Source: Rikenellaceae bacterium
Lineage (GTDB): Bacteria > Bacteroidota > Bacteroidia > Bacteroidales > Rikenellaceae
Length of the DNA stretch: 64,000 bases
Assembly: GCA_015059945.1 (NCBI GenBank)
Contig: SUZJ01000004.1
Span: 72,646 to 136,645, forward strand
Reading direction: 5' to 3'
This document shows, one piece after another, positions 1-64,000 of this stretch. Position 1 is the first letter of the stretch; every line of letters begins with the position of its first letter. Made by a program: the position numbers and the translations under genes. Below the pieces are notes generated by a model. The model saw only the letters and a program-made list of their open reading frames with translations, searched no databases and was not told the origin of the DNA.

Positions 1-540
1 CAGCAGCTCATAGAGCTCGCCCTCGAACTTGGGGTCGATAAAGTTTGCGGGCTCATCGAGCACAAGCACCTTGGGCTCCGAGATAATGGCTCGTCCCAGC
101 AGGGCACGCTGCAACTCGCCACCCGACAGTTCGCCAATAGCCTTATCGATAAGTGTATAGATGCCGAGCAGTCGAGCCACTTCGGCCACCTTTGCCTTAT
201 CCTCAGCACTATAACGCCCCCACGCGTGCCCCTTATCGCCCTGCAAGCCACTCAAAATTAGCTCACCGACCGAAATAGGGAAGGCCCGGTCAAAATTGTT
301 CATCTGGGGCATATAGCCAATAGCTGCCCTGTCGGCCACCTCGGGAGCGAACTCAATTCGACCACAATAGGGCACAAGCCCCAGTATGGCCTTTACAAGG
401 GTGCTCTTGCCGCCACCATTGGGGCCCACAATAGCCACAAATTCGCCCTCACTGAGCGACAAATTAACCCATTCGAGCGCCGTCTTACCGTCGTAAGTTA
501 CCGACAAATTCTCTATCCTAATTAACTCGTTCTGCTCCAT
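1..540 (-). CDS. Metal (zinc-type) ABC transporter ATP-binding protein, partial
   Basis: The ORF track omits this gene because its 3' end lies beyond the window, but the minus strand reads open from ATG at 540 for 180 codons (start MEQNELIRIENLS). It carries a Walker A motif GPNGGGKST near residues 39-47, a Q-loop PQM near 78-80, the ABC signature LSGGELQ near 138-144 and Walker B VLVLDEP near 158-164. The last 60-80 residues are off the edge. It should hydrolyse ATP on the cytoplasmic face to power uptake of zinc or manganese. Its start overlaps the 3' end of the upstream substrate-binding lipoprotein gene by 23 nt, implying translational coupling. No permease gene is visible beside it; a matching metal permease lies at 21518-22360. 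The metal is inferred, not shown. Confidence 0.9.
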   Translation of the reverse strand, partial: MEQNELIRIENLSVTYDGKTALEWVNLSLSEGEFVAIVGPNGGGKSTLVKAILGLVPYCGRIEFAPEVADRAAIGYMPQMNNFDRAFPISVGELILSGLQGDKGHAWGRYSAEDKAKVAEVARLLGIYTLIDKAIGELSGGELQRALLGRAIISEPKVLVLDEPANFIDPKFEGELYELL

Positions 541-1411
541 AGTCGGGTGTTAATAAAGTGTTTGCAATCCTATCCACCTCTGCCAATACATCACTACTTA
601 ACGGATTGATTTCCAAGAGTTCAACCCCAAGTACCTCTGCCACTGGTTTAACAACATCAATAGGGTATTCCGATTGATAAATAAGGTGCTTGATTTTAGA
701 GTTGTCAACATCCACAGTCAGCTTAGCCAAAGTAGTTGGGGTGGGGGCCTTACCCTCTTGCTCAACACTTATTTGCTCCAAGCCGTAGTCGCGCGCAAAA
801 TAGGTGAGGGCTGGGTGGTAAATCAAGAAGGCCTCGCCACGATGAGGCTCAAAAAGCTCCAAATAATGCTCGTGGGCGGCCTTTATCCTGCCCATAAGCT
901 GTTCAAAATTAGCCTTGTAGCGCACAGAGTCGGGATGCGTGGAGCAAATTGCATTGCCTATATTACCCACTACCTTCTCCAACTCGACAAGCGATAGCCA
1001 TATATGAGGATCTACTCCGTGATTGTGTTCGCTGCCAACTTTATGATTATGAGCACATTCTCCTTCTATCAACTCAGCATCCCTGCCGGTATTAACAATG
1101 TTAATATCTCGCTCTGCAAGCCTTTGAGCAATAGTATTCTCAAAATCGAGCGTACCCACAAAGAACACAAATTCCGATTCCTCGATGTTGATAAGCTGAC
1201 TTGGAGTAGGGGAGTAATTTTCTGGTGTAGAGCCGCTTGGCAATAATGCAACCACCTTGTAATCATTGTTCACAATAGCCTCCACAAGCCCTTGAAGTGG
1301 AGGAATGGAAACCGTAATTACCTTTTCACCCACCTTTGAAGATGCACACCCTGCAATAAATACCACCAATAGGGTAGTAATAAATATATGTATAATGTGT
1401 CGAAATTTCAT
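518..1411 (-). CDS. Zinc/manganese ABC transporter substrate-binding lipoprotein (ZnuA/adhesin family)
   Basis: This 297-residue protein has a lipoprotein signal (basic start, hydrophobic stretch, lipobox FIAGC with Cys22), so it should be lipid-anchored outside the inner membrane. The body fits the cluster A-I metal-binding family (SIPPLQGLVEAI, then STPENYSPTPSQ). A His-rich loop at about residues 119-136 (CAHNHKVGSEHNH) precedes the conserved DPHIW block, typical of zinc-binding members. The position where many relatives carry the first metal ligand (DPHxxxP) reads PENYSP here, without His. It would capture metal and hand it to a membrane permease, powered by the overlapping ATPase gene. 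A TAAATTTG element at 1433-1440 may be its promoter. Confidence 0.9.
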   Translation of the reverse strand: MKFRHIIHIFITTLLVVFIAGCASSKVGEKVITVSIPPLQGLVEAIVNNDYKVVALLPSGSTPENYSPTPSQLINIEESEFVFFVGTLDFENTIAQRLAERDINIVNTGRDAELIEGECAHNHKVGSEHNHGVDPHIWLSLVELEKVVGNIGNAICSTHPDSVRYKANFEQLMGRIKAAHEHYLELFEPHRGEAFLIYHPALTYFARDYGLEQISVEQEGKAPTPTTLAKLTVDVDNSKIKHLIYQSEYPIDVVKPVAEVLGVELLEINPLSSDVLAEVDRIANTLLTPDYGAERVN

Positions 1412-1432
1412 ATTCGCGTTTTAATTACAACA

Positions 1433-1440
1433 CAAATTTA
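1433..1440 (-). promoter_or_regulatory. Candidate -7 element for the metal-binding lipoprotein gene
   Basis: On the minus strand this reads TAAATTTG, a match to the Bacteroidota -7 consensus TAnnTTTG, placed 22 bases before the ATG at 1411. The -33 TTG at 19-20 nt spacing is not clear, so only half of the promoter is supported. Confidence 0.35.
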
Positions 1441-1475
1441 ACAATAATTCACAAAATCACTACACATAACATAAA

Positions 1476-1487
1476 TTACATATGTAA
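1476..1487. promoter_or_regulatory. Perfect 12-bp palindrome TTACATATGTAA (candidate operator)
   Basis: The sequence equals its own reverse complement. It shares TTACA/TGTAA half sites with the larger inverted repeat at 1522-1561 and with TTACAAATGTAA over the XRE gene promoter at 2351-2362. The shared half sites suggest one DNA-binding protein, with the neighbouring XRE regulator the obvious candidate. This is inference from pattern only. Confidence 0.4.
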
Positions 1488-1521
1488 ATTGTGCAATTTA
1501 TTGTAAATATGTAAAATAGGA

Positions 1522-1561
1522 CCACTGGTTTACATTTGTAATTACAATTGTAAAGTAGTGG
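1522..1561. promoter_or_regulatory. 40-bp inverted repeat centred on TTGTAATTACAA (candidate operator)
   Basis: The centre TTGTAATTACAA is a perfect palindrome, flanked by TTTACA on the left and TGTAAA on the right, then by CCACTGG and GTAGTGG. The outer 13-nt arms match at about 11 of 13 positions. A T-run after either arm is lacking, so it does not look like an intrinsic terminator. It is more like a double operator. The binding protein is not known. Confidence 0.45.
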
Positions 1562-1625
1562 AGGGCGACTTGTCGATAGCAAATACACTCCAGCAGAGCA
1601 ATCTCCTTCGCTCCAACTGTAACGA

Positions 1626-1655
1626 TTGGGAGTTTGAAAAACTTATATATATTTG
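1626..1655 (+). promoter_or_regulatory. Candidate rightward promoter with no ORF downstream
   Basis: TTG at 1626-1628 and TATATTTG at 1648-1655 are separated by 19 nt, matching the Bacteroidota housekeeping promoter layout. A transcript would start near 1662 and run toward the 3' end of the convergent XRE gene with no plausible protein on its strand. It could drive a small RNA or antisense transcript, or be chance in AT-rich DNA. Confidence 0.3.
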
Positions 1656-1897
1656 CATTCGTGTACGATTTAACGTGCGTACGTGCGCGAAAATGTACAA
1701 GTGCATAGCACTTGCGTAGAGTCCGAGAGTGATATCCGATCCTTGCTTGATATTAGAACAAGAGGGCGGAAGAGTTATAACACGCCTTACACTTAAATCC
1801 CCCCCCTGCATGCAGTTTACATAATGTATATATTTTGCAAATGGTGTTAAAGCGAGTAACATATTAATATATAGAGATTTATTGTACCGCAATTGCA

Positions 1898-2335
1898 TTA
1901 TCTGCGAGAGAACTCCTCAAATGTGCCGTCAGGAAAGCATACAATCAGCTTTGAGGTTGGCGTATTTTTCGTCATTACGGGCGGCGCTTCACTCTTTGTA
2001 TCATTATTAGAATTCGGGGCTGGAGCACAGTCTCCATTCTGAGGCAACGAAGAAATCTCTGTTAAGGAGGCTTTCTCCGGCGAAGTCGCCTCGGCCGGGG
2101 ATGGTATGGACATCATATTGACGGGCGAGGTAATGGGTTCGCCTTTGCCGGTAAGAAGCCACCGAAGGTTGTATTGAGGCAAATTCTCAGCAATTTTTAC
2201 AATAAAGTCAAAGCTGGGTTTGTTGCGCTCAGCTAAAATGTGAGATATTGATGCCGGATTGACGCCCAGCAGTTCGGCAAAGCGAATGTTCGTCAATCCC
2301 TCATTTGTAATAATGTACTGCAGTCTTGTTTTCAT
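1898..2335 (-). CDS. XRE-family helix-turn-helix transcriptional regulator
   Basis: The 145-residue protein starts with an XRE/Cro-type DNA-binding domain at about residues 4-60 (RFAELLGVNPASISHIL as the HTH core). A low-complexity Pro/Ser/Asn-rich linker follows, and a short hydrophobic C-terminal tail (LIVCFPDGTFEEF) closes it, which may mediate oligomerisation. I recall this build as common among small Bacteroidales regulators. The target is unknown. The palindrome TTACAAATGTAA overlaps the -7 element of its own promoter, and related palindromes lie beyond its 3' end, so autoregulation and possible control of the neighbouring metal transporter are reasonable guesses. Confidence 0.8.
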   Translation of the reverse strand: MKTRLQYIITNEGLTNIRFAELLGVNPASISHILAERNKPSFDFIVKIAENLPQYNLRWLLTGKGEPITSPVNMMSIPSPAEATSPEKASLTEISSLPQNGDCAPAPNSNNDTKSEAPPVMTKNTPTSKLIVCFPDGTFEEFSRR

Positions 2336-2350
2336 AATAATTCCAATGCA

Positions 2351-2384
2351 TTACAAATGTAAATAAAATAATTTTAATATGCAA
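2351..2384 (-). promoter_or_regulatory. XRE gene promoter overlapped by palindrome TTACAAATGTAA
   Basis: Read on minus: TTG (2384-2382), 20 nt, then TACATTTG (2361-2354), a good fit to the Bacteroidota promoter, only about 19 bases before the ATG at 2335. The -7 element lies inside the near-palindrome TTACAAATGTAA (2351-2362), so a protein bound there would block RNA polymerase. This is the best argument for autoregulation. Confidence 0.5.
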
Positions 2385-2703
2385 TAGCTGTGTTTTGTAA
2401 ATCAAATCCACGATGATTACCCCCCCCTTAAAACAAAGCAAAAACTCCCCGTAATTCAACAAAACAAATGCTTTAATTAAAGTATGCTATTTTGCTGATT
2501 ATGCAATACTTAGCTCTGGCAGTGTATATGTTAATAGGCTAAATCATACCAATTTGCAACTATGGCATGTATTATCTAATTCTTTACTTTATATAAAAAT
2601 GTACAAACATCTGGTTTTGTAACACTTACAACTTAATAATTAAAATATTGAACAAATAATTTTGGCGGCAACTAAGGCAAATTGTGCTGACATAAATGCG
2701 GGC

Positions 2704-2737
2704 TCAAAAAAAAGAGTGGGGCACTCCCCCACTCTTT
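2704..2737 (-). terminator. Intrinsic terminator after the HIT gene
   Basis: On minus the sequence forms an 11-bp stem AAAGAGTGGGG/CCCCACTCTTT with a short loop, followed by a run of eight Ts. It lies about 30 bases past the HIT gene stop. Confidence 0.85.
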
Positions 2738-2766
2738 CGATATCAGATAAATCTATTACGCAGATT

Positions 2767-3153
2767 TTACAACTTTACCTTCTCGGCAATAGCCACAAAC
2801 TGCTCGGGCGTGAGTTGCAGCTTTGGTTTACGGAAGTCAACATCGGCCTCGCTCTTGATTGGAATAAGGTGGATGTGTGCGTGAGGAACTTCGAGTCCCA
2901 ACACTACAACGGCCACTCTACTACACTCGATATTTGCTTTGAGCGATGCTGCAACCTTCTTGGCAAACTGCATCAAACCACCCAACTCTTCATCTTCGAG
3001 GTCGAAAATATAGTCCTGTTCGCGCTTAGGAATAACCAATGTGTGCCCTTCGGCCATAGGATTTATATCCAGAAATGCAAAATAATTCTCATCCTCTGCC
3101 ACCTTGTAGCAAGGAATTTCACCATTGACAATTTTTGTAAAAATGGTAGCCAT
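2767..3153 (-). CDS. HIT family hydrolase (HinT-like)
   Basis: This 128-residue protein has the histidine-triad signature HAHIHLIP near the C-terminal third and the family opening TIFTKIVNGEIPCYKV. HIT proteins of this branch hydrolyse purine nucleoside phosphoramidates and adenylated substrates in the cytosol; the middle His of the triad is the nucleophile. It lies 22 nt downstream of the rel gene on the same strand and is followed by a strong terminator, so it is probably the last gene of a rel-HIT operon. The length is normal for the family. The physiological substrate is unknown. Confidence 0.9.
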   Translation of the reverse strand: MATIFTKIVNGEIPCYKVAEDENYFAFLDINPMAEGHTLVIPKREQDYIFDLEDEELGGLMQFAKKVAASLKANIECSRVAVVVLGLEVPHAHIHLIPIKSEADVDFRKPKLQLTPEQFVAIAEKVKL

Positions 3154-3175
3154 AATATATACTCTTTTTGTTTAT

Positions 3176-5368
3176 TTACAATCGATCTACTTTGTCGATA
3201 CCCTTAATCTTTAGCAGGTTATCCTTCAGTGCAGCCAAACTCTCGGCATCGGAAACATACAAGCTAATCTTTCCGTCGAAAATGCCATCATGGCTCTGAA
3301 TCTGCAACTCTCGGATGTTAATATTTCGCTCGATAGTAATCACTTGCACCAGGTCGCGCAAGATACCAACCCTATCAATGCCTCGCAATTGTAATTCGGC
3401 CAAATAAGACTCGGCCTTGTAGCTCGACCACTTGATATTGCTCACCAAGTTTTGCCCCTGCTGCGAGCCAAGGCTTATAAGCTCCTCACAATCAGTTTTG
3501 TGCACAATAATTGCGCCCGAGCGAGGATCGCGATATCCAGTTATGTTGTCACCAGGAATGGGGTTGCAACACTCGGCAATAATAAATTTCTGAGCCTCCG
3601 AATCATCGCCAACATCCTGTTTGCGAACCACCAGATCCTTGGGCTTATTATTACCCGACAGCTCAAATGTCCAGAACTTCAACATCTTATTCTTGGAGTT
3701 CTGGCGCAACACCTTATCGACATCGTTCAGGTTGATAATCTCCGAGCCGAGTTTGCTATAAAATTCGTCCTTATTGGTACAATCGTAGGCGGGTAGCAGC
3801 TTACGGAACAGCCTTGCGCTGGGGGTAATGCCAAACTCGCGCATACGTCGTTCAAAGGTTGAGATACCACGCTCTATATTGTTCTGCCTTACTCGTTTGA
3901 GATAGCTAATAATGGCCTGCTTGGCCTTCATTGTGCCAACGTGATCGAGCCACTCGATTGTCGGGTGTGCTGTCTCGGCCGTAAGAATTTGTATTTGGTC
4001 GCCACTCTTCAACTTGGTATATATCGACTCTATCTTGTGGTTGATTTTGGCACCAATGGCCGTATTACCTACGTTGGTATGTATATCGTAAGCGAAGTCG
4101 AGGGCCGTAGCACCAACGGGCAACTTGCGTGCCTCGCCCTTAGGAGTAAAGACCACAATCTCTGTCATATAGAGCGTCATCTTTACATTCTCCAAGAAGT
4201 CGGCCGCATTGCCTGCGGGCTGACTCAGGGCATTGCGCACATCGCGCAGCCACCTATCATACTCATCTTCGGCCTCTTGCTGCTGTTTATACTTCCAGTG
4301 GGCTGCCAGACCTCGCTCGGCGATATCCTCCATTCTCTCCGAACGGATTTGTACCTCAGTCCACACTCCATCGGGCCTCATAAGCGTAGCGTGCAGAGCC
4401 TCGTAACCATTGGCCTTAGGGAAGCTCACCCAATCTCTAATTCGATCAGGCTTAGGCGAATAAATATCGGTCAGTAGTGAATAGATATGCCAACACTGCG
4501 ACTTTTCGGGCACAATGTCGGTGGGCTTAAATACGATACGGATGGCAAACAGGTCGTAAACCTCCTCAAATGGGATTTTCTTACGCTGCATCTTCGACCA
4601 CACCGAAAATACGGTCTTTACCCTACCCGATACTGTAAACTCGATGCCAGCCTCGGTCAGTTTTTCCCTAATTGGTGCTATAAACTTCTCTATGAATACA
4701 TTACGTTCCTCGGCAGTGGCCTGCATCTTTGCCTCAATAGCTGCATACTCCTCGGGGTACATATATTTGAGCGACAGGTCTTCCAGTTCGGTCTTAATCG
4801 AATATAGACCCAATCGGTAGGCCAATGGCGCAAACAAGTACATCGTTTCGCTGGTAATCTTCAGCTGCTTGTTGCGAGGCATCGAGCCGAGGGTGCGCAT
4901 ATTGTGCAATCGGTCGGCCAACTTGATGAGTATCACCCTAATATCATCCGACAGCGTGAGCAATACTTTACGGAATGTCTCGGCCTGAGCCGAGGCATCA
5001 TCCGACAGCGCAGCCGACACTTTCGTAAGGCCATCGACCATCGAGGCGATCTTGGGGCCGAACAGATTTTCCATATCGGCCACAGTATAGCTTGTATCCT
5101 CGACCACATCGTGCAGCAGTGCCGCAGCCGTAGACTTGGCACCCAGGCCAATCTCATCGACCACAATCTTTGCCACCGACAGCGGATGTAGGATATAAGG
5201 CTCGCCCGAACGACGCCTTACGCCCTTGTGTGCCTCCTTTGCCAAAAAGAAGGCCTTGATAATCATATCCCAGTCAGATTCGTTCTTGCAAATCTTGTCG
5301 CAAGAGGCCAACAACTCGTTATACAGTTGTTCAATAATCTGTTCATCTTCTGGCGTATAACCTGCCAT
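3176..5368 (-). CDS. RelA/SpoT family (p)ppGpp synthetase/hydrolase
   Basis: This 730-residue cytosolic enzyme governs the stringent response. The N-terminal HD hydrolase domain is complete (HPLSV near 61, LLHDVVEDT with H86-D87 and E90-D91, then KLADRLHNMRTL), so (p)ppGpp breakdown should be active. The synthetase domain follows (KTVFSVWSKMQRK, ANGYEALHATLM, EVQIRSERMEDIAE), then a TGS domain (ALDFAYDIHTNVG) and a C-terminal ACT domain (RGIDRVGILRDLVQVI). The full architecture points to a bifunctional Rel rather than a synthetase-only RelA. The HIT gene lies 22 nt downstream on the same strand. Confidence 0.95.
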   Translation of the reverse strand: MAGYTPEDEQIIEQLYNELLASCDKICKNESDWDMIIKAFFLAKEAHKGVRRRSGEPYILHPLSVAKIVVDEIGLGAKSTAAALLHDVVEDTSYTVADMENLFGPKIASMVDGLTKVSAALSDDASAQAETFRKVLLTLSDDIRVILIKLADRLHNMRTLGSMPRNKQLKITSETMYLFAPLAYRLGLYSIKTELEDLSLKYMYPEEYAAIEAKMQATAEERNVFIEKFIAPIREKLTEAGIEFTVSGRVKTVFSVWSKMQRKKIPFEEVYDLFAIRIVFKPTDIVPEKSQCWHIYSLLTDIYSPKPDRIRDWVSFPKANGYEALHATLMRPDGVWTEVQIRSERMEDIAERGLAAHWKYKQQQEAEDEYDRWLRDVRNALSQPAGNAADFLENVKMTLYMTEIVVFTPKGEARKLPVGATALDFAYDIHTNVGNTAIGAKINHKIESIYTKLKSGDQIQILTAETAHPTIEWLDHVGTMKAKQAIISYLKRVRQNNIERGISTFERRMREFGITPSARLFRKLLPAYDCTNKDEFYSKLGSEIINLNDVDKVLRQNSKNKMLKFWTFELSGNNKPKDLVVRKQDVGDDSEAQKFIIAECCNPIPGDNITGYRDPRSGAIIVHKTDCEELISLGSQQGQNLVSNIKWSSYKAESYLAELQLRGIDRVGILRDLVQVITIERNINIRELQIQSHDGIFDGKISLYVSDAESLAALKDNLLKIKGIDKVDRL

Positions 5369-5422
5369 AGGACAATGTATTAGAGAGTTTAACTTAACCT
5401 TGGTTTCTTTGGTTGGTAAGCT

Positions 5423-5454
5423 CGCCCCGCCTATTCACACTCCCAAGCGGGGCG
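5423..5454. other. GC-rich hairpin between rel and recA
   Basis: CGCCCCGC (5423-5430) and GCGGGGCG (5447-5454) form an 8-bp stem with a 16-nt loop. It sits past the recA stop on the recA transcript. There is no following T-run, so it is not a textbook intrinsic terminator. It may stabilise the recA mRNA end or be a Rho-assisted stop. Confidence 0.4.
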
Positions 5455-5504
5455 GCCTACTCTACTATCGTGTTGTCACCTCCTTGGTGGCGTTTGTGGT
5501 CCAA

Positions 5505-6515
<1,011 letters not shown>

Positions 6516-6561
6516 AATCTTTTTCCTTTCTTTTTTTATTTATTATTTCTCTTTCATTCGC

Positions 6562-7029
6562 TTATTTGTTGTACTCGCCCCACCACTGGGCAATCTGCTG
6601 CCAATGGTCAGCGGTCTTTACCTTGTCGAAGATGTGGATAATCTTGCCCTGCTCGTCGATGATGAAGGTTGTGCGCACAATGCCCATATACTTGCGGCCA
6701 TACATACTCTTCTCCTTCCACACGTCGTAGGCCGTGGCCACGCTCTTGTCGGTATCGGCCACCAGCGTAAAGTTCAGCTCGTGCTTGGCGCAGAAATTCT
6801 GGTGCGATTTAACACTGTCGGGGCTCACGCCCACAATCTCAAATCCCATCTCGGCCAACGCCTTCTTGCCATCCCTCAAACTCTTGGCTTCCAACGTACA
6901 ACCCGATGTATTATCCTTGGGATAGAAATACAAAATTACCTTGCGGCCAATATAGTCGGCCAACCTTACGGGCTCGTTATTTTGCGACACAGCCTCGAAC
7001 AATGGGGCCTGCTCTCCTACTTTAAGCAT
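6562..7029 (-). CDS. bcp: Thioredoxin-dependent peroxiredoxin, BCP/PrxQ type
   Basis: The 155-residue protein has the BCP/PrxQ fold: VGEQAPLFEA at the start, VILYFYPKDNTSGCTLEA around the peroxidatic Cys, and the later GVSPDS and RTTFIIDEQGKI blocks. It should reduce hydroperoxides in the cytosol using a thiol donor. In many BCP proteins a resolving Cys lies five residues after the peroxidatic one (CTxEAC); here the sequence is CTLEAK, so that resolving Cys is absent and a one-Cys mechanism or an alternative partner is implied. The other Cys (NFCAKHEL) could be a substitute. It lies just upstream of recA on the same strand. Confidence 0.93.
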   Translation of the reverse strand: MLKVGEQAPLFEAVSQNNEPVRLADYIGRKVILYFYPKDNTSGCTLEAKSLRDGKKALAEMGFEIVGVSPDSVKSHQNFCAKHELNFTLVADTDKSVATAYDVWKEKSMYGRKYMGIVRTTFIIDEQGKIIHIFDKVKTADHWQQIAQWWGEYNK

Positions 7030-7080
7030 AATTCAATAGAGGTTAAGTACAATCAAAGGGTAAATCTTCGTAAAATTACA

Positions 7081-7120
7081 AAAAAAATCGCAACCATCAA
7101 TACGACAATTGCGATTTTTT
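7081..7120. terminator. Hairpin terminator after dnaA
   Basis: AAAAAATCGCAA (7082-7093) pairs with TTGCGATTTTTT (7109-7120). The U-rich arm works in both directions, but the gene that needs it is dnaA (minus), whose stop is about 35 bases away. Confidence 0.8.
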
Positions 7121-7154
7121 AGGGTATTTATACCTATTTATTATATATGGGTAG

Positions 7155-8576
7155 CTATTTAGCCGTTACGATGCGCTCGATATCCTCTACCGTCTGGGCA
7201 AACGACCTATCGGTCTCCATCAGATTGGCCACCGCCTTGCAAGCGTGGAGCACCGTAGCGTGGTTTTTGCCACCAATGGCCGCACCAATTGCCGACAGCG
7301 ACGACTTGGTGTGCTGCTTGCAGAGGTACATCGCAATCTGCCTTGCCTGAGCAATATCCCTTGTGCGCTTGGGCGAGTCGAAGGCCACCTCGTCGATGTC
7401 GAGCTGCTCGCACACAATCTTGCGCACCTGCTCAATTGTAATCTCCTTGGGGCAAATCTTCACATACATCTTCAACACCTCTTTGGCCAACGATATGGTA
7501 ATCTTGCGGTTAAGGAATGCCGAATTGGCAACCAGGGCCGACAAGGCCCCCTCTATCTCGCGAATGTTGGCGTTGATATTCTCGGCAAAGTAAGCCACCA
7601 CCTCATCGGGAATTTGTGCACCCAACCTCTCGGCCTTATTGCGAATAATCTTCACTTTGGTCTGATAGTCGGGCTGAGTAAGCTCGGCAGCCAAACCCCA
7701 CTTGAAACGGGTCAGCAGACGATCGTTGATGTCGCTCAACTCCGAGGGGCGCTTATCCGAAGTGAGGATAAGCTGCTTGCCGGTCAAGTGAAGGTGGTTG
7801 AATATGTTGAAAAATGCGTTCTGAGTACTGCTCTTGTTACCCGACAGCTCCTGAATGTCGTCGATAATCAGCACATCTACCATCTGATAGAAGTTGATAA
7901 AGTCGTTGGGCTCTTTGTTCAGCACAGCCGTAGTGTACTGGGCCTGAAACTTGTTCATCGACACATAGAGCACCTGCAACTCGGGGTGACGCTGCTTAAT
8001 CTCCATACCGATAGCCTGAGCCAGGTGGGTTTTGCCCAAGCCCGAATCGCCAAATATATAGAGCGGGTTGTAGGCAGTCTTGCCGGGTTCGATAGCCACA
8101 GCCAAGCCCACACTCCTAACGAGTCGGTTGCACTCGCCCTCTACAAAAGTCTCAAAAGTGTAGTTTGGATTGAGCTGCGAGTCGATTACCAGCTTTTTGA
8201 TGCCGGGAATTATGAAAGGATTTTTTATCTTTGCAGTATCGCTCTGAGCTACGGCTTGGGCCATTGGCGTTGTATTTGCTTCGGTGGGGGTATAACCCTG
8301 CGGAGCACTATAACCGGCCTGAGGCACCGAGTAGCGCAGACGAGTTTTGTCACCAAAGAGTTCGTAGATGATAGGACGGAGCGAAGGGATGTAGTTGTGC
8401 TCAATGTGGTAGACACACTCCTCGCTTGGCAACCTCAGACGCAGAGTCTGGCCGTCAAAACCGATGGGGACAATGGGCTGAAACCACTTAACAAACTCTT
8501 CATCAGAGGTTTGCTTTTTGATTCGGGCCAAGCAGTCCTGCCATACATCGCTATATGTTGCCAAGTTTTGTATCAT
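7155..8576 (-). CDS. dnaA: Chromosomal replication initiator DnaA
   Basis: This 473-residue protein has the four DnaA domains: N-terminal domain I (WQDCLARIKKQTSDEEFVKWFQPI), a variable linker, the AAA+ domain with Walker A FGDSGLGKTHLAQAIG and Walker B VLIIDDIQEL, and the C-terminal DNA-binding domain with the signature KNHATVLHACKAV. It binds DnaA boxes and opens the origin. The gene stands alone on minus, between a terminator and a 250-bp upstream region with one consensus DnaA box. No dnaN or recF is adjacent, which is common in Bacteroidota. Confidence 0.98.
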   Translation of the reverse strand: MIQNLATYSDVWQDCLARIKKQTSDEEFVKWFQPIVPIGFDGQTLRLRLPSEECVYHIEHNYIPSLRPIIYELFGDKTRLRYSVPQAGYSAPQGYTPTEANTTPMAQAVAQSDTAKIKNPFIIPGIKKLVIDSQLNPNYTFETFVEGECNRLVRSVGLAVAIEPGKTAYNPLYIFGDSGLGKTHLAQAIGMEIKQRHPELQVLYVSMNKFQAQYTTAVLNKEPNDFINFYQMVDVLIIDDIQELSGNKSSTQNAFFNIFNHLHLTGKQLILTSDKRPSELSDINDRLLTRFKWGLAAELTQPDYQTKVKIIRNKAERLGAQIPDEVVAYFAENINANIREIEGALSALVANSAFLNRKITISLAKEVLKMYVKICPKEITIEQVRKIVCEQLDIDEVAFDSPKRTRDIAQARQIAMYLCKQHTKSSLSAIGAAIGGKNHATVLHACKAVANLMETDRSFAQTVEDIERIVTAK

Positions 8577-8623
8577 TTACTAATGGATGGGTGGGTTTTA
8601 ATTCCGATTTCCGATTACAAAAT

Positions 8624-8632
8624 TGTGCATAA
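8624..8632 (-). promoter_or_regulatory. DnaA box TTATGCACA upstream of dnaA
   Basis: On minus this reads TTATGCACA, an exact fit to TTATNCACA, 48 bases before the dnaA start. A single box here is consistent with autoregulation of dnaA. I found no cluster of boxes, so an origin is not supported by this alone. Confidence 0.45.
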
Positions 8633-8751
8633 TTTTGTTAAAAAAAATACGTTTTGCTGTTGCAAATAAAAATAAAAATACTATGCCTTTTTTATTGCCC
8701 GAGCCAACCCCCTTTTTAACACTCTGGGAGTGAGATTTAGCATTTTTTTAC

Positions 8752-8759
8752 TATCTTTG
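8752..8759 (+). promoter_or_regulatory. Promoter -7 element for the phosphoglucomutase gene
   Basis: TATCTTTG matches TAnnTTTG and lies 67 bases before the ATG at 8827. The -33 region is weak. The AT-rich leader that follows is typical of this group. Confidence 0.5.
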
Positions 8760-8826
8760 CATATCAAAAAATTGAATTGAAAATAAAAAACAATATAAGG
8801 TAAACTTATAATTAACGTAACTAATT

Positions 8827-10557
8827 ATGGAACAGTACATTCTCGACAGAGCACAGAAATGGCTCGACGGAAATTATGACGAACAGACAAAAGAGCAGGT
8901 TAGGAATTTGATGGCCAACGACCCCAAAGAGCTCTCGGAAAGTTTCTACCAAGACCTCGAATTTGGTACTGGTGGTCTGCGTGGCATTTTGGGCGTAGGC
9001 ACAAATCGTATGAATATATATACAGTAGGTATGGCTACTCAGGGCTTGGCCAACTATCTCAAAAAATGCTTTGAGGGCCAGGAGATTAAGGTTGCCGTAA
9101 GCCACGACTGCCGCAATTTCAGCCGCGAGTTTGCCGAGCGCACTGCCGACATTTTCGCCTCGAACGGCTTTAAGGTATACCTCTTCGAGTCGCTCCGCCC
9201 CACCCCCGAGTTGAGCTTTGCCATTCGCGAGTTGGGCTGCAAGAGCGGTGTTATGGTTACCGCCTCGCACAACCCTCGCGAGTACAACGGCTACAAGGCC
9301 TACTGGGAGGATGGCTCGCAGGTTATCGCCCCCCACGACAAGAACATCATCGACGAGGTAAACAAAATCACCTCGGTCGACCAGATTATCAGCGGTCTTA
9401 ACCCCGAGAATATCACCATCATTGGCGAGGAGTTCGACAAGATTTACCTCGACAGGGTTAAATCGCTTTCGCTTTCGCCCGAGGCTGTTAAGCAGTTCAG
9501 CGATATGAAGATTGTCTACACCCCCATCCACGGTTGCGGCCACAAACTCGTTCCCGCCTCGCTGCGCAACTACGGCTTTACCGACATCACTCCCGTAGCC
9601 GAGCAGATGGTTATCGACGGCAACTTCCCCACCGTTGAGTCGCCCAACCCCGAGGAGCGTACCACAATGCGTATGGCCATCGAGCTGGGCCAGAAGATTG
9701 GTGCCGAGATTGTTATGGCTACCGACCCCGATAGCGACCGCATTGGTATTGCAGTTCCCGACGAGGAGGGCAACTTTGTGCTGCTCAATGGCAACCAGAC
9801 CTGCGTACTGCTCACCTACTATATGTGCCGCCGTTGGAAAGAGAACGGTATGCTCGACGGCAAGCAGTACATCGTCAAAACCATCGTAACTTCGGAGATG
9901 ATGGCCGACGTAGCCAAGAGCTTTGGTGTTGAGTACTTCGACTGCCTGACCGGTTTCAAGAATATCGCCAAGGTTATCCGCGCCGAGGAGGCCAAGGGTA
10001 AAGTTTACATTGGCGGTGGCGAGGAGAGCTTCGGTTTCTTGGCCGGCTCGTTCCTGAGGGACAAAGATGGCGTGTCGGCCTGCTCGCTGGCTGCCGAGGC
10101 TGCTGCTTGGGCCAAGAGCATTGGCACTTCGCTCTACGGACTTATCAAAGAGCTCTATGTCGAGTATGGTTTCTACAAAGAGGGCCTCGTGTCGGTTGTT
10201 CGCAAGGGCCAAGAGGGTGCTGCCGAGATTAAGCAAATGATGGTCGACTACCGCAACAATCCTCCCAAGAGCATCTGCGGCTCGGATATCGTAACCATCA
10301 AGGATTACCAGTCGAGCTTGGCGTTGGATGTCAAGAGTGGCACCACCACCCCTATCGACATCGACAAGAGCAACGTGCTGCAGTACCTGACTGCCGACGG
10401 CACCATCCTCTCTATTCGCCCCAGCGGTACCGAGCCCAAGATTAAGTACTACTTTGGCGTGAAGGAGCCTCTGGCTTCGCTGGCCGACTACGACAAAGTA
10501 TCGGCCGCTCTGGATGCCAAGATCGAGCAGATGAAAGAGGAGCTCCACTTGGCATAG
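8827..10557 (+). CDS. Phosphoglucomutase/phosphomannomutase (alpha-D-phosphohexomutase)
   Basis: This 576-residue enzyme interconverts hexose 1- and 6-phosphates, feeding glycogen, nucleotide sugars and glycolysis. The active-site serine loop VTASHNPREYNGYKAY, the metal-binding loop DPDSDRIG, the sugar-binding loop GGEESFG and the phosphate-binding PSGTEPKIKYY loop are all present in order. The length fits the large PGM2/PgcA-like group rather than the shorter PMM/PGM enzymes, so glucose 1-phosphate is the likely main substrate. It is a single-gene transcript with its own promoter and a strong terminator. Confidence 0.95.
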   Translation: MEQYILDRAQKWLDGNYDEQTKEQVRNLMANDPKELSESFYQDLEFGTGGLRGILGVGTNRMNIYTVGMATQGLANYLKKCFEGQEIKVAVSHDCRNFSREFAERTADIFASNGFKVYLFESLRPTPELSFAIRELGCKSGVMVTASHNPREYNGYKAYWEDGSQVIAPHDKNIIDEVNKITSVDQIISGLNPENITIIGEEFDKIYLDRVKSLSLSPEAVKQFSDMKIVYTPIHGCGHKLVPASLRNYGFTDITPVAEQMVIDGNFPTVESPNPEERTTMRMAIELGQKIGAEIVMATDPDSDRIGIAVPDEEGNFVLLNGNQTCVLLTYYMCRRWKENGMLDGKQYIVKTIVTSEMMADVAKSFGVEYFDCLTGFKNIAKVIRAEEAKGKVYIGGGEESFGFLAGSFLRDKDGVSACSLAAEAAAWAKSIGTSLYGLIKELYVEYGFYKEGLVSVVRKGQEGAAEIKQMMVDYRNNPPKSICGSDIVTIKDYQSSLALDVKSGTTTPIDIDKSNVLQYLTADGTILSIRPSGTEPKIKYYFGVKEPLASLADYDKVSAALDAKIEQMKEELHLA

Positions 10558-10586
10558 GCTATCACACCTATATTATATATATGTTA

Positions 10587-10624
10587 GTAAGGCGGGCACC
10601 ACTTAGTGCTCGCCTTACTTATTT
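10587..10624 (+). terminator. Terminator after the phosphoglucomutase gene
   Basis: GTAAGGCGGGCAC (10587-10599) pairs with GTGCTCGCCTTAC (10606-10618), followed by TTATTTT. Confidence 0.85.
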
Positions 10625-10662
10625 TACCACATCACCACCCCACTCTCTCTACATATCTGGCC

Positions 10663-10698
10663 AAAAGAAAAGGCCCCCTCGCACAAACCGAGGGAGCC
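10663..10698 (-). terminator. Terminator of the nqr operon
   Basis: On minus, GGCTCCCTCG pairs with CGAGGGGGCC around a 7-nt loop, followed by TTTTCTTTT. It is placed just past the nqrF stop codon. Confidence 0.85.
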
Positions 10699-10720
10699 CA
10701 TTCTTGGGGTTTGGTAACTA

Positions 10721-11968
10721 TTAGCTACCAAAGTTGTCATACATAATGTTCTCGGGAGGTACGCCCAAGTTGTCGAGCATATTTACCACAGCCGAAATCA
10801 TCATTGGAGGACCGCACAAGTAGTACTCGATATCCTCGGGTGCGGGGTGATCCTTCAAGTAGTTGTTGTAGATTACATTGTGGATAAAGCCAATGTATGC
10901 AGGATCCCAATTGTCGTCTGGCCTGGGGTCGCTAAGACCAATGGCAAACTTAAAGTTGGGGAAGTCCTTAGCAAACTGCTCAAACTGCTCCTGATAGAAG
11001 ATCTCCTGCTTCGAGCGAGCACCATACCAGAACGAGATGGGCAGGTCGCTCTTAACGGTCTTGAACAGGTGGAAGATGTGCGAACGCATAGGCGCCATAC
11101 CTGCACCACCACCGATAAACATCTTCTCGTTAGGAGTATCCTTGATGAAGAACTCGCCATAGGGGCCCGAAATGGTAACCTTGTCGCCGGGCTTGCGCGA
11201 GAAGATATATGCCGAGCAGATACCAGTTGGTACATTCATAAAGCCACCGGTTGCCCTATCAAAGGGAGGAGTAGCAATACGCACGTTCAGCATAATAATG
11301 TCATCCTCGGCAGGCTGGTTAGCCATCGAGTAAGCACGGAAGGTAGGCTCGGGGTTCTTGGCCACGATATCCCACATTTTGAACTTGGTCCAGTCGGCGT
11401 GGAAGCGCTCGTCGATGTCCATATCCGAGAACTTAATCTCGTCATACTGAGGGACATCAATCTGAATGTAACCACCGCTCTTGAATTTAAGCCTCTCGCC
11501 CTCGGGCAATTTAACCACAAACTCTTTCATAAAGGTCGATACGCTGCGGCACGAAACCACCTCGCACTCCATCTTCTTCACGCCCAGTACGCTCTCGGGG
11601 ATGCGGATGTCGAGGTCGCCTTTGACCTTAACTTGGCAACCCAAGCGCCAGTGCTCTTTCTGCTGTTTGCGGGTAAAGAAGCCCACCTCGGTTGGCAAAA
11701 TCTCGCCACCACCGTCGAGCACCTGTACTTTACACATACCGCAACTACCCTGTCCACCGCAAGCCGATGGAAGGAAAATCTTCTCCTGTGCCAAAGTGGT
11801 CAGCAGCGAGTTGCCACTTGCCACTTTGAGGCTCTTCTGGCCATCGTTGATGTTAATCGTAACCTCGCCCGAGCTGGTCAGCTTTGCTTTGGCAACCAAC
11901 AGCAGGGCCACCAGCAGCAACAGCGCCACGAGGAAGACTACGACTGCAACTAAAATTGTTGTATTCAT
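10721..11968 (-). CDS. nqrF: Na+-translocating NADH:quinone reductase subunit F
   Basis: NqrF is the NADH-oxidising entry subunit of the sodium-pumping respiratory complex. The 415-residue protein has one N-terminal membrane helix (about residues 5-26), a plant-type [2Fe-2S] domain with C70, C76, C79 (ACGGQGSCGMC) and C111, an FAD-binding domain (RAYSMANQPAED) and an NAD-binding domain (MFIGGGAGMAPMRSHIF). It is the last gene of the nqrABCDEF operon on minus and is followed by a terminator. Confidence 0.97.
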   Translation of the reverse strand: MNTTILVAVVVFLVALLLLVALLLVAKAKLTSSGEVTININDGQKSLKVASGNSLLTTLAQEKIFLPSACGGQGSCGMCKVQVLDGGGEILPTEVGFFTRKQQKEHWRLGCQVKVKGDLDIRIPESVLGVKKMECEVVSCRSVSTFMKEFVVKLPEGERLKFKSGGYIQIDVPQYDEIKFSDMDIDERFHADWTKFKMWDIVAKNPEPTFRAYSMANQPAEDDIIMLNVRIATPPFDRATGGFMNVPTGICSAYIFSRKPGDKVTISGPYGEFFIKDTPNEKMFIGGGAGMAPMRSHIFHLFKTVKSDLPISFWYGARSKQEIFYQEQFEQFAKDFPNFKFAIGLSDPRPDDNWDPAYIGFIHNVIYNNYLKDHPAPEDIEYYLCGPPMMISAVVNMLDNLGVPPENIMYDNFGS

Positions 11969-11994
11969 CTCTCTTACTATTTTTGCTTAAAATT

Positions 11995-12609
11995 CTACAT
12001 CTGGAAGCCCGAGAAAATCATAAACGCCATACCCAGCAGACCAGTGATAATAAAGGCCAAACCGGGACCACGCAGACCCTTGGGTACGTTGGAGTAGCTG
12101 AGCCTCTCGCGGATGGCGGCCATCACCAGGATGGCAATCCACCAACCAAAGCCCGAACCAAAGCCGAATACTGCGGCCTCGCCTACGGTAGCAAAGTTAC
12201 GCTGCTGCATAAACAGAGCGCCACCCATAATTGCACAGTTTACCGCAATCAGAGGCAGGAAGATACCCAGCGAGTTATAGAGCGAGGGCGAGAATTTCTC
12301 TACCACCATCTCCAACAACTGAACAAATGCTGCAATCACAGCAATAAAGAGAATAAAGCTCAAAAAGCTCAGGTCAACCTCGGCCAGCGAAGGCGAAATC
12401 CACTTGAGAGCACCTGCTTTGAGCACGTAGTTTTCGAGCAAATAGTTGAGGGGCACAGTCATAAGCATTACGAAGGTAACGGCCAAACCCAAACCATTTG
12501 CAGTCTTCACGCTCTTCGATACGGCAATGTACGAACACATACCGAAGAAGAACGAGAATACCATATTGTCTATAAAGGTAGACTGAATAAATAGTTTCAA
12601 AAGTTCCAT
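11995..12609 (-). CDS. nqrE: Na+-translocating NADH:quinone reductase subunit E
   Basis: NqrE is a 204-residue polytopic membrane protein, about six helices, homologous to RnfA. Its paired cysteines (FFGMCSYIA with C25, and VNCAIMGGALF) match those that, with NqrD, hold the intramembrane iron-sulfur centre of the Vibrio complex. It forms half of the ion channel with NqrD, whose gene stops 16 nt upstream. The length is typical. Confidence 0.96.
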   Translation of the reverse strand: MELLKLFIQSTFIDNMVFSFFFGMCSYIAVSKSVKTANGLGLAVTFVMLMTVPLNYLLENYVLKAGALKWISPSLAEVDLSFLSFILFIAVIAAFVQLLEMVVEKFSPSLYNSLGIFLPLIAVNCAIMGGALFMQQRNFATVGEAAVFGFGSGFGWWIAILVMAAIRERLSYSNVPKGLRGPGLAFIITGLLGMAFMIFSGFQM

Positions 12610-12625
12610 ATTCTATGCTCCTCCA

Positions 12626-13261
12626 TTATTTTTCTTGTAAATCTTTGTTGTAGCTGCGGTGTACCCAGATGATGATACCTACAATAATAAGTGCTGCAGG
12701 TGGGAACAACATCAGACCATTGTTTACATAGCCGGCCTCGTAGAAGCACTCGGGAATAATCTGGTAGCCAAACAGGGTACCATTACCCAGCAACTCCCTG
12801 AAGAAGCCGATAATCACCAGCACTGCACCATAGCCCAAGCCGTTGCCGATACCATCGAGCAACGAAAGCAGAGGTTTGTTCGACAGCGCGAAGGCCTCTA
12901 CACGGCCCATAATGATACAGTTGGTAATAATCAGACCTACATATACCGACAACTGTTTGCTCACGTCGTAGACATAAGCCTTCAGTACATCATTTACAAG
13001 GGTTACGAGTGTAGCGATAACCACCAGCTGCACAATGATACGAATCCTATCGGGAATAGTGTTGCGCAACAACGAGAGAATCAGGTTCGAGAATGCGCAC
13101 ACTGCCACAACCGAAAGACCCATAACAAATGCTGGTTTAAGCTGGGTTGTAACTGCCAATGCCGAGCAGATACCCAGAATCTGAACCAGAACAGGGTTAT
13201 TCTTTGCCAACGGATTAGTCAGCGATTGAAATGTTTTGTTTTTCATAGCCTTACTCTGCAT
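12626..13261 (-). CDS. nqrD: Na+-translocating NADH:quinone reductase subunit D
   Basis: NqrD is a 211-residue membrane protein homologous to RnfE. It shows the conserved Cys blocks LGICSALAVT (C32) and TNCIIMGRVEA that pair with those of NqrE. The N-terminal SLTNPLAKNNPVLVQILG segment is typical. The start overlaps the nqrC 3' end by 11 nt, indicating tight coupling within the operon. Confidence 0.96.
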   Translation of the reverse strand: MQSKAMKNKTFQSLTNPLAKNNPVLVQILGICSALAVTTQLKPAFVMGLSVVAVCAFSNLILSLLRNTIPDRIRIIVQLVVIATLVTLVNDVLKAYVYDVSKQLSVYVGLIITNCIIMGRVEAFALSNKPLLSLLDGIGNGLGYGAVLVIIGFFRELLGNGTLFGYQIIPECFYEAGYVNNGLMLFPPAALIIVGIIIWVHRSYNKDLQEK

Positions 13262-13982
13262 TTTCGGTTAATACTACATCTTCGGTTGCAGTGGCGGCCG
13301 CGGTACGAGCCTTCATAAAGGCGTCGTAGTAGCCGATGCAATCCTTAATCATATTCTCCAAACCCTCCGAGGTTTTGGTGCCACCTGTTACGGCATCTAC
13401 CGAGTGAGGTGCGCCCTGTGCGCCACCCTTAACAACCTCGATACCAACCAACTGGTTACCCTCGTAGATAGTCTGGCCTACAAACTGAGCCTGGAATTTG
13501 GCAGTTGCAATCTCGGCACCCAAACCAGGAGTCTCGCCTGCGTGGTCAAAGATTGCGCCCTTGATTGTATTCATATCGGCCTCCAGAGCTACATAGCCCC
13601 AGATGTCGTCCCACAGACCCTTACCTGTTAGAGGGAATACAACCTCGCCACTCTCTTTGTTCTCAAAAACGGGATACTCGCCTGCTGCAAAGCTTGCGGG
13701 CAGGTCGAAAAGCATTTGCAGAGGAGCAACCTCGGTCTCAATCTTTTCGCCCTGAGCGTTAACAACATAAGCCTCGATATACTGGTCATACGAGCCTTTG
13801 TCCAAACCGAGCGAAGCCACAATAGCGTCTTTTTTCTCGTTCAGCACGTTAGCATCCTGCCTCTCTTTGAGCGAGAGCGAGGTGAAAGCCAACAGTACGG
13901 CTACGATAATTACCATAACGGCCGAATAGAAAACGATGTAGGCGTTGCTATCTTTGCCGCCCAAAAATTTCTTCTTACTCAT
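13251..13982 (-). CDS. nqrC: Na+-translocating NADH:quinone reductase subunit C
   Basis: NqrC carries covalent FMN on the outer face. The 243-residue protein has one N-terminal helix (about 15-37) and an FMN-binding domain. The attachment motif, SGAT in Vibrio, reads TGGT here within DAVTGGTKTSEG; the flavin-linked Thr is kept but Ser and Ala are replaced. A flavin transferase (ApbE) would be needed and is not in the window. The C-terminal tail (TAAATATEDVVLTENAE) is low complexity. Confidence 0.95.
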   Translation of the reverse strand: MSKKKFLGGKDSNAYIVFYSAVMVIIVAVLLAFTSLSLKERQDANVLNEKKDAIVASLGLDKGSYDQYIEAYVVNAQGEKIETEVAPLQMLFDLPASFAAGEYPVFENKESGEVVFPLTGKGLWDDIWGYVALEADMNTIKGAIFDHAGETPGLGAEIATAKFQAQFVGQTIYEGNQLVGIEVVKGGAQGAPHSVDAVTGGTKTSEGLENMIKDCIGYYDAFMKARTAAATATEDVVLTENAE

Positions 13983-14001
13983 AATTCTATCCTCCTATTG
14001 G

Positions 14002-15180
14002 TTAAGCGTTAACGGTTTTTGCAACCTTTGCAGCCCTTTTGTTGCGGCGTTTTATGTTAGCCTGAACAACATAGTGGTCAACAACGGGAGCAAGTGCATT
14101 CATAAAGATAATTGCGAGCATCATACCCTCGGGGTAACCAGGGTTGAACACGCGCACCAAGATAGCCAGAGCACCAATCATAAAGCCTACGATGCACTTA
14201 CCGCAGTTGGTCTGTGCCGAGGTTACGGGGTCGGTAGCCATAAATACTGCACCAAATGCAAAGCCACCCAGCAAGAGGTGTTTCCAAGCGGGCAGAGCCA
14301 TATACATCTCGGTAGCGGTCTGAGGCTCAGCGGGAGCCAGCAGGTTGAACAAACCACCCATTACCAGGCCACCCACAAATACGCTCAGCATAGTGCGCCA
14401 GCTTGCGGTGCCGGTAGCAATCAGCACAAATGCGCCCAGCAGGATGCACAATTTCGAGGTCTCACCAATACAGCCGGGGATGGTACCGATAAATGCGTCG
14501 AGCATCGACACATCGGTAACGCCATTGTTGGCCAACTCACCCAGAGGGGTTGCACCGGTGCGAGCGTCGGTAAACCATACAGCCTCGCCCGAGATACTCG
14601 AAGTGTAGGCAAAGAAGATAAACAGACGAGCCAGCAGTGCGGGGTTAAAGATGTTCATACCGGTACCACCAAAGATCTCCTTACCGATAATAACTGCAAA
14701 AGCGGTAGCCAATGCGGTCATCCACAGAGGAGTACCAATAGGTACGATAAGAGCAATCAGAATACCCGACACGAAGAAGCCCTCGTTGACCTCCTCTTTA
14801 CGAATCTGTGCAAAGAAGCACTCGATACCCAAACCTACGATGTAGATTACCAAAATCGAGGGCAGCATCTGCCAGAAACCATACCAGAAGTTCTGCCAGA
14901 TAGTAAAGTCGGCGCCACCAATCCTCTGGAAACCAATGTTCCACATACCAAACAGAATGGTAGGTATGAGGGCGATGATTACCATAAACATAGTGCGCTT
15001 CATATCGTTACAGTCACGAACGTGCGAACCTTTTTTGGTTACGTCGGTAGGCACATAGAAGAAGGTCTCCATGGCCTCGTAGAACGAGTGCAGCCACGAG
15101 AGTTTGCCGCCCTCCGAGAAGGTGGGAGCAAACTTGTCAAGCAATCGTTTTGGAAGGGGTTTATTGTTAGTCTGTTTCAT
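14002..15180 (-). CDS. nqrB: Na+-translocating NADH:quinone reductase subunit B
   Basis: NqrB is the main membrane subunit, homologous to RnfD. This 392-residue version has about ten hydrophobic segments and a covalent-FMN site: RTGATPLGEL supplies the flavin-linked Thr (SGAT in Vibrio). It should also take part in sodium passage and quinone reduction. The nqrA stop is only a few bases upstream of its start, so the two are coupled. Confidence 0.97.
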   Translation of the reverse strand: MKQTNNKPLPKRLLDKFAPTFSEGGKLSWLHSFYEAMETFFYVPTDVTKKGSHVRDCNDMKRTMFMVIIALIPTILFGMWNIGFQRIGGADFTIWQNFWYGFWQMLPSILVIYIVGLGIECFFAQIRKEEVNEGFFVSGILIALIVPIGTPLWMTALATAFAVIIGKEIFGGTGMNIFNPALLARLFIFFAYTSSISGEAVWFTDARTGATPLGELANNGVTDVSMLDAFIGTIPGCIGETSKLCILLGAFVLIATGTASWRTMLSVFVGGLVMGGLFNLLAPAEPQTATEMYMALPAWKHLLLGGFAFGAVFMATDPVTSAQTNCGKCIVGFMIGALAILVRVFNPGYPEGMMLAIIFMNALAPVVDHYVVQANIKRRNKRAAKVAKTVNA

Positions 15181-15184
15181 ACGC

Positions 15185-16537
15185 TTACATCTCCTTAATC
15201 ATCAGGTTAATACCATCACGAACCAGAGCCTGCAACTCCATCTTCGAGGGATCAACGAACTCACACAGAGCCACATCCTCCTCTACGATTTCGTAGATAC
15301 CGAGGTTCTCCATCTTCTCAATATCACCAGCCAAGATGGCCTTGAAGAGATACATAGGATAGATATCCATAGGCAGATATTTCTCGTACAAGCCTGTCAC
15401 CACAAAGGGGCGAACGCCACCATTCAGACCAGTCGACAAGTTGTAGCGCTTCTTGGGCATCAGCCACGAGAAGTAGGTGCGCGAAACCGAGAATTTGTGC
15501 AGACGGGGTGCCAACCAACCGATCAGCTCCAACTCGCCACCCTCGGGGATAACGGTAATCTGCGACGAGTAATAGCCGAGCGAGTCGCCTGCGGCAGCTT
15601 TCTTACCGGTCAGCACATTACCCTCGATGATGCGGAATTTGGCACCATTCGACTGGGGTTTGATGCGTGCGGGCAACAAAACGTCGCTCACCTGTGCACC
15701 AACCAAGCACTTAATGTACTGAGGAGCAACCACCTGCGAACCGGTAGCGGCATAGGTCTTGGTCATATTGACCCTACCCTCGGTAAAGAGGCGACCGATG
15801 ATAGCCACGTTCTGGATAGCTACGGTCCACACCACCTCGCCCTTGTTGATAGGGTTGATGTGGTGGATCTGCACACCCACGTTACCTGCGGGGTGAGCAC
15901 CCTCAAAGTAGTGTTTCTCAACACCATTGATACCCTCCAAGATGCTCTTCTCACCTGCTTTCAGGCCCAGATTAACATTCTGGCAGAGTTTTTTCAGTGC
16001 ATCAAAACCAGCCTGCAAAGCCTCCATATCGTCTTTCAGGGCGATATTCATATCGGGGGCCAAGGGTGCCGAGTCAAAGCCCGACACAAAGATAGCTTTT
16101 GGCTTGTCGGCAGCGTTGGCAATAATGCCATAGGGGCGCTGAACGATCATAGGCCACAAGCCACTCGACTGCAATGCGGCAGTCACCTCCTCCGACGAAG
16201 CCTTTGCCAGATTGACATTAAAGGGTTTGTAAGTTTGTTCTGCATCGGCAGCCACCTCAATAGCCAGAAGTTTGCGCTTCTCGCCACGACGGATTGCCGA
16301 AACGGTACCGCTGACGGGCGACGAGAAGATTACCTCGGGATGAGCCTTGTCGTAGAACAGTGCATCACCTGCCATAACCTTATCACCCTCAGCCACCAAC
16401 AATTTGGGCACGACACCCTCGAAGCCGAGTGGAGAAACTGCATAGCGCTCACCCAAAGGGAGTTCTACAACCTGCTTCTCAGCCTCACCTACGAGCTTAA
16501 TGTCGAGACCTTTCTTTAATTTAATGACTTTCGACAT
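15185..16537 (-). CDS. nqrA: Na+-translocating NADH:quinone reductase subunit A
   Basis: NqrA is the peripheral cytoplasmic subunit and first gene of the operon. The 450-residue sequence opens with KVIKLKKGLDIKLVGEAE, as usual, and contains the barrel-sandwich segment (GDKVMAGDALFYDK) seen in NqrA/RnfC. No flavin or iron-sulfur motif is expected or seen. A Bacteroidota promoter (TATCTTTG) lies about 90 bases upstream. Confidence 0.96.
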   Translation of the reverse strand: MSKVIKLKKGLDIKLVGEAEKQVVELPLGERYAVSPLGFEGVVPKLLVAEGDKVMAGDALFYDKAHPEVIFSSPVSGTVSAIRRGEKRKLLAIEVAADAEQTYKPFNVNLAKASSEEVTAALQSSGLWPMIVQRPYGIIANAADKPKAIFVSGFDSAPLAPDMNIALKDDMEALQAGFDALKKLCQNVNLGLKAGEKSILEGINGVEKHYFEGAHPAGNVGVQIHHINPINKGEVVWTVAIQNVAIIGRLFTEGRVNMTKTYAATGSQVVAPQYIKCLVGAQVSDVLLPARIKPQSNGAKFRIIEGNVLTGKKAAAGDSLGYYSSQITVIPEGGELELIGWLAPRLHKFSVSRTYFSWLMPKKRYNLSTGLNGGVRPFVVTGLYEKYLPMDIYPMYLFKAILAGDIEKMENLGIYEIVEEDVALCEFVDPSKMELQALVRDGINLMIKEM

Positions 16538-16624
16538 AGTCTGTGAAGATAATTTTTTGGTTTGTTAAAAGAATTTATAGTTGATTGTTAGTAATTCTGC
16601 TTAAAATTATGTCCAATAATCGCA

Positions 16625-16632
16625 CAAAGATA
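16625..16632 (-). promoter_or_regulatory. Promoter -7 element of the nqr operon
   Basis: On minus this reads TATCTTTG, a match to TAnnTTTG, with TTTA at the -33 position 19-20 nt away. The nqrA ATG lies at 16537, giving a leader of about 80 nt in AT-rich sequence. Confidence 0.5.
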
Positions 16633-16703
16633 ACCATATTTTATAAATAGGTAAAATAAATTGTTAATTATTTCACACCTTTTTTACTCCGACAGAAAAT
16701 TTA

Positions 16704-16711
16704 TATCTTTG
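16704..16711 (+). promoter_or_regulatory. Promoter -7 element for the TatD-like/tcdA operon
   Basis: TATCTTTG matches TAnnTTTG and is 19 bases before the ATG at 16730. The -33 region is weak (TTT-rich). The short leader is compatible with the compact layout. Confidence 0.45.
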
Positions 16712-16729
16712 TGGCAGTAGAGCCACACA

Positions 16730-17368
16730 ATGGAACAATTTGTAGACATACACACCCACCACCACCCCTCGCCCGACACCCTCAGTCTGAGCAACTACCG
16801 CCTGGGGGTTGATATTGCGATGCCTTGTGCACCATTCTCGGCCGGCATACATCCTTGGGATGCCAACAAGATTGCGGACTGCGAAGATGCGCTAAACGTG
16901 TTGGAACGGATTGATTGTGTGGCTATTGGCGAGATTGGGCTCGACTTTGCGTGTAGCGTAGACCGCACCCTGCAACAGACTCTTTTCGAGCGCCAGTTGG
17001 CCATCGCCAGCCGTCGCAACCTGCCCATAATCATCCACAACGTCAAGGCCACAGCCGAGGTGCTGGCCACACTTGCCCTCTACCCCATTCCTGCGGTTAT
17101 TTTCCACGGGTTCATAGGCTCGAAAGAGCTGCTTGGGCAGATTGTCGCACGAGGTTTTTACGTGTCGTTTGGTTTTGGAGCCCTCCGCTCGCCACGCACC
17201 ATCGAGGCCCTTGTGGCTTGTCCCGCCACCGCCCTACTGCTCGAAAGCGACACCACCGGCGAGCCCATACTGGCCCTCTACAACGAGGTAGCCAGACTGC
17301 GCCAAACATCCCACCAACAACTTGCAACAGAGACATATAGCAATTACACAAAGATATTCAACAAATGA
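16730..17368 (+). CDS. TatD-family metal-dependent hydrolase (short form)
   Basis: The protein has 212 residues, shorter than the usual 255-265 of TatD DNases. All metal ligands of the family can still be located: HTHHH in FVDIHTHHHPSP, the Glu of IGEIGLDF, the His of PIIIHNVKA, the His of VIFHGFIGSKE, and the Asp of LLESDTTGE. TatD enzymes are TIM-barrel nucleases or deacylases in the cytosol. This compact version may have a different substrate. It overlaps tcdA by 4 nt, so the two are translationally coupled. Confidence 0.85.
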   Translation: MEQFVDIHTHHHPSPDTLSLSNYRLGVDIAMPCAPFSAGIHPWDANKIADCEDALNVLERIDCVAIGEIGLDFACSVDRTLQQTLFERQLAIASRRNLPIIIHNVKATAEVLATLALYPIPAVIFHGFIGSKELLGQIVARGFYVSFGFGALRSPRTIEALVACPATALLLESDTTGEPILALYNEVARLRQTSHQQLATETYSNYTKIFNK

Positions 17369-18081
17369 GCTGGACAGAGCGTACAGAACTGCTTTTAGGC
17401 GAGCAGAAATTAAACATCCTGCGCAACGCCCACGTTTTGGTCGTAGGGCTTGGCGGTGTAGGCGCCTACGCTGCCGAGATGATTGCCCGTGCGGGCGTGG
17501 GACATATGACCATTGCCGATGCCGATACGGTGGGCGAAACCAACATCAATCGCCAACTGCTGGCGCTCCACTCAACCATTGGCCGACACAAGAGCGAAGT
17601 CATGGCCGAGCGCCTTAGGGATATCAACCCAGAGATTGATTTACAGATAGTTACCGACTATATTCGCGACGAAAAAACCTACACCTTGCTTGATGCTACC
17701 CACTACGACTACGTGGTAGACTGCATCGACACCCTCTCACCAAAAGTCAACCTGATTGCGGGGGCTATTGAGCGCAATATCCCTCTGGTTAGCTCGATGG
17801 GTGCAGGAGCCAAGACTGACCCCACATTGGTCGAAATCAAGGATATAGGCAAGACACACCACTGCCCATTGGCTCATATGTTGCGCAAAAGGCTGCACAA
17901 AGTTGGCATCCGCAGCGGCTTTTATGCCGTTTTTTCGCCCGAGCCCGTCAGAGAGGGAGCGATGATTTTGGCCGAGGAGACCAACAAAAAGTCCAACGTA
18001 GGCACCATTTCCTACATTCCGGCGGTCTTTGGATGCGCCTGTGCAAGCGTTGTAATTCGCGACCTACTGGGCGAAATGTAG
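17365..18081 (+). CDS. tcdA: tRNA threonylcarbamoyladenosine dehydratase (TcdA/CsdL)
   Basis: This 238-residue E1-like enzyme carries the nucleotide-binding motif GLGGVGAYAAEMIARAGVG and the acidic/arginine finger stretch DADTVGETNINRQL, plus DYVVDCIDTL and the C-terminal GTISYIPAVFGCACASVVIRDL block. TcdA uses ATP to convert t6A at tRNA position 37 to its cyclic form ct6A. A rhodanese or ubiquitin-like partner is absent, which separates it from ThiF/MoeB. It is coupled to the TatD-like gene upstream. Confidence 0.93.
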   Translation: MSWTERTELLLGEQKLNILRNAHVLVVGLGGVGAYAAEMIARAGVGHMTIADADTVGETNINRQLLALHSTIGRHKSEVMAERLRDINPEIDLQIVTDYIRDEKTYTLLDATHYDYVVDCIDTLSPKVNLIAGAIERNIPLVSSMGAGAKTDPTLVEIKDIGKTHHCPLAHMLRKRLHKVGIRSGFYAVFSPEPVREGAMILAEETNKKSNVGTISYIPAVFGCACASVVIRDLLGEM

Positions 18082-18126
18082 ACTTAAAGTAAACAATTAT
18101 ATCAAAAGAGCTAAACTACTACTAAT

Positions 18127-19062
18127 ATGAAGATTGTATTTCTCGACGAATACTCGCTCGGAGGTGCCGACCTGAGCGCAATCAAAGCACTGGGCAACTA
18201 TGTTGGTTACCACGAAACTCGCCCCGAAGAGGTGGTTGAGCGCTGCGCTGATGCCGAGGTGGTGATTGTAAACAAAGTGGTACTGGGCGAAAAGGAGATG
18301 GCCGCCCTCCCAGCACTACGCCTTATCTGCGTATCGGCTACGGGTGTCAATAATATAGATTTGGAGGCTGCAAAACGCCACAATATCGAGGTGAAAAATG
18401 CCGTCGGATACTCTACACACACCGTGGCAGAGGCCACTCTGGGTAGCATTTTAGCTCTACAAAGGCAAGTTTTGTACTACGACCGCTATGTCAAAGATGG
18501 TCGCTACTCGGCATCGGGCCGTTTTGTCAATTTCGACCGCCCAACCCACCGCCTTTACGGCAAAAAATGGGGTATCATAGGACTTGGCAACATTGGTCGC
18601 AAAGTTGCCGACTTGGCCACCGCCTTTGGTTGCGAGGTGGCCTACTACTCAACATCGGGCGTTGCCCGCCAAGAGAACTACGAGCGCAAGGAGCTGAACG
18701 ACCTGCTCGCTTGGGCCGACATCATCTCCGTTCACTGCCCACTTAACTCCACAACCAACAATCTTATAGACAAAGAGCAAGTTGCACTAATGAAGCGCAA
18801 CGCACTGATTGTCAATGTGGCTCGTGGTGGCATTGTGAACGAACAAGCCATTGCCGATGCACTCGACCAGGGGTTGATTGCTGGTGCCGCTTTCGACGTC
18901 TACCCCACCGAGCCTATGCCGCTCACATCGCCCCTGTTGAAAGTCAAAAACGCCGACAAATTGCTCCTCTCGCCCCACAATGGTTGGTCGGCAATGGAGT
19001 CAATAGCAGACCTGGTGGAGTGCGTCGTCACCAACATAAAAAACTATATTTCAAAGGATTAG
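18127..19062 (+). CDS. D-2-hydroxyacid dehydrogenase (NAD-dependent)
   Basis: The 311-residue protein belongs to the D-isomer 2-hydroxyacid dehydrogenase family. The Rossmann motif GIIGLGNIGRKVADLATAFG binds NAD(P); the catalytic Arg (NVARGGIVNEQAI), Glu (DVYPTEP) and His (LSPHNGWSA) are all present. The FDRPTHRLYGKKWGIIGLG context resembles glycerate/hydroxypyruvate reductases, but the substrate cannot be fixed from sequence. It is distinct from the serA-type gene at 37922-38845. Its stop overlaps the convergent fmt stop by 4 nt. Confidence 0.9.
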   Translation: MKIVFLDEYSLGGADLSAIKALGNYVGYHETRPEEVVERCADAEVVIVNKVVLGEKEMAALPALRLICVSATGVNNIDLEAAKRHNIEVKNAVGYSTHTVAEATLGSILALQRQVLYYDRYVKDGRYSASGRFVNFDRPTHRLYGKKWGIIGLGNIGRKVADLATAFGCEVAYYSTSGVARQENYERKELNDLLAWADIISVHCPLNSTTNNLIDKEQVALMKRNALIVNVARGGIVNEQAIADALDQGLIAGAAFDVYPTEPMPLTSPLLKVKNADKLLLSPHNGWSAMESIADLVECVVTNIKNYISKD

Positions 19063-20015
19063 TTAAACATATAGGAACAGATATTCCTAAAACCTCTCAG
19101 CAGCTCTTCGGCACTCATTCGTTTTTTGCCCGAGAGCTGCAGCTCTTTTATAGAGATATAGCCGTCGGCACAAGCCACTTTGATGTAGCGTTTGTCATCC
19201 GACACAACCTCACCTGCCGAGCGCACATTGTCGCTGGGCTCAAACGATGCGTCAAAAATCTTAACCGTAAGAGTATCAGTCAGCGATGCCCACGCAGCAG
19301 GATAAGGCGACAGGCCTCGCACCTGATTTATAATCTCCTCGCCAGAGCGGCCAAAATCAATGTGGCAGTCCTCCTTGAAAATCTTTGGAGCGGGTTTCAA
19401 CTCGCCACACTCGACCTCGCTCTGTTCGATTGGTTGAGCCTCTCCTGCGGCCAACTTTGCGACAGTTTCGAGCACCAAATCGGTGCCAACATTCATCAGT
19501 TTATCGTGCAGAGTACCAACATTATCAGCGGGCTCAATATCAACCTTTACTTGACCAATGATAGCCCCCTCGTCAATCTGTGGATTGAGTAGGAAAGTGG
19601 TAACACCAGTAACTGTTTCGCCATTCATAATTGCGCGGTTAATGGGCGCAGCGCCCCTATACTGTGGCAGCAGCGAGGCATGCAGGTTGAAGGTGCCCAT
19701 CTTTGGGGCGCTCCAAATAATCTCGGGCAGCATCCTGAAAGCGATAACAATACCCAGGTCGGCATCGAGGGCTCGGAAAGCCTCTACAAACTCTTCATCG
19801 CGCAGCTTTACGGGTTGCAAAATAGGCAGACCAGCCTCTACAGCATAGCGCTTTACGGCACTCTCGTTTACCTTCAACCCCCTACCCGATGGTTTGTCGG
19901 GCGTGGTAACAACGGCCACAACATTATAGCCTCCCTCGACCAGGGCCCTAAGTGGGGCAACCGCAAAATCGGGTGTGCCCATATATACAATGCGCAAATC
20001 TTTGGCTGATTTCAT
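19059..20015 (-). CDS. fmt: Methionyl-tRNA formyltransferase
   Basis: This 318-residue enzyme formylates initiator Met-tRNA with 10-formyl-tetrahydrofolate. It shows RIVYMGTPDFAVAPL at the start, the folate-site block NLHASLLPQYRGAAPINRAIMNGE, the catalytic N-x-H...D set (NLHAS and TTFLLNPQIDEGAII), and a C-terminal OB-like domain. It lies 15 nt downstream of the Lpt permease gene on minus, so they probably share a transcript. It converges with the dehydrogenase gene, overlapping by 4 nt. Confidence 0.96.
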   Translation of the reverse strand: MKSAKDLRIVYMGTPDFAVAPLRALVEGGYNVVAVVTTPDKPSGRGLKVNESAVKRYAVEAGLPILQPVKLRDEEFVEAFRALDADLGIVIAFRMLPEIIWSAPKMGTFNLHASLLPQYRGAAPINRAIMNGETVTGVTTFLLNPQIDEGAIIGQVKVDIEPADNVGTLHDKLMNVGTDLVLETVAKLAAGEAQPIEQSEVECGELKPAPKIFKEDCHIDFGRSGEEIINQVRGLSPYPAAWASLTDTLTVKIFDASFEPSDNVRSAGEVVSDDKRYIKVACADGYISIKELQLSGKKRMSAEELLRGFRNICSYMFN

Positions 20016-20030
20016 ATCCGAAACGATTAT

Positions 20031-21494
20031 TTATTTGTTCGACTTTCGCCCCACAAGGCTCTGCACTTTTGCCTTGGCCTTATTGAACTGCACAACGTAC
20101 CAGTCGGTATTGAACAGGTTTGAGTCGTTGGTAGCTATATATGTGAGGTACAATGCAATAGGTAGTAGTATTATGGCCGAGAACCACATACCAAAGGCGG
20201 CATCCCAAGTGCCCTCTTTGGCCATCTTCTCGCCCGCAATACTAATGATATAGTAGACCACAAAGAACAGCACCGACACCACAACGGGCATTGCCAAACC
20301 ACCCTTGCGTATGATGGCTCCCAATGGCGCACCAATCAGGAAGAAGATGATTACCGACAGCGGCAACGACACTTTGCGGTGCCACTCAACCTGCGAGCGG
20401 TAGAGGTTATTCAGTGCGCTCTTGGCCGAATCTTCGTTGCGGTTGAGCGAGTTACGCGACTGGCGAGCGGTCGATTTGGCCTTTTGGATAATATCGCGCT
20501 TGGTACGTGTGTCCCTATTTTTCAGTAGCGCCATCAGGTCAGCCTCACTCTTGTACGAGTAATCAACCTCCACAGTATCAAACAGTCCCCACACGCTCTG
20601 GTCGCGCACCAAGAGGTGGTTTTTCAGCAGTGGCTCGTACGAACGTGCCGAGCCTCGGTCGGCCTCTACGCGCAACGAGTCTATATCGACCTGCAACTCC
20701 GATACGTTTTTGGTCTGGTGGTTGTTGAACAGGTTCATATCTGTTCGCGCAAAGTCAAAGCCCTCGATTTCCAGAGCACCATTCTGCACCTTGAAGATTT
20801 GGTGACGTATGGCATTCTCGGTGTTCCACTTATAGTTGCGCGTAGTTTCGTAGGTCTGGCCATTGTAGAGCTTAACCATCAGAAACTTCTTATCATCAGA
20901 CATATAGATATAGCCCGAGTCGGCCACAGTGGTGGTCATATTACCATTTTTGTCGCGTGTGTCGTAGATGAGAATGTCTGTCAGCAGTTGCGTCTTGGGG
21001 TCTTGGTGACCGACGCGTATGTTCATATCGTCAATGCCGTTGAAGAAGATACCATCCTTAAACTCCATACTCTCCTTCTGCTGGCGAATGTCGTATATAA
21101 TCGCCATCATCTTCTTGTTGGAGTACGGCACCAAGTCATTGACCACAAAGAAACTGGCCACTGCCACTATGCCCACAACAGCAATCAGTGGTCTGAAAAT
21201 AGTCAGCAGCGACATACCTGCCGACTTCATTGCCAACAGTTCGTTGTGCTCGCCCAGGTTACCCATAGTCATAATGGCCGCAAAGAGCGTAGCCAGCGGA
21301 ATACCCAGTGGCATCATATTGGCCGTAGCATAGAATAGCAGCTCGATAATAACGCTGAAACTCAAACCCTTACCCACAAGCTCGTCGATATAACGCCACA
21401 CAAAGTTCATCATCAGGATAAACATCACGATGAAGAACGAGAGCACCATTGGGCCCAAGAAGGCTTTGAGTGTAAATTTGTGTATTGTTTTCAC
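20031..21494 (-). CDS. LptF/LptG-family permease (YjgP/YjgQ)
   Basis: The 487-residue protein has the LptF/G layout: N-terminal membrane helices (IHKFTLKAFLGPMVLSFFIVMFILMMNFVW and following), a large central soluble domain, and three C-terminal helices (VSLPLSVIIFFLIGAPLGAIIRKGG). LptF and LptG are the inner-membrane half of the lipopolysaccharide exporter with the ATPase LptB. The soluble middle is longer than in the Escherichia proteins, which I recall as usual in Bacteroidota. Only one such gene is present here, so the partner must lie elsewhere. Confidence 0.9.
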   Translation of the reverse strand: MKTIHKFTLKAFLGPMVLSFFIVMFILMMNFVWRYIDELVGKGLSFSVIIELLFYATANMMPLGIPLATLFAAIMTMGNLGEHNELLAMKSAGMSLLTIFRPLIAVVGIVAVASFFVVNDLVPYSNKKMMAIIYDIRQQKESMEFKDGIFFNGIDDMNIRVGHQDPKTQLLTDILIYDTRDKNGNMTTTVADSGYIYMSDDKKFLMVKLYNGQTYETTRNYKWNTENAIRHQIFKVQNGALEIEGFDFARTDMNLFNNHQTKNVSELQVDIDSLRVEADRGSARSYEPLLKNHLLVRDQSVWGLFDTVEVDYSYKSEADLMALLKNRDTRTKRDIIQKAKSTARQSRNSLNRNEDSAKSALNNLYRSQVEWHRKVSLPLSVIIFFLIGAPLGAIIRKGGLAMPVVVSVLFFVVYYIISIAGEKMAKEGTWDAAFGMWFSAIILLPIALYLTYIATNDSNLFNTDWYVVQFNKAKAKVQSLVGRKSNK

Positions 21495-21517
21495 TTGCTT
21501 TGCGGCAGTTTGGTGGG

Positions 21518-22360
21518 TTAAACGTGGCTTTTTCTGCGCTGTGCGCCTCTAAGCGATGGCAAAGTTAGCAGTTTTACAATAAAAAGCGTCAAAGTGAGCA
21601 AAATTATTGTGGTTGCCCCTACGGGGAAGTCCATTTTGTAGGCCACCCAGATGCCCACAACATTGCCCACAGCCGCCAGAACCGACGACCAGAGGGCTAT
21701 CTGCGAGTAGCTCTTTGTGAGCGTCCCCACGATGGTTGGCGGAATAGTTAGCAGCGATATGAGCAGTACAATGCCCACCACGCGTATCGACAGCACAATA
21801 ACCACCGCCGTCATAACGGTCATAAAGGCCAGTATTGCATCGGCCCTCACACCCTGACTCTTGGCGTACTCGCGGTCAAATGCGGCATAGATTATGGGCC
21901 TGCGCCAAAGCAACATAACCACAATCAACACTACAACTACCACAGCCAAAGATATTATTCCCCAGCGTGTTACGGTAAGTATATCGCCAAATAGAAAACT
22001 CATCAGATTGGGCGCATAACCGGGCGTTGCAAAGATAAAGAGCGTACCGATGGCCATACCCAAGCTCCACACGATACCTATGGCCGAATCTTCGCGTATG
22101 CGACCCTTGGCACCTGCCCACTCTACGCCCAACGCCGAGAGTACCGCAAAAATCATCGCTCCGCCAATTGGATTGACCCCGTAGTGATAGGCTATGCCTA
22201 TACCGCCAAACGAGGCATGGGTAATACCGCCACTCAGAAAGACCATCCTGCGCGAAACCACATAGGTACCCACAATTCCGCAGGCTATGCCCGACAGAAT
22301 TGCTGCCCAAAGAGCCCCCCTCAGGAAGCCATATGTAGCTACTGCACTGAAAAAATCCAT
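21518..22360 (-). CDS. Metal ABC transporter permease (ZnuB-like)
   Basis: This 280-residue membrane protein is of the ABC-3 family: the typical N-terminal segment LWAAILSGIACGIVGTYVVSRRMVFLSGGITHASFGGIGIAYH is clear, followed by further hydrophobic segments. It would form the channel for zinc, manganese or iron uptake. It is not next to the ATPase and lipoprotein genes at 1-1411, about 20 kb away, but no other permease is seen here, so it may be their missing component. It is the first gene of a minus run with the Lpt permease and fmt. Confidence 0.88.
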   Translation of the reverse strand: MDFFSAVATYGFLRGALWAAILSGIACGIVGTYVVSRRMVFLSGGITHASFGGIGIAYHYGVNPIGGAMIFAVLSALGVEWAGAKGRIREDSAIGIVWSLGMAIGTLFIFATPGYAPNLMSFLFGDILTVTRWGIISLAVVVVVLIVVMLLWRRPIIYAAFDREYAKSQGVRADAILAFMTVMTAVVIVLSIRVVGIVLLISLLTIPPTIVGTLTKSYSQIALWSSVLAAVGNVVGIWVAYKMDFPVGATTIILLTLTLFIVKLLTLPSLRGAQRRKSHV

Positions 22361-22453
22361 CTCTTCGTGGCCTATTGTTTATAAAATAGTGTGCAAATGT
22401 ACTCAAAAGTCGCAAAAAAATCATACTTTCGCACCAAATATGTAGCGTTAAAA

Positions 22454-23749
22454 ATGAAAGTAAGTTTTCACACTCTGGGCTGTAAGCTCAACTTTTCCGA
22501 AACATCTACTCTTGCTCGCGAGTTTGCCGCAGGGGGATATGAGCGTACCGACAAGGTTGCCGAGGCCGATGTGTGTGTCATCAATAGTTGTTCCGTAACC
22601 GAGCACGCCGACAAAAAGTGCCGCAACCTGATACGCCGACTTCACAAACTAAACCCCGCAGCAATTATTGCCGTTACGGGTTGCTATGCCCAATTGAAGC
22701 CTGCCGAGATTGCAGCCATCGATGGTGTAGACATCGTACTGAGCAACAACGACAAAGGCGACCTTTTCCGCAAGGTTACCGAGCTGGGCAAAAAAGGTGT
22801 GCGCCAAGAGGTTACAAGCTGTACTACCGAGGAGCTGACAAGGTTTTTTGCCGCCTTCTCGTCGGGCGACCGCACTCGTGCTTTCTTGAAGGTCCAAGAT
22901 GGGTGCGACTACTGTTGCAGCTATTGCACCATTCACAATGCGCGTGGCAGCAGCCGCAATATGCCCATTGCCGACCTGGTAAAAGAGGCCGAGCAGATTG
23001 CCGCCGAGGGCCATACCGAGATTGTGATTACGGGCGTAAATACGGGCGACTTTGGCCGCACTACGGGCGAGAGTTTTGCCGACCTGCTGAGGGCATTGGA
23101 CAAGGTCGAAGGCATTGAGCGTTATCGCATTTCGTCTATCGAGCCCAACCTGCTGACCGACGAGATTATAGACATCTGCGCTCGCTCGCCCAAGTTCCAG
23201 CCCCACTTCCACATCCCCATCCAGAGCGGTTGCGACCGCATACTTGCCCAGATGCGACGCAGGTACAATACAGCTACGTTTGCCCAACGCATTGAGGCTG
23301 TGCGCAAGGCTATGCCCGATGCTTTTATAGGCATCGACGTTATTGTGGGCTTCCCAGGCGAGAGCGATGAGGAGTTCCAGACCACCTACGATTTTTTGGA
23401 GAGCATTGCCCCTGCATACCTGCACGTTTTCCCCTTCTCGGCCAGGGCCAACACCCCCGCTTGGAGTATGCCCAACAAGGTGCAAGACTCGGTCAAGACG
23501 GCCCGTGCAGCCCGACTGGATGAGTTGTGCCACCGCCTGCATCGCGCTTTCTATCAGAAGTATGTGGGCACCGAGGCCACCGTATTGTTCGAGAGCACCC
23601 TCAAGGGCGGCTGGATGATGGGCTATACCGAAAACTATATAAAGGTAAAAATGCCCTACGACCGAAACTGCATCAACAAGACTATGCGCGTGGTGCTGAC
23701 CGAGGTCGATGAACAAAATGAGGAGATGTTGGCAAAAGCGATTATTTAG
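22454..23749 (+). CDS. mtaB: tRNA t6A37 methylthiotransferase MtaB
   Basis: The track ORF starts at 22391, but the family begins at MKVSFHTLGCKLNFSE, so ATG 22454 (431 aa) is chosen. It has three parts: the N-terminal UPF0004 domain with its iron-sulfur cysteines (TLGCKLN, VINSCSVTEHA, VTGCYAQL), the radical SAM motif CDYCCSYC, and a C-terminal TRAM domain. MtaB adds a methylthio group to t6A at tRNA position 37, giving ms2t6A. TcdA at 17365 modifies the same nucleoside in another way. Its promoter is not obvious. Confidence 0.93.
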   Translation: MKVSFHTLGCKLNFSETSTLAREFAAGGYERTDKVAEADVCVINSCSVTEHADKKCRNLIRRLHKLNPAAIIAVTGCYAQLKPAEIAAIDGVDIVLSNNDKGDLFRKVTELGKKGVRQEVTSCTTEELTRFFAAFSSGDRTRAFLKVQDGCDYCCSYCTIHNARGSSRNMPIADLVKEAEQIAAEGHTEIVITGVNTGDFGRTTGESFADLLRALDKVEGIERYRISSIEPNLLTDEIIDICARSPKFQPHFHIPIQSGCDRILAQMRRRYNTATFAQRIEAVRKAMPDAFIGIDVIVGFPGESDEEFQTTYDFLESIAPAYLHVFPFSARANTPAWSMPNKVQDSVKTARAARLDELCHRLHRAFYQKYVGTEATVLFESTLKGGWMMGYTENYIKVKMPYDRNCINKTMRVVLTEVDEQNEEMLAKAII

Positions 23750-23759
23750 GCTATCTTTG
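23729..23759 (+). promoter_or_regulatory. Promoter for the HAMP protein-trkH operon
   Basis: TTG (23729-23731), a 20-nt spacer and TATCTTTG (23752-23759) match the Bacteroidota promoter. The -33 region lies in the last codons of mtaB. The first ATG downstream is at 23780. Confidence 0.55.
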
Positions 23760-23779
23760 TAGAAAATATACAGATTGGT

Positions 23780-24529
23780 ATGAGAACTATACGTAAAAGA
23801 ATATCGTGGGGTTTTATAGCCCTTTCGTGTGTGTTGGTTGGATCGGGCATTATCAACTTGGCCGAGATGGGTAGGTTGCGTAGCGACACCAGTGCGGTGA
23901 TTGACGCAGCCACACTTACGACCGACTATGCCAGCGATATGCTCAACGCCCTGCAAAAGCAGAATAGTGCTGTGTTGGCTATGGTTATTCTCAACGAGCC
24001 CGAGCCCACACAAAAGTACCACGACGGCGTGTACGAGTTCAACTCGGCACTGCTTAAAGCCAACGAGGCGGGCATCAACACCAAGTCGGTGGGGCGTATC
24101 TACGAAGCCAACGACAACTACCACCAGATTGTCGAGCTCCACTCGCCCAACAACACCGAGATTGCCGACCGCAACTGGTTTATGACCTCATACTTAGAGG
24201 CTTACTACGCCCTCGATAGCGCAGTTAAGCACTATATGACCTCGCCCAGCACCTCCATTTCGGCCCGCACAGCCAACTTGGAGCAGGACGTCTACCGCAC
24301 CATTACCCCCAGTATCATTACACTTATGGTGGCTCTGGTGGTGGTGCTTATGCTCTACTTCTTTATCGACACCTACTACCTGCGCCCCGTAAAGCGCATT
24401 GGCAAGGGACTCGACAACTATGTAGCTACAGGTGCCCCCTACCAAGTAAAGATTGAGGATAAGAGCGAGCTAAGCACACTGAATAACAATATAATAGAGC
24501 TCACAAGCCGTATCAAAAAACAACAATAA
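23780..24529 (+). CDS. Membrane protein with sensory-like periplasmic domain and HAMP, no output domain
   Basis: The 249-residue protein has a first membrane helix (about residues 9-29), a periplasmic alpha-helical region of about 145 residues similar in look to the four-helix bundle of chemoreceptors (LTTDYASDMLNALQKQNSAV), a second helix (about 175-196), and a HAMP linker (YYLRPVKRIGKGLDNYVATG). It ends soon after the HAMP with no kinase, methyl-accepting or cyclase domain. Its own promoter precedes it and trkH follows at 23 nt, so it may sense a condition for the potassium transporter. It could also be a truncated histidine kinase, but the stop is clean and no kinase fragment follows. Function unknown. 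Confidence 0.7.
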   Translation: MRTIRKRISWGFIALSCVLVGSGIINLAEMGRLRSDTSAVIDAATLTTDYASDMLNALQKQNSAVLAMVILNEPEPTQKYHDGVYEFNSALLKANEAGINTKSVGRIYEANDNYHQIVELHSPNNTEIADRNWFMTSYLEAYYALDSAVKHYMTSPSTSISARTANLEQDVYRTITPSIITLMVALVVVLMLYFFIDTYYLRPVKRIGKGLDNYVATGAPYQVKIEDKSELSTLNNNIIELTSRIKKQQ

Positions 24530-24552
24530 AGCCCCCCGAAACGTAAAGAGTT

Positions 24553-26016
24553 GTGGAAGAGAGAAGAGATATAAGGCTGCAAATAGTCTTTAAGTATATA
24601 GGAATGGTGTTGCTGTTCGACTCGGTATTTATGCTGCTGTCGGCACTCATATCCTATTTCAATGGCATCGACGAGGGCTTTGCCCCCTTGCTGCTGTCGT
24701 TTATCTTCACAGCCGTAATTGGTGGCTTTCCGCTGATATTTGTGGGCAAGAGCGACCGACTGAGCTCGAAGGAGAGCTACGCCATTGTGATTGGCGGTTG
24801 GTTGGCATCGTGTATTGTGGGTATGTTCCCCTACCTGCTGTGGGGTGGCGAGTTTAGCGTCATAAACGCTTGGTTTGAGAGCGTTTCGGGCTTCACCACC
24901 ACAGGTGCATCTATTCTCAACAACGTAGAGGCTCTGCCCAAGGGGTTGCTCTTTTGGCGCAGTTCTACCCACTGGATTGGTGGTATTGGCGTAGTGATGT
25001 TTGCACTGGTTATTATGCCTATGATTGGCCGCAGCCGTATGGTGGTGTCCAACCTCGAAATATCGTCGATGGCCAAGGAGAACTACCACTACCGCTCGTC
25101 GAAGATTATGCGCATCCTGCTGGGTGTCTACTTGGGTATGACCATTGCCAACACCATTGCGCTGAAAATTGCTGGTATGGGTTGGTTTGATGCCGTAAAC
25201 CACGCACTATCGACCATTTCGACGGGTGGTTTTAGTACCCGCAATGCAAGCATCGGAGCCTACAATAGCCTGACTATCGAGCTAATAACCATATTCTTTA
25301 TGTTTGCCAGTAGCCTACACTACGGCATCATCTATGCAACCATCATTGGCGGCAAGAACAATGTGTTCCGTACCGAGAATAGCAAGTTCTACATCAAGGC
25401 TACGCTGCTGATGTGTATCATTGTGTCGCTGTCGCTGTGGGCCAACCACACCTACGGCTCGCTGGGCGAGGCTCTGCGCCACGGCGTGTTCCAGGTGGTA
25501 ACCATTGTTTCGACCACAGGTTTTGCTACGGCCGACACCAACATTTGGCCCTCGCTGGCAGTGTGTGTGCTCATCTACCTCTCGTTGCAGGGCGGTATGG
25601 CGGGCTCGACCAGTGGTGGTTTAAAGAGCGACAGGGTACTGGTTGCGGGCAAACTTATTCGCGCCCGCATAACCCAACAACGCCACCCCAACTCGATAGT
25701 GCGCATCAAGAGCAACGGCTCGGTACAAGATGCCAGCATAGCCAACTTTGCGGTGCTGTATATAGTAATCTACGGCTGTATTGTGCTGGGTGGCACGCTC
25801 ATAAATGCCGCCTGCGGATTGGACACCACTACGGCATTTACCGCCTCGGTGGCCTCGACGGGCAACATTGGCCCTGGCTTTGGCGAGGTAGGCTCAATGA
25901 GCAACTTCTCGGCAATGCCCGTTGTGGTCAAGATTGTCTGCACACTGCAGATGCTCTTGGGCCGTCTTGAGATTTTTGGACTTTTGCAATTCTTCTTGAT
26001 GAAATGGTGGAGATAG
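24553..26016 (+). CDS. trkH: TrkH-family potassium uptake protein
   Basis: This 487-residue membrane protein has the repeated membrane-pore-membrane units of TrkH/KtrB. Four selectivity-filter-like stretches can be seen (FTTTGASI, STGGFSTR, STTGFATAD, STGNIGPGFG). The start is GTG at 24553, preferred because the first helix then begins as in relatives (RLQIVFKYIGMVLLF). No trkA (cytosolic gating ring) is in the window. The gene lies between the HAMP protein and a secreted protein, overlapping the latter by 13 nt, so the three form a probable operon. Confidence 0.93.
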   Translation: MEERRDIRLQIVFKYIGMVLLFDSVFMLLSALISYFNGIDEGFAPLLLSFIFTAVIGGFPLIFVGKSDRLSSKESYAIVIGGWLASCIVGMFPYLLWGGEFSVINAWFESVSGFTTTGASILNNVEALPKGLLFWRSSTHWIGGIGVVMFALVIMPMIGRSRMVVSNLEISSMAKENYHYRSSKIMRILLGVYLGMTIANTIALKIAGMGWFDAVNHALSTISTGGFSTRNASIGAYNSLTIELITIFFMFASSLHYGIIYATIIGGKNNVFRTENSKFYIKATLLMCIIVSLSLWANHTYGSLGEALRHGVFQVVTIVSTTGFATADTNIWPSLAVCVLIYLSLQGGMAGSTSGGLKSDRVLVAGKLIRARITQQRHPNSIVRIKSNGSVQDASIANFAVLYIVIYGCIVLGGTLINAACGLDTTTAFTASVASTGNIGPGFGEVGSMSNFSAMPVVVKIVCTLQMLLGRLEIFGLLQFFLMKWWR

Positions 26017-27467
26017 TACGACGCATAGGACTAATACTTGTGGCCACACTGGTAACGATTACCGGGCTGTGGGCCCAAACGGGCAACTCGTTCACCGAGC
26101 GACAGTTGCGCCAGCTCAACCTGCGCAGCGAGCGCGTGGCTGCCCAGATTGCCCAGACCGAGCAACTGCACGCTGCCGAGCCCAACGACTCGTTAGCCGT
26201 AGTGCTACACGAACTGCGCCGCCAGGCACAGACCATTGCCCAGACTATCGCGCGACTCGAGGCCAAGCAACAAGAGGCTTTGACCGAAGCCACTGCGCCC
26301 ACCGAAACCGAGGAGCAGCAACAAGAGGTGGATGAACTGGTTGAGCGATTGGCCAATCCGTTCAAATTTGCGATGATGCGCTATGCGATTATCGAGCGCG
26401 AGATTGTGGCCGAGTTCGACACCTACCGCAACCTCTACGACACCGCCCGCCTGAGCCTTACCACCTACGACGAGGCCACCTGCTTGGCCGATGCCAAGAG
26501 TGCCCGCAGTGCCTACAACAAGGCCATCGAAGGGCTACTGGCCTCTGCCACAGTGATTGCCGATCGTAGCGACCACCTCTTTACGAGCAAGTCAGACATC
26601 CTGAAACGCTTTGCCGACTCGCTCTCGATGGCCGACGACAAGGCATACTTTATCGAGCAGGGCAACAGCATCGAGGCCAGCCTGATGGAGGAGCTGAGGG
26701 GCAAATGCACCGACCCCGACGTAGCAATGTACCCCTACCGCAAGGCAGCGCTGATGAACCTCGAAGTAAAGATTACCCGCCGCTTGTGGGGCGCTCATAA
26801 GGCCGACTCGCTCGTTACGCTTATGGCCCAAATTGTTCCGAGCGAGGCACTTTTTGCTCCGCTCGACAAGCCCAAGTGGGCCGAGGCCAAGTATGGCGAG
26901 GTGGCCATACACAAACAGAATAAGTATAGCGGTGTGGGCAACATCCCCCGCATCAAGCCCCCCTCGCAGGGCGAGGTCTACTCCTATGTGCTGGGCAACT
27001 ACGCCTCGCTGCCCTCGATTAACACCTTCCGCAAGGCAGCCCCCCTCTATACCGAGCGTAGGGCCGACGGCCGCACCTACGTTTATGCTGGACTCTACCC
27101 CACCGCCAAGAGTGCCCAGCAGGGGCTCGAGACGCTACGCAAGGCGGGCTTCAAACAGCCAACGCTGGTAATGTGGCAAAACGGACTCAGGCGCGACGAC
27201 TTTGTCGACCGCTCGGCACAGGCCACAGCTCCCAAGGCGGCAATGTTCCGCATAGAGATTAGGGGTGCCAACTATGGCCTGAGCGAGGCTGCGAGCGCGG
27301 TTATTAAGGAACAGGCGCCACGCAAGGAATTGTCGAAGTTCACTACCGAGGTGGGTGCCATTGTTTATACACTTGGTATCTTCACCAAGGAGGCCGAGGC
27401 CGATGCGCTTGCCAAAGCCATTGGCGCAGCCGATAGCACCATCAGCGTGAGAGTAGTGAAGATTTGA
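26004..27467 (+). CDS. Secreted protein with coiled coil and two SPOR-like C-terminal domains
   Basis: The 487-residue product starts with a signal peptide (IGLILVATLVTITGLWAQ), so it is likely periplasmic or exported. Residues 25-115 are rich in Gln, Ala and Glu and should form a coiled coil. A helical middle section follows. The last 170 residues hold two units of the SPOR type (RTYVYAGLYPTAKSAQQGLETLRKAGFKQPTLV and VYTLGIFTKEAEADALAKAI), a fold that in other proteins binds denuded peptidoglycan. Its start overlaps trkH by 13 nt. I do not recognise a named family. A cell-wall role is inferred from the SPOR-like units only. Confidence 0.7.
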   Translation: MVEIVRRIGLILVATLVTITGLWAQTGNSFTERQLRQLNLRSERVAAQIAQTEQLHAAEPNDSLAVVLHELRRQAQTIAQTIARLEAKQQEALTEATAPTETEEQQQEVDELVERLANPFKFAMMRYAIIEREIVAEFDTYRNLYDTARLSLTTYDEATCLADAKSARSAYNKAIEGLLASATVIADRSDHLFTSKSDILKRFADSLSMADDKAYFIEQGNSIEASLMEELRGKCTDPDVAMYPYRKAALMNLEVKITRRLWGAHKADSLVTLMAQIVPSEALFAPLDKPKWAEAKYGEVAIHKQNKYSGVGNIPRIKPPSQGEVYSYVLGNYASLPSINTFRKAAPLYTERRADGRTYVYAGLYPTAKSAQQGLETLRKAGFKQPTLVMWQNGLRRDDFVDRSAQATAPKAAMFRIEIRGANYGLSEAASAVIKEQAPRKELSKFTTEVGAIVYTLGIFTKEAEADALAKAIGAADSTISVRVVKI

Positions 27468-27478
27468 GTTGAAAGTTG

Positions 27479-27566
27479 AGGCAAATGCGAGTAAGCGAGA
27501 GCAGAGATTGCTTGCAAGCTATGCCGAGCAGGAGCATTTTAGAACAAGCGTCAGCTTGGTCAATTG
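27479..27566 (+). repeat. 88-nt intergenic repeat, copy 1 of 3
   Basis: This copy starts right behind the stop of the SPOR-like gene (AGGCAAATGCGAGTAAGCGA...). It matches the copy at 51633-51720 at 87 of 88 positions and the copy at 42983-43064 with several changes. It can be read as a short peptide (ANASKREQRLLASYAEQ), but the frames do not continue the same way between copies and no start is shared. Function unknown. Confidence 0.85.
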
Positions 27567-27620
27567 TAAGTTACTTAAAGCCCTTAATGTCTTTGTTACT
27601 CTTATATCTCCTACAAACAA

Positions 27621-27662
27621 AATAAAACGTCGAGCAGCCCTACACTGCCCGACGTTATTTTC
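27621..27662 (-). terminator. Terminator after the lipoamide dehydrogenase gene
   Basis: On minus AACGTCGGGCAG pairs with CTGCTCGACGTT and is followed by TTATTTTG. The stop of the dehydrogenase gene is about 25 bases upstream. Confidence 0.8.
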
Positions 27663-27684
27663 TTATGTGTCGCTATAATCTCGA

Positions 27685-29064
27685 TTAGTCCAGGATTGCC
27701 TCGGTTGCCTCCAACAGGCCCTCGTACATTGTGGGGTGCGAGTGAACGGTCTGGGCAATCTGGCGAGCGGTGATGCCGAGTTGTTTGGCCAGCGTGGGCT
27801 CGCCAAGCATCTCGGTTACGCTACCGCCAATAATGTGTGCGCCAAGCAGTTTCTCGCTCTCGGCATCATAGACAAGTTTCACAAAGCCATCCCTATCACC
27901 TGCGGCAGTAGCCTTGCCCGAAGCCATAAACTGGTACTTACCAACCTTCACTTGGTAGCCCTGCTCGATGGCCTGCTTCTCGGTCAAGCCCACCATTGCC
28001 ACCTCGGGGGTGGTGTAGACACACGAGGGAATGGTCGAGTAGTCAATGGGCGCAGGGGTGTGGCCACAGATAGCCTCTACACACACCGTAGCCTCGGCCG
28101 AAGCAACGTGGGCAAGTGCGGGGGTGGCAATGATGTCGCCAACGGCATAGATGCCCTCTACATTGGTGCGGAAGTACTGGTCTACCACAATCTTATCGCG
28201 CTCGATGGCCACGCCGAGCTCTTCGAGGCCCAGGCCCTCGATGTTAGACTTAACACCTACGGCCGACAGCACAACCTCGGCATTGAGGGTTTCGACTCCC
28301 TTCTTACCCTCGACGTCTACCTCGCAGCCATTCTCGCCTACCCTAACGGCCTTAACGCCAGTCGAGGTCATAACCGTCACTTTCATCTTGCGGAACGAGC
28401 GCTCCAAAGTGCGGCTAACCTCCTCATCGGCCAGTGGCAGCATATTGGGCAGGTACTCCACAACAGTAACCTTAACGCCCAGAGCAGCATATACCCACGC
28501 AAACTCGCAGCCAATAGCACCCGAGCCCACAATAATCATACTCTCGGGCAACTCGCTCAGTGTCAGTGCCTCCTTCGACGAGATAATCCTCTTGCCATCG
28601 ACGGGCATAATAGGAATCTCCCTTGGGCGCGAACCAGTGGCCAGAATGATGTGGTCGGCCTCGACGCACTCTACCGCCCCGTCGGCTGCGGTAACCTCTA
28701 CAACGCCTTTGGCAGCAATGCGACCGCTACCGATGAGCACATCTACGCCGGCTTTCTTGAACAAGAAGTCCACACCCTTGTTCATCTGTGCGGCTACGGC
28801 CCTACTGCGGGCAACAATCTTGTCGAGCGAGGGGCGCACGGTGCCCTCGAACTCTATGCCATACTGGTCGGCTGCGGTAATGTAGTGGTAGACCTGTGCA
28901 CTCTTGAGCATAGCTTTGGTGGGGATGCAGCCCCAGTTAAGGCAAACACCACCCAGCTCGGCACGCTCTACTACGGCAACGCTTTTGCCCTTCTTGACAG
29001 CTTTGAGTGCGGCAACGTGACCAGCAGGGCCACTACCAATGACTACGATATCGTATTTTTTCAT
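27685..29064 (-). CDS. lpdA: Dihydrolipoyl dehydrogenase
   Basis: This 459-residue flavoenzyme reoxidises dihydrolipoamide with NAD+. It has the FAD motif VVIGSGPAGHVAAL, the redox disulfide GGVCLNWGCIPTKA, the NAD-binding GSGAIGCEFAWVYAALG, and the C-terminal His-Glu active-site segment AQTVHSHPTMYEGLLEA. No E1, E2 or glycine-cleavage genes are next to it, so the complex it serves is not shown. It is transcribed alone and ends at a strong terminator. Confidence 0.95.
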   Translation of the reverse strand: MKKYDIVVIGSGPAGHVAALKAVKKGKSVAVVERAELGGVCLNWGCIPTKAMLKSAQVYHYITAADQYGIEFEGTVRPSLDKIVARSRAVAAQMNKGVDFLFKKAGVDVLIGSGRIAAKGVVEVTAADGAVECVEADHIILATGSRPREIPIMPVDGKRIISSKEALTLSELPESMIIVGSGAIGCEFAWVYAALGVKVTVVEYLPNMLPLADEEVSRTLERSFRKMKVTVMTSTGVKAVRVGENGCEVDVEGKKGVETLNAEVVLSAVGVKSNIEGLGLEELGVAIERDKIVVDQYFRTNVEGIYAVGDIIATPALAHVASAEATVCVEAICGHTPAPIDYSTIPSCVYTTPEVAMVGLTEKQAIEQGYQVKVGKYQFMASGKATAAGDRDGFVKLVYDAESEKLLGAHIIGGSVTEMLGEPTLAKQLGITARQIAQTVHSHPTMYEGLLEATEAILD

Positions 29065-29111
29065 CTCTCTATGTGTGTATTAAGGTTTTTTAGGTATCTG
29101 TTCACAAACTC

Positions 29112-30752
29112 TTATTTAACCACCCTGAGCACCTCGCCATTGTCGGCAGCGATGGCGCGCAAGAATTTCTCGCTATAACCGGGCTGGTCGGGGAATGCGG
29201 GCTGTTTGGGGCTGTGACCGTTATTGAGGAAAGTGCCATCCTCGGCCTGCTTCTTGATGTTGCCGTCGATGTACTTAACCATCAGATAGTCATCCAGCTC
29301 GCTCCACTTCTGCCACAGAGCCTGAGCGTTATCGACCGACCACTTGGTGGCCAATTTCTTCATCTTATCGGTCTTTTTGTTCGACAACTGCTCGTCTTGT
29401 GCCAGAATCTCAACCAACATTTTGTTCTCCCACTCGTCAATCACTTTGCGCACCTCGGCACCAATGTAGTCGTAGCGCAGATAGGCAAACTGGGCGATAC
29501 GGTTGGTCACCCAGAACATCGACTTGTCGCTGTAAGTCAAGATGTCGGCAGTCTGCTCGCTCAGACACTCGGGCACCTCGGTCGAGCCGCAGTAGATAGG
29601 AGTCAGGGGCGAAGTTGCGGCATCGTCGGTACCAAACCAGATAACGCCACCCACGGGATCGGGCAAGTTCTGGCGAGCCTGTGCCACAAACCAGAAGCCG
29701 GTCTGCTGGGTTGCGATAGCCCTCTCATTAACGTACTCAACGCCATCTACCTCAAAGCCCATAGGCCTCCAACGGTAGGGGCATTTGCTGCCACCTGCAC
29801 CAATGTCGGTAGTCATATCCATAACGGTACCCTCGTAGTGGTCGCGCATCATATCGAATACATCTTTGGGCGAGAGCTTGCGGTTGGGCTTAACCCACAG
29901 AGGCATAGGATTGTTGGGGTTGTGGCCCAGAGCGTAGTCCTCATACTGCTCCATACCGTCGGCATACTGGCGGAAGAAGGCCCATACCCTCGCCTCGCAG
30001 CCACGCATAGCGCTGAAATCCAGAGGAGCATAGGCGTTGCAGAAGCTGAAATCTTTGTCCTCGCCGCTGAAATAGCCCTGCTCGCGTGCAAACGAGATTA
30101 CATCGGGGGCATAGAGGCAGTTCTCGGGGTCATCGAGGGGGAAGGTCGAGATTCGGGCCTGGTTGGCGTGGGCCGAGATGTAACCATCGGGCACACGACG
30201 TGCAACCCACACGATACCCTTGTTGTTGGGGCCTTTGCCAATGAGCTCCATAATCCACACCTCGTTCTTGTCGGCAATGCTGAACGACTCGCCACTCGAA
30301 GCGTAGCCGTGGGTATTGGCCAGCTCAACGATGCAGTCGATAGCCTCGCGTGCGGTTTTGCACCTCTGCAAGGTGATGTAGATGAGCGAGCCGTAATCGA
30401 TACCACCCTTGGGGTCTTCGAGCTCGTGACGGCCGCCAAAGGTGGTCTCGCCAATGATGAGCTGATACTCGTTCATATTACCAATGGTCGAGTAGGTCTG
30501 TGCCACCTGTGGAATCTCGCCCAAGTAGCGGCTGGTGTCCCACTCGTATACCTTCATCAGCGCGCCTGCTTTGTACTTGGCTGCTGCGTTGTGGTAGAGT
30601 GCTCCGTAGAGTTGGTGTGAGTCGGCTGCGTAGGAGACCATATTGCTGCCGTCGGTCGATGCGCCACGAGTTACTATCAGGTTGGTGCAGGCCAGTGCGC
30701 TACCCCAAGCCAAAACTGCGGCAAGTGCTGTTGCAAAGAGTCGTTTATTCAT
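29112..30752 (-). CDS. C69-family dipeptidase, secreted
   Basis: The 546-residue protein has a signal peptide (RLFATALAAVLAWGSALA) whose cleavage would expose Cys22 (CTNLIVTRGASTDGS), the N-terminal nucleophile expected of peptidase family C69 (Ntn hydrolases). Cys22 follows Ala-Leu-Ala, so signal peptidase I could itself generate the active N-terminus. The core continues with GETTFGGRHEL and SGESFSIADKNEVWIMELIG. Such enzymes cleave dipeptides in the periplasm or outside. The length is typical of Bacteroidota forms. It stands divergently from the YggS gene. Confidence 0.9.
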   Translation of the reverse strand: MNKRLFATALAAVLAWGSALACTNLIVTRGASTDGSNMVSYAADSHQLYGALYHNAAAKYKAGALMKVYEWDTSRYLGEIPQVAQTYSTIGNMNEYQLIIGETTFGGRHELEDPKGGIDYGSLIYITLQRCKTAREAIDCIVELANTHGYASSGESFSIADKNEVWIMELIGKGPNNKGIVWVARRVPDGYISAHANQARISTFPLDDPENCLYAPDVISFAREQGYFSGEDKDFSFCNAYAPLDFSAMRGCEARVWAFFRQYADGMEQYEDYALGHNPNNPMPLWVKPNRKLSPKDVFDMMRDHYEGTVMDMTTDIGAGGSKCPYRWRPMGFEVDGVEYVNERAIATQQTGFWFVAQARQNLPDPVGGVIWFGTDDAATSPLTPIYCGSTEVPECLSEQTADILTYSDKSMFWVTNRIAQFAYLRYDYIGAEVRKVIDEWENKMLVEILAQDEQLSNKKTDKMKKLATKWSVDNAQALWQKWSELDDYLMVKYIDGNIKKQAEDGTFLNNGHSPKQPAFPDQPGYSEKFLRAIAADNGEVLRVVK

Positions 30753-30842
30753 TATTATTTTGGATTAAAAATTTAGTTTCGCCTACCAATTCAACAAAAA
30801 TACAAATTTATCGCTAAATTTGCCAAACAAACCACACCAAAA

Positions 30843-31502
30843 ATGTCTATCACATCGCAAATTAAATATCTGCACGAGAGTCTGCCCAGCGAGGTAAGGC
30901 TCGTGGCTGTGTCGAAATTCCACCCCATCGAGGCTCTTCGTGAGGCCTACGATGCGGGCCAGCGCATATTTGGCGAGAGCCGCCCACAAGAGATGACCAC
31001 CAAACAGGCTGCCCTGCCAGCCGATATCGAGTGGCATATGATTGGCCACTTGCAGACCAACAAGGTGAAGATGATTGCCCCCTATGTGGCGCTTATTCAC
31101 TCGGTCGATAGCGAGCGCCTTGTGGCCGAGATTGACCGCTGTGCCGCCCGCGTAGGGCGTGTGATTGACATCTTGTTCGAGGTACACTTGGCTGCCGAGG
31201 AGAGCAAGAGTGGCTGGAACGAGGCCGAACTGAGGGTGTTTATCGACTCGGGGGCCCTGGTCCACTACCCCAACGTGCGACTGCGCGGACTGATGACCAT
31301 TGGCACTCTGACCGATGATATTGAGCTAAATAAGAGCGAGTTTTGTGCTCTCAGGGATTTGTATACCGAGTTACGCCCCCGCTTTGGCGAGGCTTTTGAC
31401 ACGCTGTCGATGGGTATGACCTCCGACTACCGCGAGGCCATCGAGTGTGGTAGCAATATGGTGCGCATCGGCTCGATGATTTTTGGCGAAAGGGTTTATT
31501 AA
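30843..31502 (+). CDS. YggS/PLPBP family pyridoxal phosphate homeostasis protein
   Basis: This 219-residue protein is of the single-domain alanine-racemase-fold type. The Lys in LVAVSKFHP binds PLP; GENRPQE-like (GESRPQEM), WHMIGHLQTNKVK and LSMGMTSDYREAIECGSNMVRIGSMIFG blocks are all present. The family is cytosolic and keeps free PLP in balance rather than catalysing a known reaction. Monocistronic layout; a TAAATTTG element at 30815-30822 is a likely -7 box. Confidence 0.93.
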   Translation: MSITSQIKYLHESLPSEVRLVAVSKFHPIEALREAYDAGQRIFGESRPQEMTTKQAALPADIEWHMIGHLQTNKVKMIAPYVALIHSVDSERLVAEIDRCAARVGRVIDILFEVHLAAEESKSGWNEAELRVFIDSGALVHYPNVRLRGLMTIGTLTDDIELNKSEFCALRDLYTELRPRFGEAFDTLSMGMTSDYREAIECGSNMVRIGSMIFGERVY

Positions 31503-31504
31503 AC

Positions 31505-31532
31505 GTCGACCGACAACCGTCAACCGTCGACC
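31505..31532. repeat. 7-bp tandem array GTCGACC/GACAACC/GTCAACC/GTCGACC
   Basis: Four heptamers of related sequence start three bases after the YggS stop. They run into ACCGACCTAAG, a sequence that recurs at the ends of the 43064-43326 element. Length 28 bp. It belongs to the heptamer arrays also seen at 51621, 56206, 61011 and 61184. Confidence 0.6.
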
Positions 31533-31568
31533 GACCTAAGGCTATTATTAAAGCCCTTAAAGAAACAA

Positions 31569-31602
31569 CAAAGGCGAGCGGACACTACCCCACTCGCCTT
31601 TG
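31569..31602. terminator. Hairpin terminator between yggS and the M23/LysM gene
   Basis: CAAAGGCGAG (31569-31578) pairs with CTCGCCTTTG (31593-31602). Both converging transcription units end here, and either direction has an A/T-rich flank, so it may act for both. Confidence 0.7.
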
Positions 31603-31630
31603 TCTATTCAATGTCGTTTGACGTTTGACA

Positions 31631-32689
31631 CTATTTCACCCTCAGGCGTTGGCCAATGCGTATGGGGGTGCTGCTCTTGATACCATTCAAGCGACAGATT
31701 GCACCCACCGAAGTGCCATACTTGGCCGCAATCTTCGACAGGTTGTCGCCACTCTTGACCTTATAGTAAATTGCGTCATTTACGGTCGGCTTGGGCTTCT
31801 TGGCCACATCTTCGAGCGCCTCTACAATCTCTTCCGAACTGAGCGGATTACCATCCTTGTCGGTAAATACTCCATCCACATCGTCGTACTCTTCCAGCGC
31901 CTCGGTCATCTTCGACGACACATTGAAGTATCCCCTTTCGAGAACGTAGGTGTGGTATTTCAGCTCGCCCGTCGAGAAGTCGATAATCCTCTCGGGGTCG
32001 AAGGTCAGGTCGGCATACCTAACCTCAAAGTGCAGGTGGGGGCCGCTACTACGCCCCGAATTGCCACCAAAGCCAATCACTTGGCCCGCCTTGACGTAGT
32101 CGTTCACCGACACATTCAGCTTGCATAGGTGGCCATAGTAGGTTTCGAGGCCGTTTGGGTGGCGCAGGATGACCAGATAGCCATAACCGCCCGAGTTGTA
32201 ACGTGCATAGCGCACCTTGCCCTCGAAGGCTGCAAATATGGGCTCGCCCGTAGGCAGACCGATGTCTATACCCTTGTGCATACCCCTGCGGCGAGGGCCA
32301 TAGCGCGACGACACTCGGCCCAGTACGGGGATGTGGAAGTCGCCCAGCTTGTCGATGAGTTGTATCTCCATACTCTCAGGCAAGTCGCCCAGACTCACAT
32401 CGCGGTAGGCAAAGACCTCGTTGGTACGCCAATGGTCGCGAAAGACCTCTTGGTCGGCACGGCTCTCGTAGTCGGGATAGTAGTACTCCCAAGTATTGTT
32501 GGTATAGGTAATGATAAAGACGTTGGGCTCGGCTGTGGCAACGGTATCGATAGGCACTGCGGGCAGGTCTTCGTAGTGGTAGACCTTAGACCTCTGGCCA
32601 TAGGCCTCCGCTTGCGACCACACGACCGCAAAGAGCACAATCATCAACTTAAAGCAAAACTTCACTCTCACTACCCTACTATTCTTCAT
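31631..32689 (-). CDS. M23 peptidase with LysM domain, secreted
   Basis: The ORF opens at 32740, but the start at 32689 (352 aa) places a signal peptide at the N-terminus (KFCFKLMIVLFAVVWSQAEA) and overlaps the DUF3109 gene by 11 nt, so it is preferred. An M23/LytM domain lies near residues 125-225 with zinc ligands H138 and D142 (MHKGID) and HLHFEV near 218-220. A LysM domain closes the protein (YKVKSGDNLSKIAAKYG). It likely cleaves peptidoglycan cross-bridges in the periplasm. It is the last gene of the yicC-gmk-nadD-ddl-DUF3109 run, matching a cell-wall theme with ddl. Confidence 0.93.
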   Translation of the reverse strand: MKNSRVVRVKFCFKLMIVLFAVVWSQAEAYGQRSKVYHYEDLPAVPIDTVATAEPNVFIITYTNNTWEYYYPDYESRADQEVFRDHWRTNEVFAYRDVSLGDLPESMEIQLIDKLGDFHIPVLGRVSSRYGPRRRGMHKGIDIGLPTGEPIFAAFEGKVRYARYNSGGYGYLVILRHPNGLETYYGHLCKLNVSVNDYVKAGQVIGFGGNSGRSSGPHLHFEVRYADLTFDPERIIDFSTGELKYHTYVLERGYFNVSSKMTEALEEYDDVDGVFTDKDGNPLSSEEIVEALEDVAKKPKPTVNDAIYYKVKSGDNLSKIAAKYGTSVGAICRLNGIKSSTPIRIGQRLRVK

Positions 32690-33272
32690 TCTCAAACATT
32701 TCGGCAGCCTGACACAGTGCCTCATAGAACTCCTCGCCAAAACGCCTTATCAGTGGCTCGCGCATAGCCTTATAGAGCTTTACACCCTCGCGTTTGCCGC
32801 AGTCGAAGGCACACTTGCAGATGTTCCAGCGGTGGATATTCAGCCCATAATCGCCCGTTGCAAAGTGCTTAACCCTGATGGGATAGAGGTGGCACGAGAT
32901 GGGTTTCAGAAAGCTACACTTACCCTCGCGGTAGGCTCGCTCGATGGCGCAGAAGGTAATGCCATTCTCCTTGAACGAGTAGGCACACTCGGCCCCGTCA
33001 ATCAGTGGTGTAGTATAGTCGCCATCGACATCCACCACCATAAAGCCCTGGCTCTCCACAGCCTCGATGCCCTCGGCAGTCATATAGGGTTTATAGTTTG
33101 GGTACTCGTTTTCCAACTCATCAACCTCCTCAATCTCCAATGGAGCGCCCGAGTCACCCTCTACGCAGCACTCGCCCTTGCAGACCGCCAAGTCGCAGCA
33201 GAACTGCTCGGTAAGCAGGTCGGAGGCAATGATTTTGCCGTCAATCTCTATCATCGAAGGCCTAATTGTCAT
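32679..33272 (-). CDS. DUF3109 family cysteine-rich protein
   Basis: The 197-residue protein is Cys-rich: CCDLAVCKGECCVEGD near the N-terminus, then CAYSF, FCAIERAY, GKCSFLKPISCHLYPIR and ICKCAFDCGKREGVK. The pattern suggests a metal or iron-sulfur site. I recall it as DUF3109 (Bacteroidota, similar to the YkgJ/zinc- or iron-chelating Cys family). No experimental role is known to me. It overlaps ddl by 4 nt and the M23/LysM gene by 11 nt, so it is coupled to both. Confidence 0.85.
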   Translation of the reverse strand: MTIRPSMIEIDGKIIASDLLTEQFCCDLAVCKGECCVEGDSGAPLEIEEVDELENEYPNYKPYMTAEGIEAVESQGFMVVDVDGDYTTPLIDGAECAYSFKENGITFCAIERAYREGKCSFLKPISCHLYPIRVKHFATGDYGLNIHRWNICKCAFDCGKREGVKLYKAMREPLIRRFGEEFYEALCQAAEMFENEE

Positions 33273-34252
33273 AATGTATTGTCGATTATCAGGTTCAACA
33301 CCTCGGTCATAGTCATCCCCGCAGCCTTTATCTGCTTGGGCACAATACTACCTGCGCTCATACCCGGAATGGCGTTAATCTCAATCATATAGGGCTCGCC
33401 CTCGGGGGTAACGATAAAGTCCACTCGGGCCAAACCCCTGCAACGGCAGGCCTTATAGGCGGCCTCAGCATAGTCTTGCAGTGTGGTGGTCAGCTCGGGC
33501 GAAATCTGCGCAGGGGTAATCTCGTCGCTCATACCTGCGGTGTACTTGGCCTCGTAGTCGAAGAACTCGTTTTTGGCCACCACCTCGGTAACGGGAAAGC
33601 GGTAGAACTGCTCCTCGGTAGCCATCACTCCACAAGCGAACTCGCGACCAGCAATGAACTCCTCGACCAACACCTCGTCGCTCTCCTCAAAGGCGGCCAT
33701 AATTGCGGGCAGCACCTCCTCGGCGCTCTTAACCTTCGTAACGCCACAGCTACTGCCACTTGCGTTGGGCTTAACAAACAAGGGCAGGCCCAGCTCGGCC
33801 ACAATCATATCGGGGGCAATCCAATCCTCGGCCCCTATGAGCATACCCTTGGCCAGATTAACTCCCGTATGAGCCACCGCCCTCTTGGTCGAAATCTTGT
33901 CGAAAGTAATCACCGACGAGGTCATATCGCACGACGAGAAGGGCACACCCATCATCTCCAAGTAGCCCTGTATATGGCCATCCTCGCCAGGGGTGCCGTG
34001 AATCATCACAAAGGCGTAGTCAAAGACTACCTTCTGGTCCTCGACCGTAAGCGAAAAGTCGTTCAGATCGACGCCATACTCTTTGCCCTCGTTGCGGTAG
34101 GTAAAGTTGCGGTGATGAACGTCTATCAGCCACACATTATACCTCTGGTGGTCAAAGGCTTCGGCCACCTGTGCTGCACTGCCCAAGGCAATCTCGCGCT
34201 CCGACGAGTTGCCACCTGCCAGCAGTGCTATATTCAGTTTTGTGTTCTCCAT
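33269..34252 (-). CDS. ddl: D-alanine--D-alanine ligase
   Basis: This 327-residue ATP-grasp enzyme makes the D-Ala-D-Ala dipeptide for the peptidoglycan precursor. Visible marks include LLAGGNSSEREIAL (N-terminal glycine loop), LFVKPNASGSSCGVTKV (ATP-binding Lys and glycine/serine loop), VEEFIAGREFACGV, and RVDFIVTPEGEPYMIEINAIPGMS (magnesium-binding Glu/Asn). The start codon lies 24 nt from the end of nadD and the end overlaps DUF3109. Confidence 0.97.
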   Translation of the reverse strand: MENTKLNIALLAGGNSSEREIALGSAAQVAEAFDHQRYNVWLIDVHHRNFTYRNEGKEYGVDLNDFSLTVEDQKVVFDYAFVMIHGTPGEDGHIQGYLEMMGVPFSSCDMTSSVITFDKISTKRAVAHTGVNLAKGMLIGAEDWIAPDMIVAELGLPLFVKPNASGSSCGVTKVKSAEEVLPAIMAAFEESDEVLVEEFIAGREFACGVMATEEQFYRFPVTEVVAKNEFFDYEAKYTAGMSDEITPAQISPELTTTLQDYAEAAYKACRCRGLARVDFIVTPEGEPYMIEINAIPGMSAGSIVPKQIKAAGMTMTEVLNLIIDNTL

Positions 34253-34276
34253 TGTTAAACTATTATTTCTCTACTA

Positions 34277-35023
34277 CTATGGGTTGTAATAATCTTTGTG
34301 ACGGAAGGCCAGAATCTCGTCTATCATCGTGAGCCACTGACCGGCCTCCTCATTGTCGGGCGCAAGTCGCAGCACCTCGCCAAAGTGGTTCATTGCCGCC
34401 CCGAAATCGCTACGGGCATAGGCCTCTTTGCCTGCCGCAAGGGCCTGTTCTACGCTATTTTGTTCCATATAAAGTTTGTGTTTTTCGATATACTCTGCCA
34501 CTCGTGGGGGTACCTCATCCTGCCACGCTTCGCCACTGCCAATCAGCTCTCTCACCCGAGTAGACGACACGCTCATCTTAGGTGCCCCGTCAAGCATCAC
34601 AAAGGGCTCGCCGAAGTGGTCATCCTCTCCTCGTGGGTAAATCAGTATCTTATTCTCGGTCATCAGCCTCTTGCCCTCGCGCCACGTGTGGATAGTAGCT
34701 GCCACATCGCCACCTCCCAGCAGAGCAAACTCCTCATCTGGATAACGCTCGCGCAGGGTGTCGATAGTATTTACCGTATACGAAGGTCTTGGCAGCGAGA
34801 ACTCTACGTCGCACACCTCCACACCCTCAAACTCCTCTACCGCAAGCCTTGCCATAGCCAGACGGTGCTCTTCGGGGGCCAGCTGGCTGCTCTGCTTATG
34901 CGGATTCTGGGGCGAGACCACCAGCCACACCTTGTCGGCCAGTCCCTGCTCCACTACGTAGCGAGCCACGCTTATATGCCCCTTGTGTATGGGGTTGAAC
35001 GAGCCAAAGTAGAGAGCAATCAT
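34277..35023 (-). CDS. nadD: Nicotinate-nucleotide adenylyltransferase with TPR-like C-terminal extension
   Basis: Residues 1-186 form a standard NadD: YFGSFNPIHKGH (the nucleotidyl-transferase HxGH signature), VSPQNPHK, and SVSSTRVRELI (SSTxxR). NadD adenylates nicotinate mononucleotide, a step in NAD synthesis. Residues about 187-248 are additional: QALAAGKEAYARSDFGAAMNHFGEVLRLAPDN looks like one TPR hairpin, then a tail EILAFRHKDYYNP. NadD proteins usually end near residue 190-215. The reading frame is open without a break between the two parts, so it is a fusion or an extension. Confidence 0.93.
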   Translation of the reverse strand: MIALYFGSFNPIHKGHISVARYVVEQGLADKVWLVVSPQNPHKQSSQLAPEEHRLAMARLAVEEFEGVEVCDVEFSLPRPSYTVNTIDTLRERYPDEEFALLGGGDVAATIHTWREGKRLMTENKILIYPRGEDDHFGEPFVMLDGAPKMSVSSTRVRELIGSGEAWQDEVPPRVAEYIEKHKLYMEQNSVEQALAAGKEAYARSDFGAAMNHFGEVLRLAPDNEEAGQWLTMIDEILAFRHKDYYNP

Positions 35024-35064
35024 ACCGAGGGAGAATTGAGAATTGAAAATGGTCAGTTGTGGTA

Positions 35065-35628
35065 TTAGTCGGCCAAGAAAGTGGTTACTATCTGTTCGAC
35101 CTCGGCAACTGCCGCATCCAAGTTGTCATTCACTACGGTCTTGTCGAACTGGGGCGCATAGCTTAGCTCCTCGGCAGCCTTAGCAACACGCTGTTCAATC
35201 TTCTCGGGCGAGTCGGTAGCTCGGCCCACCAGCCTATTGCGCAGCTCGTCAATCGAGGGAGGCATAACAAAAATCGACAGTGCCTGGTCGCCAAAAATGC
35301 TCTTGAGCCTTACGCCACCCTTCACATCCACATCGAACAGAATGGTGTGGCCCTGAGCCCAGATGCGCTCCAGTTCGCTCTTCAGGGTGCCATACTTGGT
35401 ACCAGCATAGACCTCTTCCCACTCCACAAAGCTATCCTCGGCAATGGCCCTATCGAACTCCTCTGCCGAGAGGAAATAGTAGTCGTGGCCGTGTTGCTCA
35501 ACCCCGCGAGGGGCACGCGAAGTGGCCGAAATCGAAAACTCCAACCCTGGGATGGTCTGCATAATGCGACGCACGATTGTGGTCTTGCCCGAGCCCGAAG
35601 GGGCCGAGAATATAATCAGTTTGCCCAT
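35065..35628 (-). CDS. gmk: Guanylate kinase
   Basis: A 187-residue kinase that turns GMP into GDP. P-loop FSAPSGSGKTTIV, GMP-binding SATSRAPRGVEQHGHDYYFLS, and FVEWEEVYAGTKYGT are all typical. The length is usual. It lies 5 nt downstream of the yicC gene, so the pair is coupled. A short AATTGAG repeat (35034-35047) separates it from nadD. Confidence 0.97.
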   Translation of the reverse strand: MGKLIIFSAPSGSGKTTIVRRIMQTIPGLEFSISATSRAPRGVEQHGHDYYFLSAEEFDRAIAEDSFVEWEEVYAGTKYGTLKSELERIWAQGHTILFDVDVKGGVRLKSIFGDQALSIFVMPPSIDELRNRLVGRATDSPEKIEQRVAKAAEELSYAPQFDKTVVNDNLDAAVAEVEQIVTTFLAD

Positions 35629-35633
35629 AGTGC

Positions 35634-36518
35634 CTACAATATATTGAGTACCTGCTCTTTAATCTTTTCGAGCTCGTCTTTCATCTTCACTACCAATATC
35701 TGCATCTCCGAGTCGTTGGCCTTAGAGCCCATAGTGTTAATCTCGCGCCCCATCTCTTGTGCCACAAAGCCCAACTTACGGCCCACGCCATCCTCCTCGG
35801 CTGCCACCTGGCGGAAGTAGTCGCAGTGTTTATCCAGACGCACCTTCTCCTCGGTAATGTCCAACTTCTCGATATAGAAAATCATCTCCTGTTCGAGTCG
35901 GTTGGCATCATAGGCCACGCCACACTGGTTCATATGGTCTACAATGCGCTGTTTGATAACCTCGGTACGGCGCTGCTCAAATGGAATAACAGCCTGTTTG
36001 TAGCCCTGAATGAGGTCTACCCTATGGAGCAGGTCGGCAATCAGTATCTCGCCCTCGTGCTGACGGAAGGCATCGTGGCGGGCCAAAGCCTCATCGACAG
36101 CCTGCATCAAGACAGCCAACTCCTCGTCGCTAACAGCCTCGACCTCGGTAGCCACAACCTCGGGTATACGCATAATCGAGCTGAGCACCTGAGCCTGCAC
36201 GTGTTCGCCACAGCCCAAGCCCGAAGCGGCAGCCAGCCCCATCAGTTCGGCCGAGTAACTGCGGAAAAGTTCCTTGTTGATATTGAGTGCACTCTCTTTG
36301 GTGGCGGTATTCTCGACCGTAACGAAGATATCACACTTGCCACGCCCGAGCACCTTGGCAGCACGATTGCGAATCTCAAACTCGGCCTGGCGATAGCGCG
36401 CGGGCATCTTGACCGACAAATCGAGCTGTTTGCCATTGAGCGAGCGTGTCTCTACGCAGATTTTGCGTCCTGAAATAGTGATTTCGGCCTTACCGAAACC
36501 TGTCATTGATTTTACCAT
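35634..36518 (-). CDS. YicC family protein (endoribonuclease YicC/YloC-like)
   Basis: The 294-residue protein has the family ends: VKSMTGFGKAEI at the start and KANDSEMQILVVKMKDELEKIKEQVLNIL at the close (DUF1732), with LNGKQLDLSVKMP between. YicC members have been linked to RNA cleavage. It is the first gene of a six-gene minus operon and lies directly before gmk, an arrangement I recall as common for this pair. A TATCTTTG promoter element is found upstream. Confidence 0.93.
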   Translation of the reverse strand: MVKSMTGFGKAEITISGRKICVETRSLNGKQLDLSVKMPARYRQAEFEIRNRAAKVLGRGKCDIFVTVENTATKESALNINKELFRSYSAELMGLAAASGLGCGEHVQAQVLSSIMRIPEVVATEVEAVSDEELAVLMQAVDEALARHDAFRQHEGEILIADLLHRVDLIQGYKQAVIPFEQRRTEVIKQRIVDHMNQCGVAYDANRLEQEMIFYIEKLDITEEKVRLDKHCDYFRQVAAEEDGVGRKLGFVAQEMGREINTMGSKANDSEMQILVVKMKDELEKIKEQVLNIL

Positions 36519-36544
36519 CCGTGATAAGTATTTATTTCAACCTA

Positions 36545-36552
36545 CAAAGATA
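36545..36552 (-). promoter_or_regulatory. Promoter -7 element of the yicC operon
   Basis: On minus this reads TATCTTTG, 27 bases ahead of the yicC ATG. The -33 match is weak. It is divergent to the serC promoter about 70 bases away. Confidence 0.45.
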
Positions 36553-36597
36553 AACTATTTTTTCTACACAATGAAATATGAAATAATAAACAAATAG

Positions 36598-36629
36598 TTT
36601 GTTTTACTCTGAAATAAAATGTATATTTG
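36598..36629 (+). promoter_or_regulatory. Promoter of serC
   Basis: TTTG (36598-36601), a 20-nt spacer and TATATTTG (36622-36629) are an excellent match to the Bacteroidota promoter. The serC ATG is at 36696, leaving a leader of about 60 nt. Confidence 0.65.
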
Positions 36630-36695
36630 CGGATGACAAATTATGATTTGTAAGAATTTCACAAAACAATACTAACACATTAACCTAAAAACACA

Positions 36696-37766
36696 ATGGT
36701 AAAACACAATTTCAACGCAGGACCTTCGGTATTGCCCGAGGTAGTAATCAAAAAAGCTGCAGAGGCAGTTTTGGATTTCAATGGTAGCGGTTTGTCGATA
36801 CTGTCGATTTCGCACCGTACAAAAGAGTTTGACGCTGTAATGGACGAGGCCAAAGCTCTGTTCCGTGAGCTGTTGGAGATTCCCGACAACTACCAGATTT
36901 TCTTTGTTGGTGGTGGCGCAAGCACTCAGTTCTTCCAGATTCCTTACAACTTCTTGGGCACCAAAGCTGCTTATGTAAACACCGGCGTTTGGACCAAAAA
37001 GGCTATCAAAGAGGCTAAACTCTTTGGCGAGGTAGAGGTTATCGCCAGCGGCGAGGAGAGCAACTTCTCGGCTATTCCAAAGGGCTACACCATCCCTACC
37101 GATTGTGACTATCTCTACACCTGTATGAACAACACCATCTACGGTACCGAGAACCACATCGACATCGACTCGCCCATTCCTCACATCTGCGATATGAGCT
37201 CGGACATCCTGAGCCACCCCGTTGACGTGTCGAAATATGCTATCATCTATGGTGGCGCACAGAAGAACTTGGCTCCCGCAGGTGTAACCTTCGTTATCAT
37301 CCGCGACGATATGTTGGAGAAGGTTGTTCGCCAGGTACCCAGTATGGTTAATCCCAAAACCCACGTAGACAACAACTCGATGTTCAATACTCCTCCCGTA
37401 TTCCCCATCTACGTACTGATGGAGACCTTGCGCTGGATGAAGAGCATCGGTGGTATGAAAGAGATGTACCGTCGCAACTGCGAGAAGGCCGAGCTGCTCT
37501 ACAACGAGATCGACCGCAACAAACTCTTCCGTGGTACCGCTGCTAAGGAAGACCGCTCGAGGATGAACATCTGCTTCGTTATGAACCCCGAGTACGAGGA
37601 GTTGGCAGGCGAGTTTATGGAGTTTGCTAAGGCTCGTGGTATGGTCGGCATCAAGGGCCACCGCTTGGTTGGTGGTTTCCGCGCCAGCTGCTACAACGCT
37701 CTGCCCGTAGAGAGCGTGAAGGCTCTGGTTGAGTGTATGCAGGAGTTTGAGAAGCTGCACGCTTAA
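36696..37766 (+). CDS. serC: Phosphoserine aminotransferase
   Basis: This 356-residue PLP enzyme transaminates 3-phosphohydroxypyruvate to phosphoserine. It opens with [16 protein letters not shown], and the PLP lysine is in [14 protein letters not shown]. The substrate-binding SHRTKEF and [13 protein letters not shown] blocks are intact. It is the first gene of a serC-serA-DUF1015 cluster that supplies serine; it has its own good promoter. Confidence 0.96.
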
Positions 37767-37822
37767 TAGGCCTACTGACCAAAAACGAGTAGATAAATTG
37801 ACTTTATACCTATAACTATATA

Positions 37823-37905
37823 TAGAAGTCCACAGCCTACACTATGCCCACAATCGTTTCACATATATATGAGGAACCTGTCAAGCATAAGGTTGTGGAC
37901 TTCTA
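37823..37905 (+). promoter_or_regulatory. Long hairpin leader before serA
   Basis: TAGAAGTCCACAGCCT (37823-37838) and AGGTTGTGGACTTCTA (37890-37905) can form a 16-bp stem with one G-U pair in RNA, closing a 51-nt loop. The second arm ends 16 bases before the serA ATG. No T-run follows, so it is not a terminator. It is a candidate for control of serA translation or mRNA stability. I cannot match it to a known riboswitch class. Confidence 0.5.
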
Positions 37906-37921
37906 TGCCTTAATAGAACCT

Positions 37922-38845
37922 ATGAAAGTATTAGTTGCAACCGAAAAACCCTTCGCAAAGAAAGCCGTTGACGCTATTCGCGAAGTAGTAGAGGGCGCAG
38001 GTTATGAGCTGGCCCTGTTGGAGAAATATACCGATAAGGCAGAGCTATTGGCTGCCGTTAAGGATGCCGATGCGCTGATTGTACGCAGCGACAAGGTTAC
38101 GGCCGAGGTTATTGCTGCTGCCGAGCAGTTGAAGATTGTAGTAAGGGCCGGTGCTGGCTACGACAACGTAGATTGCGCTGCTGCAACCGAGAGGGGTATT
38201 GTGGTTATGAACACCCCTGGTCAGAATGCTAACGCTGTTGCCGAGTTGGCTCTGGGCCTGATGATTTATATGTCGCGCAACACCTTCAAACCCGGTACTG
38301 GTAAGGAGTTGAGCGGCAAAAAGCTGGGTATCCACGGCTTTGGCGCCATTGGCCAGATTGTAGGCCGTTATGGTAAGGCTCTGGGTATGGACGTATACGC
38401 TCTGTCGCCCTCGATTACCGACGAGAGCATCTTTGAGCAGAACGGTGCCAAGAGAGTTGCTACCGCCGAGGAGCTCTACTCTACCTGCGACTACATCTCG
38501 CTGCACATCCCCGCCAAGCCCCAGAACATCAAGTTCGTAGGCAAAGCTCTGTTGGAGAGCATGCCCAAGGGCGCTATTCTCGTAAACACCGCCCGCAAGG
38601 AGGTCGTAAACGAGGAGGAGTTGGCCGAGGTATTTGCCGTAAGGGAGGACCTGAAATATGCTACCGACATTGCTGCTGCATCGCAGGCCGAGCTGAACGA
38701 GAAGTTTGGCAATAGGGTTTTCGCTACACCCAAGAAACAGGGTGCCGAGACTGCCGAGGCTAACTACAACGCTGCCAAAGCTGCCGCAAGTCAGATTGTT
38801 GACTTCTTCGTAAACGGCAACCGCAAATTCCAGGTGAACAAATAG
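37922..38845 (+). CDS. serA: D-3-phosphoglycerate dehydrogenase
   Basis: The track ORF opens at 37844, but that adds 26 residues read through the hairpin leader; ATG 37922 (MKVLVATEKPFAKKAVDAI, 307 aa) fits the family start. The NAD motif GIHGFGAIGQIVGRYGKALG and the catalytic Arg (VNTARKEVVNEEEL) are seen. The usual C-terminal His block is altered in this short, Bacteroidota-type protein: the region after NTARKEV reads YATDIAAASQAELNEKF and FATPKKQGAETAEA, with no SPHxG. No ACT regulatory domain is present. It follows serC and precedes DUF1015. It provides the first step of serine synthesis. Confidence 0.88.
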   Translation: MKVLVATEKPFAKKAVDAIREVVEGAGYELALLEKYTDKAELLAAVKDADALIVRSDKVTAEVIAAAEQLKIVVRAGAGYDNVDCAAATERGIVVMNTPGQNANAVAELALGLMIYMSRNTFKPGTGKELSGKKLGIHGFGAIGQIVGRYGKALGMDVYALSPSITDESIFEQNGAKRVATAEELYSTCDYISLHIPAKPQNIKFVGKALLESMPKGAILVNTARKEVVNEEELAEVFAVREDLKYATDIAAASQAELNEKFGNRVFATPKKQGAETAEANYNAAKAAASQIVDFFVNGNRKFQVNK

Positions 38846-38878
38846 ACACTAAACGTACACACAGCACACAATAAAGCT

Positions 38879-40114
38879 ATGGTAAAGATTAAAGCATTTT
38901 GTGGTGTACGTCCACCACAGGCATTGGCAGCCGAGGTTGCATCGCGCCCCTATGACGTGCTCAACTCGGTAGAGGCTAAGGCCGAGGCAGGCGAGAAGAG
39001 TCTGCTGCACATCATCAAGCCCGAGATTGACTTTGACCCCATTATCGACGAGCACGACGAGGCTGTATATGCCAAAGCTGTCGAGAACTACAAGGGTTGG
39101 AAGGCCAACAAGTGGCTCGTGAAGGAGGAGAAAGAGTGCTACTACATCTACGCCCAGACTATGAACGGCAAGAGGCAGTATGGTCTGGTTGCTTGCTGCC
39201 ACTTTGAGGACTACCTGGAGGGGCGCATCAAAAAGCACGAGCTCACCAGGGCCGACAAAGAGGAGGATAGGATGAAACACGTAAGGGCACAGAGCGCTAA
39301 CTTAGAGCCCGTATTCTTCGCCTACCCCGAGAGGGCCGATATGAACGCCATTGTAGACCGCATCATCGCTGGCGAGCCCCAATATGACTTTGTGAGCGAG
39401 GATGGCGTAGGCCACACCTTGTGGCTGATTGATGGCGACGAGGATATCAAGAACATTACCGCCATCTTTGAGCAGATACCCGCTCTGTATGTTGCCGACG
39501 GCCACCACCGTACCGCAGCAGCCGCAAGGGTTGGCGAGGAGAGGATGAAAGCCAATCCTAATCACACCGGCGAGGAGGAGTACTGCTACTTCTTGGCAGT
39601 TATCTTCCCCGGCGAGCAGCTCAACATCATCGACTACAACCGCGTGGTTAAGGACCTGAACGGACTGAGCAAAGAGGAGTTCCTGGCAGCCGTAGCCGAG
39701 GACTTTGTGGTAGAGGAGAAGGGCACAGATATCTACAAGCCCAATGCTCTGCACAACTTTGGCCTCTATCTCGACGGCAAGTGGTACTCGATGACCGCCA
39801 AAGAGGGCACTTACGACGACAGCGACCCAATCGGCGTATTGGACGTAACTGTATTGTCGAACTTGGTACTGGACAAGGTACTGGGCATCAAAGATCTGCG
39901 TAGGGACAAACGCATCGACTTTGTGGGCGGTATCCGCGGTCTGGGCGAGTTGCAGAAGAGGGTTGATAGTGGCGAGATGAAGGTTGCCTTTGCGCTCTAT
40001 CCCGTATCGATGCAGCAGCTCATCGACATTGCCGACAGCGGCAACATTATGCCTCCCAAGACCACTTGGTTTGAGCCCAAACTCAGGAGCGGTGTGGTAA
40101 TCCACGAGTTTTAG
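38879..40114 (+). CDS. DUF1015 family protein
   Basis: The 411-residue protein matches DUF1015: KIKAFCGVRPPQALAAEVASRPYDVLNS at the start, ALYVADGHHRTAAAARV in the middle and a KVAFALYPVSMQQLIDIADSGNIMPPKTTWFEPKLRSGVVIHEF end. The HHR motif suggests a nucleotide or catalytic site. I recall it next to serA/serC in many Bacteroidota and Firmicutes, pointing to a serine-linked role; relatives described as ADP-dependent serine kinase-like exist, but I cannot assign that here. It lies 33 nt after serA. Confidence 0.88.
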   Translation: MVKIKAFCGVRPPQALAAEVASRPYDVLNSVEAKAEAGEKSLLHIIKPEIDFDPIIDEHDEAVYAKAVENYKGWKANKWLVKEEKECYYIYAQTMNGKRQYGLVACCHFEDYLEGRIKKHELTRADKEEDRMKHVRAQSANLEPVFFAYPERADMNAIVDRIIAGEPQYDFVSEDGVGHTLWLIDGDEDIKNITAIFEQIPALYVADGHHRTAAAARVGEERMKANPNHTGEEEYCYFLAVIFPGEQLNIIDYNRVVKDLNGLSKEEFLAAVAEDFVVEEKGTDIYKPNALHNFGLYLDGKWYSMTAKEGTYDDSDPIGVLDVTVLSNLVLDKVLGIKDLRRDKRIDFVGGIRGLGELQKRVDSGEMKVAFALYPVSMQQLIDIADSGNIMPPKTTWFEPKLRSGVVIHEF

Positions 40115-40198
40115 AGAGAGAACTGTATTGCACAAGTACAGAGAGAGATATTTTACGAAAAAACAAACCAAAAACTAACCATTTTTAATACAAAAAGT

Positions 40199-40426
40199 AT
40201 GGCAAAGATTAAGGGAACAATCGTTGTTGATACCGAGCGCTGCAAAGGCTGCGAGGTATGTGTTGCCTCTTGCCCCTGCGACGTGTTGGCCCTCTCGCCC
40301 AGCGTCAATGGCAAAGGCTACCACTATGCCCATATGGCTAACCCCGATAGTTGTACAGGCTGCGCAAGCTGTGCAATTATTTGCCCCGACACTTGTATCA
40401 CAGTTTACAGACAAAAATTCGAGTAG
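40199..40426 (+). CDS. korD: 2-oxoacid:ferredoxin oxidoreductase delta (ferredoxin) subunit
   Basis: A 75-residue protein with two 4Fe-4S motifs: CKGCEVCVASCPCDV and CTGCASCAIICPDTC. It takes electrons from the TPP subunits and hands them to free ferredoxin. The alpha subunit gene follows its stop codon by 2 nt. The gene order delta-alpha-beta-gamma is that of 2-oxoglutarate or branched-chain 2-oxoacid oxidoreductases. The substrate cannot be read from this subunit. Confidence 0.9.
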   Translation: MAKIKGTIVVDTERCKGCEVCVASCPCDVLALSPSVNGKGYHYAHMANPDSCTGCASCAIICPDTCITVYRQKFE

Positions 40427-40428
40427 CT

Positions 40429-41514
40429 ATGGGAGAGATTAAACTGATGAAAGGCAACGAGGTAATTGCAGAAGCTGCAATCCGTTGCGGAGCCGATGGC
40501 TATTTCGGCTACCCTATTACCCCCCAGAGCGAGGTAATGGAGACACTGATGGAGCGTCAGCCTTGGTTGACCACAGGTATGGTGGTCGTACAGGCCGAGA
40601 GCGAGGTTTCGTCGATCAATATGGTTTATGGTGGCGCATCGTGCGGCAAGAGGGTTATGACCTCGTCGTCGAGCCCCGGTATTAGCCTTATGTGCGAGGG
40701 TTTGACCTATCTGGCAGGTGCCGAGCTGCCCTGTGTGGTAGTGAACGTAACCAGGGGTGGCCCAGGTCTGGGTACCATTCAGCCCGCACAGAGCGACTAT
40801 TTCCAGGCAGTTAAGGGCGGTGGCCACGGCGACTACAAGACTATCGTGTTGGCACCCGCATCGGTACAGGAGATGCACGACTTTGTGTTTGACGCATTTG
40901 ACCTGGCATTTAAGTATCGCAACCCAGTGATGATTCTCTCGGATGGCGTTATCGGCCAGATGATGGAAAAGGTAGAGCTGGCAGAGCAGAGGCCAAGGTG
41001 GACCGACGAGGAGATTAGGCAGATGCACAGCAGCTGGGCTTGCACAGGCAAGACCGCTGACCGCGAGGCCAACATCATCACCTCGTTGGAGCTGGACCCC
41101 TATGCTCAGGAGAGCTTCAACTACAAGATTTTTGAGAAATACGCACGTTGCGAGGCCGAGGAGGTACGCTACGAGGAGTATATGTGCGAGGATGCCGACT
41201 ATCTGATTGTAGCCTTCGGCTCGTCGGCCCGTATCTGCAAAGAGACTATCTCGATTGCTCGCCAGAACGGTTACAAGGTGGGCCTTATCCGCCCCATCAC
41301 CCTGTGGCCCTTCCCCAGTAAGAAGATTGCCGAGGTGGCAGCAAAAACCAAAGGCGTATTGGTTGCCGAGTTGAATATGGGACAGATGGTAGAGGATGTA
41401 AGGCTGGCAGTAAACGGCGCAGTGGCCGTAGAGCACTATGGTCGCACAGGTGGCGCAGTCTATACCCCCGACCAAGTCTATGAGGCATTGTTGAACAAAA
41501 TTATTAAAAAGTAA
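40429..41514 (+). CDS. korA: 2-oxoacid:ferredoxin oxidoreductase alpha subunit (KorA/VorB-like)
   Basis: The track ORF starts at 40351 inside korD; ATG 40429 (MGEIKLMKGNEVIAEAAIRCG, 361 aa) fits the family. It has the substrate-binding YPITPQSEVMETL block, the VVVQAESEVSSINMVYGGA stretch, and TRGGPGLGTIQPAQSDY. Together with the beta subunit it oxidatively decarboxylates a 2-oxoacid to an acyl-CoA. 2-Oxoglutarate and 3-methyl-2-oxobutanoate are both possible; automated annotation often calls this form VorB. Confidence 0.92.
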   Translation: MGEIKLMKGNEVIAEAAIRCGADGYFGYPITPQSEVMETLMERQPWLTTGMVVVQAESEVSSINMVYGGASCGKRVMTSSSSPGISLMCEGLTYLAGAELPCVVVNVTRGGPGLGTIQPAQSDYFQAVKGGGHGDYKTIVLAPASVQEMHDFVFDAFDLAFKYRNPVMILSDGVIGQMMEKVELAEQRPRWTDEEIRQMHSSWACTGKTADREANIITSLELDPYAQESFNYKIFEKYARCEAEEVRYEEYMCEDADYLIVAFGSSARICKETISIARQNGYKVGLIRPITLWPFPSKKIAEVAAKTKGVLVAELNMGQMVEDVRLAVNGAVAVEHYGRTGGAVYTPDQVYEALLNKIIKK

Positions 41515-41520
41515 CGCACT

Positions 41521-42285
41521 ATGGCAGAATATATCGTAGAGAAAACCAAAGAGAATTTGGTTTATTCAAAAACCCCAGTGCTCACCGACAAGGTTATGCA
41601 CTACTGCCCAGGTTGTAGCCACGGTACTATCCACAAACTCATCGCAGAGGTTATCGACGAGATGGGTATTCAGGAGAAAACCATTGGCGTTTCGCCCGTA
41701 GGCTGCTCGGTATTTGCATACAACTATCTGCACATCGACTGGATTCAGGCTGCCCACGGTAGGGCTGCTGCTGTGGCTACCGCTGCACACAGGCTCTATC
41801 CCGACAAGGTGGTGTTCACCTATCAGGGCGATGGCGACTTGGCTGCTATCGGTACCGCCGAGAGTATCCACGTCTGCAACCGTGGCGAGAGCATCGCAGT
41901 ATTCTATGTAAACAACGCTATCTATGGTATGACAGGTGGTCAGATGTCGCCCAACACCCTCATAGGTATGAAGACCGCTACCTGCCCCTACGGTCGTGAC
42001 CCTCAGTTGCACGGCTACCCCTACAAGGTTGCTGACTTTGTATGCCAGTTGCCCGGTGTTTGCTACGTTACACGCCAGAGCGTTCACACCCCCGCAGCAG
42101 TGCGCAAGGCCAAAAAGGCTATCCGCAAGGCTTTGGAGAACTCGATGGCCAAGAAAGGTTTGTCATTCGTAGAGTTTGTTGCTACCTGCAACAGCGGTTG
42201 GAAGATGAGCCCCGTAGCTGCTAACCAGTGGATGGAGGAGAACTTGGTGAAAGAGTATCCTCTGGGAGATATCAAAAACGAATAA
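41521..42285 (+). CDS. korB: 2-oxoacid:ferredoxin oxidoreductase beta (TPP) subunit
   Basis: The 254-residue subunit binds thiamine diphosphate: GDGDLAAIGTAE and the later NNAIYGMTGGQMSP form the TPP motif. CPGCSHGTIHKL near the start and the Cys of GVSPVGCSVFAYNY fit the iron-sulfur ligands of the family. It begins 6 nt after the alpha subunit gene. Confidence 0.93.
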   Translation: MAEYIVEKTKENLVYSKTPVLTDKVMHYCPGCSHGTIHKLIAEVIDEMGIQEKTIGVSPVGCSVFAYNYLHIDWIQAAHGRAAAVATAAHRLYPDKVVFTYQGDGDLAAIGTAESIHVCNRGESIAVFYVNNAIYGMTGGQMSPNTLIGMKTATCPYGRDPQLHGYPYKVADFVCQLPGVCYVTRQSVHTPAAVRKAKKAIRKALENSMAKKGLSFVEFVATCNSGWKMSPVAANQWMEENLVKEYPLGDIKNE

Positions 42286-42314
42286 CCCTCACACCGTAAA
42301 TACGTTACAGAGAT

Positions 42315-42869
42315 ATGAAACAGGAATTGATTATTGCAGGTTTCGGAGGACAGGGCGTTCTCTCGACCGGTAAAATTTTGGCCTACTCGGGTATGTTGCA
42401 GGGTTACGAGGTTAGCTGGCTGCCCAGCTATGGCCCCGAGATGCGTGGTGGTACCGCCAACGTAACTGTGGTAGTGAGCGACAAACCCGTCAGCTCGCCT
42501 ATCGTGCAGACTTGCGACACCGTTATTGTGCTCAACCAGCAGAGCTTGGACAAGTTTGAGCAGAGTGTGCGCCCCGGTGGTAACCTCATCTACGATACCA
42601 ATGGTATCACTCACCACCCCACCCGTAAGGACATCAACATCTATACCATCAACGCCACCGAAGAGTGTGCCAAGATGGGTAACTCACGCCTCTTCAACAC
42701 AATGATTTTGGGTGGCTACCTGAAAGTGTGCCCCATTGTGGATATGGAGTATGTAAAGGTGGGTTTGAAGAAATCTCTGCCCGAGCGTGCTTGGAAAACC
42801 CTCCCCGCAAATGAGGAGGCTATCCGTCACGGCGGCGAGATTATCGAGCTCGTGCACAAAGCCGAGTAA
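42315..42869 (+). CDS. korC: 2-oxoacid:ferredoxin oxidoreductase gamma subunit
   Basis: The 184-residue protein is the gamma domain: IIAGFGGQGVLSTGKILAYSGMLQGYEVSWLPSYGPEMRGGTANVTVVVSD is diagnostic. It holds the CoA-binding part of the complex. It is the last gene of korDABC, 29 nt from korB and followed by a terminator. Confidence 0.93.
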   Translation: MKQELIIAGFGGQGVLSTGKILAYSGMLQGYEVSWLPSYGPEMRGGTANVTVVVSDKPVSSPIVQTCDTVIVLNQQSLDKFEQSVRPGGNLIYDTNGITHHPTRKDINIYTINATEECAKMGNSRLFNTMILGGYLKVCPIVDMEYVKVGLKKSLPERAWKTLPANEEAIRHGGEIIELVHKAE

Positions 42870-42931
42870 TTCATCAGGCGCAAAGGAGTAAGAATTACCA
42901 GACCTTTGACCCTTAAAACTTCAAAAGGAGA

Positions 42932-42970
42932 GGGGGCACACCACTGACGGTGAGCCCCCTTGTTTTCTTT
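42932..42970 (+). terminator. Terminator of the serC-kor region
   Basis: GGGGGCACACC pairs with GGTGAGCCCCC around a short loop, followed by TTGTTTTCTTTT. It lies about 65 bases past the korC stop. Confidence 0.75.
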
Positions 42971-42982
42971 TGGTCTAACGTC

Positions 42983-43064
42983 GCAAATGCGAGTAAGCGA
43001 GGGCAGAGGCTGCTTGCAGACTATGCCGAGCAGGGCATTTTAGAGCAAGCGTCAGCTTGCTCAA
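42983..43064 (+). repeat. Intergenic repeat, diverged copy 2 of 3
   Basis: GCAAATGCGAGTAAGCGAGG and the following text match the copies at 27479 and 51633 apart from scattered changes and a lost base. It sits between the kor terminator and the palindromic element. Preceding GTCTAAC resembles the heptamer arrays. Confidence 0.8.
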
Positions 43065-43326
43065 ACCGACCTAAGTCATTATTACAGACCTCTCCGCCCC
43101 TTTGGGGCACCTCCCCTAACTTAGGGGAGGAGTAGTCGTGGATAGTAGGTTGATTGTGGATATCCCCCGCTCCACTACCACTCTCCCTCTGGGCTCCCCA
43201 CAACCACACTCCCCCTGAGTTAGGGGGAGTGGTTGCGTAGCAACCGAGGAGGTCTATTTCTTTAAGGGCCTTAGGGATTTCCCCCTCTAAGTTAGAGGGG
43301 GGGCGTGTGTCTGACTTAGGTCGGTT
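43064..43326. mobile_element. MITE-like palindromic element with 15-bp inverted ends
   Basis: AACCGACCTAAGTCA (43064-43078) and TGACTTAGGTCGGTT (43312-43326) are perfect inverted repeats bounding 263 bp. Inside are three strong palindromes: CCTCCCCTAA-C-TTAGGGGAGG at 43110-43130, ACTCCCCCT-GAGTT-AGGGGGAGT at about 43208-43230, and CCCCCTCTAA-G-TTAGAGGGGG at 43281-43301. There is no coding sequence. A short flanking target-site duplication is not obvious. A third copy of the end motif (AACCGACCTAA) is at about 43392. It may be a non-autonomous element or an array of REP-like units. Confidence 0.5.
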
Positions 43327-43337
43327 AGACGTTGGAC

Positions 43338-43380
43338 AAAAAAACAAAGGACCCACCCTCGAAAGAGCGAGTCCCTTTGC
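43338..43380 (-). terminator. Terminator after gpmI
   Basis: On minus CAAAGGGACTCG pairs imperfectly with CGAGGGTGGGTCCTTTG, followed by TTTTTTTG. It lies about 35 bases beyond the gpmI stop. Confidence 0.7.
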
Positions 43381-43414
43381 TTTTTGGTCGAAACCGACCT
43401 AAAATAATTTTGAA

Positions 43415-44947
43415 TTACTTAAACTCCACCAGTGCTTTGCCGGTCATCTCGGCAGGTTGGGCAAGGCCCATAAGTTTGAGCACCGTAGGAGCCACGTCGG
43501 CCAGCACACCATTCTCTACGCTCGCTACCCTATCCGACACTACCACAATGGGCACGGGGTTGAGCGAGTGGGCCGTATTGGGCGAGCCATCCTCGTTTAC
43601 AGCGTTGTCGGCGTTGCCGTGGTCGGCAATCATCACCACCTCATAGCCATTGGCTACTGCGGTGGTAACCACGTCATTAACGCACTTGTCTACGGTCTTT
43701 ACGGCCTTGTAGATAGCATCCCACACGCCCGTGTGACCAACCATATCGCCATTGGCAAAGTTCAGAGCAATGAAGTCGTACTTTTGCTTTTTGAGCTCCT
43801 CGACCAGCTTTTCGGCCACCTCGGGTGCGCTCATTTCGGGCTGCAAGTCGTAGGTAGCAACCTTGGGCGAGGGCACCAAGATACGGCTTTCGCCCTCAAA
43901 CTCGGCCTCCCTACCGCCATTGAGGAAGAAGGTAACGTGGGCATACTTTTCGGTCTCGGCAATGCGCAACTGGCTCAGTCCCAGCGACGACACATACTCG
44001 CCAATGGTATTGTTTACGTTCTCCTTGTCGAACAGAATGTGCAGTCCCTCGAACTTGGCATCATAGGGGGTCATACAGCAGTAGTACAGGGGCAGGGTGT
44101 GCATACCCTCCTCGGGCATATCCTGCTGGGTGAGAACTATGGTGAGCTCCTTGGCCCTGTCGTTGCGGAAGTTGAAGAAGATGACCATATCGCCCTCCTC
44201 GATGAGGCCAATGGGCTGGTCGTTCTGGTCTACGGCCACGATGGGTTTGATAAACTCGTCGGTAATGCCCTCGGCATAGCTCTCTGCCACGGCCTCTACC
44301 ATATTGGTCGCGTGCTTGCCCACGCCCTTTACAATCTGGTCATAGGCCACCTTAACCCTCTCCCAGCGTTTGTCGCGGTCCATAGCATAGTAGCGACCGA
44401 TGATAGATGCAATGTGTCCACCGCTCTGAGCCAAGTGTGCCTCCAAAGCCTCGATGAAACCTTTACCGCTCTGGGGGTCGGTGTCGCGACCATCCATAAA
44501 GCAGTGTACGTAGGCTCTATCGGCAATGCCATACTCTTTGGCAATATCGAAGAGCTTGTGCAGGTGCGACTGCTGGCTGTGCACACCGCCATCGCTCACA
44601 AGGCCCATAAAGTGTACCTTTTTGCCCTCTTTTACGGCATACTCAAATGCTGCCTTCACCTCGGCATTTTCCAGAATGGAGTTGTCCCTGCAAGCGCGGT
44701 TAATCTTCACCAAGTCTTGGTAGACCACCCTACCTGCGCCAATGTTGAGGTGTCCCACCTCCGAGTTACCCATCTGACCTTCGGGCAGGCCTACGTTTTC
44801 GCCATCGGTGCGCAGCTCGGCATTGGGATAGCGCTCTGTGAGCGAGTTGATAAACTCGGGCTGTGCGGTATAAATAACGTCTGATTTGGTGTGGTTGCCT
44901 TTGCCCCAACCATCCAGTATCATCAATAGAACTTTCTGCTGTGCCAT
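43415..44947 (-). CDS. gpmI: 2,3-bisphosphoglycerate-independent phosphoglycerate mutase
   Basis: This 510-residue metalloenzyme interconverts 2- and 3-phosphoglycerate in glycolysis. The opening LLMILDGWG carries metal-binding Asp; the phosphoserine nucleophile is in [23 protein letters not shown]; the second metal site is in [10 protein letters not shown] and [12 protein letters not shown]. The length is usual. It lies about 60 bases past the alaS stop on the same strand, with no terminator seen between. Confidence 0.97.
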
Positions 44948-45010
44948 ATCTTTTGTGTATTATAAATCTTGTTGGTTTATCAATAATTTTATTCGGTCGA
45001 GTGGCCTACC

Positions 45011-47632
45011 CTACTGCAACTTGGCCAATATCATCTCCTCGGCAGCTGCAATAGCTTTTTCGAGTCCCTCGGGGTTTTTGCCACCTGCGGTAGCATAGAA
45101 GGGCTGACCGCCACCACCACCCTGCATCAGCTTGGCAGCCTCGCGCACAATCTCGCCAGCCTTAACACCCTTTGCCACCAGAGCATCTCCCACGGCTACG
45201 GCCAACATAGGTTTGCCACCCTCGCGGCTACCCAGTACGATAGCCACCTCGGGGTGCTGAGTGCGCAGAGCATATACGGCATCCTTGACGGTGTCTACGG
45301 GCATATCAATCACCTTGCTGAGCACCTTCACATTGCCCGCTGCAATAACATTGCCAAGAGTCTCAGCCAACTGGCGAGCCCTCTGGGTACGGAAGCCCTC
45401 AATCTCTTTGCGCAACTCGGCATTGTCGTCCATCATCTTCTTGACGGCCTGCAACACTACGGGCGAGCCGAGCTGTTTCTGCAACTCTTTCATAGCCTCC
45501 TCCAACTTGTAGTAGGCGTTCTCGACCACGCCACCAGCGATAGCCTCTATACGCCTTACGCCAGCCGAAATAGCGCTCTCAGCCACAATCTTGAACATAC
45601 CAATCTGGCCCGTAGCGCCCACGTGGGTACCACCGCACAACTCCACCGACTCGCCAAAGCGTACCATCCTCACCTTGTCGCCATACTTTTCGCCAAAGAG
45701 CATCATAGCACCTGCTGCCTGAGCCTCCTCGATGGTAGCCTCGCGATTCTCCTCCAGGGGGTAGTCGGCCCTAATCATACGGTTCACCTCACACTCAACC
45801 AGTCGCAACTCCTCGTCACTAACCTTCTGGAAGTGCGAGAAGTCAAAACGCAGATAGTCGGGACATACGAGCGAGCCCTTCTGCTCGACGTGGCTGCCCA
45901 GCACCTGGCGCAGAGCCTTGTGCATCAAGTGGGTAACCGAGTGGTGGCGAGCCGAAGCAAGCCTATCCTCCTCGTTCACTACGGCCTTGAAGGTAGCCTC
46001 TACATTCTCGGGCAACTCGGCCACAACGTGTATTGGCAGACCATTCTCCTTGATGGTGTCTACCACCCTGATGGTTTTGCCCTCGGCCTCGATAGTACCA
46101 TTGTCGCCCACCTGACCACCGCTATTGGCGTAGAATGGGGTTTGGTCAAACACGAGCTGATAGAGGGTTTTGCCCTTGGTAGTAACCTTGCGGTAGCGAA
46201 CAATCTTCACATCGGCGGTGAGGGTGTCGTAGCCCACAAACTCGGTCGAAGCGCCAGCCACCAACTCTACCCAGTCGTCGTTCTCCACAGCTGCAGCATT
46301 GCGCGAGCGGGCCTTCTGAGCCTGCAACTCAACCTCAAAGGCCTCCAAGTCTACGGTCATACCGTTCTCTTTAGCAATCAGCTCGGTCAGGTCGATGGGG
46401 AATCCGTAGGTGTCGTAGAGCGTAAATGCCGACTTGCCGTCGATGGTGCTCTTGCCCGCAGCACGACTCTTGCTCATCACACCCTCCAAGAGGTTGATAC
46501 CCGTAGCCAGAGTTTTCAGAAATGCGGTCTCCTCCTCGCAGATAACGCTGGTGATAAGAGTCTGCTGGGCCTTCAGCTCGGGGAACTGACCACCCATCTG
46601 CTCTACCAGACCGGGCACAAGCTTGCAGATAAAGGGCTCGTTGAAACCCAAGTAGGTGTAGCCGTAACGCACTGCACGACGCAAGATGCGACGTATAACA
46701 TAGCCTGCCTTAACATTGCTTGGCAGCTGACCATCGGCAATCGAGAACGAGATGGTGCGCAAGTGGTCGGCAATAACCCTCATAGCAATATCGGCCTTCT
46801 CGTCGTCGCCATAGCGCTTACCTGCCAGAGCTGCAATCTCGCTGATGCGAGTCTGGAATACGTCGGTATCGTAGTTGCTCTGCTTGTTTTGGAGCACCAT
46901 ACACAGACGCTCAAAGCCCATACCGGTATCGATGTGTTTGTGGGGCAGAGGTTCGAGCGAGCCATTGGCCTTGCGGTTGAACTGCATAAACACCAGATTC
47001 CAAATCTCAATCACCAAGTGGTGGCCCATATTTACCATTTCGCGGCCCGACTTGGCTGCACGCTCCTCGTCGCTACGCAGGTCGAAGTGTATCTCGCTGC
47101 AAGGGCCGCAGGGGCCAGTCTCGCCCATCTCCCAGAAGTTGTCGTGCTTGTTGCCCAAGATGATGTGGTCCTCGGGCAGATACTGCTTCCAGTAGTCAAA
47201 TGCCTCTTGGTCCATAGGCACACCATCCTCGGGGGCACCCTCAAATACGGTAGCGTAGAGCCTCTCTTTGGGCATCTTGTAGACCTCGGTCAGCAGCTCC
47301 CAAGCCCAGTCGATAGCCTCTTTCTTGAAGTAGTCGCCAAACGACCAGTTGCCCAGCATCTCGAACATAGTGTGGTGATAGGTATCGTGGCCCACCTCTT
47401 CGAGGTCGTTGTGCTTACCCGACACACGCAGACACTTTTGGGTATCGGCTGCGCGGTTGTACTTGGCTGTGGTGTTGCCCAGAATGATATCCTTAAACTG
47501 GTTCATACCAGCGTTGGTAAACATAAGCGTTGGGTCGTTCTTTACGACCATAGGGGCCGAGGGCACAATGGTGTGTCCCTTCGATGCAAAGAATTCGAGA
47601 AACTTTGCCCTGATTTCGTTCGATGTCATCAT
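45011..47632 (-). CDS. alaS: Alanyl-tRNA synthetase
   Basis: The 873-residue class II synthetase begins [27 protein letters not shown], with motif 1, 2 and 3 in order. Its editing domain has zinc-binding [14 protein letters not shown] and [13 protein letters not shown], and the C-terminal C-Ala domain ends in [24 protein letters not shown]. All domains are intact. It attaches alanine to tRNA-Ala. It is divergent to the M23 cluster, sharing an intergenic region of 131 bp. Confidence 0.98.
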
Positions 47633-47684
47633 AATTTGTCTTGTTCTATATACTAATTCTTAATTAAACTCGTTTTTCAAGCGG

Positions 47685-47715
47685 TTGCAAATTTACACAT
47701 TTTACTATAATTTTG
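47685..47715 (+). promoter_or_regulatory. Promoter of the M23 gene cluster
   Basis: TTG (47685-47687), a 20-nt spacer and TAATTTTG (47708-47715) match the Bacteroidota promoter. The first gene starts at 47764. Confidence 0.55.
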
Positions 47716-47763
47716 TCCCCCGTAGAGCCGTTTTTTAACCAAAATGTAACATAACTGCCCCAA

Positions 47764-48765
47764 ATGACCAAAAAAGAGTACAAATTCAACCCTACGACAC
47801 TCGCCTACGAGCCCGTCAGACGTCCCGAACGCTTGGGGCGCTACCTGCTTGTAAGACGTCTGTTGCTCTTTTTTATTGCTGCTGCGGTGGTCAATATAGT
47901 CTACTCGTACGAGTACTATTCGCCCAAGACCCGAGCCATCGAGCGCACCACTCGCGAGGTAGCCCACCAGTACGACATACTCTCGGCCAAAGTGGGCAAC
48001 TTGGGCTCCAAGGTGGCCGAACTGCGCCAGAGGGATAACGACGTCTACCGCCCTCTGTTTGGTGCCGACACGCTCTCGCTTGCGGGCATCTATACCCCCT
48101 TTGGCGAGGGCTTCTACGGCCAGTTTGCCGAAGATTACCAGAGCCCTGCCCGAGATTTGTGGCTCTCGCTCGACGAGCAGACCCGCCTACTCTACCGCCA
48201 GAGCATTTCGCTCGACGACTTGCAGGTGCTCTCGAAGGACAAGGAGAAGATGGCAGCCTCGATTCCCGCCATTTGGCCTATCAACAAGAAGGACCTCAAA
48301 GGCCCCATTGGTGCCTATGGCCGTAGGTTGCACCCCATCTATAAGCGCTACATTATGCACAAGGGCATAGACTTTGGAGGTCGCAAGGGCAACCCCATCT
48401 ACGCCACTGGCAACGGCAAGGTGGTACACTCCGAAAAGGGCTTGCGCCGCAAGGGCTACGGTCAAATGTTGGTAATCGACCACGGCTTTGGCTATAAAAC
48501 CCGCTATGCCCACCTGAGCGAGCGCCTGGTTAAGGTTGGCCAAGAGGTCAAGCGTGGCGAATTGATTGGCTATATGGGCTCTACGGGTGGCTCTACGGGC
48601 CCTCACCTGCACTACGAGGTTATCTATATGGGCAACAACGTCGATCCCATCAACTACTTCCGCCGCGATATGAGCGAAGAGGAGTTTGAGCGCATAATCG
48701 AGTCGGCCAAGGCTACCACCTTCGAAACCCTCGATAGCAATAACGAGAGCCTCACACAAGAGTAA
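47764..48765 (+). CDS. M23 family metallopeptidase, membrane-anchored (first of tandem pair)
   Basis: The 333-residue protein has one N-terminal membrane helix (about 28-48), a short coiled coil (about 55-92), and a C-terminal M23/LytM domain from about 180. Zinc ligands H199 and D203 (MHKGIDFGG) and HLHYEV (281-283) are all present, so it should be an active peptidoglycan endopeptidase facing the periplasm. It is followed by a second M23 gene 23 nt later with the same layout. The pair resembles tandem genes for cell-shape or septum hydrolases, but the exact role is not known. Confidence 0.93.
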   Translation: MTKKEYKFNPTTLAYEPVRRPERLGRYLLVRRLLLFFIAAAVVNIVYSYEYYSPKTRAIERTTREVAHQYDILSAKVGNLGSKVAELRQRDNDVYRPLFGADTLSLAGIYTPFGEGFYGQFAEDYQSPARDLWLSLDEQTRLLYRQSISLDDLQVLSKDKEKMAASIPAIWPINKKDLKGPIGAYGRRLHPIYKRYIMHKGIDFGGRKGNPIYATGNGKVVHSEKGLRRKGYGQMLVIDHGFGYKTRYAHLSERLVKVGQEVKRGELIGYMGSTGGSTGPHLHYEVIYMGNNVDPINYFRRDMSEEEFERIIESAKATTFETLDSNNESLTQE

Positions 48766-48788
48766 CACAGCACACAACATAACAGACT

Positions 48789-49742
48789 ATGGGCAAACGA
48801 TTTACACAATATCCACCGAGCATCAGTCGCAGCAGCCGCATTTGGGCCGCTGTGCGTTGCCTGCTGGGTAATGTTGCGGTATTTGCCCTTATGCTTGCGG
48901 GCTTCTACCTGCTCTTTACCCTGTTCGACACCCCCGAGCAGCACCGCTTGCGTGGCCAGAACGACGAGTTGGAGGCCGAGTTTGCACGCCTTGAGATGCG
49001 CTACGACACTGTTGAGCAGGTGCTCGACAACGTAATCGAGAGGGACAAGAACGTATTTCGCATACTATTCGAGTCCGAGCCCTACGACTTCGACGACAGT
49101 GCCTCCGAGCAGCGCTGGGACAACTACGACCGCCTGAGCCAGATGAGCGAGAGCGAGTTGTACCGCGAGCTGAACGAGCGTATGAGTGGTTTGGAGCGCA
49201 ACGAGCACCACTTGGCCCGCCTCTTCGAGCGCATAGGTGCCGCCTCTGACAGCCTCGGTAGCAAGGCCAACAACATACCCGCCATTCAGCCCGTACTGAA
49301 CAAAGAGCTCACCCTGCTGACGGCCCCCTATGGTATGCTGATACACCCGTTCTACAAAAGCCTTGTGGCCCATCAGGGCGTTGACTACACCGTACCTACG
49401 GGCTCACGCGTGTTTGCCACAGCCGACGGCACAGTCAAGGAGGTCAAGACTCGCAAGACCACCTCGGGCCGAACAATCATCATCAACCACGGTGGGGGCT
49501 ACGAAACCCAGTACAGCCACCTGAGCCGTATTGATGTAAAGAAGGGCCAGAAGGTGCGCCGAGGCGACATTATAGGCCTTACGGGCAATAGTGGCTTGTC
49601 GCTCTCGCCCCACTTGCACTACGAAGTGAGGTTCAACGGTATGAGGGTAGACCCCATCCACTACTTCTTTATGGAGCTCACGCCCCACGACTACCAGCGT
49701 ATCATCAAGATTTCGCAGAGTGGTATGCAGTCGTTCGATTAG
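48789..49742 (+). CDS. M23 family metallopeptidase, membrane-anchored (second of tandem pair)
   Basis: The 317-residue protein has the same build as its neighbour: N-terminal helix (about 26-46), long charged coiled coil (about 48-150), and M23 domain. Ligands H195 and D199 (AHQGVDY) and HLHYEV (275-277) are intact. Sequence identity to the first gene outside the catalytic domain is low, so the duplication is old or the genes were recruited separately. It is followed 16 nt later by an Ig-like membrane protein gene. It likely acts on peptidoglycan. Confidence 0.92.
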   Translation: MGKRFTQYPPSISRSSRIWAAVRCLLGNVAVFALMLAGFYLLFTLFDTPEQHRLRGQNDELEAEFARLEMRYDTVEQVLDNVIERDKNVFRILFESEPYDFDDSASEQRWDNYDRLSQMSESELYRELNERMSGLERNEHHLARLFERIGAASDSLGSKANNIPAIQPVLNKELTLLTAPYGMLIHPFYKSLVAHQGVDYTVPTGSRVFATADGTVKEVKTRKTTSGRTIIINHGGGYETQYSHLSRIDVKKGQKVRRGDIIGLTGNSGLSLSPHLHYEVRFNGMRVDPIHYFFMELTPHDYQRIIKISQSGMQSFD

Positions 49743-49758
49743 ACCAACTTAACAGACT

Positions 49759-50391
49759 ATGAAACAGAATAATATCCAATTCAGCACCGACCGCCAGAGT
49801 GCCACCGAGGGCGAGGTTATCAACGTCAGTTGGGACTGCGGAGTGCCCGACAGCGTAGCCCTCAAAGTTGAAAATGGCTACCGCACCTACATACTCCAAC
49901 TGGCCGATAGTGGCAGCCGAGCCCTTATGGTCGAGAAGTCAAAGGGCAAGATGACCTTGACACTCACTCGCGCCTGCGGAGTTCACAAAGATAGCAAGAC
50001 CATAGCCGTAAAGGTCAAGAACCTCAAAGTCGTAAAGGCTCGCCCTGCCCGCAGCCACTCAACCCGTAGTAATGGCGGTCGTTCTATCCCCTCGCCCAGC
50101 CAGTTGTGGCAGCGCATCAAAGAGGGCACAAGGGCGTTCATCGGGCGCATCAAGTACGCTTGGCAGGTTATGCCCCCAAAGACCAAGCGCATCTACCGCA
50201 TAGTACTCATAGTGTTGGCTGTGCTGTATATCAGCTCCATTGGTCAAAGCCGAGGATATAGGGCCGGCTACGAGCAGGCCATCAAAGACCAGCAGACCAT
50301 CGAGCAGCGCTACAACCATCCCGCCCCGGGTGGCTTCGAGAGCCCTGCCCCCGCACAGCAACAGCCCGACAGCCCAACAAACAGCATCTAA
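49759..50391 (+). CDS. Membrane protein with N-terminal Ig-like region and single helix
   Basis: I do not recognise this 210-residue protein. Residues 1-95 look like one beta-sandwich domain (DRQSATEGEVINVSWDCGVPDSVALKVENG; alternating hydrophobic pattern). A basic Ser/Arg-rich linker follows (SHSTRSNGG), then a membrane helix at about 152-169 (IYRIVLIVLAVLYISSIG) and a Pro/Gln-rich tail. There is no signal peptide, so the Ig-like part is probably cytosolic with one membrane anchor. It lies in the M23-MsrA-PnuC run and may partner the two peptidases. Confidence 0.65.
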   Translation: MKQNNIQFSTDRQSATEGEVINVSWDCGVPDSVALKVENGYRTYILQLADSGSRALMVEKSKGKMTLTLTRACGVHKDSKTIAVKVKNLKVVKARPARSHSTRSNGGRSIPSPSQLWQRIKEGTRAFIGRIKYAWQVMPPKTKRIYRIVLIVLAVLYISSIGQSRGYRAGYEQAIKDQQTIEQRYNHPAPGGFESPAPAQQQPDSPTNSI

Positions 50392-50405
50392 ACACAGCCT
50401 TACGT

Positions 50406-50912
50406 ATGACAAGCGAGATTTACTTGGCAGGAGGGTGCTTTTGGGGCACCCAACACTATATTCGCCAGATTCGTGGCGTGGTGGCCACATCGGCGGGCTA
50501 CGCCAATGGCCACATCGACAATCCCACCTACGAAGAGGTCTACACCGACACTACGGGCTTTGCCGAGTGCGTGAGAGTTGAGTACAACCCCTCGGAGTTG
50601 GGGCTCGAAACACTCGTCAGGCTCTACTTCGACTCTATCGACCCCACCTCGCTGAACAAGCAGGGCGGCGATTGTGGCACACGCTATCGCACAGGCATTT
50701 ACTACACCTCCGAGGCCGACCTGCCCACCCTGCGCAAGGTCTATGACGAGGTAGCCCAAAGCGTAGGAGCCCCCTTGGCAGTAGAGCTCACCCGCCTGGT
50801 AAACTTCTACCCTGCCGAGGAGTACCACCAAGACTATCTGATTAAAAACCCACTGGGCTACTGCCATATCCCTGCGGCACTGATTGACTACGCTCGCAAG
50901 GCCAACAAATAA
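50406..50912 (+). CDS. msrA: Peptide methionine sulfoxide reductase MsrA
   Basis: The 168-residue enzyme has the catalytic motif GGCFWGTQHYI with the nucleophile Cys, SAGYANGH, the GTRYRTGIYY segment and the FYPAEEYHQDYL end. It reduces methionine-S-sulfoxide in proteins. The start has no secretion signal, so it is cytosolic. No MsrB is fused or adjacent. It lies 15 nt after the Ig-like gene. Confidence 0.95.
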   Translation: MTSEIYLAGGCFWGTQHYIRQIRGVVATSAGYANGHIDNPTYEEVYTDTTGFAECVRVEYNPSELGLETLVRLYFDSIDPTSLNKQGGDCGTRYRTGIYYTSEADLPTLRKVYDEVAQSVGAPLAVELTRLVNFYPAEEYHQDYLIKNPLGYCHIPAALIDYARKANK

Positions 50913-50934
50913 GCCACTCTCTAACTAACAAGCT

Positions 50935-51633
50935 ATGAAATTCAGCATCCGCGAGTCGTTTGGCCAGTTGAGCCGCTTTGAGTGGTGGCTGTGGATAGTG
51001 TCGCTGGTGGTGGTTGTAGGCTCATTTTTGCTCACCCCCTCGCCCGACTACCTTACGCTCACAACCTCGGTCATAGGCGTTACGGCCCTCATTTTCATTG
51101 CCAAAGGTATGTTGCTGGGCCAAGTGCTCACCATCATATTTTCGTGCTTCTATGGGGTTGTGTCGTTCCTCTATGCCTACTATGGCGAGGTGCTCACCTA
51201 TGTTGGTATGACTGCCCCGATGGCGGTTGTGGCACTGGTGTCGTGGGCCCGCCACCCCTATAAGGAGAGTGCTGAGGTAGAGGTTGCCCGCATTACGGGC
51301 CGCCAGGTGGCTTGGCTTACGGTGTTTACGGTGGCCGTTACGATGCTTTTCTACTTCATACTCCTAGCCTTGGGCACAGCCAATCTGGTGGTAAGTACCA
51401 TATCGGTAACAACGAGTTTTGTGGCCGTTGCGCTCACCTACCTACGCAGCCCTTGGTACGCTCTGGGTTATGCTGCTAATGATGTGGTGCTGATAGTATT
51501 GTGGATTATGGCCTCGATAGATAATCCCAGCTATGTGCCAATGATATTCTGCTTTGTAATGTTCTTAGCCAACGACATCTACGGCTTTGTCAATTGGCGC
51601 CGTATGGCACACAGGCAGAGAATTGAGAATTGA
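50935..51633 (+). CDS. pnuC: PnuC-family nicotinamide riboside/mononucleotide transporter
   Basis: The 232-residue protein has about seven membrane helices with the PnuC pattern (FEWWLWIVSLVVVVGSFLL; SCFYGVVSFLYAYYGEVLTYVGM; WYALGYAANDVVLIVLWI). It brings in NAD precursors, a theme that fits nadD in the same window though not in the same operon. The last residues (RQRIEN) are read through the heptamer AATTGAG repeat, and the stop lies at the start of the 88-nt repeat, so the exact C-terminus has been shaped by repeats. Confidence 0.85.
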   Translation: MKFSIRESFGQLSRFEWWLWIVSLVVVVGSFLLTPSPDYLTLTTSVIGVTALIFIAKGMLLGQVLTIIFSCFYGVVSFLYAYYGEVLTYVGMTAPMAVVALVSWARHPYKESAEVEVARITGRQVAWLTVFTVAVTMLFYFILLALGTANLVVSTISVTTSFVAVALTYLRSPWYALGYAANDVVLIVLWIMASIDNPSYVPMIFCFVMFLANDIYGFVNWRRMAHRQRIEN

Positions 51634-51720
51634 GGCAAATGCGAGTAAGCGAGAGCAGAGATTGCTTGCAAGCTATGCCGAGCAGGAGCATTTTAGAGCA
51701 AGCGTCAGCTTGGTCAATTG
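51633..51720 (+). repeat. 88-nt intergenic repeat, copy 3 of 3
   Basis: The copy starts at the pnuC stop codon and differs from copy 1 at a single position (GAGCAAG here, GAACAAG there). Two AATTGAG heptamers (51621-51634) run into it from within the pnuC end. The sequence after it (AAGGGCCTTAATG) also resembles that after copy 1. Confidence 0.85.
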
Positions 51721-51765
51721 AGAATTATTTAAGGGCCTTAATGACCTTAAAGTCTATTGTCAAAT

Positions 51766-51799
51766 AAAAACTCTCCCGAGGTTTCGGGAGAGTTTTTAT
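51766..51799. terminator. Hairpin terminator between pnuC and the S46 peptidase
   Basis: AAAAACTCTCCCGA and TCGGGAGAGTTTTTAT form a strong stem with U-rich ends in both directions. It separates convergent operons. Confidence 0.85.
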
Positions 51800-51801
51800 T
51801 A

Positions 51802-53823
51802 TCAATCGAGTGTCATCTCATCTATCAGGTAGCCTGCGCCACCAATCTTGTCTATCACAAACAGCACGTAGCGAATATCTACCGAGATGTTGCGACAGAT
51901 GTCGGCATCGTAGTCGAGGTCGCTCATTGTACTGAGCCAGGTGCGGTCGAAGTTGATACCGAGCAGTTGGCCCTTGCTGTTCAGAATGGGGCTACCGCTG
52001 TTGCCACCCGTAGTGTGGTTCTTGGCCAAGAACGCCACGGGCAGAGTCAGCTTGCCATCTCGCTCAATGCCCCAACGACCATAGTCCTTCGAGGCGTAGA
52101 TGTCGCGCAAGCTCTGGGGGATGTCGTAGTCGTAAATCTCTGGGTTGTCCTTCTCGATAATGCCGTCGATGGTGGTATAGGGCAGGTGATAAACGCCATC
52201 GGCAGCCTGATAGCCTGCCACCGAGCCGTAGGCCACACGCAGCGTGAGGTTGGCATCTGGATAGAAGGTGCGGTTGCTCTGGTGGGCCATCTGACCACGC
52301 ATATATACATTGTAGAGCTCGGTAATCTCGCGATTGAGGCTGGTGTAGTGGGGTGCAATCATCGTGCGAGCCACCTCATCAAATGCCTTGCGCAGCAGCA
52401 CCGCGGGGTCCTCATCGAAGTTGCCCCCCTCGGCCACTACCGCTGCAAAACTCTCTTTCGATGCCAGAGCCGACTGACCAAAGAGCCACTCGACCAGAGC
52501 CTCCTCCGAGCCACACTCGTTCAGCTTGGCGGTGTACCACTGGGGCACAAACTCGGGGGCCACATTGTGGTTAAAGTCCTTGAACATCTCCACAGCAACG
52601 GCCTTGTCAATTGCGGGCGAGTAGTCTTTGTAGTTGGCTTCCGAGAGCTTGTCCACACGACCTGCAAAGCCCACAAGCTCAATGGCATAGACAGCCTCAT
52701 TGAAGTAGTCACGTGCCACTGCATAGGGTAGCAGAGCGCTGTATTTGTCGTGCAACTTGCGGGTTATTCCCTCATATTCGCTACCTGCGGCCCACTGCTC
52801 AAACTCGGCCTCATAGGCGAGCTTTTTCTCCACAGTTTTACGCCTTGCAAGGCCCAAACTCTCGCCCTGCCACTTCTTCCAAGCGTTGGCAATCGAGGCG
52901 TGCTTAGAGGCGTACATAATGCGCACTGCGGGGTCGGCCTCTTGGGCTGCGGTAATGATGTCGAGTCGCTTGGTGCGCAGACGTATCTTTGCGGGGTTTG
53001 AGTGGTTGAGCGTGTAGTCTACAAAGTCGCTCGTAACATACTCGCGAGTAGTACCGGGGAAGCCGTAAACGAAGGTAAAATCACCCTCCTCGGCACCCTT
53101 GGTCGAGATTGTGAAGTGGCGCTTGGGGGTGTAGGGCACGTTGTCTTTCGCGTAGTCGGCGGGCTGATTGTCCTTGTCGGCATAGATGCGGAATACCGAG
53201 AAGTCGCCCGTATGACGTGGCCACATCCAGTTGTCGGTGTCGCCACCAAACTTGCCAATGCTCGAAGGGGGAGCAGCCACCAGTCGAACATCGCGATAGA
53301 CCTGATATACAAACAGATAGTACTTGTTGTTGTAGTAGAGGCTCTCGATGGCTGTCGAGTACTTGCCACCCTCGGCTGCTGCGGTGCGGATATCCTCGGG
53401 CTTGGCACCTGCGGCAATCTGGTCGGTCACATCCTCCATCCTCACCAAGAACGATACGGTCAGTCCGGGGTTGGGCAACTCCTCGGCCCTATTCATAGCC
53501 CAGAAGCCGTTGGTCAGGTAGTCGTGCTCTACGCTGCTGTGGCTCTGTATCTGGCCGTAGCCGCAGTGGTGGTTGGTGAGCAGCAGTCCCTCGGCCGACA
53601 CAAGCTCGCCCGTGCAGCCACGCCCAAAGAGCACAATGGCATCTTTCAGAGCGGCTTGATTGACACTGTAAATATCCTCGGCCGTAAGTTCAAAACCCTT
53701 GGCTCGCATATCATCAATGCGCTCGCCAATCAGGCAGGGCAGCCACATACCCTCATCGGCAATGGCCATCGACAACGCTGCACATAGTGCAACAGCTGTG
53801 GTCAGTAGTTTCTTCATAGTCAA
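51802..53823 (-). CDS. S46 family dipeptidyl-peptidase, DPP11-like
   Basis: The 673-residue secreted serine peptidase has a signal peptide (KLLTTAVALCAALSMAIADE), the catalytic His in LLTNHHCGYGQIQ (about 85) and the serine in TTGGNSGSPILNSKGQLLG. S46 enzymes release dipeptides from peptides in the periplasm. The specificity residue near the end reads Arg (INFDRTWLSTMSD), which in the Porphyromonas enzymes marks DPP11 (acidic P1) rather than DPP7, where Gly is found. Length fits. It is the last gene of a six-gene minus operon. Confidence 0.9.
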   Translation of the reverse strand: MTMKKLLTTAVALCAALSMAIADEGMWLPCLIGERIDDMRAKGFELTAEDIYSVNQAALKDAIVLFGRGCTGELVSAEGLLLTNHHCGYGQIQSHSSVEHDYLTNGFWAMNRAEELPNPGLTVSFLVRMEDVTDQIAAGAKPEDIRTAAAEGGKYSTAIESLYYNNKYYLFVYQVYRDVRLVAAPPSSIGKFGGDTDNWMWPRHTGDFSVFRIYADKDNQPADYAKDNVPYTPKRHFTISTKGAEEGDFTFVYGFPGTTREYVTSDFVDYTLNHSNPAKIRLRTKRLDIITAAQEADPAVRIMYASKHASIANAWKKWQGESLGLARRKTVEKKLAYEAEFEQWAAGSEYEGITRKLHDKYSALLPYAVARDYFNEAVYAIELVGFAGRVDKLSEANYKDYSPAIDKAVAVEMFKDFNHNVAPEFVPQWYTAKLNECGSEEALVEWLFGQSALASKESFAAVVAEGGNFDEDPAVLLRKAFDEVARTMIAPHYTSLNREITELYNVYMRGQMAHQSNRTFYPDANLTLRVAYGSVAGYQAADGVYHLPYTTIDGIIEKDNPEIYDYDIPQSLRDIYASKDYGRWGIERDGKLTLPVAFLAKNHTTGGNSGSPILNSKGQLLGINFDRTWLSTMSDLDYDADICRNISVDIRYVLFVIDKIGGAGYLIDEMTLD

Positions 53824-53841
53824 TTGGTTTTATTAGTTACG

Positions 53842-54432
53842 TTAAATAAATTCTTTAAGTCTTACGTAGAGCATCTGCACGGGCAGTCCCATCACATTGT
53901 AGAACGACCCTTCGATGCCCTCAATAGCCACATAGCCTATCCACTCCTGTATGCCGTATGCACCCGCCTTGTCGTAGGGGCGGTAGGTATCGAGGTAGTA
54001 GGCCACCTCATCGGGCTCGATGGTGCGGAACCTCACACGCGATGAACACGAAAAGCTCTCACACCCATCGGTCGTGCGCAGCGTAACACCCGTAATGACC
54101 GTATGCTCGGCACCCGACAGCAGTCCCAACATACGCTCGGCATCGGCTCGGTCGGTGGGTTTGCCAAGTATCTCACCTCCTGCCACAACCACCGTATCGG
54201 CCGTTATGAGCACATCGCCAGTGGTCAGCACATCGGCATAGGCATCGCTTTTGAGCCGCGACAGATACTCGGCCACCTGCTCCACTGCCAGTTCGGGGGG
54301 ATATACCTCCTCGGCCTCGCGGCCATCGACCACCTCAAACTCCAATCCGCAATCCCTCATCAGCTGACTGCGACGTGGCGACTTGCTTGCCAACAGCAAC
54401 CTGCGGCCTTTTAGCTTATCTTTCAGCAACAT
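53842..54432 (-). CDS. Maf family nucleotide pyrophosphatase
   Basis: The 196-residue protein has the Maf signature ASKSPRRSQLMRD, ITADTVVVAGGEILGKP and the central catalytic block (YDKAGAYGIQEWIGYVAIEGIEGSFYNVMGLP). Maf enzymes hydrolyse dTTP, UTP and modified pyrimidine nucleotides and so limit misincorporation. The Arg/Gln context fits the dTTP/UTP (YhdE) type. It begins 9 nt after the FAH-family gene and ends 18 nt before the DPP11-like gene. Confidence 0.92.
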   Translation of the reverse strand: MLLKDKLKGRRLLLASKSPRRSQLMRDCGLEFEVVDGREAEEVYPPELAVEQVAEYLSRLKSDAYADVLTTGDVLITADTVVVAGGEILGKPTDRADAERMLGLLSGAEHTVITGVTLRTTDGCESFSCSSRVRFRTIEPDEVAYYLDTYRPYDKAGAYGIQEWIGYVAIEGIEGSFYNVMGLPVQMLYVRLKEFI

Positions 54433-54441
54433 AGGCCCAAC

Positions 54442-55062
54442 TTATCGAATATCAAAGTTCAACAACTCCTCGCCCTCCAACGAGGCCCTCAACACGTCGC
54501 CCTTCTTCACGGGCCCGACGCCCGAAGGGGTACCCGTATAAATAAGGTCACCCATTTTCAGAGTCATAAAGCGCGACACATAGCTGATAATCTTATCGAC
54601 CGAGTGTATCATCAGCCTCGGCTCGCCCACTTGGCGCACTTGATCGTTGATGGTCATCTCAAATCGCAACTCCTCTATCCTCTTGCCCAGCTCGGTCAGC
54701 GACAAGAAGCGTGGCGAAATGGCTGCCGAGTGGTCAAACCCCTTTGCCATCTCCCAAGGCAACCCTGCGGCCATAGCCTTGCGCTGCAAGTCGCGAGCGG
54801 TAAAGTCAATACCCAGCCCTACCTCATCGTAGTAGCGGTGTGCAAAGCGCTCTTCGATACACTTACCTACGCGGTTAATCTTCACCACCAGCTCGGTTTC
54901 GTAGTCCACCTGCTCCGAGAACTTGGGGATATAGAAGGCATCGTTGTTGCGCAACAATGCGGTGTCGGGTTTCAGGAAAAATATGGGCTCTTGGGTGGGT
55001 TCGCCATTGTCGAACTCCTTTATGTGGTCTACGTAGTTGCGCCCTATACATATAATCTTCAT
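54442..55062 (-). CDS. Fumarylacetoacetate hydrolase family protein
   Basis: A 206-residue, single-domain FAH-fold enzyme. It has the start MKIICIGRNYVDHIKEF and metal-binding acidic residues in VDYETELVVKI plus GIDFTARDLQ. Such proteins act as oxaloacetate decarboxylases, acylpyruvate hydrolases or hydratases with magnesium. The substrate cannot be set. It lies 4 nt after lpxB on minus. Confidence 0.85.
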   Translation of the reverse strand: MKIICIGRNYVDHIKEFDNGEPTQEPIFFLKPDTALLRNNDAFYIPKFSEQVDYETELVVKINRVGKCIEERFAHRYYDEVGLGIDFTARDLQRKAMAAGLPWEMAKGFDHSAAISPRFLSLTELGKRIEELRFEMTINDQVRQVGEPRLMIHSVDKIISYVSRFMTLKMGDLIYTGTPSGVGPVKKGDVLRASLEGEELLNFDIR

Positions 55063-55066
55063 AACT

Positions 55067-56200
55067 CTACTCGGTTTTCTTCAACAAATCCACCATACGA
55101 CGTGCGAACCTGTCCGACACGCCTGCACCGCCAACCACCTCGGCCAGAGCAGCATAGTCGGCCTTCATCTGCTGGTGCTTGGCACCGCCCTCGACAATGG
55201 CTGTGAGCTCTTGCGAGGCGTTTTCGACAGTCATATCGTGCTGAATGAGCTCCCTCACAACGGTACGCTGCATAATGATGTTTACCAGCGAAATCCACTT
55301 AATCTTCACAAAGGCCCTTGCCACCCTGTACGAGAACTCATCCATACGGTAGCATACCACCTCGGGGGTGCCTATGAGGGCTGTTTCCAACGTAGCCGTA
55401 CCCGAGCAGACCACCGCCGCAGCACTATAACGCAACAGCCCGTAGGTCTGGTCGGTCACCCTCTTTATTCCACTACCTTTTAGGTACTTATCATATAGCT
55501 CGTCATCGAGCCACGACACTCCTGCCACCACAAACTCCCACTGGGGCATACTCTGCGCCAGAGCCACCATAAAGGGCAGATTTTTCTTTATCTCGTTCTT
55601 GCGACTACCCGCCAACAGAGCCACCAGCGGCTTGTTGCCCAAACCATTTGCCCTGCGGAATTGCTCCTCGCTCTCCACCTCGGCCAGAGTCTGGGTTATC
55701 GAGTCCATAATGGGGTTACCCTCGTAGATAGCCTCGATGCCCTTGCCGCGGAAGTATTCAATCTCAAAGGGGAAGATTATGAACAGCTTGTCTACCCACC
55801 TGCGTATGCGCTCCACGCGGTGCTCCTTCCAGGCCCACACCTTGGGCGAGATGTAGTAAAAAGTCTTTATACCCTTTTGGTGGGCATACTTGGCCATCTT
55901 GAAGTTAAACCCGGGGTAGTCAATCAGTATCAACACGTCGGGCCCAAAGGCATCGACATCGCGCTGACACTCACCCAGTTGATTGAATATCGTGCGCAGG
56001 TGTTTGAGCACATCCGACACCCCAAAGAACGAGGTCTGGCGGTAGTGTTTGGCCAGATTGTCCTTGCCGCCCACCTCGGCCATACGGTCGCCACCCCAAA
56101 AGCGGAATTGCGCCTCGGGGTCGGCCTTCTGGATGCCCTTCATCAAGTTCGAGCCGTGCAAATCGCCACTCGCCTCGCCTGCAATCAAATAGTATCTCAT
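55067..56200 (-). CDS. lpxB: Lipid-A-disaccharide synthase
   Basis: The 377-residue GT-B glycosyltransferase starts RYYLIAGEASGDLHGSNLMKGI and has the family blocks FFGVSDVLKHL, LIDYPGFNFKMAKYAHQKGIKTFYYISPKVWAW and VALLAGSRKNEIKKNLPFM. It joins UDP-diacylglucosamine and lipid X to form the lipid A disaccharide at the inner membrane. The last residues and the stop are intact. The spacer to trmD upstream is a 7-bp tandem repeat array. Confidence 0.96.
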   Translation of the reverse strand: MRYYLIAGEASGDLHGSNLMKGIQKADPEAQFRFWGGDRMAEVGGKDNLAKHYRQTSFFGVSDVLKHLRTIFNQLGECQRDVDAFGPDVLILIDYPGFNFKMAKYAHQKGIKTFYYISPKVWAWKEHRVERIRRWVDKLFIIFPFEIEYFRGKGIEAIYEGNPIMDSITQTLAEVESEEQFRRANGLGNKPLVALLAGSRKNEIKKNLPFMVALAQSMPQWEFVVAGVSWLDDELYDKYLKGSGIKRVTDQTYGLLRYSAAAVVCSGTATLETALIGTPEVVCYRMDEFSYRVARAFVKIKWISLVNIIMQRTVVRELIQHDMTVENASQELTAIVEGGAKHQQMKADYAALAEVVGGAGVSDRFARRMVDLLKKTE

Positions 56201-56205
56201 TGAGG

Positions 56206-56258
56206 AATTGAGAATTGAGAATTGAGAATTGAGAATTGAAAATTGAAAATTGAGAATT
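56206..56258. repeat. 7-bp tandem array (AATTGAG)7.5 between trmD and lpxB
   Basis: Heptamers AATTGAG/AATTGAA follow each other without a gap for 53 bp. They lie between the trmD stop and the lpxB start on minus, within the same operon. Variation in copy number would change the spacing of the two genes. Related arrays occur at 35034, 51621 and 61011. Confidence 0.85.
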
Positions 56259-56263
56259 ACCTT

Positions 56264-56941
56264 TTACTCTTCCAACAGGTCGGGGCGCAGGGCTCGTGTA
56301 CGCTCGTAGGCTTGTTCCTCGCGCCACGCCTCAATCTTGGCAAAGTTACCACTCAGCAGCACCTCGGGCACCTTCCAGCCGTTAAACTCGGCAGGGCGGG
56401 TGTAGATAGGCGGTGCCAACAGATTGTCTTGGAACGAATCGGTCAGGGCCGACTCCTCATCGCCAATAGCCCCAGGCAGTAGCCTAACCACACTATCGGC
56501 AATAATGGCAGCAGCCAGCTCGCCACCCGTAAGCACATAGTCGCCCACCGAAATCTCGCGAGTAATCAGGTGCTCGCGGATACGGTAGTCAATGCCTTTG
56601 TAGTGGCCACACAGAATGATTATGTTGCCCAGTGTTGAGAGCCTGTTGGCCTCTTGCTGATTGTAGGTAATGCCATCGGGCGAGGTGAAGATAATCTCGT
56701 CGTAATGGCGTTCGCTCTTGAGCTTTTCGATAAGGCGATAGACGGGCTCAATCATCATAACCATACCCGCCTCGCCACCAAAGGGGTAGTCATCCACTTG
56801 GCCGTGTTTCGAGAGGGTGTAATCCCTAATGTTGTGTACCACTATCTCGGCCAGCCCCTTCTCCTGCGCACGTCGCAGTATAGACTGGTTGAGGGGCGAG
56901 GTCAAAAGCTCGGGCACAACGGTCAAAATATCTATTCTCAT
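56264..56941 (-). CDS. trmD: tRNA (guanine37-N1)-methyltransferase
   Basis: The 225-residue SPOUT enzyme methylates G37 in several tRNAs. It has [16 protein letters not shown] at the start, [21 protein letters not shown], and the knot region [52 protein letters not shown]. The length is close to the 240 usual. It lies 21 nt after the MBL-fold gene. Confidence 0.96.
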
Positions 56942-56962
56942 AACATCTATCGTTACAATGTT

Positions 56963-57637
56963 TTACTCTTCGTAGGGTTTGTTAAATCCGCCATTTATCA
57001 CCTCGGTAATAAAGGGGTTGCTGCCAGCCTCTTGGGCAATGGTTGTTTCGCCACCGTGGCCACACAGCACCCTCACTCCGCCACCCAGGGGCAGCAGTTT
57101 GTTCACAATGCTATCCATTAGCTGGTCGTAGTCGCCACCAGGCAGGTCGCTACGGCCAATACTGCCTGCAAAGAGGGTATCGCCGGCAACCACTACCCCA
57201 CTCTGGTCGAAGTACAAACAGATGCCACCGGGCGAGTGCCCAGGGGTGTGGATAACCTCGGCCGTAGTCTGACCAAACGAGATGCTCTTCTGCTCGGCCA
57301 AGTCTATGTCGGCTTTGAGCCCCGTCATATTAAAGCCAAACATTGCGCCATACGAGGCCATCTGCTCAATTACGGCCAAGTCGGCACTATGTAGTGCCAG
57401 CGGAATCTGGTAGTGCTCCTGCACCCAAGCTACGCCTGCAACGTGGTCGGGGTGTGCGTGGGTACAAACGGCCATAACGGGTTTGAGATTGTGCTCGCCA
57501 ATAAAACCAGCCAACTTTTGCTGCTCGGCAGGGGTCGAACAACCTGCATCAATAATAATAGCCTCGGCCGTTTCGTCCCAAATGACGTAGGTATTCTCGC
57601 CAAAGCTGTTGAATATAAATTTTGCGCTCTTAATCAT
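56963..57637 (-). CDS. MBL-fold metallohydrolase (glyoxalase II-like)
   Basis: The 224-residue protein has the zinc motif THAHPDHVAG, the later VIHTPGHSPGGICLYF and GDTLFAGSIGRSDLPGGDYDQLMDSI. The pattern is that of the YcbL/glyoxalase II-type hydrolases, which cleave thioesters such as S-lactoylglutathione or related bacillithiol/thiol esters. The substrate is not settled. It is the first gene of the minus operon that ends in DPP11. A TACTTTTG element at 57679-57686 on minus may be its -7 box. Confidence 0.88.
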   Translation of the reverse strand: MIKSAKFIFNSFGENTYVIWDETAEAIIIDAGCSTPAEQQKLAGFIGEHNLKPVMAVCTHAHPDHVAGVAWVQEHYQIPLALHSADLAVIEQMASYGAMFGFNMTGLKADIDLAEQKSISFGQTTAEVIHTPGHSPGGICLYFDQSGVVVAGDTLFAGSIGRSDLPGGDYDQLMDSIVNKLLPLGGGVRVLCGHGGETTIAQEAGSNPFITEVINGGFNKPYEE

Positions 57638-57708
57638 AGCGGGTAAACGTGTAGTTCTACAAAAGTGCTATTTTACTACAAAAGTAGGCATTTTTTCGAG
57701 AAAATTAC

Positions 57709-57716
57709 TATCTTTG
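57709..57716 (+). promoter_or_regulatory. Promoter -7 element for the rlmD operon
   Basis: TATCTTTG matches TAnnTTTG and lies 39 bases before the rlmD ATG. The -33 is weak. It is back to back with the minus element at 57679-57686. Confidence 0.45.
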
Positions 57717-57755
57717 TTTTATTATTATGGACTAATATAGCACAACACAAACGAT

Positions 57756-59159
57756 ATGGCAAGAAACCGACACCCCCGCATCGAGGGGCTACACATAACC
57801 TCGCTGGCAGCCGAGGGCAACGCAATGGGCAAGTGGAACGAGATTGTGGTCTTTGTACCTATGACCGTACCAGGCGATGTTGTGAATGTGCAGATACGCA
57901 CCAAGCGCCGCCGCTATATGGAGGGCTACGTAACCGAGTATCTCGAACTTTCGCCCCTGCGCACCACCCCATTCTGCGCCCACTTTGGCGTATGCGGTGG
58001 TTGCAAGTGGCAAAACCTGCCCTACGCCGAGCAGCTCGCCTTCAAGCAGCAGCAAGTGGCCGACCAACTCACCCGCATAGGTCATCTCGAACTGCCAGCC
58101 ATCAGTCCCATCCTTGGCTCGGCAAAGACCGACCACTACCGCAACAAGTTGGAGTTCACCTTTGCTCCACGTCGTTGGAAAACCTACGAGGAAGTGGCCC
58201 GAGGCGAGGAAATTACCGACACCCCTGCACTCGGATTCCACATTCCGGGTATGTTCGACAAGATTCTCGACATCGACTGCTGCCACCTGCAACCCGAGCC
58301 CTCGAACGAGATTCGCAACTCGCTGCGCCAGTTCTGCATCAGCGAGGGGCTTGAGTCCTACGACATTCGCCAGCATAGCGGCCTTATGCGCAACGTCATT
58401 ATCCGCACCGCCTCGACGGGTCAGATTATGGTCATTGTGGTATTTGCCTACGAGGATAGCGAGAGCATCGACAAGGTTATGGGCTTCCTCAAAGAGCGTT
58501 TCCCTCAGGTGAGCTCGCTGATTTATATGATTAACGACAAGCTGAACGACTCGCTGGGCGACCGCGAGCCCATTGTCTACGCAGGTGCCGACCACATCGT
58601 AGAGCAGATGGAGGGGTTGAAGTTCAAGGTGGGCCCCAAGTCGTTCTACCAGACCAACTCCGATCAGGCCTACGAGCTCTACAAGGTGGCTCGCGAGTTT
58701 GCCGACCTGACGGGTAACGAGGTGGTTTATGACCTCTACACAGGTACGGGCACCATTGCCAACTTTGTGGCAGCCAAGGCGGCCAAAGTGGTTGGTGTCG
58801 AGTATGTCGAGGAGGCTATCGAGGATGCCAAAGTAAACTCGGCTATCAACGGCATAACCAACACCACCTTCTACGCCGGCGATATGAAGGATGTTATGAA
58901 CGACCAGTTTGTCGAGGAAAATGGTCGTCCCGATGTAATCATCCTCGATCCACCTCGCGCAGGTGTTCACGAAGACGTCATTGCCACCATTCTGCGAGCC
59001 GCACCCGAGCGCATTGTCTACGTCAGCTGCAACCCCGCAACTCAGGCCCGCGACCTGGCACTGATGGATGCGCAGTACAAGATTGTGGCCGTACAGCCTG
59101 TGGATATGTTCCCCCACACCCACCACGTCGAAAATGTAGTAAAACTTATAAAACGATGA
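57756..59159 (+). CDS. rlmD: 23S rRNA (uracil-C5)-methyltransferase RlmD-like
   Basis: The 467-residue class I methyltransferase starts with a TRAM-like domain (EGLHITSLAAEGNAMGKWN) and carries a 4Fe-4S site (FCAHFGVCGGCKWQ). The C-terminal domain has the SAM motif VYDLYTGTGTIANFVAAKA, the DPPRAGVHEDV motif and the catalytic Cys in VSCNPATQARDLALM. It methylates uracil in 23S rRNA at a position such as 1939 or 747; the exact site is not certain (RumA/RlmD by length and domains). It overlaps the next gene by 4 nt. Confidence 0.93.
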   Translation: MARNRHPRIEGLHITSLAAEGNAMGKWNEIVVFVPMTVPGDVVNVQIRTKRRRYMEGYVTEYLELSPLRTTPFCAHFGVCGGCKWQNLPYAEQLAFKQQQVADQLTRIGHLELPAISPILGSAKTDHYRNKLEFTFAPRRWKTYEEVARGEEITDTPALGFHIPGMFDKILDIDCCHLQPEPSNEIRNSLRQFCISEGLESYDIRQHSGLMRNVIIRTASTGQIMVIVVFAYEDSESIDKVMGFLKERFPQVSSLIYMINDKLNDSLGDREPIVYAGADHIVEQMEGLKFKVGPKSFYQTNSDQAYELYKVAREFADLTGNEVVYDLYTGTGTIANFVAAKAAKVVGVEYVEEAIEDAKVNSAINGITNTTFYAGDMKDVMNDQFVEENGRPDVIILDPPRAGVHEDVIATILRAAPERIVYVSCNPATQARDLALMDAQYKIVAVQPVDMFPHTHHVENVVKLIKR

Positions 59160-59764
59160 AGAAGATTTTTATGTTAGTGGCTCTACTGAGCCTGTCGCTT
59201 GGCACGATGAGTGCACAGCTCACCATTCTGAACGAAGCACCCCAGACCGATGCAGTCTATCGTCTACCCCTCGACAAGGGTGCTATTGTAGCCGTAAACG
59301 ACCTTTCGCCCCTGGCCTACGGCATTGCCCAGCACCACAATAGCGCCGACTTCTGCGCTTGGGAGTTTACCACCTCCAAGCCTTCGGCCGTTTGCGCTGC
59401 TCGCGCAGGTGAGGTCTACTTTGCTGGCGACAACAGGGTTGTTGTGCTCCACGACGACGGCACCTATGCCGAGTACACCCGCCTCGACGAGATTTGTGTA
59501 ACTGCAGGCGACAAGGTAGGTCGTGGCGACCAGTTGGCCCAAGCCTCGCTGCGCAAGATTTCGGGCAAGTGGCAGGTGCGTATGGCGGTCTACTACCACA
59601 TCGCCAACCCCAACTATGGCAAAGAGGTGTTGGGTGGTCAGTACCAGACTGTTATGCACTACATCAACCCCATCTTCAGCTCGAAGGGCAAGTGCAAGGT
59701 GATGCTCATCGACGGTAACTCCTACACCGTCAGGGCTCGTACTTGGTGCTGGCCCTGGGAGTAG
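59156..59764 (+). CDS. Secreted protein with degenerate LytM (M23-like) domain
   Basis: The 202-residue protein has a signal peptide (FMLVALLSLSLGTMSA). The body shows the beta-hairpin pattern of M23 domains (SAVCAARAGEVYFAGDNRVVVLHDDGTYAEYTRLDEICVTAGDKVGRGDQLAQASL), but the zinc ligands HxxxD and HxH are not found. It may thus be a non-catalytic LytM, similar in idea to EnvC/NlpD activators of amidases. It is translationally coupled to rlmD by a 4-nt overlap. I do not know a named family. Confidence 0.7.
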   Translation: MKKIFMLVALLSLSLGTMSAQLTILNEAPQTDAVYRLPLDKGAIVAVNDLSPLAYGIAQHHNSADFCAWEFTTSKPSAVCAARAGEVYFAGDNRVVVLHDDGTYAEYTRLDEICVTAGDKVGRGDQLAQASLRKISGKWQVRMAVYYHIANPNYGKEVLGGQYQTVMHYINPIFSSKGKCKVMLIDGNSYTVRARTWCWPWE

Positions 59765-59825
59765 GCCACAAGGCTCACCAACACATCGTAAATAATAGAG
59801 TAACAACAGAGAACGATTTAGAATT

Positions 59826-60281
59826 ATGGAAAGAGAGATGAAATTGGCATATCGCCACTACGACTCTATAGACCTTATGCCCGCCGATGAGCGCGAGCTG
59901 GTCGAGGCAGCCCAACAGGCCTGCCAGAGTGCCATTGCCACCTACTCGAACTTCCGAGTGGGCGCTGCAGCCAGGTTGCAGAGTGGTCGCATCGTTACGG
60001 GCAGCAACATCGAGAGCGAGGTCTACCCCGCAGGCTTGTGTGCCGAGCGAACACTGCTCTACCACCACCAAGCCACCACCCCCGAGGATAAAATCGTAGC
60101 TCTGGCTATCGCCTCGGTGCCCAGCCTGAGGGAGTGCTACCCTTGTGGCCAGTGCCGTCAGGTGTTGCACGATGTAGAGAAGCGTCAGGGTGCCGACTAC
60201 CGAGTAATTATGAGTGGTGGCGGCTCGGCCAGCGTTGTTGAACGCGCAGGTGACCTGCTGCCCTTCACCTTCTCACTCTAA
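59826..60281 (+). CDS. cdd: Cytidine deaminase
   Basis: The 151-residue enzyme deaminates cytidine and deoxycytidine. The zinc site is complete: CAERTLLYHH (Cys and the catalytic Glu) and PCGQCRQVL. The substrate-binding stretch SNFRVGAAARLQSGRIVTGSNIES is typical of the tetrameric form. It lies in the rlmD run and is followed 30 nt later by a pseudouridine synthase. Confidence 0.95.
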   Translation: MEREMKLAYRHYDSIDLMPADERELVEAAQQACQSAIATYSNFRVGAAARLQSGRIVTGSNIESEVYPAGLCAERTLLYHHQATTPEDKIVALAIASVPSLRECYPCGQCRQVLHDVEKRQGADYRVIMSGGGSASVVERAGDLLPFTFSL

Positions 60282-60311
60282 ACCACAACAAACCCAAACC
60301 GCAACTTTTTT

Positions 60312-61004
60312 ATGTTCACAAAACACGACATACTCTACGAAGACAACCACATCATTGCCGTAAACAAACACTCGGGCGACTTGGTGCAGTCCGACACTGA
60401 GGGCACACCCGGCCTGGAAGACGAGATTAAGGCCTTCATAAAGGTCAGGGACCAGAAGCCCGGCGATGTTTTTCTGGGCGTAGTTCACCGCATCGACCGC
60501 CCCGTAAGCGGCGTAGTGCTCTTTGCCAAGACCAGCAAGGCTCTGGTGAGGCTCAACGAGATGGTGCGCGACCGCAAGATAGACAAACGCTACTGGGCCA
60601 TCTGCGAGGAGGCTCCCGAGGAGTTGGAAGGCACGCTGGTACACTACATCACCCGCGACGGCAAGACCAACAAGGCCACAGCCTACAACTCGCAGAAGGG
60701 CGATGCCAAACGTGCCGAGTTGCGCTATAAGATGCTGGGGGGCAGCAAGAACTATAAACTGCTGGAGATTGAGCTCATTACGGGCCGCCACCACCAAATT
60801 CGCTGCCAGTTGTCGAAGGTGGGTTGCCCGATTAAGGGCGACCTGAAGTATGGTGCCAAGCGCAGCAACCAGGGCGGTGGCATATCGCTCCACTCGCGTA
60901 GTGTCGAATTCCTGCACCCCGTAAGGAAAGAGCCCGTGAGGATTACGGCCCCCGTGCCTGTGGGCGACTCTCTGTGGCAATTCTTCGAGGAGTCGCAAGA
61001 GTAA
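60312..61004 (+). CDS. RluA-family pseudouridine synthase
   Basis: The 230-residue enzyme has the catalytic block VHRIDRPVSGVVLFAKT with the active Asp, ILYEDNHIIAVNKHSGDLVQS and the end GCPIKGDLKYGAKRSNQGGGISLHSRSVEFLHP. No S4 domain is present. It converts uridine in rRNA or tRNA to pseudouridine; the target is not defined. It is the last gene of the run, just before a block of repeats. Confidence 0.93.
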   Translation: MFTKHDILYEDNHIIAVNKHSGDLVQSDTEGTPGLEDEIKAFIKVRDQKPGDVFLGVVHRIDRPVSGVVLFAKTSKALVRLNEMVRDRKIDKRYWAICEEAPEELEGTLVHYITRDGKTNKATAYNSQKGDAKRAELRYKMLGGSKNYKLLEIELITGRHHQIRCQLSKVGCPIKGDLKYGAKRSNQGGGISLHSRSVEFLHPVRKEPVRITAPVPVGDSLWQFFEESQE

Positions 61005-61010
61005 AGGGAG

Positions 61011-61036
61011 AATTGAAAATTGAAAATTGAAAATTG
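61011..61036. repeat. 7-bp tandem array (AATTGAA)3.7
   Basis: The array starts 7 bases after the stop of the RluA-type gene, with the same heptamer as at 56206-56258. It opens an intergenic block of 294 bp that holds only repeats up to about 61218, then the leader of the lipoprotein gene. Confidence 0.75.
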
Positions 61037-61060
61037 GCAGACCCTCTCGGCCTACGGCCA

Positions 61061-61173
61061 CTCCCCCTACCTTAGGGGGAGAGTCATCTGCACTCACAAC
61101 AACTCCCCCTTTTGAGTAAGAGGGAACGTAAAAAAACCCCTCCCCTAAGTTAGGGGAGGTGCTGCGGAGCAGC
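61061..61173. repeat. Palindromic repeat block (CTCCCC family)
   Basis: It contains a CTCCCCCTA...TTAGGGGGAG inverted repeat at 61061-61082 and CCTCCCCTAA-G-TTAGGGGAGG at 61139-61159, then GCTGC-GGA-GCAGC. The second palindrome differs from that at 43110-43130 only at its centre. The block is of a type I remember as widespread between genes in Bacteroidota. It may affect mRNA ends; no protein is coded. Confidence 0.7.
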
Positions 61174-61183
61174 GGAGGGGTCT

Positions 61184-61218
61184 GTTAGTCGTTAGTCGTT
61201 GGACGTTAGACGTTAGAC
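61184..61218. repeat. 7-bp tandem array GTTAGTC x2, GTTGGAC, GTTAGAC x2
   Basis: Five heptamers in a row, followed by seven As. The same unit occurs as GTTAGACGTTGGAC at 43324-43337 right after the 43064-43326 element, and as GTTTGAC x2 at 31616-31629. Confidence 0.75.
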
Positions 61219-61298
61219 AAAAAAATTTCACCCCCGTGCAACTATTTGGCGCTCATTTGCGTCAATAGTATAAAACATACCCATAACACCTACTGCCT

Positions 61299-61715
61299 AT
61301 GAAACGAGGATTAAAGAACGCTCTATTGGGTCTGCTGGGCTTCTCGGCAGCACCTATGCTCACCGCTTGCTATGGCGTCGAGCCCGACATTCCCGACCAG
61401 TACTGGGACCGCACATTCAAGGGACAAGTAACTGACACACTGGGCAATCCGCTCAAAGGGATACAGGTATATGTAAGCCAAGGCGACTATTGGTGCGCCC
61501 CAGATGGTGTGCCCGAAATGGACAGTTCAATCGAGCCTACCCTGACCGACGAGAGGGGCAACTTTGAGATTTACATCCACACCTCTGATGGCAACGCCAG
61601 ATTTGTGGCTGCCGACATTGACGGCCTCGACAATGGCCACTACAAACACGCCGAAGAGTCAGTAATCGACTTCGACGGCACCCTGGAGATGCTCCCCGTA
61701 GAGGTTGTAGAGTAG
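61299..61715 (+). CDS. Putative lipoprotein of a radical SAM/lipoprotein pair
   Basis: The 138-residue protein has a lipoprotein signal (LLGLLGFSAAPMLTAC, Cys24). The mature part starts YGVEPDIPDQYW and then forms a carboxypeptidase-regulatory-like beta-sandwich (FKGQVTDTLGNPLKGIQVYV, DERGNFEIYIH). It lies 37 nt before a radical SAM/SPASM gene. I recall a predicted class of small lipoproteins encoded beside one radical SAM family in Bacteroidetes (TIGR04134 with TIGR04133, by memory). If so, the lipoprotein would be the substrate or partner. No role has been shown to my knowledge. It probably sits in the outer membrane or periplasm. Confidence 0.75.
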   Translation: MKRGLKNALLGLLGFSAAPMLTACYGVEPDIPDQYWDRTFKGQVTDTLGNPLKGIQVYVSQGDYWCAPDGVPEMDSSIEPTLTDERGNFEIYIHTSDGNARFVAADIDGLDNGHYKHAEESVIDFDGTLEMLPVEVVE

Positions 61716-61752
61716 CCCAATCTTTTCCACACATACGAAAAGCCCAACACCT

Positions 61753-62835
61753 ATGGCAACAAAACCTAACAAAATAGGACTGCGCAAGCGCCTTGCCCTG
61801 AATCTCTATTCGGGCATACGCTCCGACTTGGAGAAGGAGCACCCCCTGAGGGAGATTTTCTGGGAGTGCACGCTGCGCTGTAACCTCAATTGCGTTCACT
61901 GCGGTAGCGACTGCCGTAGCAGCTCGGCCACGCCCGATATGCCTGCCGAAGATTTCCTGCGAGCCATCGACCAGGTTACGCCCCACGTCGATCCCCACTT
62001 GGTGATGATTGTCATCACGGGTGGCGAGGCGCTGTGTCGCAAAGACCTCGAATCAGTCGGGCGCGAGCTCTATAAGCGCGGCTACCCTTGGGGCTTGGTC
62101 ACCAACGGAATGTTGCTCACAAGGGAGCGTATGCGCTCGCTTGTAGCTGCGGGTATGCGCTCTATCACCCTCTCTATCGACGGCTTCGAGGAGCAGCACA
62201 ACGCCATACGTCGCCACCCACAGAGCTGGCGCAATGCCGAGCGCGCGCTGGAGGTTATGACCACCACCGAAGGCATTGTCTATGACGTGGTTACCTGCGT
62301 AGGGCCCCACAATATCGACTCGATGCCCGCCTTCCGCCAGTGGCTCATCGATAAGGGCTGTAAGGCTTGGCGCCTCTTTACGATATTTCCCGTTGGCAGG
62401 GCTGCCGAGAACGACGCACTGCAACTCTCGCCCGAGCAGTACCGCAGCCTGATGGAGTTTATCATCGAAACTCGCAAACAGGGGCAAATCAAGTGCAACT
62501 ACGCTTGCGAGGGCTTCTTGGGCGACTATGAGTCCGAGGTTAGGGATAACTTCTTTGGCTGTATGGCCGGCGTGAGCATTGCGGGAGTGAAGATTGACGG
62601 CTCTATTAGCGGTTGTACGAGCATACGCGCAGGCTTCGACCAAGGCAATATATATAAGGATAACCTGTGGGAGGTGTGGCAGAATGGCTTTGGCGAGTTC
62701 CGCGACCGCAGCTGGGCCCGCAAGGGCGAGTGTGCCAACTGCAAGGTGTGGAAATTCTGCAAGGGCAACGGTATGCACCTCTACGACGACGACCACAACC
62801 TGCTCCACTGCAACTATAACAAGCTGTGTAGATAA
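61753..62835 (+). CDS. Radical SAM/SPASM enzyme of a lipoprotein-linked system
   Basis: The 360-residue protein carries the radical SAM cluster motif C43NLNC47VHC50, followed by the SAM-binding VITGGEALCRKDL and the TIM-barrel strands (GLVTNGMLL, SITLSIDGFEE). The C-terminal part is a SPASM domain with several Cys: FFGCMAGVSIAGVKIDGSISGC, GECANCKVWKFCKGN and LLHCNYNKLC. SPASM enzymes commonly modify peptides or proteins. With the lipoprotein gene 37 nt upstream it makes an apparent two-gene unit, ending in a strong terminator. I believe this corresponds to the rSAM/lipoprotein system (TIGR04133, from memory). The reaction is unknown. Confidence 0.85.
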   Translation: MATKPNKIGLRKRLALNLYSGIRSDLEKEHPLREIFWECTLRCNLNCVHCGSDCRSSSATPDMPAEDFLRAIDQVTPHVDPHLVMIVITGGEALCRKDLESVGRELYKRGYPWGLVTNGMLLTRERMRSLVAAGMRSITLSIDGFEEQHNAIRRHPQSWRNAERALEVMTTTEGIVYDVVTCVGPHNIDSMPAFRQWLIDKGCKAWRLFTIFPVGRAAENDALQLSPEQYRSLMEFIIETRKQGQIKCNYACEGFLGDYESEVRDNFFGCMAGVSIAGVKIDGSISGCTSIRAGFDQGNIYKDNLWEVWQNGFGEFRDRSWARKGECANCKVWKFCKGNGMHLYDDDHNLLHCNYNKLCR

Positions 62836-62844
62836 CGCCACCAC

Positions 62845-62887
62845 AAACAAAAAGGCTCTCGTAAAACCGAGGGCCTTTTTGTTTTTT
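62845..62887. terminator. Hairpin terminator between the radical SAM gene and uvrA
   Basis: AAAAAGGCTCTCG (62849-62861) pairs with CGAGGGCCTTTTT (62868-62880) around a 6-nt loop. It serves both convergent genes. Confidence 0.85.
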
Positions 62888-64000
62888 AGTTCTTGAAAAT
62901 CTCTTTGAGGAATTGGCCGGTATAGCTACTCTCTACTTGGGCCACCTCTTCGGGCGTACCCTCGGCAACCACCTGGCCTCCCGCAGCACCACCCTCGGGG
63001 CCCATATCAATTATCCAGTCGGCGCACTTGATGACATCGAGGTTATGCTCAATAATCACCACGCTATTGCCCCTATCGACCAGTTTATTGAACACACCCA
63101 GCAGTTGGCGAATGTCCTCAAAGTGAAGGCCCGTAGTGGGCTCGTCGAAGATATACAGGGTGCGCCCCGTATCGCGTTTGGCAAGCTCCGAGGCGAGTTT
63201 GATGCGCTGGCTCTCGCCACCCGACAGTGTGGTACAGCTTTGGCCCAACTTCAAGTAGCCAAGTCCCACATCCTGAATGGCTTTGAGTTTAATATAGATA
63301 TTAGGCACACTCTCGAAGAACTCAACAGCTTGGTTTATGGTCATCGACAGTACCTCATCTATATTTTTGCCTTTATACTTAACCTCCAACGTCTGGCGGT
63401 TGTAGCGGTGTCCGCCACAAGCCTTACAGGTTACGTAGACGTCGGGCAGGAAGTTCATCTCTATTGTCTGCACACCTGCGCCCTTGCACTCCTCGCAGCG
63501 ACCGCCCTTCACATTGAACGAGAAGCGGCTCGCACCAAATCCCCTCACCTGAGCATCGGGAGTCTTTTCGAATAGCTTGCGTATGTCGCCAAATACGTTT
63601 GAGTAGGTTGCAGGATTGCTGCGTGGCGAGCGACCAATGGGGCTCTGGTCCACAACCACCACCTTGTCTATGCCCTCGATGCCCTCCACCGCCTCGCAGG
63701 GCAACATCTGGTCAAACGAGCGGTAGAACTTGCGCGAAAGGTAGGGGCGCAGGGTTTCGTTCACAAGCGACGACTTGCCGCTACCGCTCACACCCGTAAC
63801 GCACACCATAACACCCAGGGGCAGCGACACCGTAACGTCTTTGAGGTTGTTACCCCTTGCTCCTCTGATAGTTATAGCCCCACCATTGCTCTGTCGTCTT
63901 TGGGCAGGTACCTCTATGCTCTTGCGACCGCTCAGGTAGTCGGCCGTCAGCGAGCCCTCGGCCGAGGCAACCGCCTCGTAGTCGCCCTGGGCCACCACAT
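62886..64000 (-). CDS. uvrA: Excinuclease ABC subunit A, C-terminal part (cut by window end)
   Basis: About 370 residues of the C-terminal half are seen. The gene continues past 64000; the M of the ORF track is a GTG inside the gene, not a start. Marks include the second Walker [12 protein letters not shown], the zinc finger CEECKGAG...CKACGG, the ABC signature [15 protein letters not shown] and Walker [13 protein letters not shown]. UvrA finds bulky DNA lesions and loads UvrB. The true start and N-terminal half are off the edge. Confidence 0.97.

Follow-up and report, generated by a model that had tools for sequence, protein, structure and literature searches.

A Tyr-Gly motif in the lipoprotein partners of a Bacteroidales radical SAM/SPASM enzyme points to a probable splicease-type maturation system

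A small lipoprotein gene that is closely followed by a gene for a radical SAM/SPASM enzyme raises the question of what the enzyme modifies, and by what chemistry. We examined such a pair in a 64,000-nucleotide stretch of DNA from a Rikenellaceae bacterium (contig SUZJ01000004.1), referred to below as the window. The ORF coordinates agree with the original prediction for this locus, which had placed the lipoprotein gene 37 nt ahead of the enzyme gene (both on the + strand) and a terminator at the end of the unit, where a terminator-like hairpin is indeed found. The unit and its immediate surroundings comprise the following features:

61005..61298, no strand assigned: intergenic repeat block, not specific to the unit (same heptamer and palindrome elsewhere in the window)
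61299..61715, + strand: lipoprotein gene, encoding the predicted substrate (TIGR04134; 138 aa)
61753..62835, + strand: radical SAM/SPASM enzyme gene (TIGR04133 family; 360 aa), encoding the proposed splicease-like lipoprotein maturase
62845..62884, + strand: intrinsic-terminator-like hairpin at the end of the unit (17 pairs, loop of 6, T tail)

The 294 bp ahead of the unit contain repeats, as had been noted (AATTGAA heptamers and CTCCCCCTACCTTAGGGGGAG), but these do not set the unit apart: elements of the same block are also present at positions 35034, 43209 and 56199–56258 of the window, and we therefore regard them as general intergenic repeats that are uninformative about the two-gene unit. 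As a separate observation, arrays of AATTGAA/AATTGAG heptamers and a CTCCCCCT-AGGGGGAG palindrome recur in intergenic DNA of the window (35034, 43209–43229, 56199–56258 and 61011–61081), far above chance.

In profile searches, both proteins exceeded the curated NCBIfam cut-offs of the family pair that had been proposed for them. The enzyme scored 557.9 bits against TIGR04133 (rSAM_w_lipo; cut-off 425), covering positions 1–349 of the 350 in the profile, and the lipoprotein scored 46.3 bits against TIGR04134 (lipo_with_rSAM; cut-off 39.8). The closest named kin of the enzyme come from Tidjanibacter MAGs (75–80% identity), followed by Alistipes. Among 295 sampled genomes of Bacteroidales, TIGR04133 was present in 71 (about a quarter, gut lineages among them); a sample of 393 genomes from across the phylum added a single occurrence outside Bacteroidales. 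The enzyme was found in 41 of 43 genomes with an above-cut-off TIGR04134 match versus 30 of 252 others (Fisher p = 2e-28); a genome of the same genus without the enzyme (G253) yielded no TIGR04134 match either. No third gene (protease, transporter or RRE) recurs around the enzyme in 71 loci of at least 7.5 kb, the second recurring cluster in that search (14 loci) being the enzyme itself.

The pair also occurs outside the Bacteroidota, on the Treponema saccharophilum plasmid pTS1 (locus L203; lipoprotein motif SCYGMP), where it adjoins an Mpi-type invertase gene; its presence there suggests horizontal transfer. Public annotation of plasmid records carries both family names, and no mention of either identifier or of the associated phrases was found in the open literature searched. 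The study of Scott et al. 2022, reportedly a broad survey of spliceases, may already include the TIGR04133 branch.

The genes upstream of 88 TIGR04133 enzymes encode several unrelated lipoproteins, and what is common to them is a Tyr-Gly-x-Pro (YGxP) motif. It was found upstream in 72 of the 88 loci of this discovery set and in 70 of 81 loci of a second set, gathered after the motif had been defined (the two sets may share some species). When the loci were dereplicated to 106 by removing enzymes at least 80% identical, 86 retained a same-strand upstream ORF with the motif, and in 78 a YGxP ORF ended between −70 and +100 nt from the enzyme start. The two genes, whose co-occurrence the original prediction had proposed to list, thus adjoin far more often than chance and are not rare neighbours. 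Of 105 upstream windows 84 contained YG.P, as did 5 of 92 downstream windows and 2 of 67 windows further upstream (p = 8e-29 versus downstream); shuffled proteins gave a mean of 3.9 and a maximum of 10. In an unbiased scan of all gapped three-residue patterns upstream of TIGR04133 genes, YG.P ranked first. About 13 of the 106 loci lack the motif upstream by the patterns used, though several of these have a Pro-less YG or a carrier that lies downstream or farther away. Not every site has Pro at +3, and the window protein (CYGVEP) is among the exceptions.

When the signal peptide and the motif were masked, BLAST sorted 111 precursors into 25 groups, among them a large Ig-like one (85 members), coiled-coil proteins and short low-complexity tethers; unrelated origins number at most 25, because BLAST can miss the kinship of short low-complexity proteins. 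Five non-Ig carriers scanned against NCBIfam matched no family at its curated cut-off. A lipobox lies ahead of the motif in 105 of the 111 precursors (the scan covered only sequence upstream of the motif), 12 precursors carry two or three copies, and in some the motif is near the C-terminus. The residue before Tyr is M (32 instances), C (28), E (27), K (16), A (7), V (6) or L (6), with more than one kind in 16 of 28 loci that have several motifs, while the residue between Gly and Pro is mostly Thr, Val, Ser, Met or Cys. The proposal that the lipoprotein is a candidate substrate is strongly supported by a motif common to non-homologous partners. We consider it very likely that the enzyme acts on the lipoprotein and does so at Tyr-Gly. 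The pairing of the genes, the recurrence and conservation of the motif, and the kinship of the enzyme described below are observed, and the role of the motif as reaction site is what we infer.

In the window lipoprotein, the lipobox is LTAC, with Cys24, and two features were delimited around it:

61299..61367, + strand: signal peptide MKRGLKNALLGLLGFSAAPMLTA, possibly also a recognition leader (conserved columns in kin; LGF enrichment)
61368..61385, + strand: predicted modification site, lipobox Cys24-Tyr25-Gly26-Val-Glu-Pro, an XYG in which X is the lipidated Cys (Tyr-Gly invariance)

Tyr-Gly is invariant among 16 close kin of this protein, and 11 of their 17 invariant columns lie inside LGFSAxPxLTACYG, while the mature domain diverges. 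The CYGVEP site represents a variant, LTAC-YGVEP, that is also seen in two Tidjanibacter kin (LTACYGVEYEEY, LTACYGIEPQEY); further kin carry LTACYGMP or LTACYGTP. The tripeptide LGF was found in 52 of 105 precursor signal peptides versus 8 of 111 other lipoproteins of the same loci (p = 1e-12, inflated by relatedness), a control set that even includes some true precursors without strict YGxP. Such conservation suggests that the lipoprotein signal peptide may be read by the enzyme, as a leader. A carboxypeptidase-regulatory-like domain had been assigned to the protein; the Pfam match falls below cut-off by sequence (20.9 versus 32.3 bits), but the assignment was right in kind by fold, the best PDB match of the predicted structure (pLDDT 79.9 overall) being a SusC N-terminal extension domain (E = 2e-4). 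The beta-domain (residues 34–138) is mostly well predicted in this model and residues 1–33, which include the CYG site, are of low confidence, so that the site is probably exposed.

Three more TIGR04134 lipoproteins, all above cut-off, are encoded elsewhere in the same genome (L061, 5129–7696; contig C5, about 191–194 kb). They are clustered between gltX and a proC-like gene and interspersed with a further lipoprotein-like ORF; their motifs are CAYGCP, MYGCP (twice) and AEYGCP, one protein having two. A tblastn search at 1e-25 detected no radical SAM gene in L061, and one TIGR04133 gene was found in the source genome; this single enzyme probably serves at least four lipoproteins, in trans.

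The enzyme itself gave Radical_SAM and SPASM Pfam matches that were both above cut-off, and its predicted cluster-binding regions are as follows:

61861..61914, + strand: WECTLRCNLNCVHCGSDC, with the cluster-binding CxxxCxxC (C43, C47, C50) and the HCGS signature (HCGS conservation)
62506..62811, + strand: SPASM region with C252, C270, C288, C327, C330, C336, C353 and H342 (invariance), without the Cys of the usual Cx3C step

All of these cysteines are invariant in 107 of 107 sequences, as is H342 in a 79-sequence alignment. The SPASM region departs from the canonical Cx2Cx5Cx3C pattern in that Cx2Cx5C is present and the Cx3C Cys is missing family-wide; of its seven invariant cysteines, C252 is extra in this family relative to its relatives. 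The HCGS signature was found in 106 of 106 TIGR04133 loci and in the TIGR04103 and TIGR03913 relatives, and was absent from the TIGR04053, MftC, PqqE and AhbD-like rows compared; enzymes outside the HCGS group carry HCRA, HCLS, YCSN, HCYL, HCHA or HCVV at that position. The structural model of the enzyme (pLDDT 94.5, pTM 0.92) has as its best PDB matches SPASM maturases in general (SkfB, BlsE, anSME, SuiB and PqqE) and favours no particular reaction. A membrane-docking amphipathic helix at the N-terminus was considered and rejected, its hydrophobic moment being no better than that of shuffles (fraction 0.49).

After TIGR04133 itself, the top peptide-maturase-named profile for the window enzyme was TIGR04103 (nif11 rSAM maturase 3), which also matches all 79 TIGR04133 members. 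The score of 121.5 bits does not reach the curated cut-off of 725, making the enzyme a relative and not a member. TIGR04103 (rSAM_nif11_3) is, we presume, IPR026482, the PlpX family. The window enzyme has WExTLxCNxxCxHCGS in common with TIGR04103 and TIGR03913, and a phylogenetic tree (unrooted) contains a branch, with support of 99/97, that sets TIGR04133, the HCGS rows and L223 apart from the rest. A strict clade of TIGR04133 and the HCGS enzymes was not rejected in a topology test (p = 0.29). The TIGR04133 stem is long, at 1.9–2.5 changes per column, and for this reason, together with the missing root, the tree gives support for splicease kinship and not proof. Kinship with heme synthases (AhbD/NirJ), which similar profile scores had suggested, was tested in the same way, and a grouping of TIGR04133 with AhbD-like enzymes was rejected (p = 5e-6).

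One TIGR04103 locus above cut-off, from Nostoc, was examined. Its enzyme shows 27% identity over 333 columns, and the Nif11 precursor beside it ends GGRGSIALYGLPPELF; the ending ALYGLPPELF carries XYG, and the precursor has no lipobox. A 71-aa protein takes the place of PlpY at this locus. The neighbours of other HCGS relatives contain MYG, LYG, PYG, LYGTP (L220) and six copies of KYGYP (L222).

Several of these relatives are of interest in their own right. An Agathobacter rectalis plasmid (L204, 3737–3943) has, shortly ahead of a radical SAM gene, an unannotated ORF of 68 aa with the C-terminus GPVMYGTGVRM, likely a missed precursor. The six KYGYP repeats (AALKYGYPCDLE, TLMKYGYPCGQE) belong to a 214-aa ORF after an HCGS-type radical SAM gene in another Bacteroidales genome (G145; L222, 2955–3599), a candidate multi-site splicease-like system. 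At four GDL-motif/DUF1843 loci (L205, L207, L216 and L218), small DUF1843 proteins beside TIGR03913-type enzymes have PYG or LYG near the N-terminus, which may make the GDL system another splicease system.

Spliceases of the PlpX type act on an XYG motif, from which tyramine is excised and an alpha-ketoamide left; PlpXY naturally acts at MYG and LYG, and YGLP is contained in a functional tag core, PIRPGYGLPI (PMC10533398; PMC11002830; PMC10373908). The partner of PlpX in this reaction, PlpY, is a truncated RRE protein (PMC11002830). The TIGR04133 system resembles PlpXY in its XYG substrate motif (YGLP included), its HCGS signature, its place on the same side of the tree, and the way that one precursor can carry several motifs and one enzyme can have several precursors. 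It differs in that its substrates are Sec-exported lipoproteins, whereas those of PlpXY are Nif11/nitrile-hydratase-leader peptides; no PlpY/RRE partner and no dedicated transporter or protease gene accompanies it in the 71 loci; its SPASM domain lacks the Cx3C Cys and has C252; and X can be the lipobox Cys. The GDL-motif/DUF1843 system likewise combines an HCGS enzyme with small upstream proteins bearing PYG or LYG, but its DUF1843 proteins have no lipobox, and the TIGR03913 enzyme is only distant kin of TIGR04133. The TIGR04134 profile, for its part, describes one carrier architecture only: it misses the coiled-coil and short-tether precursors, and the YGxP site is not named there.

Taken together, the Tyr-Gly motif and the kinship of the enzyme argue for splicease-type chemistry. 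The TIGR04133 enzyme is probably a lipoprotein-modifying radical SAM/SPASM maturase of this type, and by analogy its reaction would be, with similar likelihood, tyramine excision (−135.0757 Da) giving an alpha-ketoamide. NCBIfam gives no biochemical role for TIGR04133, and the statement that the pair has no known role is sharpened by motif and kinship. In the scheme that we envisage, the enzyme would recognise its precursor in the cytosol, probably via the conserved signal peptide doubling as a RiPP-like leader, and would attack the X-Tyr-Gly site; the modified precursor would next leave the cytosol, receive its lipid on the lipobox Cys and be cleaved by signal peptidase II, with the result that the cell would display a lipid-anchored alpha-ketoamide. 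X would be the lipidated Cys24 itself in the window lipoprotein, and Met, Glu, Lys, Ala, Val or Leu in other members. In this scheme, the leader role of the signal peptide and the order of the steps are inferred.

Our first idea was a three-residue cyclophane (triceptide), in which the Tyr ring is joined to the beta-carbon of the i+2 residue in Tyr-Gly-X with a change of −2 Da. SPASM enzymes that make Tyr C3 to C-beta (i+2) cross-links are known (PMC11002830), the aromatic-X-X motif of triceptides (3-CyFE SPASM) could in principle equal Tyr-Gly-X, and the i+2 residues that predominate here each have a beta-carbon. However, 4 of 125 instances have Gly at that position (for example KYGGP in L072 and L076) and another 4 have Pro; invariance falls on Tyr-Gly, as fits XYG splicing, while a cyclophane needs no invariant i+1 Gly; and triceptides are made by other enzyme families, of which the best 25 NCBIfam matches name none, although they do name TIGR04103. 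We have therefore demoted the cyclophane and regard it as unlikely. Hardly more probable is some other chemistry on Tyr or Gly (Tyr hydroxylation, Gly alpha-carbon modification, epimerisation or a thioether). The missing Cx3C Cys, the extra C252 and the long stem branch mean that the TIGR04133 reaction may differ from that of PlpX, and the changed auxiliary cluster possibly diverts an ancestral splicease reaction to another outcome; against this, XYG is kept across enzyme families on the same side of the tree, and a thioether is disfavoured in the lipobox-adjacent class because the Cys is needed for lipidation.

Lipoprotein sorting signals sit near the lipobox Cys, and many of the motifs lie within about 14 residues of it, as would suit a structural or sorting signal in lipoproteins whose neighbouring enzyme acts on something else. 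We consider this very improbable, as the motif is shared by unrelated folds, can lie as far as 75 residues from the Cys, tracks the neighbourhood of the enzyme gene (the G253 genome lacking both families), and is also present in the TIGR04103 precursor that has no lipobox.

Returning to the splicease-type reading, the products of known spliceotide pathways inhibit proteases (PMC11117315; PMC10373908), so that the likeliest use of the modification would be as an electrophilic group on the envelope that blocks proteases or captures proteins. By analogy with those spliceotides, and given the range of X, we tentatively suggest that protease inhibition or covalent capture is perhaps the function. 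The protease-inhibitor role in particular is speculative, and a point against it is that a lipobox-adjacent ketoamide would sit at the membrane surface, an awkward place.

What is new here, relative to the open literature searched, is the likely modification site of the TIGR04133/TIGR04134 pair. The predicted site and mass shift make TIGR04133 testable in a single proteomics (mass spectrometry) experiment. It is conceivable, at somewhat less than an even chance, that Bacteroidales envelopes display lipid-anchored alpha-ketoamides that differ in side-chain specificity (M, C, E, K, A, V, L). If the enzyme is a splicease, a lipoprotein signal peptide would act as a RiPP-like leader, common gut bacteria would carry ribosomal beta-amino acids and reactive ketoamides on their lipoproteins, and any protease inhibition or covalent capture there could affect both the host and microbial competitors.
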